A stretch of DNA of 39,153 nt from a virus: positions 1 through 39,153 of the IMG/VR virus record IMGVR_UViG_3300036772_000156. One strand, 5' to 3'. Under the pieces are notes generated by a model. That model saw only the letters and a list, made by a program, of their open reading frames with translations. It was not told the DNA's origin and ran no database searches. The position numbers and the translations under genes are program-made. Positions 1 through 39,153 of the stretch are shown here, piece after piece (position 1 is the stretch's first letter; every line of letters starts with the position of its first letter).

Positions 1-148
1 CACGCCCGACCATGGCAGTCCCAGGGACCGAGCAACGCCGGGCGCAGTCGCGGGGAGTGCTGGACACCGACCCCGCGGCGCGACGTGCCTTCGCTGGCCT
101 GACCGACCGGGGCCGTCGCGGCCCAACCGGAGTGCTTGCACCGACCGG
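1..148. repeat. Terminal direct repeat, left copy
   Basis: Bases 1-148 are repeated at 39006-39153 with a single difference (C at 22, T at 39027). This either closes a circular or circularly permuted genome or is a true short direct terminal repeat. The segment is non-coding and holds two inverted repeats: 49-55 with 71-77 (CGCGGGG/CCCCGCG) and 110-115 with 119-124 (GGGCCG/CGGCCC, loop TCG). The mismatch suggests strain variation or reads from more than one molecule rather than an exact assembler overlap. Confidence 0.95.
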
Positions 149-242
149 TTCCCCGCGACGGCGATGGAGTCACCGCCATTGCGAACCAGACCATCGGTTC
201 AACGCCGCGCGGCCTCCGCGCGCGCCTGCAATGGAGTGAGAT
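149..242 (+). promoter_or_regulatory. Capsid-gene leader with hairpin
   Basis: This is the gene-free end of the leader before the capsid gene. On the circular map the leader begins at 38881. A 7-bp perfect hairpin lies at 206-212/216-222 (CGCGCGG, loop CCT, CCGCGCG). It is followed by a GGAG ribosome binding site about 6 bases before the ATG at 243. No T-run follows the hairpin, so it looks like an mRNA 5' structure rather than a terminator. I see no convincing gene here. Confidence 0.4.
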
Positions 243-1220
243 ATGGCCCTGCCAGTGATGTCCCCGGCACCGACCAATACGTATATCGAATCAACCGCCC
301 CGAATGTCCGCGAGGATCTTGCGGATATTGTGTACCAGATCGATACGGATAAAACGCCGTTCGTGTCTGCATTGACTCGCAAAGGGGCAAATCAAACGCT
401 GACGGAATGGATTTTGCAGGAGATGAATCCGCCGGCGAACGTGCCGCAGCCGGAAGGCTTCACCGCGGCGATCTCACCGGCCAAGGTTCCGTTACGATTG
501 AACAACGTTTGTCAAATTTTGGCGAGAACTGTCGGTGTGTCCGACACCCTGCGCGTGGTCGATCAGGTGGGCGAGGAAGAATACATGCGCCAGCTCATGC
601 TGCGCGGCCGCGAAATCAAGCGCGACCTCGAGCTCACCCTGACCGGCGCCTCGATCAAGACGGTGGCCGATCCGCGCGCGCTGTCGGGCTTTCAGACCTG
701 GTGCGCCATGGGCGATGTCGGCGCCGGCGGCACCGTGCCGGTGGGCGACGGTTCCAACGCCCATACCGCCGGCACGCTGCGCGATCTCACCCTCGATATG
801 ATCGAGAACGGCATGCAGAACGCCTGGCAGGCCGGCGGCTCGCCCTCGATGGCGCTGATGTCGGGCAACATCAAACGCTGGTTCTCCAACATGGCGCAGG
901 GCGGCACTGGCTCGCCGATCGTGGCGCAGAACGTGGTGATGCGCACCGAGTCCGCGCCGGTCACGATCATGGGCGCGGTCGGGGTGTTCCAGACCGATTT
1001 CGGCGATCTGCAGATCGTGCCCGATCGCTGGATCCCGCCGCACGTGGTCGAGCTGATCGATCTCGATTTCGTCGAACTCGCGATCCTGCCCGGCCGCGAC
1101 ATGGTGGAAGAACAGTACGCCAAGACCGGCGATAACACGCAAGGCGGAATGGTCTGGGAAGGCACCCTGCGCGTGACCGCGCCAAAAGCCCAATCCTGCG
1201 TCTGGGATCTCAACCAGTAG
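243..1220 (+). CDS. Major capsid protein (SU10-like, DUF5309 type)
   Basis: This 325-aa protein forms the shell of the phage head. Its N-terminus has the layout of the DUF5309/SU10 capsid family: a TNTYIES segment, then a REDLADIVYQIDTDKTPF stretch in which the subunit is primed for the HK97-like fold, and a TEWILQEMN segment. The length matches that family. The ATG follows GGAG at a good distance. It lies downstream of the scaffold gene on the circular map and upstream of the adaptor, the usual head-gene order. Family assignment is from remembered motifs. Confidence 0.85.
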   Translation: MALPVMSPAPTNTYIESTAPNVREDLADIVYQIDTDKTPFVSALTRKGANQTLTEWILQEMNPPANVPQPEGFTAAISPAKVPLRLNNVCQILARTVGVSDTLRVVDQVGEEEYMRQLMLRGREIKRDLELTLTGASIKTVADPRALSGFQTWCAMGDVGAGGTVPVGDGSNAHTAGTLRDLTLDMIENGMQNAWQAGGSPSMALMSGNIKRWFSNMAQGGTGSPIVAQNVVMRTESAPVTIMGAVGVFQTDFGDLQIVPDRWIPPHVVELIDLDFVELAILPGRDMVEEQYAKTGDNTQGGMVWEGTLRVTAPKAQSCVWDLNQ

Positions 1221-1229
1221 AGGCCAACA

Positions 1230-1568
1230 ATGCGCCACGCCTTGTTCGCCAGCTACGATCGGGTCACCAAATCGATGACACGGATCACCACCGACCCGGC
1301 CACCGGGGCGGTGCTGATCGTCCGCTCCCAGGACTACGCGCCGATCGTCGCGGCGAATCGGCGGCTGGCCTCGCTGTTCGACCGCCACCAGGCGCGCAAG
1401 CGCGCCGTGAAATCCGGCGGCGGCCGCTACGTCGCACAGATCCCGATCGTCGAATTCATGAAGCTGCAACGGCTCGGCATCACCCGCAACAAACGCGAGT
1501 TCCGGCTCTGGATGAGCCGCCGCGACACGCGGCATTTCCGGGTCGATGACGGCTCGCCCCTCGCGTAA
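1230..1568 (+). CDS. Conserved small head-region protein
   Basis: This 112-aa basic protein follows the capsid gene by 9 bases. The C-terminal half (KYVAQ-like strand, then a segment around LQRLGITRNKREFRLWM and a DTRHFRV tail) resembles a small protein often found next to SU10-type capsid genes, but I know no defined function. Position suggests a minor capsid or head-completion role. No membrane segment or enzyme motif is visible. Confidence 0.7.
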   Translation: MRHALFASYDRVTKSMTRITTDPATGAVLIVRSQDYAPIVAANRRLASLFDRHQARKRAVKSGGGRYVAQIPIVEFMKLQRLGITRNKREFRLWMSRRDTRHFRVDDGSPLA

Positions 1569-1589
1569 CCCCGAAAGGATTTTTCCCCG

Positions 1590-2006
1590 ATGTCCGATCA
1601 ACGCTACCCGCCGCCGCCCGGCACCATGGCGCCGCCGCCCTACTATCCGCCGCAGCAGCGCCCGGTCTATCCGCCGCCGCCGCAGCCGCCGTCGCCGGGG
1701 ATTGCGCCGCAGCCGCCGCAGCCGCCGGCCGCGCAACAGCCACAACCGCCGGAGCGGATGCGGCCGGCGCCGTGGGATCCGCCACCGCCCGGCGCGCCCG
1801 GCCCGGCGCGGGAGACCAATGCGCCCGGCGAGCAACTGCAGCCGACCTACACGCCCGGCATCGTGCCCTGGAAACTCGCCAAGGTGATGTCGCCCGAACA
1901 GTATGGCGCGCTGATGGCCTCGATGCCGGTGCCGGCCAAGCCGCCGTCGCCGGCCGAGCAGCTCGAGGCGCTCGGCTTGCCGCCGGACCCGCAGCCCGTC
2001 GCCTGA
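1590..2006 (+). CDS. Proline-rich structural-region protein
   Basis: This 138-aa protein has a first half dominated by Pro, Gln and Tyr in PPPP, PQPP and PPYYPP runs, which must be extended and unfolded. The last ~55 residues (from about TYTPGIVPWKLAKVM) are more normal and contain a predicted helix with MSPEQYGALM. The gene has an AGGA ribosome binding site and sits between capsid-associated and adaptor genes, so a virion decoration or linker role is a reasonable guess. It has no recognisable catalytic motif. Confidence 0.65.
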   Translation: MSDQRYPPPPGTMAPPPYYPPQQRPVYPPPPQPPSPGIAPQPPQPPAAQQPQPPERMRPAPWDPPPPGAPGPARETNAPGEQLQPTYTPGIVPWKLAKVMSPEQYGALMASMPVPAKPPSPAEQLEALGLPPDPQPVA

Positions 2007-2013
2007 CCCGCGC

Positions 2014-2664
2014 GTGGCCTCGCTGTCGCAACTGCAGAGCGATGTCGTGGCGTGGCTCAATCGCCGCGACATCGCACCACTGATCCCGTCCTGGGTGACG
2101 ATGACGGAGACCGATATTTCCGAGCTGCTGCGCGCGCGCTGCATGGTGGTGCGCGGTAGCCAGGGGATCGATGGCAATTTCATCGGCCTGCCCTCGGGAT
2201 TCCTGGAAATGGAGTCGATGCGCGACGCCACCACCGGCAAGAAGCTCGATCTCGAGGATCATTGGACCGGCCCGCTCGAGGCGCCCACCTTTCCGATGCC
2301 GCTCGGGATGCAACCGGCCTGCACCGCGTACCGGCTGGTCGGTGACTGCATCGAATTCCTGCCGCATCCGATCCTTCCCAGCCCGGTGCCGGTCGGCTGG
2401 GTGCCGCAGACCGTCAACATGGCCTGGTATGAGGCGCCGCGGCCGCTGGTGAACGTCGCCGACACCAATCCGGTGCTGGAAAAGCACTATTCGATCTATC
2501 TGTTCGGGGTGTGCCGCTACGGCGCCATGTATGAGCTCGACGACGCGCGGCAGACCCAGATGGATGCCCAGTTCGGCACCGCGATCGAGGCCGCCAACCG
2601 GTGGAAAGTGCGGTCCGACTACTCCGGCGCGCCGCTGCGCGCCGTGGTGCGGGGGTTCGGCTGA
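2014..2664 (+). CDS. Head-tail adaptor protein (SU10 adaptor-like)
   Basis: This 216-aa protein starts at GTG 2014, 7 bases after the previous stop. It begins with LSQLQSDVVAWLNRRD, continues with a TETDISELLRARCM helix, and ends in an amphipathic helix (YGAMYELDDARQTQMDAQF). This is the pattern of phage adaptor proteins that plug into the portal ring. It overlaps the next gene by one base. Position after capsid genes and before tail proteins supports a head-completion adaptor of a short-tailed phage. Confidence 0.7.
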   Translation: MASLSQLQSDVVAWLNRRDIAPLIPSWVTMTETDISELLRARCMVVRGSQGIDGNFIGLPSGFLEMESMRDATTGKKLDLEDHWTGPLEAPTFPMPLGMQPACTAYRLVGDCIEFLPHPILPSPVPVGWVPQTVNMAWYEAPRPLVNVADTNPVLEKHYSIYLFGVCRYGAMYELDDARQTQMDAQFGTAIEAANRWKVRSDYSGAPLRAVVRGFG

Positions 2665-3092
2665 TGTCCGGCAGTGCCACCGACGCGCTCGGGGTCGAAA
2701 TCCTCGGTCATACGCTCGGCATCACCGCGATGCCGCTGCCGCCAGCGCCGTGGGTCGGGCTCTGCCTCGCGGCCATCCCGCCGACCAATGCCACCGGCGG
2801 CGGCGAGCTCGGCGCCGGTGGCGGCTACGCGCGGGTGCAGGCGGTGTTTGCGCTCGATGCCGGTGGTGCGCCGATCGCCGACAACCAGGCCACCGTGACG
2901 TTCCCGGCGGCCAGCGCCGATTGGGGCTCGATCGGGTTTTTCGAGCTGTGGGACGCCGCCACCGGTGGCAACCGCAATTTCTGGGGCGGCCTGATCGACC
3001 CGACCACGGGGCTGGCGACCACGCGGACGATCCTAAGCGGCGATCAGGCGCGATTCTCGCCCGGCACCCTGGTCATCACGGTGAACCGATGA
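2664..3092 (+). CDS. Gp80-like tail fibre/baseplate domain protein
   Basis: This 142-aa protein matches a widespread phage beta-sandwich family. It has a WVGLCLAAIPPT start strand, then GGGYARVQAVF, TFPAASADWGSIGFFELWDAATGG and a closing SGDQARFSPGTLVITV strand. In other phages it is annotated as a tail-fibre or Gp80-like protein. It overlaps the adaptor stop (TGATG) and is overlapped by the next start (ATGA), so these genes are translationally coupled. Confidence 0.65.
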   Translation: MSGSATDALGVEILGHTLGITAMPLPPAPWVGLCLAAIPPTNATGGGELGAGGGYARVQAVFALDAGGAPIADNQATVTFPAASADWGSIGFFELWDAATGGNRNFWGGLIDPTTGLATTRTILSGDQARFSPGTLVITVNR

Positions 3093-3337
3093 CGCTGATC
3101 CCGAAACCGTTCGGTGCCGGGCCATTCGGCGCCGATCCGTACGGCTATCAGCGGGTGCAGACCGAGCTCGGTGGCCGCTGCACGATCCCATTCGGCGCGC
3201 GCGGCGTGGTGGAGAGGACATTCAGCTTCGCCGGCGATGTCACGATCGATTTCGGTGCCGTCGGGGCGCTGGGCCAACTCTGGCAGCCGGTCGCGCCGTG
3301 TTCGCCGGGCAATTGGGTGAAGGTGAGCTGTGGCTGA
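3089..3337 (+). CDS. Small hypothetical tail-region protein
   Basis: This 82-aa protein has an N-terminus rich in Phe-Gly ([12 protein letters not shown]), followed by beta-strand-like sequence ([28 protein letters not shown]). Its ATG overlaps the previous TGA, and its stop lies inside the start of the collar-fibre gene. The tight packing supports it being real. Likely a small virion or fibre-assembly protein; I do not recognise a family. Confidence 0.6.
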
Positions 3338-4205
3338 TACCTGGACACAATACTGGGCGCTCACCAAGCCGGAAGTAGGTGCCTCGCGCGATACCTGGGG
3401 CACCAAGCTCAATTCCGATCTCGATTTGATCGACCAGTTGCTCGAGATCATGACGCCGGTCGGCGCGATGATCGATTTTGCCGGCGGCACCGCGCCGTAC
3501 GGCTGGCTGTGGTGCGACGGCTCGCTCAAGAATATTTCCGACTACCCGAAGCTGTTCGCCGCGATCGGCGCCCGCTTCGGTGGCGACGGGGTGACCACAT
3601 TCGCGGTGCCGAACACCCAGGGGCGCGCCACATTCGGCGTCGGCAACACGACGGACAGTGGTGGCGCCGTGGGCACCGTCTCGCTCGGTCAAACCGGCGG
3701 AGTTTATCAGATCTTAATCGGCCAGGCGAACCTGCCGAATTACGCGCTCACGGTCAGCTATCCGGGCGATCACTCGCACACCGGCTACACCGACGCGCAG
3801 GGCGTGCATACCCATAGCGGCGGCACCGACACCCAGGGCAATCACACCCATTCGGTCACCAGCCGGCAGATCAACGCCGGCGCCACCACCGGCGCCTACG
3901 GGGTGGCGGGCGGTGGCTTCATCTGGGACGGCGCCGGCACCGACGCGCAGGGCAATCACAACCATACGCTGTATATCAACGGCGCCGGCAACCACCAACA
4001 CAACATCCAGACCTACAACGCCGGCAACCATACCCACACGGTGACCTTGGGCGGCTCCGGCCAGGCGTTGCAGGTGATCTCGCCGTTCCTCGGGATGACC
4101 AAGATCATCTGCGCCGGGCCGCCGGCAGCGGCCGGCAGCGCGGCGCAAGGCGCCGCGGTGATCCAGCGGCTGCTGCGCTCGCCGCTGCGCGGTGCGCTGC
4201 ACTGA
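3330..4205 (+). CDS. Tail collar fibre with repeated HxH motifs
   Basis: This 291-aa protein starts at GTG 3330. Residues about 45-110 form a phage tail collar domain ([43 protein letters not shown]). Downstream lie six His-x-His motifs in DHSH, VHTH, NHTH, NHNH, NHQH, NHTH order, spaced by short Gly/Asp-rich turns. In T4 gp37 similar HxH repeats bind a row of metal ions in a trimeric needle. The C-terminus ([13 protein letters not shown]) is the normal end of collar proteins. It probably forms part of the host-contacting tip. Confidence 0.8.
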
Positions 4206-5731
4206 TGCCGCGCGCCTCGATCTTCCCACCGCCGGGGATCCAGCGCGCCGCCACCCCACTGGCCTCGAGCGGGCGCTGGTTCGACCAGAACCTGATGCGC
4301 TGGCGCGGCGGCACCCTGCAGCCGATCGGCGGCTGGGCCTCCCTGCCGCTGGCGACGTTCGATTCCAATCCGCGCGACGTGCTGACCTATCACGACAACA
4401 GTCAGAACCGCTGGGCGATCGTCGGCACCGACACTGCGCTCTATGCGTATGATTTCGGGCTCGAGGTGCTGCACGTCATCACGCCCACCGGCGTCGGGCC
4501 GCTGGAACCACCCGGCCCCGCACTCGGCTACGGCACCGGCAATTACGGCGCCGACGCCTACGGCACCGCGCGCGAGCCGGCCGATGTCGGGCCGCAGGAT
4601 GTCGCGGTCGAATTCGGCGATCAGTGGGCGATGGACCTGTTCGGCGAGCTGGTGATGATCGTGCCGACCCAGGACGGCCATCTGTTCGTGTGGGATCCCA
4701 CCACGCCCGATACCCCGGCGGTGCTGGTGCCCGAGGCGCCGATCCAGAATTTCGGGGTGCTGGTGACCGATGAGCGGTTCGTGGTGCTGCTCGGCGCCGG
4801 CGGCAATCCGCGGCAGATCGCCTGGTGCGACCAGGAGAATTTTCATAGCTGGACGCCAACGATTTCCAATCAGGCCGGCACCCTGCCGGTCGAGACCGAA
4901 GGCCGCCCGCTCGGCGGCATCCGCTGCCCCGGCGGCAATCTGCTGTTCACCGACAACGATGCGCATTTGTTACATTTCGTCGGGCCGCCGTACGTTTACG
5001 GATTGAACAAAGTGGGCGCCAATTGCGGGCTCTTATCGCGGCGCGCCTACAACTCTGCCGCCGGCCTGGTGTTCTGGATCGGCAAGAAAACTTTCTGGCA
5101 ATACGGCGGCGCGGTCACGCCGGTGATTTCCGAAGTTGCGGACTGGCTGTTCTCGATCCTCAATCTCGACTGGGCCGGCCGGCTGTTCGCGTCGTCCAAT
5201 CCGGCGTTCACCGAAGTGTGGTGGCATTTCCCCGACGAAGGCGGCACCGAATGCAACCGCTATGTCGGGATGACCTACGGCCCGCAGAGCATGACGTGGA
5301 TCATCGGGCTGCTCGACCGCAGCGCCGGCGATATCAAGGGCGCGATGGACCGCCCGGTGCTGGGTGGCAATGCCAAACTCTACCTGCATGAATACGGCTG
5401 GCTCGACGACGGCGCCTCGCGGGTCGGCACGGTGTACATCGAAAGCGCCGATATCGAGCTGGCGCCGAACGGGGAAAACCGGTTTCACGTCACCCAGGTG
5501 ATGCACGATTACGTCGGCGATCTCGGCGCGATGGGATTCCGGTTCTTCATCCAGGAGGAAACCGACGGGGCGGAATGGGACACCGGCAGCTATCCGGTGA
5601 TCAACGGCAACGGGCTCACCGACGTGCGGTTTTCCGCGCGCACCATGCGGATGCGCGTCGAGGGGCTGACCGATACGACGTTCGCGCTCGGCCGCACCCG
5701 GCTGCGCTCGCGGCTCGGCGGGACGCGCTGA
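4205..5731 (+). CDS. Tail nozzle-like structural protein
   Basis: This 508-aa protein is rich in short beta-strand repeats with Trp, Gly and Asp turns, suggesting a beta-propeller. Its N-terminus (PPPGIQRAATPLASSGRWFDQNLMRWRGG) is typical of podovirus tail nozzle or gp10-like DNA-stabilisation proteins that close the tail tube. It overlaps the collar gene by one base and the next start by one base. Domain assignment is from overall pattern and position, not from a decisive motif. Confidence 0.6.
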   Translation: MPRASIFPPPGIQRAATPLASSGRWFDQNLMRWRGGTLQPIGGWASLPLATFDSNPRDVLTYHDNSQNRWAIVGTDTALYAYDFGLEVLHVITPTGVGPLEPPGPALGYGTGNYGADAYGTAREPADVGPQDVAVEFGDQWAMDLFGELVMIVPTQDGHLFVWDPTTPDTPAVLVPEAPIQNFGVLVTDERFVVLLGAGGNPRQIAWCDQENFHSWTPTISNQAGTLPVETEGRPLGGIRCPGGNLLFTDNDAHLLHFVGPPYVYGLNKVGANCGLLSRRAYNSAAGLVFWIGKKTFWQYGGAVTPVISEVADWLFSILNLDWAGRLFASSNPAFTEVWWHFPDEGGTECNRYVGMTYGPQSMTWIIGLLDRSAGDIKGAMDRPVLGGNAKLYLHEYGWLDDGASRVGTVYIESADIELAPNGENRFHVTQVMHDYVGDLGAMGFRFFIQEETDGAEWDTGSYPVINGNGLTDVRFSARTMRMRVEGLTDTTFALGRTRLRSRLGGTR

Positions 5732-5946
5732 TGGCGGTGCGCCCGCCCGCGCCGTTCGTGGTGCCGCAGACCGGCTCGCTCAATGAGCGGGTCAATCTGA
5801 TCGCGCAGGCGCTGACCAAGAAAGCCGACATAACCGCCGAGCCGGTCTACAGCGCGATGCTGCTGCTGGCACCCGGCGGCGCCACCTATCGGTTATCGGT
5901 CGATGATACCGGCGCGCTGCAGGTCGCGGTGGTGGCCCGCACATGA
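5731..5946 (+). CDS. Small conserved tail-region protein
   Basis: This 71-aa protein has an N-terminal helix (SLNERVNLIAQALTKKAD) and two C-terminal strands (GGATYRLSVDDTGALQVAVV). Similar small proteins recur between nozzle and GNAT-like genes in related short-tailed phages, but the function is unknown to me. The ATG shares a base with the nozzle stop, and the stop overlaps the next ATG. Confidence 0.65.
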   Translation: MAVRPPAPFVVPQTGSLNERVNLIAQALTKKADITAEPVYSAMLLLAPGGATYRLSVDDTGALQVAVVART

Positions 5947-6341
5947 GCAACGGAGAAAATAATCGCGCCCGGCTGGTGGCCAAGATGGAGCAGGCGCTCA
6001 GCGTCAGCGGCGGGCTGCTGAATTTTGCCGATGTGATCGACCAGGCGCGCGAGCGGCGGGCGCAGATCTGGACCAATGCGGCGGAAACCGCGCTCGCCGC
6101 CACCGCGCTGATCGAGTACCCGCGCGGCCGCGTGTGCGACATTTTCGCGGTTGCCGGTGAGCTCAAATCGGTACTCGGCCTCGAGGCCCGGATAGAAGAA
6201 TTCGCCCGCGAGGCGGACTGCCTGGCACTCAGCACGCATGGCCGGCCGGCCTGGCACCGGATCGCCGAGGCGCGCGGCTGGCGGCTGCATTCGTTCCACT
6301 ACGTGCGGCGACTCGGCAAACTCAACGGGGGCGGCGCATGA
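5943..6341 (+). CDS. GNAT-fold-like tail-region protein
   Basis: This 132-aa protein has a pattern seen in a common phage family of acyltransferase-like fold: ATALIEYPRGRVCDIFAVAGELKSVLGL, then an EEFAREADC helix and a GRPAWHRIAEARGW segment. These proteins lie among tail genes in many podoviruses. Whether they are enzymes or structural chaperones is not known to me. I do not see a clear acetyl-CoA binding loop. Overlapping start and stop codons couple it to both neighbours. Confidence 0.6.
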   Translation: MSNGENNRARLVAKMEQALSVSGGLLNFADVIDQARERRAQIWTNAAETALAATALIEYPRGRVCDIFAVAGELKSVLGLEARIEEFAREADCLALSTHGRPAWHRIAEARGWRLHSFHYVRRLGKLNGGGA

Positions 6342-7282
6342 GCTACGGCTGGCGGCCGCCCTATGCCCGTGATTTCCAGCTCGCGCGCGGCGGCGGCAGC
6401 GGCGGCGGCACCCAGCAATCCTACAATGTCACGCAGTTGCCGCCGTGGCTGGATACCGCGGCGCAGAGCGTGGTCGGCCAGGCCACCGCCGCCTCGCAGC
6501 GCCCCTATCAGGCTAATCCCTACGCCACGGTGGCGCCGCAGACCGCCGACCAGACGCAGGCCTACCAGGAAATCCAGAACCTCCAAGGCAGCACCGCGCC
6601 GGCGTTCGGCGCCGCCGAAGGGGTGACGCAGGGGCTGCTCGGCCAGGCCACGCCGATCACCGCCGATCAGGTCAACGCCAATACCCAGGCGCTGATGAAT
6701 CCCTACACCACCGCGGTGGTAGCCCCCGCGGTCACCCAGATGCGCCAGGGGCTGGCCGCCACCGAGGCGGCCAACAATGCCACCGCGGTCGGCCAGGGTG
6801 CGTTCGGCGGCTCGCGACTCGGCATCCAGCAGGGCACCGCGCAGGCGCAGGAAGCGCTCGGCGAGGGCCAGCTCACCGGCGGCCTGCTCAGCTCGGGCTA
6901 CAACACGGCGGCGAGCGAAGCGATGAATATGGCCGGCACCAATCTCGGGCTCGGCCAGTGGGCCACCACTACCCTGCCGCAGCTCGCCGCCGCCGGCGCC
7001 GGGCAGACCGCCAGCCAAGCCGGGCTGCTGCAGGCCGCCGGGCAGGCGCAGCAGGGGCAGACCCAGGCCGAGGCCGACCAGGCGGCGCAGAACTGGCAGA
7101 CCCAATGGGATTACCCGTACCAGGCGCTCGATGTGCTCGAGCAGGGGATTTCCGGGATCCCGTACGGCACCACCACGTTCGGCACCGGCACCGGCAGCGG
7201 CGCACCGTCGAATACCGCGGGCACCGTGATCGGCGCCGCCGGCGCGATCGGCTCGCTCGCCGCCGCCGGGGTGGCGATATGA
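6338..7282 (+). CDS. Putative internal virion protein, Gln/Ala-rich
   Basis: This 314-aa protein is low in charge and rich in Ala, Gly, Gln and Thr. It has a LPPWLDTAAQSVV start region, a NPYTTAVVAPAVTQMRQ segment, and an AFGGSRLGIQQG stretch common to putative ejection proteins. The last 30 residues are Gly/Ala/Val-rich and could insert in a membrane. It is the first of several such proteins (6338-13928), interrupted by two enzyme genes. A role in DNA ejection is inferred from position and composition. Confidence 0.55.
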   Translation: MSYGWRPPYARDFQLARGGGSGGGTQQSYNVTQLPPWLDTAAQSVVGQATAASQRPYQANPYATVAPQTADQTQAYQEIQNLQGSTAPAFGAAEGVTQGLLGQATPITADQVNANTQALMNPYTTAVVAPAVTQMRQGLAATEAANNATAVGQGAFGGSRLGIQQGTAQAQEALGEGQLTGGLLSSGYNTAASEAMNMAGTNLGLGQWATTTLPQLAAAGAGQTASQAGLLQAAGQAQQGQTQAEADQAAQNWQTQWDYPYQALDVLEQGISGIPYGTTTFGTGTGSGAPSNTAGTVIGAAGAIGSLAAAGVAI

Positions 7283-7947
7283 TCGACCAGGCGCTGCTGG
7301 ATCGCAGCTCGCAGCACGCGCTCGATCGCGGCGTGCGGTTGCTGCAGGGGTTTCGCCTCGACGCGACCGACGAATCGCACATCGCGCGACTGCTCGAGTT
7401 CATGCGGCCGGCGCGCGGGCAGCACTGGCTCGATATCGGCAGTGGCTTCGGCGAGGCGGCGCGGCTGATGCAGGCGGCGCGGCCCGATCTCCGCTTTACC
7501 CTGATCAACAATTCTCGGTACCAACTGTGCCATACGCCGGCGCAGTTGGACGCCCGTTTTGGCGACATGCACGCGCTGCCGTTTGACGACGAAGAATTTG
7601 ATGGCGCGATGTTTCTTTACTCATTGTGTCACGCTGACGATTTTCAGTGTGTGCTGTCCGAGGCGGCGCGGGTGGTGCGGCCCGGCGGCGCGTTGTTCGT
7701 GTTCGATTACCTGCGACGACATGGCCATGCCGGCGACGACGCGCTGACGATTCGCTTTCTGCAGTCGCGGTTCATGGACTTCTTCACGATGCAGCCGACG
7801 CTCGAGGCGAGCGGATGGAGCTTGCAAAAGTTCGGTCAGCCGGTCGGCAGCGATGCGCTGTTCCGCGACCTGGTGGACGGCGATCCGATGTACGACACGA
7901 TCTTTGCCGAGCTGGTGCCGGTGCTGTGGCGCGCGGTGCGGCCATGA
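7279..7947 (+). CDS. SAM-dependent class I methyltransferase
   Basis: This 222-aa protein has methyltransferase motif I LDIGSGFGE at residues 51-59. The following region includes GDMHALPFDDEEFDGAMF (about 95-112) and the post-motif loop EAARVVRPGGALFVFDY, all typical of small-molecule or RNA-type class I enzymes. There is no DNA target-recognition domain. The ATG overlaps the previous stop, and the stop overlaps the next gene's ATG. Sitting within virion genes, it may modify a virion component, tRNA or a metabolite; the substrate cannot be read from the sequence. Confidence 0.85.
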   Translation: MIDQALLDRSSQHALDRGVRLLQGFRLDATDESHIARLLEFMRPARGQHWLDIGSGFGEAARLMQAARPDLRFTLINNSRYQLCHTPAQLDARFGDMHALPFDDEEFDGAMFLYSLCHADDFQCVLSEAARVVRPGGALFVFDYLRRHGHAGDDALTIRFLQSRFMDFFTMQPTLEASGWSLQKFGQPVGSDALFRDLVDGDPMYDTIFAELVPVLWRAVRP

Positions 7948-8678
7948 GAGATCTGTTTGAGCCGCTGTCGCGACACAGCAAGATCGCGCTCTGCTTTAGC
8001 GGCGGGAAAGATTCGCTTGCCTGCGTGCATCTGCTGAAAGACTATTTGGATAAAGTAATAATCTATCACCTGGATACCGGCGATCTGCTGCCCGAGATGA
8101 TGGCAAGCGTGGCCCGGGTCGAGGCGTTCGCGCCGCACTTCGTGCGCATCAACACCGACGTGTCGGCGTTTATCGAGCGGTTTGGCCTGCCCACCGATCT
8201 ATTGCCGCACAGCTCGCATCCGATCGGGCGCAGGATGGGTGAATACACCACGCGGCTGATCGGACGGTATGATTGCTGCTGGATCAATCTGATGCAGCCG
8301 ATCTATCGGCGGGTGCTCGAGGACGGCAACACGCTGCTGATCCGCGGCACCAAGGCGGTCGATATGCACCGGCTGCCGCTCAAGTCCGGCGATGTGTCCG
8401 ACGGCGTCGAGCTCTGGTATCCGCTGCAGGACTGGACCAACGCCGCGGTGATGGCGTTCCTCGATGGCCGGCAGATCCCGGTGCCGCGGCTCTACCAGTA
8501 CATGGTCAACGCGCCGGAGTGCGCACGCTGCTCGGCATGGTGGGGTGAAGGCCGCGCCGCCTACCTGGAAAAATTCTATCCGCAGATCGCGGCCGACTAC
8601 CAGGCGCGGCTGCAGCGCGTGATCGATGAGATCGCGAAACCGCTGGCGAATCTGCGGCATGAGGCGGGGGTGATCTGA
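7944..8678 (+). CDS. PAPS reductase-like ATP pyrophosphatase
   Basis: This 244-aa protein carries the PP-loop SGGKDS at residues 19-24, which binds ATP in the adenine-nucleotide alpha-hydrolase/PAPS reductase superfamily. A YHLDTGDLLPEM segment, an IRGTKAVD segment (133-140) and a WYPLQDWT segment (159-166) fit the same family. Cysteines at 193 and 196 (CxxC) and a Cys pair at 111-112 could hold sulfur or a metal. The gene overlaps the methyltransferase and the following virion gene. Its role is unknown: sulfate reduction, or thiolation of nucleic acid as in DndC relatives, are both possible. Confidence 0.85.
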   Translation: MRDLFEPLSRHSKIALCFSGGKDSLACVHLLKDYLDKVIIYHLDTGDLLPEMMASVARVEAFAPHFVRINTDVSAFIERFGLPTDLLPHSSHPIGRRMGEYTTRLIGRYDCCWINLMQPIYRRVLEDGNTLLIRGTKAVDMHRLPLKSGDVSDGVELWYPLQDWTNAAVMAFLDGRQIPVPRLYQYMVNAPECARCSAWWGEGRAAYLEKFYPQIAADYQARLQRVIDEIAKPLANLRHEAGVI

Positions 8679-9202
8679 TGGCGGATTTCGTGGACGACAG
8701 TTGGGATCTGTCGGGCGCTCCCGATACCTACGACTATACCGGCGACGTGTGGAACAATCTTGGCGTGCCGCCGGGTGCCACCAGCATGGGGTATTACGGC
8801 ACCTCTACCGGCGACGGCACTGCGTCGGGTGATGTCAATCCGAACCTGTATGATTCCCCGGATGCCACCGCGCCGCCGGGGCCGGATTTTTTTGATCGCG
8901 CGTCCAACTGGCTCGGCTCGCCGGGCGTGCAAAAATGGACCAAAGGGATCGCCGAGCTCGGCGGTGCGTCCAAGCAGTTTCAGCAGCAACAGCAAACCCA
9001 GGCGACCGCCGACGCCACCTACACCAAGGCGCTGCAGGCGCAGATGAAAAGCAACCCATCGAGCGCGGTGGCGGGCCATGGCGCGGCCCAGCTCGCGCAA
9101 TTGCTGCAGGGGCTGCAGCAGCGGCGCCAGGCGATGCAGGGCGCCTATCTCGGCCCGCTGCGACCGCGCGGGGTGACCACCGGCGGTCTGCTGGGGAGCT
9201 GA
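8678..9202 (+). CDS. Putative virion protein, Gln-rich
   Basis: This 174-aa protein has an acidic, Tyr/Gly/Asp-rich first half and a second half forming a long Gln/Ala helix (KQFQQQQQTQATADATYTKA, then AAQLAQLLQGLQQRRQ). It overlaps the PAPS-reductase-like stop by one base and precedes the large internal virion protein by 4 bases. Composition and position suggest a minor internal virion protein. Confidence 0.6.
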   Translation: MADFVDDSWDLSGAPDTYDYTGDVWNNLGVPPGATSMGYYGTSTGDGTASGDVNPNLYDSPDATAPPGPDFFDRASNWLGSPGVQKWTKGIAELGGASKQFQQQQQTQATADATYTKALQAQMKSNPSSAVAGHGAAQLAQLLQGLQQRRQAMQGAYLGPLRPRGVTTGGLLGS

Positions 9203-9206
9203 GCAC

Positions 9207-11435
9207 ATGGCAGGCCTGCTCGACGCACCGGCCGACGACGCCGACAGCAGCCTCGGGGTGACCGACGGCAGCGACGTGATGGGCCAGTACAGCACCGAGG
9301 CCGCACCGGCCGATCAGGGCAGCGCGCCCGCGCCGGCGCCAGCCGATGCCAGTGCGCCGGCACCGGACGCGGCACCGGCGCCCGACACCGGCGGCAGCTT
9401 TCTGCAGCGGCTCGGCTCGGGGATCAGCGATGTCGGCCTGGCACTCGGCGGCGGCGTCGAAAAGGGCGTGCTGACGCCGGATGAGGAAGCGCTGGCCGGG
9501 CGCCGCGCGCTGATGAATTTCGGGGTGACCATGCTGCAGGCCGCCGGCGGCGGCCAGATGGCGCCGCGCGGCAATCTGGGCGCCATGCTCGGCGAAGGTC
9601 TGTCGGCGGCCGAGGCGTCCAATGTCGGGGCCGAGCAGACCGCGATCGGCCGCGCCGCCGCCGCCCAGGAGCTGGGCCTGAAACGCGGCGAATTGGGCGT
9701 GCGGCAGACCGAGGCGGCCGGCCGGCTGGCACTGTTAAAACTGCAGCTCGCCAAGCTGACCGGCTCGCAGGCGGCCGGCCAGGCGGCGATCGGCGGCGGT
9801 GGCTCCGGCCAGGCTGGCGCCGGGGCCGGCGTGCCGGGCGATTTCGGGAAGGACATTCCGCGCGACACGTCGGTCGAGACCGCCGGGCAACAGGCCAACA
9901 ACCCCGGCAACCTGATGGCCGACACCGCGCTCCCGGCTGGGGCCGTCGGTCGTATCCCGGTGGCGGGCGGTCGGTATGTCGCGGCGTTCCCCGATCTCGC
10001 CACCGGCATCGCCGCGAACGCCGACAATCTGGCCGGCTACCAGACCCAACACGGCATCAACACGGTGGCCGGTGCGGTCAAGCAGTGGGTCAACCAGCCA
10101 GGGGCCGATCTGACCAGCTATACCGCCGACGTTGCCAAGGCGCTCGGCGTCGGTCCGGAGGACAAGATCGATCTCACCGATCCGACGGTGCAGCAGAAAT
10201 TCATCCTCGCCCAGCAGCCGCACGAGACTGGCGGCAAGGCGCAGTGGCTGACCCCGGATGCGGTCGCCCAAGGCGTCGCCCTGGCGCAGCAGCGCCGCCA
10301 GGGCGGCCCGGTACAGGTTGCCGGCGCTGGCGGTGGCACTGGCACCGGCGACGGCACCGCACCGGTCAACCAGCCGCCGACGACACCGGCGAACGATCCC
10401 GACATTGCCGCGTCCAACGCGGAAATGCAGCGCAATCTCGCGGCCCTGAAAGCGCATTACGCGCCGCAGATCGCCGCGGCCAATCAGTCGGGCGGCGATC
10501 CGGCCGCGATCACCGCCGAGTACAACAAGGCGGTGCAAGAGGCGATCGCCGCCAATCAGACGCATATTCAGGCGATTGCCTCGGCCAAGGTGGCGGCGGC
10601 GACCGAACTCGCGAAACAGCACGATCAGCAGCAGGCGACGGCGGCCGAGGCCGAGAAAACCCGCGTGGCGAAGCTCGGCGAGAACGTGCAAGCGGCGAAA
10701 ATCGCCAACAATCAGGAGCGGCTGAAAACCTACAACGCCGCCGGCGACTCGGCGCAGAATCTGAAAAACGGCATCGACACCATCGAGCTGGTACTGCCGT
10801 CGGTGGGGCCGTCCGACACCGTGGCGCAGATGGACAGCCGGGTGCGCGACACGCTGCAGTCGCTCGGCATCGGCACCGCCGCCGATTACCAGAAATGGAC
10901 CGCCCAGGACGTGATGCAGCAGCTCAGCAATCGCGCCGCGCTGATGGCCAAGCCGGCCGGGATTTCGCGGATGTCCAATCTCGACGTTGGCCTGATCACC
11001 GGCACCATGCCGCGGCTCGGGCAGTCGCCGGCAGCACGCGAGATCGGCCTGGCGGCGATGAAAACCCAGGCGCAGATCGCGATCGATGAGCAGCGCGCCG
11101 CGTCGCAGTCATTCAGCAAGGCGCCGGACGGCTCGAGCATAGATGCCGATGTCGCCGCAGCGGTCGAGAAACCATACGGCGCCGCCGGCACCCGAATCCC
11201 GTCACCCAAGCCGCTGCTGGCGCCCGACGTGATGCGGCGGCCCGGCGCGACCCCGGCCGATATTGAGCAGGCCAAGGCGGTCGACACCCAGAACCAGCGC
11301 GAGTTTCTTCAGAGCGTGCCGAACGGCTCGCTGTTCCGCACCTATGCGCTCGGGCCGGACGGCAAGCGGATCACCACGCTCGGCTTCAAAAGGCCGGACG
11401 GCTCGATCGTGGTCAACCCGCTGGGCGGCCGCTAG
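9207..11435 (+). CDS. Internal virion protein with lysozyme-like domain
   Basis: This 742-aa protein starts MAGLLD after a strong GGGGAG site. Residues about 30-62 are an Ala/Pro/Asp linker. Residues about 229-345 form a compact domain beginning NNPGNL, followed by AAFPDLATGIAANADNLAGYQ, TVAGAVKQW and an ILAQQPHETG end. This pattern is seen in phage virion-associated peptidoglycan-degrading or P5-like domains. Residues about 400-520 are long Ala/Gln/Lys helices. It probably enters the cell envelope during ejection and opens peptidoglycan locally. The catalytic residue is not certain. Confidence 0.65.
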   Translation: MAGLLDAPADDADSSLGVTDGSDVMGQYSTEAAPADQGSAPAPAPADASAPAPDAAPAPDTGGSFLQRLGSGISDVGLALGGGVEKGVLTPDEEALAGRRALMNFGVTMLQAAGGGQMAPRGNLGAMLGEGLSAAEASNVGAEQTAIGRAAAAQELGLKRGELGVRQTEAAGRLALLKLQLAKLTGSQAAGQAAIGGGGSGQAGAGAGVPGDFGKDIPRDTSVETAGQQANNPGNLMADTALPAGAVGRIPVAGGRYVAAFPDLATGIAANADNLAGYQTQHGINTVAGAVKQWVNQPGADLTSYTADVAKALGVGPEDKIDLTDPTVQQKFILAQQPHETGGKAQWLTPDAVAQGVALAQQRRQGGPVQVAGAGGGTGTGDGTAPVNQPPTTPANDPDIAASNAEMQRNLAALKAHYAPQIAAANQSGGDPAAITAEYNKAVQEAIAANQTHIQAIASAKVAAATELAKQHDQQQATAAEAEKTRVAKLGENVQAAKIANNQERLKTYNAAGDSAQNLKNGIDTIELVLPSVGPSDTVAQMDSRVRDTLQSLGIGTAADYQKWTAQDVMQQLSNRAALMAKPAGISRMSNLDVGLITGTMPRLGQSPAAREIGLAAMKTQAQIAIDEQRAASQSFSKAPDGSSIDADVAAAVEKPYGAAGTRIPSPKPLLAPDVMRRPGATPADIEQAKAVDTQNQREFLQSVPNGSLFRTYALGPDGKRITTLGFKRPDGSIVVNPLGGR

Positions 11436-13928
11436 ATGGGCACCACCGTCAGCGTTCCCGATCCCGACGCCTGGATCCCGCAGGTCGATCCCGACAGCGT
11501 GGCACCGGCCCAGGCGCCGGCTGCGGCGCCAGCCACGCCGGATCCCGGTGCCGACTACGTGCCCGAGGGCACGCCGGCGGCGCCGGCGCAGCCGGGCGGG
11601 CTGGAAATGGACCAGCCGTTCATGACGCGGGCCTGGCACTCGCTCACCGACTGGATGAGCGGCGCCAGCCATACCCCTGATGTCATGAAGGGCACGCCCG
11701 AGCTGACCGCGCGCTCGGATCTGCCGAAGGATGCCGGGATCAAGCTGGCCGCGCAGTATTTCCTGAGCGGCGATCCCAACGCGATCGCTGATACTGCGGT
11801 GAAGGCATTGCCGGGCGCGGTCCGCGGCGAGGACGCGTTTCATAACCCGACGGTCACCTGGAACGGTCAGACCAGCTACGTCAACAAGCCCGGCATGTCC
11901 ACGGCCGACCTGATCGGCACGTTCGGCGATGCCGCGCTGGCGTATCCGGCGGCCAAAATGATCGCCTCGATCAAGGCGCTGGGTGGCATCACCGCGATCA
12001 ACACCCTGATACGCTCCGGCGCCCAGGGCGTCGGCCAGGGGCTGACCTCGGTGGTGCGCGATCTCGGCTCGTGGGCGCTCGGCTCGGATCAGGGCATCGA
12101 CCCGGAAAAGGCGGTGCAGGCCGCCGCGGGTGGCGCCGCCGCCGAGCCCGCGCTGGCGGTCGGCGGCACCGTTGGCCGCGCGCTCGGCCGCGCCGGTGGT
12201 GCGGCGATCTATCCCAGCCAGTTGCTGACCAAGGCGGCCACCTCACTGGCGCCGGACGCCGCGCTGACGCCCGATCTCTTAAACACCACCGGCACCCGAA
12301 TCATGAAGGTGCTCACCGACCAGGGCATCGACACCTCGGACATGACGGTCGGGCAGATGCGCAAGTTCATGTCGATGCTGCCGCCCGGCACCTCGCCGCA
12401 ACTGCTCGATGGCTCCGACCAGGCCAAGACCAGCGCGCGCAACATGTACCAGTCGGCGCGGTTCGAGATCCCGATGACCTTGGGTCAGATCACCGGCGAT
12501 CAGTCTCAGCTCGGCCGTGAGGACTGGCTGCGTCACACCACGCAGCCGCCCAGCGCGAACGCGATCATGCGCCAGCAGGGCGATCGGGTGTACGGCACCA
12601 ACCAGCAGCCCGGCGCGCTCGACACCGCGCTGAATACCCAGGTGCCCGGCACGCCACCCGGCACGCTGGCGAGCACGCCGGCCGAACAGGGGCAGGCGAT
12701 CCAGGCCGCGCTCACCAAGGCGCAGGCCGACGCCCGCACGGCGACCACGAACGCCTATACCGCGGTCGGCACCGATCTCACCAAGCCCGGCATGAACGCG
12801 CTGCCGCTCGGGCAGGGCGTGATCTTCACCAAGGACGCGTCGCAGAACCTGCTCGATTCGCTGGCCGCGCTGCGCCGCACCCAGGCGGTGCCGGACGGGG
12901 TGATCAAGCGGATCAGTCAGCTCACCGCGCCGCAAGGCACCGGACAGGCGGCGATCGATTACGTGAACGGCGACGGCGGGGTGAGCAACGTCGCGACGCA
13001 ACCGTTCAACCTCGGCGATTTCAACGAAGCGCGCCGCTACATCACCGGGCTAAGCCCGGCGAATGCCACCGAGGCGCGCGCGATCGGCCAGGTGCGCGAC
13101 GCGATGGATGCCGCGGTGAATCATGCCTCGAGCACCGGCGCGATCGTCGGCGATCCCGACATGCTGGCGCGCTACCAGAACGCGGTCGCCACCGCGAAAC
13201 AGGCATTTGCCAATTTCCAGCCCAGCAATGAGGCGGCGGCGAATTTTATCAAGACCGCGACCACGCCGGGCGCCTCGGGCAGCGATATCGTTGACGGGCT
13301 GTTCGGCGGCGGCCGGCTCGGCTTCGGCGGCGACACCACGCAGATCCTCGATCACCTGGACACCCTGTTTCCGCCGGGCACGCCGGCGCGCGATGTGATC
13401 CGCCAGGCCGCGGCGCGACGGATGCTGTTCGGCACCGACATGAATCCGGCGACCTTATCGCCCAACAATATCTCGAACCGGATCAGCAACGTGATCGATC
13501 CGGCAAGCAAGGGATACGAGATCGCGGACCGGCTGTTCACGCCGGAAGAAATGGCGACGTTCAAGAATTTCGGCGACACCATGGATACGCTGAAACAATC
13601 GGCGACCAAGAATCCATCCGGCACGTCGTATGCGATCGCGGACGCGCTCAAGCGCGCCGGCGCCACGGTGCCGATGATCGGCAAGGCGTTCACCGATGAG
13701 GCGTCGGCGATCGCCGACGCCAAGCGCGCCACGGCTGGCGGGCTGTCGCTGAAAACGCCGCGGCCGACCGACATGCCGATATCGTCGTTTCGGACCACCG
13801 TCGCCCCCGCAATCGGCGGCGCCGCCGGTCGCGAGGGTAACGTGGCGCCGGTGGTGCGCACCGTCGGCACCGGGCTGCTGCACGCGCTGCCGCCGTACGG
13901 CAACGCGCAGCGCGGGCTGCTGCAATGA
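11436..13928 (+). CDS. Large internal virion (ejection) protein
   Basis: This 830-aa protein begins directly after the previous TAG. The first 60 residues are Pro/Ala/Asp-rich. Hydrophobic and Gly/Ala-rich stretches between about 160 and 270 could cross or line a membrane, and the remainder is helical with Gln/Ala-rich segments. There is no enzyme signature. Its size, composition and place before the tail-fibre gene match podovirus proteins that leave the head with the DNA. Assignment is by analogy. Confidence 0.6.
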   Translation: MGTTVSVPDPDAWIPQVDPDSVAPAQAPAAAPATPDPGADYVPEGTPAAPAQPGGLEMDQPFMTRAWHSLTDWMSGASHTPDVMKGTPELTARSDLPKDAGIKLAAQYFLSGDPNAIADTAVKALPGAVRGEDAFHNPTVTWNGQTSYVNKPGMSTADLIGTFGDAALAYPAAKMIASIKALGGITAINTLIRSGAQGVGQGLTSVVRDLGSWALGSDQGIDPEKAVQAAAGGAAAEPALAVGGTVGRALGRAGGAAIYPSQLLTKAATSLAPDAALTPDLLNTTGTRIMKVLTDQGIDTSDMTVGQMRKFMSMLPPGTSPQLLDGSDQAKTSARNMYQSARFEIPMTLGQITGDQSQLGREDWLRHTTQPPSANAIMRQQGDRVYGTNQQPGALDTALNTQVPGTPPGTLASTPAEQGQAIQAALTKAQADARTATTNAYTAVGTDLTKPGMNALPLGQGVIFTKDASQNLLDSLAALRRTQAVPDGVIKRISQLTAPQGTGQAAIDYVNGDGGVSNVATQPFNLGDFNEARRYITGLSPANATEARAIGQVRDAMDAAVNHASSTGAIVGDPDMLARYQNAVATAKQAFANFQPSNEAAANFIKTATTPGASGSDIVDGLFGGGRLGFGGDTTQILDHLDTLFPPGTPARDVIRQAAARRMLFGTDMNPATLSPNNISNRISNVIDPASKGYEIADRLFTPEEMATFKNFGDTMDTLKQSATKNPSGTSYAIADALKRAGATVPMIGKAFTDEASAIADAKRATAGGLSLKTPRPTDMPISSFRTTVAPAIGGAAGREGNVAPVVRTVGTGLLHALPPYGNAQRGLLQ

Positions 13929-13944
13929 GCAAAGGGTTGCATCG

Positions 13945-15486
13945 ATGAGCGAGGTTGTGGATCCACGCAGCACGACCACGCCGAATCTCGGTCTGGTGAA
14001 GCCCGACGTGCAGGGCGATGACGGTCTTTGGGGGCCGATGCTCAATCAGAATGCGGACGTGCTCGATCAGGTGATCCCGCTGCATCTGTTGCTGACCGGC
14101 GGCGTGGTCACCGGGTCGGTTTCGATCGGCGCGGCGCAGCCGAATTACGTCACGATCGCCGGAGGCACGTCAGGCAATCAGGCAACCATCCAGGCCGCCG
14201 GAGCGACCGGCGATCTGTACATCGGCGCGGCCTATAACGGGCGCGTGAATACCGCCAGCAACCGCAATTACCCGACACCGACGGCGGAATGCTACCGTTT
14301 CGATGTCTCAATAGGCGGCACTGTTGCCAGCGGGCAAACGCCGATTGTCGAGATGCACGCGGTCAATTCCGATGCTGTGGATGCGTCGCTGGCTCAGGGC
14401 GGCGGGCTGACCTGGTTCCAATATCCGGGCGTGCTCAATGCCGGCGCGGTTGGCGGGCGGACCGCATTTGGTGCCACGATCCATCAGGCAGGCGTGACCA
14501 CACTCAATGCCGGACAGTATTATCTTGCAAGTGCATTCTGGGCCACGGCGGCACATTCAGCCGGCGGGACGGCAGGCGGCGGCAATGCTCGCGGCAGTCT
14601 GTTCGCGTCAAACGATGGCACCATTCTACAGAATGGCGCAGGCGCTTATTGGACCGAGATCGTCGGTTACGAACTGGATATCGGCGCGGAAGCCGGGACC
14701 GGCCTGCAAAACAAGCAGGGCATCAAAGTAGTCCTGTGGTCAACCGATGCTGTGGCCGGCGCGGGCGGCTGCGATTACGCCTACAGTATGGCTGCCCAGG
14801 CGAATTGTGCGGGCTGGGATCGCGGATACTGCTTCGGATCGCCGGATGGCTGGTGGCCGATGAAGGCGATCTCGACGCTGATCGGCACAGTGCCAGGGTT
14901 GGCCGGAGGCCCAGCCTATCAGGCGCAGTATGGCGTGGATTTCAGCAGTGTCTCGTTCAGCCAGGATGCGTTTCGGTCTGCTGGATTTGCTGTGGATGGT
15001 TCAGGCGATATTCAGACGCGAGCGCTTTACGTCGGTGCCAATGTCGCCTCAATTGACAACACTGGGCGGCTAACGCTCTCCGGTGGCGCGACGTTCGGCA
15101 CGCAGTTGGTATCCAGCAACGCCGACCTATCCAAGCATCTCGACCTTTATGGCGGAGAATTCGGGGTCAATATCACATCAGGGTCATTTAACTTTGTATC
15201 GCCGGCTGGCGGGTCGTTCCTATTTCTAATCGGCGGCTCCGGCATTGGCTGGATCGATGCGGCGGGACTGCAAAACATACCGATTGGAACGGAATATGCG
15301 CAGGCTGGGTATTTCACGACCGTTCGCACGGGCGGCACGACGGGACCGACCTGGACAAGCGGCAGTGCAGCACCCGCTGCGACCGCGCCGGTCGGCTCGC
15401 TGTATTCCCGTGTCGGCGGCCCGCTCGGTGCGACGCTCTACGTCTCGCGGGGCGCTGGCACGTGGGCCGCTGTGGCGGGGGTGTAG
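13945..15486 (+). CDS. Tail fibre / receptor-binding protein
   Basis: This 513-aa protein has a short N-terminal attachment region (TTTPNLGLVKPDVQGDDGLW, then NQNADVLDQVI) shared by many phage fibres. It continues with a long series of beta-rich repeats with Gly, Ser, Thr and Asn turns, and a C-terminus ending in YVSRGAGTWAAVAGV. The DNA is clearly less GC-rich than the flanking structural genes, especially 14300-15350. That is usual for exchanged receptor-binding genes. No chaperone domain or hydrolase motif is evident. Confidence 0.75.
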   Translation: MSEVVDPRSTTTPNLGLVKPDVQGDDGLWGPMLNQNADVLDQVIPLHLLLTGGVVTGSVSIGAAQPNYVTIAGGTSGNQATIQAAGATGDLYIGAAYNGRVNTASNRNYPTPTAECYRFDVSIGGTVASGQTPIVEMHAVNSDAVDASLAQGGGLTWFQYPGVLNAGAVGGRTAFGATIHQAGVTTLNAGQYYLASAFWATAAHSAGGTAGGGNARGSLFASNDGTILQNGAGAYWTEIVGYELDIGAEAGTGLQNKQGIKVVLWSTDAVAGAGGCDYAYSMAAQANCAGWDRGYCFGSPDGWWPMKAISTLIGTVPGLAGGPAYQAQYGVDFSSVSFSQDAFRSAGFAVDGSGDIQTRALYVGANVASIDNTGRLTLSGGATFGTQLVSSNADLSKHLDLYGGEFGVNITSGSFNFVSPAGGSFLFLIGGSGIGWIDAAGLQNIPIGTEYAQAGYFTTVRTGGTTGPTWTSGSAAPAATAPVGSLYSRVGGPLGATLYVSRGAGTWAAVAGV

Positions 15487-15490
15487 CGCA

Positions 15491-15673
15491 TTGACACCAG
15501 ACCTGATCCGTGCGGCGCTCCTGTTCCTCCAGCGGACGGACATCAAGGGCGGCGAGGCCATGGCGATGGTGCAGGTGGTTGCGGCGCTGGAAGCTCTAGC
15601 GCGTGCTCCGGCGCAGTCAACGGGAGCGCTCGTTCATCGCAGCAACGGGGAGACTGCCACACTCGAGCCGTAA
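15491..15673 (+). CDS. Small hypothetical protein (TTG start)
   Basis: This 60-aa frame starts at TTG 15491, just after the fibre stop, with a GGGGG run upstream as a possible ribosome site. The sequence TPDLIRAALLFLQRTDIKGGEAMAMVQVVAALEAL is a clean two-helix pattern similar to small proteins seen near fibre genes in other phages. It is short and lacks a defining motif, so it remains hypothetical. Confidence 0.5.
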   Translation: MTPDLIRAALLFLQRTDIKGGEAMAMVQVVAALEALARAPAQSTGALVHRSNGETATLEP

Positions 15674-15704
15674 CGCGGTATTTTGCAAAAGACAGGAGGC
15701 AAAA

Positions 15705-16031
15705 ATACCTACATTCGCAGGCACAATCTGGTCAGGAACGCCCACCAATCCGCAATGGGTGCCGTGCAACGGCGCCAGCTACGCGATCAACGATCCGCAT
15801 CGGGCACAACGGCCGCCGATTCCCGGCACGCCGTCCACCGGCACGCGCTGGGATTACCTGCGCCGGGTCGGCTGGTGGGGCCGGCGCTCCGGGTTAGGCC
15901 CGACCGGCTGGGCGATCCGGGTGCCGTACGACCCGAGCGGCACATTCCACGTCTCGCTGGCCGACGATAACAGCGAGAGCACCCTGGCGGGCACCGCCAC
16001 GGTGCAGAATCCGCCGCCCGGTGTGGTGTGA
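15705..16031 (+). CDS. Hypothetical protein with apparent ATA start
   Basis: This ~108-aa frame has no ATG, GTG or TTG near its beginning. A perfect AGGAGG (15694-15699) lies 5 bases before ATA at 15705, and the protein-like sequence starts there (PTFAGTIWSGTPTNPQW). The sequence contains WDYLRRVGWWGRR and a GTFHVSLADDN strand near its end. The stop shares a base with the ATG of the next gene (TGATG), as in neighbouring coupled genes, supporting translation. Either ATA is used as a rare start, or an ATG has mutated or been misread. Function unknown. Confidence 0.55.
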   Translation: MPTFAGTIWSGTPTNPQWVPCNGASYAINDPHRAQRPPIPGTPSTGTRWDYLRRVGWWGRRSGLGPTGWAIRVPYDPSGTFHVSLADDNSESTLAGTATVQNPPPGVV

Positions 16032-16204
16032 TGGCCGGCCTGCTCGGACCCAAAGGTAAGGCGAAGGCGGCCCGCGTGTTCCACGAATGGGGCCAGGGCC
16101 TGCTGCACTCGGGCAGCAAGACCGGCCCGGTGGTGAGCAGGCAAAAGCAGGCGATCGCGCTCAGCCAGGGCCGCAAGGCCTCGCGCCGGAAACCGCGGCC
16201 GTGA
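16031..16204 (+). CDS. DUF6496-like small basic protein
   Basis: This 57-aa protein begins MAGLLGPKGKAKAARVF. Its core HEWGQGLLHSGSKTGPVV, then RQKQAIALSQGRKA, matches the short DUF6496-type motif with helix, HSGS turn and QAIAIALS helix. It is strongly basic at the C-terminus. It is coupled to both neighbours by overlapping codons. The biochemical role is unknown, but this small family is common in phages and bacteria. Confidence 0.65.
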   Translation: MAGLLGPKGKAKAARVFHEWGQGLLHSGSKTGPVVSRQKQAIALSQGRKASRRKPRP

Positions 16205-16569
16205 TCGTCTGCGACGACCCGGAACGCCACCTGGACCACGGGCGCGACGATGGCGGCCACTGCGTGGCGCTGTGCCAGGAAGCCGGACCGATCGGCCACA
16301 CCAGCACCTGGCGGCGCGGCCAGGCGGTGCGCGGTGCGACACTGCCGGCCGGGGTGCTGATCGCCACGTTTTCCGACGCGGGCCGCTATGAGAACCGGAC
16401 CGACGGCGCCAGCCACTGCGCGATCCTGATCGGTCAGAGCGAATCGGGCCTGTGGGTGATCGACCAGTGGCAGGGTCGCACCTGCTCGCGCCGGGTGATC
16501 CGCTTCAAGGGCGGGGCCGGTCAGGCGGTGGATGATGGCGATCGTTACTTCACAATCGAGGCGGCTTAG
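16201..16569 (+). CDS. BPSL0067-family NlpC-like protein, endolysin candidate
   Basis: This 122-aa protein starts at GTG 16201, inside the previous stop. It has a GGHCVALCQ segment at about 18-26 with the presumed catalytic Cys, then STWRRGQAVRG, an IATFSDAGRYEN loop, and SHCAILIG at about 70-77 with the presumed catalytic His. A WVIDQW strand follows. This is the order in BPSL0067-type cysteine hydrolases related to NlpC/P60. At the end of the late operon it is the best endolysin candidate. It has no signal peptide, so it would need a holin. Confidence 0.65.
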   Translation: MIVCDDPERHLDHGRDDGGHCVALCQEAGPIGHTSTWRRGQAVRGATLPAGVLIATFSDAGRYENRTDGASHCAILIGQSESGLWVIDQWQGRTCSRRVIRFKGGAGQAVDDGDRYFTIEAA

Positions 16570-16985
16570 GGCGGTTTCGGGCCTTCGCCGATCAGCCAGA
16601 GCTGTTGCGCGGGGCTGCGAATCGGCAAGTGCGGCCTGAGACGGTCCAGCAGCGTGCTCGCGAGCCGCTTTCTTTCTACTGTTCTATCCTTTGCCCGGCC
16701 GTGCTGTCCGGTAGTGTGAAACGCGTAGTGATTGCTGGTGCGCAGCCAGCGCCAGCCGGCGCGGATCCGGCGCTCCGTCCACGACACCAGGCCGAGCCTG
16801 CGGCCATCCTCGAGGGCGCGCTGCACCGTCCGCACGCTGCAGCCGGCGCGCTCGGCCAGGGTTTCGTGCGCGGGCCACGCGCGCGGGGCGTATTCCGCCA
16901 GCCGCAGCAGCACGTCACGGCGCAGCGCGGTGAGTTCGCCCTTGTGAAACAGCTTCCAGATCAGTGAGGACCAGGTTTTATCCAC
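16566..16985 (-). CDS. Helix-turn-helix DNA-binding protein
   Basis: This 139-aa protein starts at GTG 16985 (MDKTWSSLIWKLF). Residues about 20-70 form a winged-helix-like HTH (LRRDVLLRLAEYA, then AHETLAERAGCSVRTVQRALEDGRRLGLVSW), similar to the HTH_36 type found in phage replication and regulatory proteins. It is tail-to-tail with the endolysin gene. The sequence at its start contains TTATCCACG on the top strand, one base off a DnaA box. It may regulate the adjacent small-gene block or act in replication. Confidence 0.75.
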   Translation of the reverse strand: MDKTWSSLIWKLFHKGELTALRRDVLLRLAEYAPRAWPAHETLAERAGCSVRTVQRALEDGRRLGLVSWTERRIRAGWRWLRTSNHYAFHTTGQHGRAKDRTVERKRLASTLLDRLRPHLPIRSPAQQLWLIGEGPKPP

Positions 16986-17241
16986 GACAAAGTTTTCCCA
17001 TCGCCCCCGCGAGGGGCTTGCAAATCGCTGCGGAATCGGGAAATCTCTGTCTCGTCAGCTTGAGACTTTAGAGACTTCGCCGGTGAAAGCCGGACGCGCG
17101 CCTCACCGCTACGAACGGTGGGGCGTTTCGCGTTTTAAGGTGCTGTCATCATGCGCCTCGCGGTCGGTCCGAATCGGGCCGGTGTCGGCGCCCGCCACAA
17201 TCCTCTATGATTATTTGACCGTTTCGCAAGGGGAGGCGTCA
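16986..17241. promoter_or_regulatory. Divergent regulatory gap with promoter candidate
   Basis: This 256-bp gene-free region lies between the leftward HTH gene and the rightward small genes. It holds several short inverted repeats (17003-17007/17013-17017 GCCCC/GGGGC; 17049-17053/17062-17066 GTCTC/GAGAC), a terminator-like hairpin (17099-17136) and a TATGAT at 17206-17211 that could be a -10 for the gene at 17242. The -35 is weak. Operator sites for the HTH protein may lie here. Confidence 0.4.
17099..17136 (+). terminator. Rho-independent terminator-like hairpin
   Basis: CGCCTCACCG (17099-17108) pairs with CGGTGGGGCG (17116-17125) across a 7-base loop, with one U-G pair. It is followed by a T-rich stretch ending in TTTT at 17136. 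On the plus strand this would stop late-operon read-through that passes antisense over the HTH gene, separating it from the promoter of the small-gene block. Confidence 0.5.
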
Positions 17242-17589
17242 ATGGCCGGTCTGCTCGATGATAATCCGTATGCTGGCGCCGGGATGGCGGGCGGTGCGGT
17301 GCAATCGCCGATCGATGACGCGATGGCCGCGGCGCCGGGATCCGGCCCGTTCGGCATGCCGCTGACCCTGTTCGCCGATGCGTTCGCACCCGCCGACCAG
17401 TATGGGCCGCAGGCCGGCCAGACCGCGGCGCCGGGCCAGGCGGCGGCACCCGACCCTACGCACTCGGCGGTCGCCGCCTCGGCGCTGGCGCGGCTGCAGG
17501 ACTGGCTGGACCGCATGCATTCCGGTGGTGGCGGGTCTGCCAATCAGCCGGGCGGCGGCGAGGGCGGCCCTGGCGGTGGCACCGGCTGA
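17242..17589 (+). CDS. MAGLLDD-type small Gly/Pro-rich protein
   Basis: This 115-aa protein begins MAGLLDDNPYAG, like other proteins of this genome (9207, 16031, 30989). The middle is Ala/Pro/Gly-rich and helical (AVAASALARLQDWLDRMH), and the end is a poly-Gly tail. The ribosome site GGGGAGG lies 6-12 bases before the ATG. It lies outside the late region. Possibly a minor virion protein; function unknown. Confidence 0.6.
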   Translation: MAGLLDDNPYAGAGMAGGAVQSPIDDAMAAAPGSGPFGMPLTLFADAFAPADQYGPQAGQTAAPGQAAAPDPTHSAVAASALARLQDWLDRMHSGGGGSANQPGGGEGGPGGGTG

Positions 17590-17605
17590 GCGTGGAGGGG
17601 TGGCG

Positions 17606-17806
17606 ATGAACGGACGCGAGATGACCGCCGAGGAACTGCGGCTGCAGCGCGAGGAAACGGTGCGGCTCGCCGGGATGTATGGCGTCGCGCCGGCGATGAT
17701 GGAGCAAATACGGGCGTTCGGCGCCCAGCTATCGCGCCTCGAGGCCAAGCTGGACACGCTGCTGGCCCAGGTGGCGACCGGCAGCGGCGTGCCCGGCCAG
17801 CGATGA
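17606..17806 (+). CDS. Small coiled-coil protein
   Basis: This 66-aa protein is helical throughout (MTAEELRLQREETVRLAGM, then MMEQIRAFGAQLSRLEAKL) with a heptad-like pattern that suggests a coiled coil. A GGAGGGG site precedes the ATG. It lies 16 bases after the previous gene, probably in the same transcript. No family recognised. Confidence 0.55.
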   Translation: MNGREMTAEELRLQREETVRLAGMYGVAPAMMEQIRAFGAQLSRLEAKLDTLLAQVATGSGVPGQR

Positions 17807-17817
17807 AATTCCGCGAC

Positions 17818-17839
17818 GCGCGATATTCGGGTATCGCGC
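17818..17839. promoter_or_regulatory. 8-bp perfect palindrome before 17855 gene
   Basis: GCGCGATA, 6-base spacer, TATCGCGC. It ends 15 bases before the ATG at 17855 and directly precedes the GGGAGG ribosome site. A near copy lies at 18429-18452. It may be an operator or an mRNA hairpin controlling translation. Confidence 0.55.
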
Positions 17840-17854
17840 ATAGGGAGGGAGAAC

Positions 17855-18130
17855 ATGGAAGAACGCGCCGACCTGAACCACGTCGAGCTGCTGCTACGCT
17901 TTGAGCGAGGCGGCAACATCAACGAGGCGGAGGCTACGTTCCGCGCCGAGCTAGAGAAATTCATCGAGCGCATGCGGGCACAGGATCACGCCTGGAAGGC
18001 ATCGACGCCTACAGATCCAGTGGACGCCATGGACTGGATGGAACAGGTCAAGGCGCTGATCCAACGCACCGGGATCGAGTTCGACCTGATACACAATCGC
18101 ATCACACTCATTGCTAAACGTTTCGTATGA
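17855..18130 (+). CDS. Small hypothetical acidic helical protein
   Basis: This 91-aa protein is mostly helical and acidic (DLNHVELLLRFERGG, then EATFRAELEKFIERMRAQ and DAMDWMEQVKALIQRTG). It has a good GGGAGG site and a palindrome just upstream. First of six consecutive small genes of this organisation. No catalytic or metal-binding motif. Confidence 0.65.
   Translation: MEERADLNHVELLLRFERGGNINEAEATFRAELEKFIERMRAQDHAWKASTPTDPVDAMDWMEQVKALIQRTGIEFDLIHNRITLIAKRFV
18116..18123. promoter_or_regulatory. AAACGTTT palindrome before 18142 gene
   Basis: This 8-bp palindrome lies at the end of the previous gene and is followed by AAGGAGTGG and the ATG at 18142. The layout is the same as at 18660, 18871 and 19219, where the palindrome has a 2-base spacer. 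Confidence 0.4.
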
Positions 18131-18141
18131 AGGAGTGGCTG

Positions 18142-18414
18142 ATGCCCTGGCGCGAAAGCGCGACGCCGACCAACGATTGCCCTTATTGCGGCAACCAGAA
18201 TAACCGAGTTACCGACCCGCGGGGCGACGACGTGCCGAAGCGGGGCGATGTGAGCGTGTGCATCCGGTGCGGCGGTGTGGGGCTGTTCACGCGGCGCCTG
18301 CGGGTGCGCAAGCCGCTGCCGGGCGAGATTGCCGTGCTGGCGGCGGACCCTGAGCTGGGACCATTTGTGCGCCGCATGCAGGAAACGGTGCGCGCGATGC
18401 CGGATGACGTGTGA
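18142..18414 (+). CDS. Small zinc-ribbon protein
   Basis: This 90-aa protein has Cys at 13, 16, 40 and 43 (CPYC and CIRC), a classic zinc ribbon. The C-terminal half is helical with a LPGEIAVLAADPELGPFV segment. An in-frame ATG at 18127 is really part of the AAGGAG ribosome site region, so I choose 18142, matching the arrangement at 18685. The zinc ribbon may bind nucleic acid or a protein partner. Function unknown. Confidence 0.65.
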   Translation: MPWRESATPTNDCPYCGNQNNRVTDPRGDDVPKRGDVSVCIRCGGVGLFTRRLRVRKPLPGEIAVLAADPELGPFVRRMQETVRAMPDDV

Positions 18415-18428
18415 GGTAATTCAGCGAG

Positions 18429-18452
18429 GCGCGATAATGGGGTTTATCGCGC
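18429..18452. promoter_or_regulatory. 9-bp perfect palindrome before 18472 gene
   Basis: GCGCGATAA, spacer TGGGGT, TTATCGCGC. It precedes the AGGAG site and ATG at 18472 and is almost the same as 17818-17839. Two independent near-copies upstream of two genes argue for function. Confidence 0.55.
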
Positions 18453-18471
18453 GTAGGAGTCAGGAGTGCTG

Positions 18472-18660
18472 ATGGTGCGCCGCGAACCTGTCTTTCCCGT
18501 GCTGCCGGATGGGCCGATAACCCTAAGGCTTCGCGTGGCCCACGCTCGCCCAGAGGTGGCCTACCTTTTCGTCGACATGCCCGTGTCGAATAAGACGGCG
18601 ACGAAAATCAAGCGGCTGCTGGCGCGTGATGAGAAATTACAATCACGCAAGGCGCGCTGA
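18472..18660 (+). CDS. Small hypothetical basic protein
   Basis: This 62-aa protein has beta-strand-like sequence (ITLRLRVAHARPEVAYLFVDM) followed by a basic helix (KTATKIKRLLARDEKLQ). ATG 18472 is chosen because AGGAG at 18462-18466 is correctly spaced; a GTG at 18466 is too close. No known family. Confidence 0.6.
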   Translation: MVRREPVFPVLPDGPITLRLRVAHARPEVAYLFVDMPVSNKTATKIKRLLARDEKLQSRKAR

Positions 18661-18671
18661 AACGACCGTTT
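18660..18671. promoter_or_regulatory. AAACG-AC-CGTTT palindrome before 18685 gene
   Basis: The palindrome starts at the last base of the previous stop, followed by AAGGAGTGGCCG and ATG. A TACAAT hexamer about 20 bases upstream could be a -10 element. The block palindrome-ribosome site-ATG is repeated at other genes here. Confidence 0.5.
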
Positions 18672-18684
18672 GAAGGAGTGGCCG

Positions 18685-18870
18685 ATGTCCGATGACTACA
18701 ACCAAGCGGCCTTCGACTTCATCGTGTCCATCCGCGGCGGCCTGCCGGAACAGTGCGACTTCTGCGGGAAGTCCTACACCGAGGGGCGCTATCCGGTCCC
18801 CGAGGAAGCTGGCGAGTGGGCGTGCAGCGAATGTCTCGCGCGCTGGAATACAAAATCACAGGACACGTGA
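18685..18870 (+). CDS. Small zinc-finger protein
   Basis: This 61-aa protein has Cys at 24, 27, 47 and 50 (CDFC and CSEC), giving a zinc-binding knuckle pair around a short acidic loop. The start at 18685 follows AAGGAG; an in-frame ATG at 18670 is within that ribosome site and is rejected. Likely a nucleic-acid or protein adaptor; function unknown. Confidence 0.65.
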   Translation: MSDDYNQAAFDFIVSIRGGLPEQCDFCGKSYTEGRYPVPEEAGEWACSECLARWNTKSQDT

Positions 18871-18882
18871 AAACGTTCGTTT
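18871..18882. promoter_or_regulatory. AAACG-TT-CGTTT palindrome before 18899 gene
   Basis: This palindrome sits directly after the previous stop and before TAGGAG. It shares arms with 18660-18671 and a half with 19219-19230. Confidence 0.5.
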
Positions 18883-18898
18883 CTAGGAGTGTCGAGTT

Positions 18899-19204
18899 TT
18901 GGATGAGTTAACTAACGCGACCACCGTCGGCCAGCGGGCATACTTCCAGGAGCGGCTCAAAGGCCGCGTCTACTCGTTTGTCGTCGACGAGCTGCTGAGG
19001 CGGCGGGCGGCAGACCCGAGCCTCACGCAAGCGGAAATTGCCAGGCGCCTGGGCAAGCGTCCGGAGCAGATCACTAGGCTTCTGTCGGGCCCCGGCAACT
19101 GGACGCTGGAGACCCTCAGCGATCTGTTTCTGGCCATTTGCGCCGGGGAGCCGGTGCTGAAATGCTCGCCGATCCCGGCAGAGACATTGCATAAATCGGG
19201 CTAA
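18899..19204 (+). CDS. Xre-type HTH protein
   Basis: This 101-aa protein starts at TTG 18899; the nearby ATG at 18903 opens only a two-codon frame. AGGAG lies 9 bases upstream. Residues about 38-70 form an HTH (PSLTQAEIARRLGKRPEQITRLL), followed by WTLETLSDLFLAICAG, the normal Xre/Cro-type extension. It is a good candidate for binding the AAACGNNCGTTT palindromes of this block, including the one just upstream of itself. Confidence 0.7.
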   Translation: MDELTNATTVGQRAYFQERLKGRVYSFVVDELLRRRAADPSLTQAEIARRLGKRPEQITRLLSGPGNWTLETLSDLFLAICAGEPVLKCSPIPAETLHKSG

Positions 19205-19218
19205 TTTCGTGCGTCTGC

Positions 19219-19230
19219 AAACGTTCGATT
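19219..19230. promoter_or_regulatory. AAACG-TT-CGATT imperfect palindrome
   Basis: This is the last member of the palindrome series, with one mismatch in the right arm. It is followed by GGGGAGGTGGCCG and the ATG at 19244. The GGAGNGGCCGATG stretch resembles that of 18685. Confidence 0.4.
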
Positions 19231-19243
19231 GGGGAGGTGGCCG

Positions 19244-19420
19244 ATGTCTGACTTGGCGAGGCTCGAGCGTCGCCTGCAGATACTGATGGACCAGCAAGGG
19301 GTGAGCAGTCCCGCCGAACTAGTGTGGCCTAAGCGTCGCCCACTAACCGCCGAGCAACGGGAGCGGTTGCGCGATTGGATCGCGAGCGATTGGCTTGATC
19401 GGCGACGCCCCTCCGTCTGA
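19244..19420 (+). CDS. Small hypothetical protein
   Basis: This 58-aa protein is basic and helical (LARLERRLQILMDQQG, then TAEQRERLRDWIASDWLDRRR). It has a strong ribosome site and ends 20 bases before the hairpin terminator region. The start at 19244 fits the repeated leader layout. No family recognised. Confidence 0.55.
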   Translation: MSDLARLERRLQILMDQQGVSSPAELVWPKRRPLTAEQRERLRDWIASDWLDRRRPSV

Positions 19421-19440
19421 AAATGCCACTTATCGGACGG

Positions 19441-19487
19441 AATAAAATGGCCCACGAAATGCGGAATTTCATGGGCCATTTCGTGGG
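19441..19487. terminator. Bidirectional hairpin terminator with competing stems
   Basis: AAATGGCCCA (19445-19454) pairs with TGGGCCATTT (19472-19481), with an inner GAAAT/ATTTC stem (19456-19460/19466-19470). An alternative 11-bp stem is CCCACGAAATG (19451-19461) with CATTTCGTGGG (19477-19487). Both cannot form at once. On the minus strand the first stem is followed by a T-run (TTTTATT), as expected for the end of the integrase transcript. Genes converge here. Confidence 0.65.
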
Positions 19488-19489
19488 GT

Positions 19490-19522
19490 TTTGCTTACCG
19501 CGCGTGAGCAGGGGTAAGCAAA
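19490..19522. repeat. 10-bp perfect inverted repeat
   Basis: TTTGCTTACC (19490-19499) and GGTAAGCAAA (19513-19522) flank a 13-base spacer. It lies between the hairpin terminator and the stop codon of the small membrane gene. It could be part of the terminator complex, or a recombinase or regulator site. An attachment site is possible but not supported by a host match. Confidence 0.5.
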
Positions 19523-19528
19523 CCGGCG

Positions 19529-19729
19529 TTATTTGATGCCGAGATAGGCCAGCCCGGCCAGCGCAAAGGCGAACAGCGTCACCATCGCGCTGGTCATCAG
19601 CCACAATTCCGCACGCTCCGGTTTGCGGGCGAGTTGCACCCTGATGTCAACCACATCGCGTTGGAGCTGATTCAGGGTCGGCTCGAGGCGCCGTAGGATC
19701 GCGAGCGCTTCGCTGTCGTCTGCGTCCAT
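19529..19729 (-). CDS. Small coiled-coil, single-TM protein
   Basis: This 66-aa protein has an N-terminal amphipathic helix (LAILRRLEPTLNQLQRDVVDIRVQLAR) and a single C-terminal membrane span at about 44-64 (LMTSAMVTLFAFALAGLAYLG). The layout recalls XhlA-like phage membrane proteins. It is read just after the integrase (stop 19741, AGAGG site, start 19729) and so is probably co-transcribed with it. Could be a superinfection or holin-associated protein; function not known. Confidence 0.6.
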   Translation of the reverse strand: MDADDSEALAILRRLEPTLNQLQRDVVDIRVQLARKPERAELWLMTSAMVTLFAFALAGLAYLGIK

Positions 19730-19740
19730 GCGAGCAACCT

Positions 19741-20925
19741 CTACGCGATCCTGGCCAGCGCGCGCGCCATCGCCGCGGCCGCGGCGCGATCATCCTCCGG
19801 CATCGCGTGGGCGTAAACGCCGAGGGTCACCGCGACCGAGCTGTGGCCGAGCCGCTGCTGCACCGCGCGCGGCGAGATTTTTTCCGATAGCAGGGTGGTG
19901 GCGTGGGCGTGGCGCAGCGCGTGCAGCGACACCGCGACGCCGCCACGGTGCAGCGCCCGGCGCGCCGCCTGGCTGGCCGCCGCCGGTGACCACCACGACA
20001 GGCCATCGTCGGCCGGCAGCACCGGCAGATCGTCCAGCACCAGCCGATCGGCCAGCGACCGCTCTGCCGCGGCGGCACGTGCCGTATGCAGCGCGGCCAG
20101 CACAGTGCCGTCCAAGAAGATGCTACGGGCGCCGGCGGCGGTCTTGGGTGGCTTGACGGTGACGGCGGCGCCGCGCTGCTGTAGCGCCGCGGTGATCGTC
20201 ATCGTGGACTCTGCCAGGTCGAGGTCGCGCCAGCGCAACGCCAGCAGCTCGCCACGGCGCGCGCCGGTCGCCAGCGCGAGGTCGAGCAGCAATTGCAACC
20301 GCGGATCGTCGTTGCCCTTCGCGTCGTGGCCAAGCTGGGCGACCCGGCGGGTTTCGATCCGCGACGGGATTTTCGCCACCGGCTGCTTGCCGCGCTGTTT
20401 TCTCAGTTTGTCCCACGGATTGACCGGGATAATGCCCATCCGGGCGGCCTCGGCCAGCCCGGCGCGGGCATGGTGAAACGCCGCATAGATCGTGCGGTGC
20501 TTGCCGTCGTGGCTGTCCTGTAGCCAGCGCAGGAACGAAATGCCGTCGGCCGGGGTGATGCGATCGAGCGGACGGCGGCCGATGCGGAATTTGGGATCGA
20601 TCTGGCCGGCGCTACGCGGTGCGGTGGGCGCGTCGGCCGGCGGATCGATGAACCGATCAATGAGGAAAAGATAGTAATCCACGGTGCGGTCAGCCAAATG
20701 GGTCTGCCGCGCCAGATGCTCGCGCAGCCAGTCGCCCAAAGCCTTGTGCGGGCTGCACAGTGCCGGGCCGTGCTGCTCGAGCTCGATTTGCCAGGCCGCC
20801 GCGGCGGCCTCGGCCTCGGCACGGGTGCCGGTCAGATACCGGTCCACGTCCTTGAGCGGGTAATCGTGCGCGCGCAGCCGCCAGCGCCCGCGCGGGCGGC
20901 CCTGAATGTAGATCGTGAGGGGCAT
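19741..20925 (-). CDS. int: Tyrosine recombinase (phage integrase)
   Basis: This 394-aa protein catalyses site-specific integration and makes the phage temperate. The N-terminal part has an arm-binding-like segment and a core-binding SAM-like domain at about 60-175. The catalytic domain shows Arg223 (TGARRGELLALRW), a Lys near 261, His335 and Arg338 (HALRH), His361 (LGHSS) and the nucleophile Tyr371 (GVYAH). All the expected residues are present. The ATG is at 20925. A TCTGTTGAC motif lies 18 bases upstream of the start and may be part of its control. Confidence 0.95.
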   Translation of the reverse strand: MPLTIYIQGRPRGRWRLRAHDYPLKDVDRYLTGTRAEAEAAAAAWQIELEQHGPALCSPHKALGDWLREHLARQTHLADRTVDYYLFLIDRFIDPPADAPTAPRSAGQIDPKFRIGRRPLDRITPADGISFLRWLQDSHDGKHRTIYAAFHHARAGLAEAARMGIIPVNPWDKLRKQRGKQPVAKIPSRIETRRVAQLGHDAKGNDDPRLQLLLDLALATGARRGELLALRWRDLDLAESTMTITAALQQRGAAVTVKPPKTAAGARSIFLDGTVLAALHTARAAAAERSLADRLVLDDLPVLPADDGLSWWSPAAASQAARRALHRGGVAVSLHALRHAHATTLLSEKISPRAVQQRLGHSSVAVTLGVYAHAMPEDDRAAAAAMARALARIA

Positions 20926-21194
20926 GTTGGATTTTCCCGGTACTCTGTTGACAGCAGAGAAGCGTTAAAATTCCGCAAAAGTCTAATGAAATCGAAACTT
21001 ATCCACACTTTTCACAATTACATTACGGAAATTTAATCTGCGGCAACCATATGCCTTGTGGTGTGGGTAACTTGGCGAAATCTTGCGGTTGCAATTGATT
21101 GTTCGCAGATTGTGCAATCGTTACGAGTTTCTGCCGCGGTGGTAAGAATTGGCGGTTGCGTACAAGCTGACGGTTTGCGCCGGGGGGCAAACGT
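20926..21194. promoter_or_regulatory. Divergent int/replication gap, ori or attP candidate
   Basis: This 269-bp gene-free, AT-richer segment lies between the leftward integrase and rightward replication genes. It contains TTATCCACA (20999-21007), a perfect DnaA box. It also has a TCTGTTGACAG motif at 20944-20954, a GATTG-TG-CAATC palindrome near 21110-21122, and repeated GCGGTTGC-like words (near 21085 and 21150). Position next to int makes it the main attP candidate, while the DnaA box and AT-rich stretch fit a replication origin. Neither can be proven from the sequence. Confidence 0.5.
20999..21007 (+). promoter_or_regulatory. DnaA box match
   Basis: TTATCCACA is a full match to the TTATNCACA DnaA-binding consensus. 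It lies within an AT-rich run beside replication genes. A one-mismatch copy (TTATCCACG) is at 16978-16986. Confidence 0.55.
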
Positions 21195-21407
21195 ATGGGA
21201 AGCCAACATCCCGCCTCGGCCGTGCCGTCTAAGCCATTGTTATCGAAAGCTGCCGCGGCTCGGTGCCTGAATACGTCACTGCATTTCGTCGAGGCCTTCG
21301 CCAGCCAGGGCGATCTCGAGACAAAACAGGTGCGGACCCGCACCTATTACACCCGACCCTCGGTCAAGCGGCTGCGCGAGCGGCTGTTCGGGCCGGACGG
21401 CGACTGA
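21195..21407 (+). CDS. Small DNA-binding-like protein
   Basis: This 70-aa protein has the layout of a small winged-helix or excisionase-like DNA-binding protein: KAAAARCLNTSLHFVEAFASQG followed by a beta-hairpin (TKQVRTRTYYT) and a basic helix (PSVKRLRERLFG). Its stop shares a base with the primase ATG (TGATG). Position beside int and ahead of replication genes suggests excision control or origin binding. The family is not certain. Confidence 0.6.
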   Translation: MGSQHPASAVPSKPLLSKAAAARCLNTSLHFVEAFASQGDLETKQVRTRTYYTRPSVKRLRERLFGPDGD

Positions 21408-22417
21408 TGCCCGGCCCGGATCCCGAGCTGGTCAAGGCGCAGCTCGCCGCCGCGGTGCTGGCGCTGGTCGAGACGCTGCTGCCGGACGGCAAGCTCGAGG
21501 GCCGGGAATGGCGCGGCCACGGCGCCGACGGCGCCAAGTGGGGCGTCGTGGTGAAAGGCGGCAAGCTCGGCACCTGGCAGAATTTCGGCGCCGGCACCGG
21601 CGGCCGCTCGCTGCTCTCGCTGGTGCGCGACGCGGCGTGTGGTGGTGATCACCTGGCTGCCTATCGCTGGGCCTGCGACTGGCTCGGCGGCGCCAAGGTC
21701 GAACGGCCAGCCATGCCGACGCCGCACCAGGCGACAGAGCGCAGCAGCGGCACCGGCATGCGGCTTTATCTGGCCGGCGTGCCGTGCGCGAGCTGGGACA
21801 GCCCGATCGGCAGCTATCTCATTGGCCGCGGCATCGCGCCCGAGTGTTTTCCGGGACCGCTGCGCGGGCTGCGGTTCCTGGTGCGCTGCATGCACGCGGA
21901 AACCGACCAGCATCTGCCGGCGATGCTGGCGCCGGTGATCGATCCGCAGAGCCGCGACCATCTGGCAACCCATCGCACCTACCTGAGCCGCGACGGCGCC
22001 CGCTGGCGCAAGGCGCCAGTGACGCCGGCGAAGAAATCGCTGGGGCGGTTTGCCGGCGGGCTGATCCCGCTGACCAAGGGCCAGTCCGGCAAAGGCTGGG
22101 GCCATCTGCCGCAGGGCGAGGCGCTGATCCTGGCGGAAGGCATCGAGAACGCGCTGTCGGTGGCGTGCTATCTGCCCGAGCTGCGCGCCGCGGCCTATGT
22201 GTCGGCCGGCAATCTGGCCAATTTGGTGCTGCCGGTGGCAATCGGCCGGATCGTGCTGGTGATCGACCGCGACGGCGACAACGCGGCGATTCTCGAGGGG
22301 CGCCAGGCGGCGATCTATCACTGGCAGCGCGAGGGGCGGGCCGTCGATCTGTGGCAACCGCCGGCCGGCTGCAAAGATGCCAACGATTTTCTGCAACGGG
22401 AAAGGCTTGCGGCATGA
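21407..22417 (+). CDS. Toprim-domain primase
   Basis: This 336-aa protein makes RNA primers or forms part of the primase-helicase. The N-terminal ~100 residues (GREWRGHGADGAKWGVVVKG, WQNFGAGTGGRSLLSLV) resemble the primase N-terminal region of DUF7146/phage-type proteins. The Toprim catalytic motif LAEGIENAL is at 242-250, and the acidic VLVIDRDGDN at 283-292 (DxD). The C-terminus has CKDANDFLQ, usual after Toprim in such primases. It starts at ATG 21407, overlapping the upstream stop. Confidence 0.85.
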   Translation: MPGPDPELVKAQLAAAVLALVETLLPDGKLEGREWRGHGADGAKWGVVVKGGKLGTWQNFGAGTGGRSLLSLVRDAACGGDHLAAYRWACDWLGGAKVERPAMPTPHQATERSSGTGMRLYLAGVPCASWDSPIGSYLIGRGIAPECFPGPLRGLRFLVRCMHAETDQHLPAMLAPVIDPQSRDHLATHRTYLSRDGARWRKAPVTPAKKSLGRFAGGLIPLTKGQSGKGWGHLPQGEALILAEGIENALSVACYLPELRAAAYVSAGNLANLVLPVAIGRIVLVIDRDGDNAAILEGRQAAIYHWQREGRAVDLWQPPAGCKDANDFLQRERLAA

Positions 22418-22740
22418 AGCGCGAGCAATCGGTGACGGTCACCCTGACCGACCAGGGCGCCCAGTACACGATCGGCCTGGTGCGCGCCGATTTTTCCGCC
22501 TTGGCGTTTTTCGCCGACGGCCAGCGCGAGATCGTGCACAACGAGAAGCACTACAAGCGGCTGCATAAAATCGGCCTGGTGACGCATAAATTCACCGCCG
22601 GCGACTGGCCGAAGGCGATTGCGGTGCTGACCGGGCAGGGCGAGCAGGCGTTGGCCCAGGATCCGCTCGGGGTGCATCGGCCGACCACGCGGCGGGTGGC
22701 GCGCGAGCCGGCCGCGCCCTTGCTGGATGCGCCGCCGTGA
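22414..22740 (+). CDS. Hypothetical replication-region protein
   Basis: This 108-aa protein starts at ATG 22414 inside the primase stop (ATGA). It opens with a beta-rich domain (SVTVTLTDQGAQYTIGLV, then ALAFFADGQREIV) followed by a basic helix (KHYKRLHKIGLVTHKF) and a flexible Pro/Ala tail. No motif identifies it. Tight coupling to primase and helicase suggests a replication accessory or DNA-binding role. Confidence 0.6.
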   Translation: MKREQSVTVTLTDQGAQYTIGLVRADFSALAFFADGQREIVHNEKHYKRLHKIGLVTHKFTAGDWPKAIAVLTGQGEQALAQDPLGVHRPTTRRVAREPAAPLLDAPP

Positions 22741-23108
22741 CCGTCGATATCCGGCGCCGGGTGCGCGGTCCGACCGAAAAGCTGGACGCCGCGACCAGGC
22801 TGCTGCTCGAGGATATCCCCGGCCGCATCCTGTCGAGTTACCCGGTGTGGCAGTGGGGCCTGGCCGAAGGTCTGTCATTCGCCGCCGGCCGCTGGCGCGC
22901 CGCGATCGCCGCCGGCACCACCTCGGAAATCGATATGCGCGCCTCGATCATCCCGGTGGCGCAGCTCTGCTCGGCGCAGCTCGAGGCGCTGTTGCGCGGG
23001 GTGCCGATCGATCTGCGCGAGGCCGCATTTGAGAAACTGTGCGATGACTCCAACCGCGTGCTGTCGGGCCGGCCACATGCGGTGATCCTGCAATCCGGCA
23101 TCGAATGA
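22737..23108 (+). CDS. Hypothetical replication-region protein
   Basis: This 123-aa protein starts at GTG 22737, within the previous stop. It is largely helical with a VWQWGLAEGLSFAAGRWRAAIAAG segment, and has two Cys but no metal-binding arrangement. It overlaps the helicase start by 4 bases. Function unknown; genomic position alone points to replication. Confidence 0.6.
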   Translation: MTVDIRRRVRGPTEKLDAATRLLLEDIPGRILSSYPVWQWGLAEGLSFAAGRWRAAIAAGTTSEIDMRASIIPVAQLCSAQLEALLRGVPIDLREAAFEKLCDDSNRVLSGRPHAVILQSGIE

Positions 23109-25003
23109 TGGCCGACGATCCGCCGGGTGAGTCCAGCAAAGTCACGATTCTGCCGAAGCCGGAACGCGGGCGCGATCGCGTGCGGCGGGTGCCACCGCCA
23201 TCTGACAGCCTCGAGGGGCGGCGCGCCCAGGTGCGTCAGGTGGTGGGCAAAGACTGCCCGTATGTGCCGCTCGGCTATGACGGACACCATTACTGGCTGC
23301 TGGACTGCGACGGCCATCTGCAGCGCAAAATTCCGCGCGATCTGTCACGCAACGAGCTGGTGTCGATCTGCGGCGATGTGACATGGCTGTCGCAACGCTA
23401 TCCGCGCTTCCGTGCCGGCAAGCCGGTGGCCGGATTTTCGGTCGAGCTCGCAGTGGAGCAACTGATCGCTGCCTGCAAACTGATGGGCGTGTGGACGCGG
23501 GAAAGCCATGAGCGCGGCTTAGGCGCCTGGTCGGGCATCGACGGCGATCTGGTGGTACACCGCGGCTCGCATCTGCTGATCAAGGGCGCCAAGCGCGCGC
23601 TCGGCATCCATGGCGAGCATGTCTACACGCCGCGCACCACGCAGCCGCCGTTGCCCGACGCCGGCGATCGGACGGTGGCGCGCGCCGCTGAGGATTTGCT
23701 CGAGCGCGTTGACACCTTCATGTGGCAACGCGGCACGTTCGACTCGATGATTTTTCTTGGCCAAGTCGGCGCCGGGATCATCGGCGGCGCGTTGCCGTTT
23801 CGCACCCATCTGTGGATTTCCGGCGAACTCAACACCGGGAAAAGCACGCTGTACGCGCTGCTGAGCTCGGTTTACCAGGGCGGTATCGTGTTCACCACCG
23901 ACACCACGCCGGCCGGCATTCGCCAGTCGATCAATTACGGCTCGGTGCCGGTGGCCTATGACGAATTCGAAGCGAGCGAGGATCAGCGCCAGCAAAACCA
24001 AGTAGTAAAACTGATCCGCGATGCGAGCTCGGGCGGCAACACGCTGCGCGGCAACGCCGCCGGTGGCGAAGCAACCGCCTATCCGGTGACAAGCTGTTTC
24101 TTTTGTTTCTCGGTGATCATCCCGCCGATGAGCTCACAGGATCGCTCGCGGTTTATCATTCTCGATCTGATGGAACAGCCGCTCGGTGAGCTGCGCATGT
24201 TCAATGTCGATCGGCTGGAAATGATCGGCGCGGCGCTCACCCGCCGCATGATCGCACGCTATGACGTGCTGATGCGCGAGGTGCTGCCGCAGTTTCGCGC
24301 GGCACTGATGAAAGCCGGCGCCTCGCGGCGCGTCGCGGATGTCTACGCGACGATATTCGGCTGCGCCGCGGTGGCACTGCACGATGATGTGGCGGATTTC
24401 CATTTTGAGGACCGCTGGATACCGAACAAGCATATGCAGCGGCTGTTGACGCAGGCGCGCGAGGAACAAACCCCGGAGTGGCGCCGCGCGATGGATTATC
24501 TGCTGGCGTCGCCGACCGACTACCGCAAGCCGGACGGGCCGTCGTACGGCGATCTGATTGCCCAGCTCGCCACGGCGCTGCGCGGTGGCCAGGTGTATGA
24601 TCTGACAGGCCAACTGGACACCGAGGCGTCGCTGCATCCGCAGATCGCACATTGGGCGTCGCGGCTGGTGTCGGCCGGCATCCGGCTGAAATGGGGTGAA
24701 ACCGACGGCGACGAGCTCGGCGTGGTGATCGCCAACACACACCAGCAACTGGCCCAGGTGTTCGCGCCCACCAACTGGCGCACCATGACCGGCGCGGCCG
24801 GCGGCGGCGGATGGGCGCAAGTGTTTCGCCGTGCACCGCTGGCGCGCACCACGAAAAAGATCCGTTTCAAGACGGTGCAATCATTGGCGACGGCAATCCC
24901 TTTGTCCGTGGTATTAGATGGCAGCTATGACCCGGCCGACGTGATCGAAACCGGAATCGAGCGCGACCAGGCGGAAGGCGAGCGACCGCCGGCCGTGCAC
25001 TAG
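23105..25003 (+). CDS. DUF927-type phage helicase/ATPase
   Basis: This 632-aa protein begins MMADDPPGES; either ATG (23105 or 23108) could be used. The ATPase core has Walker A SGELNTGKST at 239-248, Walker B VAYDEFEA at about 283-290, and a sensor-like segment CFFCFSVIIPP followed by RSRFIILDL at 331-355. This matches DUF927/D5-like replicative helicases often paired with Toprim primases in phages and plasmids. The N-terminal 200 residues include a beta-rich segment. With the Toprim gene it forms the replication pair. Confidence 0.8.
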   Translation: MMADDPPGESSKVTILPKPERGRDRVRRVPPPSDSLEGRRAQVRQVVGKDCPYVPLGYDGHHYWLLDCDGHLQRKIPRDLSRNELVSICGDVTWLSQRYPRFRAGKPVAGFSVELAVEQLIAACKLMGVWTRESHERGLGAWSGIDGDLVVHRGSHLLIKGAKRALGIHGEHVYTPRTTQPPLPDAGDRTVARAAEDLLERVDTFMWQRGTFDSMIFLGQVGAGIIGGALPFRTHLWISGELNTGKSTLYALLSSVYQGGIVFTTDTTPAGIRQSINYGSVPVAYDEFEASEDQRQQNQVVKLIRDASSGGNTLRGNAAGGEATAYPVTSCFFCFSVIIPPMSSQDRSRFIILDLMEQPLGELRMFNVDRLEMIGAALTRRMIARYDVLMREVLPQFRAALMKAGASRRVADVYATIFGCAAVALHDDVADFHFEDRWIPNKHMQRLLTQAREEQTPEWRRAMDYLLASPTDYRKPDGPSYGDLIAQLATALRGGQVYDLTGQLDTEASLHPQIAHWASRLVSAGIRLKWGETDGDELGVVIANTHQQLAQVFAPTNWRTMTGAAGGGGWAQVFRRAPLARTTKKIRFKTVQSLATAIPLSVVLDGSYDPADVIETGIERDQAEGERPPAVH

Positions 25004-25215
25004 GGCCGATAGCGGGAAATCAACGCGAGGATTGTCTCTGCATCTTCTTCCCGGACCAAGAAGCTAAACCGCAGCCGACGCAGGCCCGGCAGATCGGGCG
25101 CCGCGGCTACGTTCGCCACATAGAGCTCGCCAGGTAAGTTTTTGATCAGCGCTTCCAGCTTCGCGATTGTGCGGCCGCTGAGCGGCCTTATGTCGCCTGT
25201 TGGTTTGCCGGCCAT
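25000..25215 (-). CDS. Small hypothetical protein
   Basis: This 71-aa protein starts at ATG 25215 with an AAGGAA site upstream. A longer frame from 25263 is possible but lacks a ribosome site. It has a PLSGRTIAKLEALIKNLPG helix and beta-strands RRLRFSFLVREEDAETIL. Its stop overlaps the helicase stop tail-to-tail. It is the last gene of the leftward regulatory block. Confidence 0.6.
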   Translation of the reverse strand: MAGKPTGDIRPLSGRTIAKLEALIKNLPGELYVANVAAAPDLPGLRRLRFSFLVREEDAETILALISRYRP

Positions 25216-25226
25216 GATTGTTTCCT

Positions 25227-25556
25227 TCAAGGCTTGGGCTGGCCACCAAATTTCGCCAGCCACGCGGCATGATCCGCGGCACGCTTGGCCGCGCGTTCAT
25301 CCCACTCGCGGCGAAATGCTGCCCGGAAACGCTGATCGCGCACGCGGCGGATTATCGTGATCACCAAGCCGGCCGCGATCACTACGGCGCCGATTGCTGC
25401 AGTGATCCAGCCGCCCTGCCAGGCGAGGCCGATAATGACCGGCACGGCCAGCGCGGCCAGAATGAACGGCGCGAGTCGCACCAGCACGATTCCGCCGATT
25501 AGAATCGCGTAGATTGCTAGCCCGGTGCCGATAACGAAAAACGCGGTTGCGAACAT
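25227..25556 (-). CDS. Small membrane protein, three predicted TM segments
   Basis: This 109-aa protein has three hydrophobic spans, at about 5-26, 28-48 and 50-68, followed by a basic, charged C-terminal helix (RRVRDQRFRAAFRREWDERAAKRA). The charge pattern puts the tail in the cytoplasm. A GAAAGGTGA site precedes the start. It follows the HTH gene by about 36 bases. It could be a superinfection-exclusion, holin or signalling protein; no family is apparent. Confidence 0.65.
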   Translation of the reverse strand: MFATAFFVIGTGLAIYAILIGGIVLVRLAPFILAALAVPVIIGLAWQGGWITAAIGAVVIAAGLVITIIRRVRDQRFRAAFRREWDERAAKRAADHAAWLAKFGGQPKP

Positions 25557-25591
25557 GAGATTTCACCTTTCGGAAATTTTCTGACAAATGG

Positions 25592-25843
25592 TCAACGCTC
25601 GATTTGCTCGAGGGTAGGCGCGGGATTTTTTCGCACCCATTGGGCCAAGCCGGCCAGCCAATCGAGCATCGGCGCCGGCACGGTATAAAAGCCGTTTTCC
25701 CACCATCGTACAGTGCCTTCGGTGCAACCGAAGCGACGGGCAAGCTGATTGCGCGATAGGTCGAGCTCGGTACGGAGCTCGGCCAGGCGTTGCGCGTCGG
25801 CGCGATTGGCGCGCAGCTTCGCAGCCTTTGGTTTGTTGACCAT
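25592..25843 (-). CDS. Xre-type HTH regulator (putative operator-binding protein)
   Basis: This 83-aa protein has a central HTH at about 24-60 (LAELRTELDLSRNQLARRFG, CTEGTVRWWENG), the pattern of Xre/Cro-type repressors. A short C-terminal helix (PAPMLDWLAGLAQWV) could mediate dimer formation. The ATG at 25843 has AGGAA upstream. Its own promoter contains the TACGC-CTATA-GCGTA operator at 25866-25880, which makes autoregulation and control of the other operator sites likely. Binding is inferred, not shown. Confidence 0.75.
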   Translation of the reverse strand: MVNKPKAAKLRANRADAQRLAELRTELDLSRNQLARRFGCTEGTVRWWENGFYTVPAPMLDWLAGLAQWVRKNPAPTLEQIER

Positions 25844-25865
25844 GTTGGTTTCCTGTCATGAGGAT

Positions 25866-25880
25866 TACGCCTATAGCGTA
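25866..25880 (-). promoter_or_regulatory. Operator O1/promoter of the HTH gene
   Basis: TACGC-CTATA-GCGTA is a perfect 5+5 palindrome with a 5-base centre. On the minus strand it reads TACGCTATAGGCGTA, so GCTATA can act as a -10 element inside the operator, about 25 bases before the start codon at 25843. Repressor binding would block this promoter. Confidence 0.7.
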
Positions 25881-25931
25881 GGCGCGACGCGCGCGCCAGC
25901 CTGCGAAATGCTCGCAAGCTGGCGCGGCCGC

Positions 25932-26141
25932 TCAGTCGGGCACTCCAATGTTTTCGCGATGGAGTGTAGTCGCTTCGTGGCGTCGCAACGCCGCTAAGCC
26001 TGCCTTGGTATCGGTCCACAAGATGCCGGCTCGCGTGTACAGCGGCAGGTAAGTCTTGCGCATATCGGCAAGGTCGGTTGCGCGAACGTAGTGCGTGCCA
26101 CCATAAACGGATGGCACCCGCACAACGGGATGGCGCGTCAT
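25932..26141 (-). CDS. Small hypothetical protein
   Basis: This 69-aa protein begins MTRHPVVRVPSVYGGTHYVRATDLADM, then a helical region (GILWTDTKAGLAALRRHEATTL). Its ATG overlaps the stop of the upstream gene (ATGA). The next gene downstream (25592-25843) has its own promoter. No family recognised. Confidence 0.55.
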   Translation of the reverse strand: MTRHPVVRVPSVYGGTHYVRATDLADMRKTYLPLYTRAGILWTDTKAGLAALRRHEATTLHRENIGVPD

Positions 26142-26608
26142 GGCGCGTCCCCTTCCGGCTTGGCGACGAAAGCGCGGAGCGCCTCCGGCAATCCAACGTT
26201 AAGCGGGTCACTTTTCTGGCGGTTTGCGTCATACGCCAGCTTGGCCGCTACCCATCGGTTCATCAGCTCGCGCGAAGCCTCGGGCACGCCGTCGCCGTAG
26301 CGATCACGCCAGGCCGACGCTTCGGCGCCGTCGGTGTATTCGTTCAAGCCGGACCATTGCACGTGACCGGCTTCGTCCAGAAACATGCAGCCGGCAAAGC
26401 GCTGATACGTGCTTGCCTTCGGCTTGTTCCATATGCCGCCACGCTTCGGGTTTGTCGTTTGTGACATGAATCGCACCCCGTGCTTCGGATGCACGTCAAG
26501 CCAATAGCGAATCTGACAGCGCAGCCGAAAACCATAGGGATAATCTGCGACCAGATAGGCCGTTTCCGGTGAGATGTGGCCAGACAGAATCGTGATTTCG
26601 TTAGACAT
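26138..26608 (-). CDS. Hypothetical accessory protein
   Basis: This 156-aa protein begins MSNEITILSGHISPETAYLV and continues with beta-rich sequence (YPYGFRLRCQIRYWLDVHPKHG), a TTNPKRGGIWNKPKASTYQRFAG segment and a C-terminal helix. The conserved-looking NPKRGGIWNKPK part is seen in some phage accessory proteins of unknown function. A TGGAG site precedes the ATG. It is in the leftward block transcribed from the operator-controlled promoter at 27136-27150. Confidence 0.6.
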   Translation of the reverse strand: MSNEITILSGHISPETAYLVADYPYGFRLRCQIRYWLDVHPKHGVRFMSQTTNPKRGGIWNKPKASTYQRFAGCMFLDEAGHVQWSGLNEYTDGAEASAWRDRYGDGVPEASRELMNRWVAAKLAYDANRQKSDPLNVGLPEALRAFVAKPEGDAP

Positions 26609-26633
26609 AATCTACTCCATTTCTGACAGGGGT

Positions 26634-27110
26634 TCAGGCCGCAACCGCGAGCGGCGTAGCGTCATTGGCCAGAGCGTCGGCAATTTGCCGCGCCATGATT
26701 TCGTTGCGGTTAAGAAAAGCCGGTAATTCCATCGGGTGCAGCGACACCCGGTTGCCGTAGCAATCTGTGACCACGATATCCGCGGTCACCCGCGCGGATG
26801 CCGGCTCGGCGTACTGCGGACCGGCCGGCAGCATGCCGTTGGGCCAGAATTGCGCGGCCGGCAACCGCACATCGCGCGGCGTCTTGCTCACGCGGCCGAA
26901 TACTTTGCACGCTACCCATGCCGCCGGCAGTCTGGCGTGCACGTAGGCGCCAGGCTGGATTGACCAGCGATCACCATGGATGTTGCACGCGGCCAGCTTG
27001 GCCGCGCGATGGGCTGGCATCCACTCTGTCCAGCTCTTGAACGTTGGCGCCTTGGGCGCCGATTTCCGCGCCCGTATCGGCTGGCCGCAGCATTCGCAAA
27101 TGGTTGTCAT
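26634..27110 (-). CDS. Hypothetical accessory protein with Cys cluster
   Basis: This 158-aa protein starts at ATG 27110, with AAGGAA upstream; a longer frame from 27131 is possible but the ribosome site favours 27110. It starts MTTICECCGQPIR (Cys at 5, 7 and 8), a possible metal site. The rest alternates strands and loops (WVACKVFGRVSKTPRDVRLP, PQYAEPASARVTADIVV) and ends in a helix. First gene after the operator cluster at 27136-27207. Function unknown. Confidence 0.6.
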   Translation of the reverse strand: MTTICECCGQPIRARKSAPKAPTFKSWTEWMPAHRAAKLAACNIHGDRWSIQPGAYVHARLPAAWVACKVFGRVSKTPRDVRLPAAQFWPNGMLPAGPQYAEPASARVTADIVVTDCYGNRVSLHPMELPAFLNRNEIMARQIADALANDATPLAVAA

Positions 27111-27135
27111 GTCGTGGTTTCCTTGTTTCAACGCC

Positions 27136-27207
27136 TACGTATATAGCGTAAGTGTGGAATAAAGCGCCTACGCAAATAACGTATGTCTAGCATACGCTAT
27201 TTGCGTA
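27136..27207 (-). promoter_or_regulatory. Operator cluster O2-O4 and leftward promoter
   Basis: Three palindromes: 27136-27150 (TACGT-ATATA-GCGTA), 27169-27183 (TACGC-AAATA-ACGTA) and 27193-27207 (TACGC-TATTT-GCGTA). Start-to-start spacing is 33 and 24 bases. On the minus strand the first reads TACGCTATATACGTA, giving a -10-like TATAT 27-40 bases before the gene at 27110. CTAGACA lies between the two upstream sites, as in the second cluster. Confidence 0.75.
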
Positions 27208-27220
27208 GCAGCGCTCGAGC

Positions 27221-27832
27221 TCACCCGTTGCGCGCGTTGCGGCCGGCAACCGTGATCGCGCCAGCCTTATTGAGTAGACCGCGTGCGATCAAACCGGACT
27301 TGGCGCCGTCCCACTGCTCACGCGACGGCACAAAGTCCAGATACGCCAAACCGCCGTAACCGTAGCGCAGTTGAGTGCGCATATCGGACTGCAGTTGCGC
27401 GCAACGATCCTGGCCGTTGTATGAGCTCTTGCGGCCGGCGGTATATTCCAACACGGCACGCTCGAGCGGTGCGAGCTCGGCCTTGCTCGGCAGCATCGGC
27501 GCGGCATCGGTGGGATGCACGTAGATACGCAAGCCCATATCCTTCCCGCAGAAATGCGAGTGTTCCACAACGGCAATGCCTGGCCGCAGGGTAACCGTGC
27601 GATCCTGCCGGCCGCGGTCCCATGGCGCGGTATCCTGGCCAGGAAACGGCACGTCAAAACCGTCGGCCATGCGGCGCGCCACAAATACATCGCGTGAGCC
27701 GCCATCCCATAACCCTGCGTTAGATGGGATGTGAACGGTTTCCGCCACGATGACGCGGAACATATTGCCACGGTAACCACCGATCAGACTCTGAGGCACC
27801 TGATCGCGGGTGAGGTGAATTGCGGTTTGCAC
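27221..27832 (-). CDS. Hypothetical accessory protein
   Basis: This 203-aa protein starts at GTG 27832, with AGGAA 9 bases upstream. It is a mix of strands and helices with no known motif. Recognisable segments are GNMFRVIVAETVHIPS, an FCGKDMGLRIYVHP segment and a terminal region KSGLIARGLLNKAGAITVAG. It is transcribed leftward from an operator-controlled promoter at 27879-27893. It is the first gene of the leftward arm. Confidence 0.6.
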   Translation of the reverse strand: MQTAIHLTRDQVPQSLIGGYRGNMFRVIVAETVHIPSNAGLWDGGSRDVFVARRMADGFDVPFPGQDTAPWDRGRQDRTVTLRPGIAVVEHSHFCGKDMGLRIYVHPTDAAPMLPSKAELAPLERAVLEYTAGRKSSYNGQDRCAQLQSDMRTQLRYGYGGLAYLDFVPSREQWDGAKSGLIARGLLNKAGAITVAGRNARNG

Positions 27833-27878
27833 TTGGTGATTTCCTACTCGGTTTGTGCAGCGCCATCGCTGCTACGCC

Positions 27879-27981
27879 TACGCATATAGCGTAAGCGCCC
27901 GAGTATTACCTACGCGAAAAGCGTAACCTAGACATACGGAAATCGCGTATCTATCGGCCGGTCGGTTACGCTATATACGTA
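27879..27981. promoter_or_regulatory. Divergent operator cluster O5-O8 with two promoters
   Basis: Four palindromes: 27879-27893 (TACGC-ATATA-GCGTA), 27911-27925 (TACGC-GAAAA-GCGTA), 27935-27949 (TACGG-AAATC-GCGTA) and 27967-27981 (TACGC-TATAT-ACGTA). Spacing is 32, 24, 32 bases, symmetrical about the middle. The outer two carry TATA-like -10 elements, one facing left toward 27832 and one facing right toward 28012. The inner two lie between the divergent promoters. Confidence 0.75.
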
Positions 27982-28011
27982 GGCGTTGAAACAACCGATG
28001 GAGTAAGTCAG

Positions 28012-28152
28012 ATGATCGATCGTTCCGCAGTATCGCAGGCCTTGGCAAAGGCAATTGCCTACAAGAATTGCGGCAAGTCCCGCGAAGCCGAAGCGTGGGC
28101 GCGGCGCCTGGTCGAGCTGCTCGAGCTCGCGAATATCCTGGCAGCGGAGTGA
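28012..28152 (+). CDS. Very small helical protein
   Basis: This 46-aa protein has a GGAG site 8 bases upstream and is the first gene of the rightward arm. It is almost entirely helical (SQALAKAIAYKNCGKS, then EAEAWARRLVELLELANIL). It could be a small regulator or peptide signal; no family is recognised. It is too short for reliable function calls. Confidence 0.5.
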   Translation: MIDRSAVSQALAKAIAYKNCGKSREAEAWARRLVELLELANILAAE

Positions 28153-28157
28153 AGCGA

Positions 28158-28349
28158 ATGACCATGATCGCAGATTACAACGGCCACCTCATGATCCCGG
28201 CGGGCACGCTGGTGACCGTCAAAACCACCAATGGTGGCGAAAGCATGCCGCGGCCACTCGCGCGCAACCATTATCCGACCTATGACGTGGTGTTTGATCA
28301 CTTCACCATCCCTGGATACCGCGTCGTATCTGTGACGGTTGCGGAGTGA
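28158..28349 (+). CDS. Small hypothetical protein
   Basis: This 63-aa protein has a beta-rich sequence (HLMIPAGTLVTVKTTNG, TYDVVFDHFTIPGYRVVSVTV) reminiscent of a small SH3- or OB-like barrel. It lies 5 bases after the previous stop. No function known. Confidence 0.55.
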   Translation: MTMIADYNGHLMIPAGTLVTVKTTNGGESMPRPLARNHYPTYDVVFDHFTIPGYRVVSVTVAE

Positions 28350-28354
28350 CCGCC

Positions 28355-28702
28355 ATGCAGCCGAATCAGACCACCGAAGCGTACGCGATGCGCGACGCGA
28401 TGGCGCCAGTGCCCGCTGGCAAGGTGCGACTGTGCGAGTATGCCGATTGCGACGCGCGGTTGCTCGGTGTCGTGACCATGCTGGCACGTGGTGAGGCGGT
28501 TAATTGCCACGGCATCCGCAAGCCGATGCAGCTTGATCACGTCACCCGCGGCTATCAGATCGCGGGATCATGCTTGCGTTGGCAGGATCGTGAGGTATGG
28601 CGCGTGCGGGTTTGGCAGAACGATGGCACCACGCACGGCCAGGCGTTCAAGACTGAGCTCGAGGCGCGCGCCTTGTTCGATCGGTGGGCGGGAGTCGCGT
28701 GA
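28355..28702 (+). CDS. Hypothetical protein
   Basis: This 115-aa protein starts at ATG 28355, with GGAG 9 bases upstream; GTG 28346 is also in frame but too close. It has a C-x4-C pair (CEYADC) near residue 27-32 and then beta-strand sequence (VTRGYQIAGSC, REVWRVRVWQ). Its stop overlaps the next ATG. Function unknown. Confidence 0.55.
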   Translation: MQPNQTTEAYAMRDAMAPVPAGKVRLCEYADCDARLLGVVTMLARGEAVNCHGIRKPMQLDHVTRGYQIAGSCLRWQDREVWRVRVWQNDGTTHGQAFKTELEARALFDRWAGVA

Positions 28703-28944
28703 TGTATTACACAATCTCCCGCGCCGATGGCGCAGTCGTGTCGCCAAAGCGCTTTCGTTCCGTCCGTAGGGCATTGTGGCACGCTCGAGGATTCGCGCGC
28801 GCCGATGGCGGCACGTTCACTGTGAGCGAATTCCCGGGCGCCCGGCAGACCGGCCGGCCGGTGATGTGCATCCGCTTTGATCTGGAAACCGACTGGCGCG
28901 GCACGCCACTGGATTTCTGGAAAGACGGCACGCCGATTCTCTGA
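28702..28944 (+). CDS. Small hypothetical protein
   Basis: This 80-aa protein starts at ATG 28702, overlapping the previous stop; GGGAG is upstream. Short strands and a basic helix (RRALWHARGFARADGGTFTVSEF) are visible. Last gene of the rightward arm before the 545-bp gene-free region. No family recognised. Confidence 0.55.
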   Translation: MYYTISRADGAVVSPKRFRSVRRALWHARGFARADGGTFTVSEFPGARQTGRPVMCIRFDLETDWRGTPLDFWKDGTPIL

Positions 28945-28978
28945 TCGCTGGCGCGGGTGACCGTTCGGCGCTACTCTT

Positions 28979-29022
28979 GCCGCCTCACCCCGCGCCCATG
29001 GATCGCGATGGGGTGAGGCGGC
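28979..29022. repeat. 13-bp perfect inverted repeat
   Basis: GCCGCCTCACCCC (28979-28991) and GGGGTGAGGCGGC (29010-29022) flank an 18-base loop. The GCCGCCTCACC core recurs at 29287-29297 (inverted) and 29424-29434. The 3' side lacks a T-run, so a simple terminator is not favoured. Confidence 0.7.
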
Positions 29023-29067
29023 TACTCGTTGCAGGGAGCGGTGTAACGCAACTGCAATGGTCCGTTA

Positions 29068-29099
29068 GGCGCTTGAAATGCCGTCACTATTCAAGCGCC
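29068..29099. repeat. 10-bp perfect inverted repeat
   Basis: GGCGCTTGAA (29068-29077) and TTCAAGCGCC (29090-29099) flank a 12-base loop. It is the second hairpin in the series. Confidence 0.65.
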
Positions 29100-29103
29100 C
29101 GTT

Positions 29104-29132
29104 GCTGTTACGGTTGCATCTTGTGTAACAGC
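29104..29132. repeat. 8-bp perfect inverted repeat
   Basis: GCTGTTAC (29104-29111) and GTAACAGC (29125-29132) flank a 13-base loop. GTGTAAC also occurs directly at 29041 and 29123. Confidence 0.55.
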
Positions 29133-29162
29133 CCAGATATCCCTACACGTGAATCGCCCGAC

Positions 29163-29275
29163 TCGCGCGCTAGTATATTTGTTTGTAACCGACAAACCTG
29201 TAAATATTCAGAATAAGATATATCATTTAGATATAGATATAGATAATAATATCAATAGCTTAACGTTCGTTGCAA
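29163..29275. other. AT-rich segment, possible unwinding element
   Basis: This stretch is far richer in A and T than any other part of the genome. It contains a GTTTGT/ACAAAC hairpin (29181-29186/29192-29197) and three tandem TAGATA units at 29228-29245. It resembles a DNA unwinding element of an origin but no DnaA box is present in it. Confidence 0.5.
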
Positions 29276-29286
29276 AAAGCACGCAT

Positions 29287-29434
29287 GGTGAGGCGGCATA
29301 GTTCTTCCCGCGTGGGTTGTAACTGGCGATATCAACGGGTTAGCTCGCTCGAGCACATTAAAAACTGGTAATATTTGGCTCTAACCCACCCCGAAATTGT
29401 GCGGCTGTAGCGGCGCAGATTTGGCCGCCTCACC
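29287..29434. repeat. Outer pair of GGTGAGGCGGC inverted repeats
   Basis: GGTGAGGCGGC (29287-29297) and GCCGCCTCACC (29424-29434) are inverted copies of the 28979/29012 motif and enclose a 126-base segment. That segment contains GGGTTAG (29337-29343) and CTAACCC (29381-29387). This makes four copies of the 11-mer in the gene-free region. Confidence 0.6.
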
Positions 29435-29489
29435 AGCCTCATTCGCCTCACTGTTTTTGCCGCCCACGTTCGCCTAGCCTCGCAGCGCT

Positions 29490-30095
29490 ATGAGCGAAAG
29501 CACGGAAAACAGTAGCAAACCGCAACTCACGCCAAAGGGTGCCGCAGCCCAAGGCGCAGCACGCGCACCCGTTGGCCAGCAAGTGACGCTAACCTTCGCA
29601 CAAACCACCGAGCCGCAATTTGCCGTGGTTGACGCCATGCCGCGGCGCCGACACGAACGCGGCTCGTTGCGCTCGGATGCCAGGCGCACCGCGGAATATC
29701 TGGCATCGCGCGGGCCGACTCCGGTCGAGGCGCTGCACGATGTGGCGCGCATGCGTTGGAGAGACGCGATCAAGCAGATTTCCAAGCATGCCAAGTGCAG
29801 CGAGCTCGAGGCGATGAAGATGTGGCGCGACTGCAACCTCGCCATCCTGCCGTATGCGGCCGCGCGGTTTGACACCATCGAACTCGGTGCCGCGATGGGC
29901 GGCCAGGGTGGGCTGGCGATGTCGCATTTCCTGGCCGCCAGCATGATCGCGGACCGCGCGCTGACCGGCGCCACGCACCCGTCAACAGATAGTCAGTCTG
30001 TTGACAGCTCTGAAAGCCGCGGATTACCGTTGTTTATCGAGGCGGGGAAAGACGGTGCCCAAGCGCCGGCCTTGCCGCCGAAGCCGGAGGACTAG
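29490..30095 (+). CDS. Putative terminase small subunit
   Basis: This 201-aa protein would recognise phage DNA and start packaging. After a disordered Ser/Pro/Gln N-terminus, residues about 66-125 read TPVEALHDVARMRWRDAIKQ, an AMKMWRDCNLAIL helix and PYAAARFDTIEL. That resembles the TP-x-E...PY-x-x-x-R-x-x-x-IEL pattern of alphaproteobacterial phage TerS proteins. It precedes TerL with two genes between. A perfect 9-bp palindrome near its 3' end (29981-30005) could be a packaging signal. The assignment is moderate. Confidence 0.55.
   Translation: MSESTENSSKPQLTPKGAAAQGAARAPVGQQVTLTFAQTTEPQFAVVDAMPRRRHERGSLRSDARRTAEYLASRGPTPVEALHDVARMRWRDAIKQISKHAKCSELEAMKMWRDCNLAILPYAAARFDTIELGAAMGGQGGLAMSHFLAASMIADRALTGATHPSTDSQSVDSSESRGLPLFIEAGKDGAQAPALPPKPED
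29981..30005. repeat. GTCAACAGA/TCTGTTGAC palindrome inside TerS-candidate gene
   Basis: GTCAACAGA (29981-29989), spacer TAGTCAG, TCTGTTGAC (29997-30005). The same 9-mer occurs near the integrase start (20944-20952) and before the capsid-gene leader (38952-38960). Inside terS it could be a pac-like site or an operator. Confidence 0.55.
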
Positions 30096-30122
30096 CCCAC
30101 ACCACGAGACAGGGGACGGAAC

Positions 30123-30992
30123 GTGAGCGGTGTCGTGTCCGGTGAGTCTCAGATGTCTCAAAAAGATTGCGGGGTCGGTCGCGACGCAGCCCAGGCGGGC
30201 GCCTCGAGGCCCCCCCCGGTGGCGATGGGACCCGACCCCGTCACCGGCGCTGTGCCCCACTGCAACCGCCTGTGGCCGTTGGCCAAATTGCTGCCGGCGC
30301 TCCCTGAGGGGGGCGCACCACCGGGCGCTGGGGACAAGGGATGCTTTCGCCCGGGGTGCCAGGGGCAGGTCAAGCACGCCGGGCGCAAATACTGCTCGGT
30401 GCTGTGCGCCGCGATGATGCGGCGGCGCGAGACCGGGCGCTGCCAGGTGTGCGGCGCCCCGCTCAACACCGGTGCCAGCGCGTGCTCGCGCGCCTGCGGC
30501 TATGTGCTGCGTTCCGGCAAGCTGCTCGGTCGCGAGGTGGTACATTCCAGCCACGTCCGCGACGGCATGCGCGAGCGCTGGGAGGACGGCATGGCGGTCA
30601 GCGAGATCGCCCGCCAGCTCGGCATTTCCAAGAATTCGGTGGTCAGCCTGCGCCGCCGCATGCGGCTCAAGATGCGCGGCTCACCGATCATCCGCGACGC
30701 GGCAAGCGACGGCAGTCCGAAAAAAACCGCGGCGCCGAAGCGACCGGCTGGGAGCCGCCCCCGGCCGGCCGTGGCGCAACCGCCGGCGGCGCCGCTGGCG
30801 CCGATCCGGAAAAAGCCGAATCTGCGCGCCGGCCAAATGCCGGTCACGCTGCGGCCGGCGATGAAAGTCTGGGACGGGCAGCTCGATCGGGTGCGGGTGC
30901 CGGTCAAGGCCGGCGTGCCCGGCTGCTACTGCTCGGCGCACCCAGAAATCCGCTGGCATCCGCTGACCCAGCGCTGCCGGGCGGCGGCATGA
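30123..30992 (+). CDS. Zinc-finger plus HTH protein
   Basis: This 289-aa protein starts at GTG 30123; later in-frame ATGs at 30153 and 30225 are possible starts. Two Cys4 clusters lie at about 74-95 (C-x4-C-x11-C-x3-C) and 107-125 (C-x2-C-x10-C-x3-C). An HTH at about 152-182 (RWEDGMAVSEIARQLGISKNSVVSLRRR) resembles GcrA/Xre-type helices. The C-terminus is basic and Pro-rich. An eight-C run at 30210-30217 lies in the N-terminal part. The protein may control the late genes or assist packaging. Confidence 0.65.
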   Translation: MSGVVSGESQMSQKDCGVGRDAAQAGASRPPPVAMGPDPVTGAVPHCNRLWPLAKLLPALPEGGAPPGAGDKGCFRPGCQGQVKHAGRKYCSVLCAAMMRRRETGRCQVCGAPLNTGASACSRACGYVLRSGKLLGREVVHSSHVRDGMRERWEDGMAVSEIARQLGISKNSVVSLRRRMRLKMRGSPIIRDAASDGSPKKTAAPKRPAGSRPRPAVAQPPAAPLAPIRKKPNLRAGQMPVTLRPAMKVWDGQLDRVRVPVKAGVPGCYCSAHPEIRWHPLTQRCRAAA

Positions 30993-31240
30993 TGGCGTCG
31001 CTGCTGGATGATGATGTCAGCAGATGGGAAGGCGGCGCCCCGGCGTCGGCTGGACTGCTCGCATCCGGAGCGCCCCCAAACATACTCGGGCCTGAGTATG
31101 ACAATCTGCCGGAGGAGAGGCATGGGCCTCTCGACTGGTTGTTCAACCCGCAGCCGTCTTATGTGCCGCCCGATGCAGTGGATAAGGCGCTGAACGATTA
31201 CGCCATCGAATACATGAGACGACACGGTGGCAGTCGATGA
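30989..31240 (+). CDS. Small MxxLLDD-type protein
   Basis: This 83-aa protein starts MMASLLDDD at ATG 30989, overlapping the previous stop. It shares the short N-terminal MAxLLDD signature with products at 9207 and 17242. The rest is acidic with a WLFNPQPSYVPPDAVDKAL segment and a C-terminal helix. Its stop lies within the TerL start. Probably a small virion or packaging accessory protein. Confidence 0.6.
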   Translation: MMASLLDDDVSRWEGGAPASAGLLASGAPPNILGPEYDNLPEERHGPLDWLFNPQPSYVPPDAVDKALNDYAIEYMRRHGGSR

Positions 31241-32735
31241 TCGCGGTGCCGCAATGCTGACCCTCACCGAGCCGCGGCTGGCCGCCGACCGCGCCAGCGT
31301 GATGTCCTCGCTGGACGCGCTGCTCGCCACCGGCGAGGCGCCGTTCCATTTCCTGGCCGATCGTTACAGAAACGCACCCAATGGGTTCTGGCGCGAAATC
31401 CTCGGCATCGAGCCGGATCCCTGGCAGGCCGACGCCAATCGGGCACTCGCCCACGGCCACACCAGGCTGTCGATCCGCTCCGGCCACGGCGTCGGCAAAA
31501 GCCGCTGGGCCGCCGGCTCGATGTGCTGGTTCGCCAACACCCGCGTGCCGATGAAAATCGGCGTCACCGCGCCGAGTGCGCCACAACTGTTCGATGCCTT
31601 ATGGGCCGAGGCCAAGGTGGTGTGGAATTTGCTGCCGCCGGCCTGGCGCGAGCTGTGGGACGTGCAGGCCGACCGGATCGAGCTCAAGGCGGCCCGCGAT
31701 GAGTGTTTCATCACCGCGCGCACCGCGCGCGCCGACAAGCCCGAGGCGCTGCAGGGCCTGCACGCCCGCGAGCTGATGCTGCTGGTGGATGAGGCCTCGG
31801 GGGTGGATGAGGCGGTGTTTCAGAGCGCCGGCGGCTCGATGAGCGGCGCCGGCGCGATCACGATTTTGACCGGCAATCCAACCCGCTCGACCGGGTTTTT
31901 CTGGCGCACCCACAACCTGGAACGCGAACGCTGGTGGTGCCGGCGGGTGTCGTGCACCGAGAGCAAGCGGGTGGCGCCGGAGTTCATCGCCGAGATCGCC
32001 GAGCGCTACGGCGAAAATTCCAACGCCTACCGGATCCGAGTGCTGGGCGAATTTCCACTGGCCGAGGCCGACACCCTGATCCCGGCCGATCTGGTGGAAA
32101 CCGCGATGCGGCGCGAGGTCGAGCCCGACTACACCACCGGCGAAATCTGGGGCGTCGATGTGTCGCGCTTCGGCGCCGACGAATCGGTGCTGATCAAGCG
32201 CCGCGGCACCAGGGTGACCGAGCCGCCGCGGCGCTGGCAGCAGATCGACACCATGCAACTCGCCGGCGCGATCAAGGCGGAATTCGATCTCACCCCGGTC
32301 GGCGCCCGGCCGCAACTGATCGCGGTCGATGTGATCGGCATCGGCTCCGGCGTGGTCGATCGGCTGATGGAGCAGAATTTGCCGATTCTCGGCATCAATG
32401 TCGGCGAAACCCCGTCGATCGCCGGCCGGTTCGCCCGGATGCGCGATGAGCTCTGGATCCGAGCCAGGGAATGGCTGGAAAGCCGCCGGGTCAGCCTGCC
32501 GTATGACGACAAGCTGCGCGCCGATCTGTGCGCGCCGCGGGTGACCTACCTGTCCGACGGCCGGATGCAGGTCGAAAGCAAGCAGGCGCTGCGCGCCCGC
32601 GGCTTCGCCTCGCCCGACAGTGCCGACGCGCTCTGCCTGACGTTCTGCCCGCCCGGCATGGCGCTGCAGCTCGGCATCGGCTCGATCTTGAACAGCAAAA
32701 CCCCGGTTCGGCGCGCCATCCGGGGGATGGAGTGA
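31227..32735 (+). CDS. terL: Terminase large subunit
   Basis: This 502-aa protein is the ATP-driven DNA packaging motor and nuclease. Walker A SGHGVGKS is at 85-92, Walker B LMLLVDEA at 183-190 and the coupling motif TGNPT at 215-219. The C-terminal RNase H-like nuclease has Asp311 (VDVSRFG), Asp368 (AVDVIGIGSG) and Asp464/467 (SPDSADAL). It starts at GTG 31227, overlapping the previous gene; a later ATG at 31254 is an alternative start. All functional motifs are intact. Confidence 0.95.
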   Translation: MAVDDRGAAMLTLTEPRLAADRASVMSSLDALLATGEAPFHFLADRYRNAPNGFWREILGIEPDPWQADANRALAHGHTRLSIRSGHGVGKSRWAAGSMCWFANTRVPMKIGVTAPSAPQLFDALWAEAKVVWNLLPPAWRELWDVQADRIELKAARDECFITARTARADKPEALQGLHARELMLLVDEASGVDEAVFQSAGGSMSGAGAITILTGNPTRSTGFFWRTHNLERERWWCRRVSCTESKRVAPEFIAEIAERYGENSNAYRIRVLGEFPLAEADTLIPADLVETAMRREVEPDYTTGEIWGVDVSRFGADESVLIKRRGTRVTEPPRRWQQIDTMQLAGAIKAEFDLTPVGARPQLIAVDVIGIGSGVVDRLMEQNLPILGINVGETPSIAGRFARMRDELWIRAREWLESRRVSLPYDDKLRADLCAPRVTYLSDGRMQVESKQALRARGFASPDSADALCLTFCPPGMALQLGIGSILNSKTPVRRAIRGME

Positions 32736-32776
32736 AGCCTGCGCGCAGTAAACCGTTGAAACTGTAGGAAACCACC

Positions 32777-33313
32777 ATGGAATGCTATGTTGTGTGGGTG
32801 CAGCGTGTCGAGGCCGGCGGACCGCCGCCGCAAGTCTGGCCTGGTCCGGGGTATCCGAGCCACCCGATCGCGCCCGGTGGTCCGCCGCCCGGCGTCTGGC
32901 CTGGTCCGGGGTATCCGAGCCACCCGATCGCGCCCGGTGGTCCGCCGCCTGGTGTCGGTGGTGGTCCGGTCTATCCGCCGGGCGTGTGGCCGAGCCCGCC
33001 AGGCGGTGGTGGCTATCCCCCGCAGGTCGGTGGCGGTCCGGTGTATCCGCCGGTCGTTGGTGGCGGCCCGGTCTATCCGCCCTATCCCGATCAGGGCCTG
33101 CCGGGACAGCCGCCCTATCCCGATCAGGGCCTGCCGGGACAGCCGCCGTATCCCGATCAGGGCCTGCCGCCAGGGCAGGGGCATCCCAGCCATCCGATCG
33201 CGCCCGGCGGTGGCCCGAGCCAGGGGCCGGGCTTCCCGACCCCGCCGATGGCGCCCGGTGGACAACCCGGCCAGCCGATCGCTGGGCCGCCGCAGCCCGA
33301 GCCGAAGCGCTGA
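32777..33313 (+). CDS. Pro/Gly-rich repeat protein
   Basis: This 178-aa protein starts MECYVVWVQRVEAGG and then consists of repeats: two or three copies of GPGYPSHPIAPGGPPP, several VGGGPVYPP units, and three YPDQGLPGQPP units. Such proteins are common next to terminase and portal in podoviruses, but their role is unknown to me. The GC-rich repeats keep all three forward frames open here; this frame has the AGGAAA site and the family-like sequence. Repeats could allow length change. Confidence 0.65.
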   Translation: MECYVVWVQRVEAGGPPPQVWPGPGYPSHPIAPGGPPPGVWPGPGYPSHPIAPGGPPPGVGGGPVYPPGVWPSPPGGGGYPPQVGGGPVYPPVVGGGPVYPPYPDQGLPGQPPYPDQGLPGQPPYPDQGLPPGQGHPSHPIAPGGGPSQGPGFPTPPMAPGGQPGQPIAGPPQPEPKR

Positions 33314-33316
33314 GCC

Positions 33317-33535
33317 GTGAGTGAAGGCCTGCCGCGCGCTCTCGATCCAGCGCTGTTGCGCGCGCTGGAAGCGCGGGCGCGCGGCGAGGCCGATTTCGTG
33401 GCGCAGATCGCCACCGTGCAACGGGAAAACTGGGATGCCGCGCTGGATGCCTATCGCACCTGTTTCGAGGCAGCCGCCAAGGCGCTGCTCGAGCGCGCCC
33501 GGCTGGCCCGTGACCGCAGGAACACCCGCCCATGA
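33317..33535 (+). CDS. Small helical protein
   Basis: This 72-aa protein starts at GTG 33317 and is almost all helical (PALLRALEARARGEADFVAQIATVQ, then AALDAYRTCFEAAAKALLERA). Its stop overlaps the next ATG. It lies in the packaging-portal operon and is likely an accessory head-assembly protein. No family recognised. Confidence 0.55.
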   Translation: MSEGLPRALDPALLRALEARARGEADFVAQIATVQRENWDAALDAYRTCFEAAAKALLERARLARDRRNTRP

Positions 33536-33732
33536 GCGATGAGCTGGCGCTGACCGGCTGGGCACTGCGCCGCACCGACGGCTCGGTGGTGGTGCGGATC
33601 GGCCGCGAGGTGGACGAAGCGACGATCTGGAAGCTCGGTCTGGGCTGGCCGACCGAGGAAGAAATCACCTGGGCCAAGGAGCACGGCGCCCGCGCCTACC
33701 GCTGCCGCGTGCTCTGTCTGGACGCGGTATGA
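33532..33732 (+). CDS. Small hypothetical protein
   Basis: This 66-aa protein is beta-rich at first (TGWALRRTDGSVVVRIG) and then helical (TEEEITWAKEHG). ATG and stop both overlap neighbouring genes, ending within the portal start. Function unknown. Confidence 0.55.
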   Translation: MSDELALTGWALRRTDGSVVVRIGREVDEATIWKLGLGWPTEEEITWAKEHGARAYRCRVLCLDAV

Positions 33733-36700
33733 GCGGCAGCATTCCCGCGCCGCCGGCACCGCTCGCCGCGCAGCTTCGCGCGCTGACCGATCCGCGGCAC
33801 CCGCGCGACGCGATGTTCCTGCCCAAAGGCGCGCCGGAACCGCGCCAACTGCATCCGCGGGTGCAGCGAATCGCCCGCCGCGAGGGCACCCTGCTCACCA
33901 CCAATCCGGTGAAGGGCGCGGCGTTTGCCGCCGCCCAGCACATCGACGACCCGCTGATGGCGCGGCTGCTCGCCACCCCGCAGCCGGCCGGTATGGCCCC
34001 CGCCGGGCAGGCCGCCAGCCAGGCGGCATTGCCGGCCGCGATTCACGCCGCGCCGCCAGACGACGATGCGGATGCGGGCGCGGCGCCGCCGCCGGCCGCG
34101 CCGCCGCTGCCCAACGGGCGGCCGGATTTTTCCGATGGCGGGATGGATCTGCCGTTCGCGCCGCCCAAGCCAGCGCATCGGCCGCCGCTGGTGATGATGT
34201 CCGCCGGCGGCCTGCAGCTCGGGCCGGACCAGGCGCTGGCCGCGGCGCTGCGTCCGGATGACGCGATGCCGCCGGCGCTGGCGCGCTATCAGGCCGGGCT
34301 GCAGCCCGCGATCGCCCCCGCCGGGGTCGATTGGCAGCAGGAAATCGTGTTCGACCGGCTGGCCCGCGATGACGCCTCGATCCAGTCGCAGATGCTGTAT
34401 TATTTTGAACGCGCACGGAGTTACGACTACCAGCTCAGCCTCGAGCGCATGCTGGCCAGCGATTATTACAACGGCCGACCGCTCGGCACCGAGGAAGAAG
34501 GTCGCTCCAAGCTGGTGATGACCACGGTCCGCGATACCGTGCGCGCCACCCTGCCGTCGCTGCTGCGGATCTTCACCGCGGTGGAAAACCCGTGCGAATT
34601 CACCCCGGAAGTGGCTGAAAATGAACAATTGGGCGTGCTGCACGCCGGGCTGGCGCGGCAGGCCACCACATACGCCAAATGGGCGCTGTTCAACGCCAAT
34701 CCCGGCTGGCAGATCCTGCATGACGTGATCCTGGACGGGCTCACCCGCAAAGTCGGCTGGGTGCGCTGGTACTGGGGCGAGCAGCGGGCGCAGCGGATCG
34801 AAGAATGCGAGCGGCTGCTGCTGCCGCAACTGCATGCCATCCTGGCCGAGCCCGGCATCACCGCGCAGCGGGTGACCCGCCGCCCGATGCTGCCGAACGA
34901 GCAGCGCGCCGTCGCCGCCACCCCGGAAGGCGCGCAATATCTCGCCCAAGGCGGCCCGGCGGAGTTTTACGGCTGCGTGATCACCCGCTCGGCGGCGCGC
35001 GGCTGGCCGATCGTCGAGGCGGTGCCGTCGGAATGCGTCTGGGTGGTGTCGGATGCCGACACGCCGGACAACGCCAAGGCGATTTTCCATATCCGCGAGC
35101 TGCCGGTGTCGGATCTGGTCTCCGCCGGGCTGCCCGAGGACAAGGTGGTGCGGGCGAGCCAGGAAAGCATCAATTTCCGGCGCCGCGCCGAGATGGTGCG
35201 GCGCGATCCCGCCTCCGGGCGCGCGCTGCCGCTCGGCGCGCCGCCCAACGATCCCTCGATGAAGCTGGTGCGCTACTGCGAGGGGTTTATCCGCATGGAC
35301 ACCGACGGCGATAACGTCGCCGAGCTGATCCACACTCACGCGGTCGGCTACAACCCGATCCTGGTGCGCTGGGACCGCACCGACGAAGTGCCCTTGGCGG
35401 CGTTTTCGCCCTATAGGGAACCGGGCCGGATCATCGGCATGTCGCAGGCCGACATGGTGATGGACCTGCAAAAGACCGAAACCCAGGTGGTCCGCGCGGT
35501 GCTGGACTCACTCGGGCAGTCGATCTTTCCGCGCACCGTCGCGGTGATCGGCCAGGCCACCATGGAGGACGTGCGGCAAACCGCCGTCGGCGCGATCATT
35601 CGGGTGACTCAGCCCGGCGCGGTGTCCGAACTATCAAAACCGTTCGTTGGCGCCCAGGCGCTGCCGGTGATGGAATACCTCGAGGCGGTGCGCGAAAGCC
35701 GCACCGGGATTACCCGTTCTTCCCAAGGGCTTACCGCCGAATCCTTGCAGAGCACCACACCGATGGCGGTCAGTGCGCAGACCAGCGCCGCGCAGGACCG
35801 GATCGATATGATCGCGCGAACTTTGGCCGAAACCGGGTTAGTGCCATTGTATCGCGGCCTGTTAAGGCTGATGGCGAAGCACCAGGACCGCCCGAATGTG
35901 CTGTCGCTGCGCGGCCAGTGGATCACCATCGATCCGCGCGCGCTGTCGATCGTGTGGGCGGTGCAGTGCAACGTCGGCGGCAAGGGCACGGTGCAGGAAC
36001 AGCTCGCCATGCTGGCCGCGATCGCGGCGAAACAGGAAGCAATTCTGGCGCCGGCGGTGGCGCAGGGCCAGCTCGACACCCCGCTGGTCGGGCTGGTGGA
36101 GTATCGCAACACCCTGGCCAGGATGTGCGAGGTGGCCGGGATTTCCGACGTGGTGAGCTATTTCAAGGAGTTGCCGCCGGGCTGGCAACCGCCGCCGCCG
36201 CCGCCGCCGCAACCCTCGACCGATCAGGTGCTGGCGCAGATCGAGCAGATGAAGGCGCAGATGGACGCCGCTGATGATACGAGACAAGCCCAAACCGACC
36301 GGTTCAAGATCGCGCTGGACGATGAGCGCTCGCGCGATGAGGCCGCGGTCACCGCCTGGGTCGCCGCCTACGCCACCGCGGCCCAGCACGGCACGCCGAT
36401 CCCGAGCATTCTCGAGTTCAAAGCTGCGTTAAAGTCCGATCTGCCGACCCAGATGCTGCTGGCGCCCGCGGTCGCGCCGGGGATGCCCGGTACCGCACCG
36501 CCGGGCGCCGGGCCGGGTGGGCCGCCAGGTCCGCAGCCGGCCGCCGGCCCGCAGGGGATACCAATTCCGATGTCGGGGGCGCCAATCCGCCCGGCACTCG
36601 GCGCACCGCTGGGGCCTCCCGGTCCTCAGCGGGGAATGCCGGCCGCCGGGCCGCCGGGTGGTATAGCAGGCAGGCTCCCACCCGTGCCCGGCGGCGGCGG

Positions 36701-36872
36701 ACCACCCGGTGGCTTCGGACCAGCACCACCGGGCGCCGCGACCGCAGATCCCGCCACGTTGCTGGCGATGCGGCGGGCGATGCTGTCGCGCGGCGCGGTG
36801 ACGCCGGGTGCGGTGCTGCAGAACCGCGCCCTGCTGCCGCCGCAGCCGCCGCCAGGCGGACCCAATGGTTGA
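33729..36872 (+). CDS. Portal protein with N-terminal extension
   Basis: This 1047-aa protein forms the dodecameric head gate. The portal core, P22-like, begins near residue 205 with FDRLARDDASIQSQ, then ERMLASDYYNGRPLGTEEEG and TVRATLPSLLRIF. A DMVMDLQKTETQVVRA segment and a coiled C-terminal region (QIEQMKAQMDAAD) follow. Residues 1-90 form an extra domain (DPRHPRDAMFLPKGAPEP, then TTNPVKGAAFAAAQHIDDPLM), with a Pro/Ala linker to about 200. The last 150 residues are Pro/Gly-rich. The length is well above normal because of these additions. Confidence 0.85.
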   Translation: MSGSIPAPPAPLAAQLRALTDPRHPRDAMFLPKGAPEPRQLHPRVQRIARREGTLLTTNPVKGAAFAAAQHIDDPLMARLLATPQPAGMAPAGQAASQAALPAAIHAAPPDDDADAGAAPPPAAPPLPNGRPDFSDGGMDLPFAPPKPAHRPPLVMMSAGGLQLGPDQALAAALRPDDAMPPALARYQAGLQPAIAPAGVDWQQEIVFDRLARDDASIQSQMLYYFERARSYDYQLSLERMLASDYYNGRPLGTEEEGRSKLVMTTVRDTVRATLPSLLRIFTAVENPCEFTPEVAENEQLGVLHAGLARQATTYAKWALFNANPGWQILHDVILDGLTRKVGWVRWYWGEQRAQRIEECERLLLPQLHAILAEPGITAQRVTRRPMLPNEQRAVAATPEGAQYLAQGGPAEFYGCVITRSAARGWPIVEAVPSECVWVVSDADTPDNAKAIFHIRELPVSDLVSAGLPEDKVVRASQESINFRRRAEMVRRDPASGRALPLGAPPNDPSMKLVRYCEGFIRMDTDGDNVAELIHTHAVGYNPILVRWDRTDEVPLAAFSPYREPGRIIGMSQADMVMDLQKTETQVVRAVLDSLGQSIFPRTVAVIGQATMEDVRQTAVGAIIRVTQPGAVSELSKPFVGAQALPVMEYLEAVRESRTGITRSSQGLTAESLQSTTPMAVSAQTSAAQDRIDMIARTLAETGLVPLYRGLLRLMAKHQDRPNVLSLRGQWITIDPRALSIVWAVQCNVGGKGTVQEQLAMLAAIAAKQEAILAPAVAQGQLDTPLVGLVEYRNTLARMCEVAGISDVVSYFKELPPGWQPPPPPPPQPSTDQVLAQIEQMKAQMDAADDTRQAQTDRFKIALDDERSRDEAAVTAWVAAYATAAQHGTPIPSILEFKAALKSDLPTQMLLAPAVAPGMPGTAPPGAGPGGPPGPQPAAGPQGIPIPMSGAPIRPALGAPLGPPGPQRGMPAAGPPGGIAGRLPPVPGGGGPPGGFGPAPPGAATADPATLLAMRRAMLSRGAVTPGAVLQNRALLPPQPPPGGPNG

Positions 36873-37128
36873 GATCACCGAGGCCAACGCGCGCGAGGCC
36901 GGCCAGGCGGCCGAGCGGCTGCTGGCCGATCGGTTTCTGGCTGAGACGCTGGACGAAATCATTATGATCAACACCGAGCAGGCGATCGTTCACAAAGACC
37001 GCGATATGCGGCGCGAGGCGCGCCACCTGGTGCTCGCGGTGCAGAGCCTGCGCACCCAGCTCCGCGCGGTGTTCGAGCACTGGCGGGATGCGGCGAAGAT
37101 CTACCAGTCCGCGCGGGCGCGCGAATGA
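36865..37128 (+). CDS. Small helical protein after portal
   Basis: This 87-aa protein starts at ATG 36865, just before the portal stop. It is strongly helical (EANAREAGQAAERLLADRF, then RDMRREARHLVLAVQSLR) and could form a coiled coil. Its stop overlaps the next ATG. Position suggests a head-assembly helper. No known family. Confidence 0.6.
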   Translation: MVEITEANAREAGQAAERLLADRFLAETLDEIIMINTEQAIVHKDRDMRREARHLVLAVQSLRTQLRAVFEHWRDAAKIYQSARARE

Positions 37129-37286
37129 ACCAGAAAAAGCGCGGGCCGTGGCAGCTCGAATTGCGCAAAAAGCGGGCGCAGCACATGGCGGAAAAACGCC
37201 GCCAGGCGGCGCGATTCTGGGACCGCTACCGCCGCGTGCTCGACGTGAAACCCCCGAGGAGGCCAGCAGGTTTGACCGATGAGTGA
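37125..37286 (+). CDS. Very small basic helical protein
   Basis: This 53-aa protein is highly basic (NQKKRGPWQLELRKKRAQHM, EKRRQAARFWDRYRRVL). Its ATG overlaps the previous stop, and its stop overlaps the scaffold gene ATG. The charge suggests nucleic-acid or scaffold contact. Not identifiable by family. Confidence 0.55.
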   Translation: MNQKKRGPWQLELRKKRAQHMAEKRRQAARFWDRYRRVLDVKPPRRPAGLTDE

Positions 37287-38460
37287 CACCACCACTGCAC
37301 CGCCGCCGGCCGCCGGCCGCACCGCCGGGGCCGACCGCGCCGCCGATCAGCAGTCGCGGCTGCACATGAACGATCGCGCCGGCGACGGCCCGACCGTCAC
37401 GGTGGACAACGCCGCCGCCACCCTGCTGCGGCGCCGCCGTGGCGAGGCGGCACCGCCGGCCGCCGCCGTGCCGACCCCTGAGCCGAAGCCGGGCGAATCG
37501 GCGCCGGCCGCGCCGCCGCGGCCCAGGCCCGAGCCGGCGCCGGCGCGCGAGGCCGCCCAGGCTGGCGATGACGTGCTGGACCGGCTCGCGGAGCAGTTGC
37601 GCGGCGAGTCGACGACGGCACCGGCGCCAGTTTCTGCGGGTGCGGCACCGGCCGCGGCGCAGGCCGCGCCGGACGGGCTCGAGCTCACCATCGGCGGCCA
37701 GGCGCGGCGGTTCACCCAGGCGCAGCTCGCCGAACACGTCGAGCGCGGCCTCGACTACACCCGCAAGATGCAGGATCTGGCCGCGCGGCAGCGCGAGTTC
37801 ACCGAGCAACAGCGCTCGCTCGAGGCGCTGCTGCCGACCATCATTCCCGAGGTGCAGCGCCAGGTGTCGGTGCTCGAGGCGCAGCTCGGCGAAAACACCG
37901 ATTGGGAAAAGCTCTACGCCGAGGACCGCGAGGAGTACTGGCGGCGCGATGCGATTCGGAAGAACTACGAAGCCCAGCAGAAGCGGCTGGCGCAGATGCA
38001 ACAGGTGGAGACCGCCGAGCAGGCCCGGCGCAGCCAGGCGATCATCGAGCACGGCCACCAGTGGCTGGCCGAGAAGGTGCCGCTGTGGAAAGACCCGGAA
38101 CAGCGCGGCCGGCTGATCGGCGAGATCAAGAGCTATGGCCGCGAGATGGGGCTGACCGCGCAGGAGCTCAGCCGGATCGATGATCCGCGCCACGTGCACA
38201 TCATGCTGCACGCGCTGGCGTGGCGGAATTCGATGAACCGGGTGAACGGCAGCACGCCGCTGGCGCCGGTGCCGCAGCGCGGTTTCGGCGGCCATGACAG
38301 CCGCAACGGCGCCAATCGCGGCAATGGTGGCGCGCGCGGTAACGGGGCCGCGCTGGACGCGCTCGAGGACCAGTTTGCCCAGCGTGGCAACGTCGATAAC
38401 GCGGTCAAGCTGGCGCTGGCGCGGCGCACCCAGGGCGGCGGCGGCGGGCGGCTGCAATGA
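37279..38460 (+). CDS. Scaffolding protein
   Basis: This 393-aa protein guides capsid assembly and leaves before maturation. The first 130 residues are Pro/Ala-rich and disordered. A LELTIGGQARRFTQAQLAEHV segment and RGLDYTRKMQDLAARQREFTEQQ lead into long helices (about 160-270), the normal scaffold pattern. The end is Gly/Asn-rich. It lies between portal and capsid genes on the circular map, as expected. Assignment is by composition, motif DYTRKMQDLA and position. Confidence 0.75.
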   Translation: MSDTTTAPPPAAGRTAGADRAADQQSRLHMNDRAGDGPTVTVDNAAATLLRRRRGEAAPPAAAVPTPEPKPGESAPAAPPRPRPEPAPAREAAQAGDDVLDRLAEQLRGESTTAPAPVSAGAAPAAAQAAPDGLELTIGGQARRFTQAQLAEHVERGLDYTRKMQDLAARQREFTEQQRSLEALLPTIIPEVQRQVSVLEAQLGENTDWEKLYAEDREEYWRRDAIRKNYEAQQKRLAQMQQVETAEQARRSQAIIEHGHQWLAEKVPLWKDPEQRGRLIGEIKSYGREMGLTAQELSRIDDPRHVHIMLHALAWRNSMNRVNGSTPLAPVPQRGFGGHDSRNGANRGNGGARGNGAALDALEDQFAQRGNVDNAVKLALARRTQGGGGGRLQ

Positions 38461-38633
38461 GCCCGCTCGGCATCGTTCTGCTGGTGCTGCTGATCGTGGT
38501 GCTGGCGGGCGGCTTCGGTGGCTACCGCTACGGCTGGGGGCCGGCGTCGTGGCCGTATTACGGGCCGAGCATCGGCGTGGTCAGCCTCATTCTCGTGGTG
38601 CTGCTGATCCTGCTGCTGCTGGGGCACATCTAG
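38457..38633 (+). CDS. DUF3309-like small membrane protein
   Basis: This 58-aa protein has two hydrophobic spans around a GYRYGWGPASWPYYGPS turn (LGIVLLVLLIVVLAGG and VVSLILVVLLILLLLGHI), matching DUF3309-type proteins of alphaproteobacteria. Its ATG overlaps the scaffold stop. It could assist lysis or be a membrane modulator; the family function is not known. Confidence 0.65.
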   Translation: MSPLGIVLLVLLIVVLAGGFGGYRYGWGPASWPYYGPSIGVVSLILVVLLILLLLGHI

Positions 38634-38637
38634 CGGG

Positions 38638-38880
38638 GTGAAACTGCCGCGCGATGTGGACGTTCGTTCGCTCGCGGCGGTGTTGTTCGGCTTCGTGGTG
38701 GTGATCGTGTTCGGCGGCATCGCCACGGTCGCAGTCGCGTGCCGGATCTTTGGCACCAGTTGCATCGCCGACTCGGCCGGCGCGCTCGAAACGGTGCGCG
38801 GGCTGACCGAAAATATCATTGCCATTTTATTGGCCCTGATGGCCGGCACCGCCGGGCGGCCGCCCAGGGAACCGCCGTGA
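38638..38880 (+). CDS. Putative holin-like membrane protein
   Basis: This 80-aa protein starts at GTG 38638. It has one clear membrane segment at about 11-34 (AAVLFGFVVVIVFGGIATVAV) and a second, weaker one near 58-71 (NIIAILLALMAGTAG). Small size and two spans fit a holin, but holins are too varied to identify by sequence. It lies with the DUF3309-type gene, far from the endolysin gene. It is the last gene before the leader. Confidence 0.5.
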   Translation: MKLPRDVDVRSLAAVLFGFVVVIVFGGIATVAVACRIFGTSCIADSAGALETVRGLTENIIAILLALMAGTAGRPPREPP

Positions 38881-39005
38881 GCTGCTCGGGGCGAATCGGG
38901 AACGCAGCGTGAGAATCGGTGAACGGGCGGCGAACCGCGCGTGAGAAATCCGTCAACAGACTTTCGGGAATTGACAGGACCGTGAGCGCCGGCGCAGGGT
39001 TGCGC
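38881..39005 (+). promoter_or_regulatory. Gene-free leader, possible late promoter
   Basis: This part of the leader runs into 39006-39153 (equal to 1-148) and 149-242, giving about 367 non-coding bases on the circle. It has TTGACA at 38971-38976 as a possible -35 with only a weak -10, a GTCAACAGA copy at 38952-38960, and degenerate repeats of GCGTGAGAATCGGTGAACG type (near 38908 and 38938). It may hold the capsid-gene promoter. Confidence 0.4.
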
Positions 39006-39153
39006 CACGCCCGACCATGGCAGTCCTAGGGACCGAGCAACGCCGGGCGCAGTCGCGGGGAGTGCTGGACACCGACCCCGCGGCGCGACGTGCCTTCGCT
39101 GGCCTGACCGACCGGGGCCGTCGCGGCCCAACCGGAGTGCTTGCACCGACCGG
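39006..39153. repeat. Terminal direct repeat, right copy
   Basis: Identical to 1-148 except T at 39027 for C at 22. See the left copy. It closes the map and shows that late genes at 29490-38880 continue into the capsid gene. Confidence 0.95.

Follow-up and report, generated by a model that had tools for sequence, protein, structure and literature searches.

The bacterial Aca proteins bind repeats that lie in core promoters (PMC9410906). Aca10 and Aca2 are small, single-domain helix-turn-helix (HTH) proteins that repress their own expression through inverted repeats in the core promoter, with one or two repeats per promoter (PMC9410906, PMC9410881); the phage locus described here resembles them in these respects, with repression as a prediction. 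Aca10 belongs to HTH_31, as does the 83-aa protein encoded at our locus, and its published site, ATACGC-TCATTGA-GCGTAT, contains the same TACGC half-site (PMC9410881), although the half-sites are separated by N7 in the Aca10 site and by N5 here. Aca proteins are small HTH proteins, mostly of 60-80 aa, with an inverted repeat in their own core promoter; the 83-aa protein is of this size class, and a palindrome at 25866-25880 lies over the -10 element of its gene. Whereas Aca proteins usually govern a single acr-aca operon, sites here are found at the HTH gene's own promoter and at three more, with up to three operators each. No acr partner is recognised with Pfam, PHROGs, NCBIfam, or PADLOC, while ardC is found in two relatives (L002 and L004), and the similarity between the Aca proteins and the 83-aa protein is at the superfamily level (E 0.013-0.05).

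A second precedent comes from plasmid establishment. The p576 repressor Reg acts tightly on ardC and other establishment promoters and more weakly on its own promoter, which leads to a transient burst of expression on entry (PMC8708921). Our locus is similar in that one predicted repressor would serve several promoters including its own, with ardC as a target in two relatives and other targets that vary; weak repression of the regulator's own promoter, known for Reg, is suggested here by its single operator. Reg is, however, a plasmid-borne ribbon-helix-helix protein that reads direct heptamers, whereas we are dealing with a phage, an HTH protein, and palindromes. In archaeal viruses, a virus-specific regulatory sequence precedes early anti-defence genes and Aca8 (PMC11065993). 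The likeness is that a virus-specific consensus stands ahead of both the regulator gene and a large number of small early genes that are candidates for anti-defence; the archaeal promoters, the wHTH fold, and the sequences are unlike ours. Mycobacteriophage stoperator repressors also act at many sites per genome, but the stoperators, as outlined in PMC9283540, are asymmetric and genome-wide, while the sites reported here are palindromic and confined to three gaps at accessory promoters.

The proposed system would work like an Aca protein or an establishment repressor, and we file it as neither because the defining associations are not established or, for Reg, because the fold differs. The logic would be that of the Aca and p576 precedents, extended here, in a temperate bacterial phage, to several promoters and with operator sequences that would be specific to each phage.

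Eight palindromes at four promoters

The window that we analysed is a whole virus record of 39,153 bp. A search of its full length for TACGN7CGTA returned 8 sites, whereas 100 dinucleotide shuffles averaged 0.10 with at most 1, and these are exactly the eight palindromes that a first-pass annotation of the sequence had listed at 25.9-28.0 kb. As the annotation held, all eight lie between genes, though about 91% of the window is coding; extra copies inside genes, which would have counted against a network, are absent from the window. The TACGC-N5-GCGTA design that it proposed is exact in half of the sites (25866, 27193, 27879, and 27911), but the other four have a single mismatch at the inner base pair, and TACG-N7-CGTA is therefore the better consensus. 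When two mismatches are permitted, the motif occurs 21 times in the window with 24 expected, which is not above chance; since such a search swamps the signal with chance matches, we take the true set to be the eight. We found nothing relevant in the literature on a TACGC/GCGTA palindrome in phages.

Combining the motif search with a reading of the promoters, we found that four promoters each have a palindrome, O1, whose spacer contains the -10 element (TACG-CTATAT-... or TACG-CTATAG-..., read toward the gene). These are the four sites, 25866, 27136, 27879, and 27967, for which TATA-like -10 elements had been noted, and all four are promoter-proximal. Three of the promoters have an additional site, O2, 32-33 bp upstream of O1, and then O3, 24 bp beyond O2, which places O2 and O3 at about -42 and -66. 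The promoter of the HTH gene has O1 only (25866-25880, minus strand), covering its -10 CTATAG, consistent with the earlier assignment of one site to this promoter. The minus-strand promoter of the gene at 26634-27110 has O1 at 27136-27150, covering CTATAT, O2 33 bp upstream at 27169-27183, and O3 a further 24 bp upstream at 27193-27207.

The other four sites occupy a divergent gap, where O1 of the leftward gene at 27221-27832 (27879-27893, minus strand) and O1 of the rightward gene at 28012 (27967-27981, plus strand) each cover a CTATAT. The four operator centres in this gap are spaced symmetrically, 32-24-32 bp, so that the two middle sites are common to both promoters: 27911-27925 is leftward O2 and rightward O3, and 27935-27949 is rightward O2 and leftward O3. 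This regular spacing went unmentioned in the first-pass annotation, as did TTACGCTATATACGTAGGCGTTGAAACAA, which is repeated exactly at two promoters of the window. The spacers between O2 and O1 have no good -35 element, with 2-3/6 matches and none above 3/6. Three-operator arrays with a 24-bp step are familiar from lambda OR. The likeness to OR and CI lies in the array and its step; unlike in lambda, there is no two-domain repressor, cro partner, or control of integrase or replication here.

An 83-aa XRE protein is the proposed regulator

The HTH gene (25592-25843, minus strand) encodes an 83-aa protein of the XRE/HTH_31 type with the recognition helix CTEGTVRWWENG, in which the motif reads TVRWWENG. 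The protein matches Pfam HTH_31 with E=1.3e-9, above the family cut-off, and its AlphaFold model has a helical XRE fold with a mean pLDDT of 91. The nearest folds include Aca2 (7b5j; ranked second), the P2 C repressor (2xcj), C.AhdI, and C.BclI; no E-value in this search was below 1e-3, and on the predicted model the relation to Aca2, P2 C, and C.AhdI is a superfamily resemblance, not membership. The best NCBIfam match, an MqsA-type antitoxin HTH, is far below the cut-off (E=3.6e-5), and a profile search of PDB chains gave weak matches to 7xi5 (E=0.013) and Aca2 (E=0.048). Searches of the PDB with single HTH sequences found nothing below E=0.1, and single-sequence scans of viral contigs with the HTH and with DUF927 gave no matches. 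The protein consists of the HTH only and has no C-terminal oligomerisation or protease domain; P2 C, a single-domain repressor, does not have one either.

Related phages keep the layout and change the palindrome

Relatives were found by a terminase scan, with terminase identities of 83% for L002 and 78% for L004. HTH homologues were found in four relatives, L001, L002, L004, and L037. G024/L002, G025/L004, and G001/L001 each encode a homologous HTH protein of 71-85 aa near the same genes, window-type sites are absent or single in all three, and the equivalent promoters in each phage carry a distinct palindrome. In G024/L002, this is TATNC-N9-GNATA (6 sites versus 0 expected in the same scan). 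In G025/L004, TRTCC-N9-GGAYA at O1 and a sequence like TATCCG-N7-CGGATA at O2, 34-35 bp apart, precede every accessory gene. G001/L001 has a palindrome like TGTCG-N10-CGACA; allowing one mismatch there are 5 matches versus 1.0 expected, 4 of them in the accessory region. Among the HTH proteins, those of L002 and L004 are closest to each other (44% identity; the others 28-35%), and this pair also has the most similar operators, with TATCC...GGATA in common. The architecture is conserved, and the HTH protein and its palindrome have diverged together.

As in the window, the HTH gene has a single operator in both L002 and L004. In L002, that operator (4399-4419) abuts the start codon and contains a Shine-Dalgarno-like AGGA; autoregulation there could therefore be leaderless or translational. 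G022/L037 carries the HTH gene and a homologue of the gene at 28012, each behind an identical, repeated, strong promoter (TTGACA-N16-CTATAT); beyond this repeated promoter, we could not define a clear palindromic operator in L037. The -35 elements of L004, L001, and L037 match TTGACA at 4-6/6 positions. In G023/L038, the helicase, terminase, and portal are kept, and the helicase runs straight to the terminase region without an accessory block; no HTH homologue was found in this 24-kb fragment. Only four close relatives have the HTH gene beside such sites or repeated promoters. Searches of genome contigs and class-wide genome searches returned remote helicase homologues only, without the operator/HTH module.

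Genes under the palindromes

Just downstream of the HTH gene, and probably co-transcribed with it, is a gene for a 109-aa protein that reads by eye as a membrane protein and has no confident family (25227-25556, minus strand). The leftward accessory operon includes the gene at 26634-27110 (minus strand; start codon picked from its Shine-Dalgarno sequence), whose product has CxxC motifs, a 156-aa gene in second position (26138-26608, minus strand), and a 69-aa gene in third (25932-26141, minus strand). By alignment, L002 and L004 have the 26634-27110 gene as well, under analogous promoters, and L001 has a homologue too (51-67% identity); the model of its protein, with a pLDDT of 50, is too poor for use. 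The 203-aa product of the gene at 27221-27832 (minus strand) has a weak C-terminal match to HTH_67, below the cut-off, and the gene has no relative in phage records.

On the plus strand, the rightward operon encodes a 46-aa protein (28012-28152) that is 69% identical over 42 residues to the HTH-adjacent gene of L037/G022, a 63-aa protein (28158-28349; start codon picked by eye), a 118-aa protein (28346-28702) that is 74% identical to the product of a gene under an operator promoter of L002, and, in last position, an 86-aa protein (28684-28944). The HTH neighbours in the window match nothing in Pfam, PHROGs, NCBIfam, or PADLOC, searches of phage records with the accessory proteins found no relatives, and neither ardC nor another recognisable anti-defence gene is present in the window. 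In L002 and L004, ArdC is encoded under operator promoters (PF08401, E=2e-30 and 1e-29; also PF18818). Given ArdC at these promoters, together with the conserved genes, we regard the block as an accessory and partly anti-restriction region. Reading the L004 sequence by eye, we noticed that each accessory gene is followed by a terminator-like stem-loop.

An independent scan of viral contigs

We also scanned 2.9 million viral contigs, from DNA alone, for paired palindromes of the TACGC-N5-GCGTA type 5-30 bp apart. The scan returned 76 loci, unrelated phages included. Site-to-site distances peak at 31-34 bp, the O1-O2 step of the window; 25 of 53 sequence clusters fall in this peak compared to 8 expected (P=5e-8). 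Small XRE proteins whose recognition helix fits the expression T[VIW]xxWExG are encoded within 3 kb at 10 of the 47 loci with 30-35 bp spacing and at 0/29 with other spacings, and none occur in 466 kb of loci chosen otherwise. Counted by cluster, the association is 6/31 versus 0/54 (P=0.002). A control palindrome, CGCAT-N5-ATGCG paired with GCAT-N7-ATGC, matches the query in composition without mirroring it exactly; of the 32 loci that it returned, one has a spacing of 31-34 bp, and 0/32 have a T[VIW]xxWExG XRE protein. The expression was composed after we had viewed the matches of an earlier HMM built from five phage HTHs, and we therefore treat the scan as support and not as proof. With that qualification, these results support the 83-aa protein as the binder of the sites, and the eight palindromes are probably its docking sites.

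At four unrelated loci of the scan (L072, L093, L098, and L131), the TACGC...GCGTA pair precedes an operon that by eye looks like a toxin-antitoxin pair, whose putative antitoxin would be the TVxxWExG protein. This suggests that antitoxins and phage regulators use a common operator code, one derived from antitoxins.

Other features of the phage

The SU10-type portal and capsid genes (33729-36872 and 243-1220; PF23899 and PF17236) and a tyrosine integrase identify a temperate relative of the SU10 group, which is named after an E. coli Kuravirus; the phage carrying the operators is of a soil type. Between the terminase genes, a protein encoded at 30123-30992 (plus strand) contains a domain of the cell-cycle regulator GcrA (PF07750, E=3.5e-8), as is seen in alphaproteobacteria. 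Among the structural genes, a methyltransferase-like gene is followed by a PAPS-reductase-like gene (7282-8678, by eye), a possible DNA-modification module.

The AT-rich gap before the small terminase gene (28945-29490) contains inverted, phage-specific repeats, GGTGAGGCGGC. Its counterparts lie at 8560-8945 in L004, 4024-4530 in L001, 6580-6990 in L037, and 7500-8175 in L002; in L004, L001, and L037, tandem repeats 43-49 bp apart have arms of 28-29 nt. The gap resembles a replication origin whose iterons are private to each phage; it would be a further re-coded protein-DNA pair, the second in these phages.

Discussion

We consider it probable that the 83-aa XRE protein is a repressor with the eight palindromes as its operators and that together they produce a transient early pulse of accessory-gene expression, in a multi-promoter circuit like those of Aca proteins and plasmid establishment. 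In such a circuit, HTH dimers on O1, over the -10, and on O2 and O3 would block RNA polymerase at the three accessory promoters, and a dimer on the lone O1 would do the same at the promoter of the HTH gene itself. A naive cell would contain no repressor when the phage DNA arrives, and all four promoters would therefore fire. As the HTH protein builds up, the accessory genes would be turned off, the singly-operated HTH promoter last, so that a brief early pulse is followed by silence of the accessory genes in the lysogen. The genes regulated in this way most likely serve early host takeover or counter-defence; those of the window itself would be assigned to anti-defence by association only. That the HTH protein controls both its own gene and the accessory genes is likely, judging from the palindrome in its own promoter, the restriction of the sites to accessory genes, the way that HTH and operator have diverged together in three relatives, and the independent reappearance of the half-site near XRE proteins whose recognition helices are similar. 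To this extent, the self-contained, autoregulated network of the first-pass annotation is supported.

The annotation also proposed, as probable, lysis-lysogeny control. In that case the HTH protein would be the main repressor of the phage, with a single domain like P2 C, and the sites would maintain lysogeny. A single-domain lysogeny repressor is possible in principle, as P2 C illustrates, and this explanation therefore keeps some weight; an integrase gene is present (PF00589, E=1.4e-18), the P2 C structure is among the folds nearest to the 83-aa protein, and operators that differ between relatives resemble heteroimmunity. There are no sites, however, in the divergent region between integrase and primase (20926-21195) or at the replication, packaging, structural, or late genes of the window, and in the scanned relatives the sites are likewise confined to the accessory block. 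The protein has no CI-like second domain, and G023/L038 keeps its helicase, terminase, and portal without the block and with no HTH homologue in its 24-kb fragment. A second XRE-like gene (18899-19204, plus strand; HTH_3, E=8e-5) lies in the wider neighbourhood of the integrase, nearer to it than the HTH gene does, and is a candidate for the true lysogeny regulator. We consider an immunity switch unlikely, and this part of the annotation is not supported.

The sites might instead serve a dual role, in which the HTH protein activates from O2 and O3 and represses from O1, generating a pulse in the manner of CI at lambda PRM or the C proteins of restriction-modification systems. O2 is at the position of a class II activator, with O3 24 bp further up, and C.AhdI and C.BclI are among the similar folds. 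Because the -35 elements of the window promoters are poor compared to those of L004, L001, and L037, activation is a possibility here; but the good -35 elements of these three relatives, which have the same or an analogous layout, indicate an ancestral design that did not need activation, and the HTH gene carries only O1. We find a dual role unlikely. The sequence of the sites is in itself compatible with a binder that is not encoded by the phage, yet a host regulator is very improbable given that the operators vary among related phages, co-varying with the local HTH while the architecture is kept, and that in unrelated phages, too, the half-site lies near similar HTHs. Repeated palindromes clustered in non-coding DNA could also be the iterons of a replication origin or another DNA-structural array; every cluster, however, includes a -10 and directly adjoins a start codon, and the repeat-rich, origin-like gap at 28945-29490 is separate and has counterparts in all relatives, making this reading barely credible.

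Returning to the repressor circuit, the window and its relatives would, if it is right, provide a small natural set of recognition helices and operators, TVRWWENG with TACGC and RTVRQMA/KSIRQME with TATCC, that is useful for studying XRE specificity. More tentatively, we raise the possibility of a temperate SU10-like family with a modular early regulon that is re-coded in each lineage, such that each phage silences only its own counter-defence genes; the HTH protein may both activate, from O2 and O3, and repress, from O1, to give a timed pulse, and the uncharacterised genes would be new anti-defence proteins. If the repressor circuit itself is right, shared operators could be used to locate counter-defence genes in bacterial phages, much as has been done with regulatory sequences in archaeal viruses, and any gene under a phage-specific palindrome would be a candidate, regardless of its sequence.
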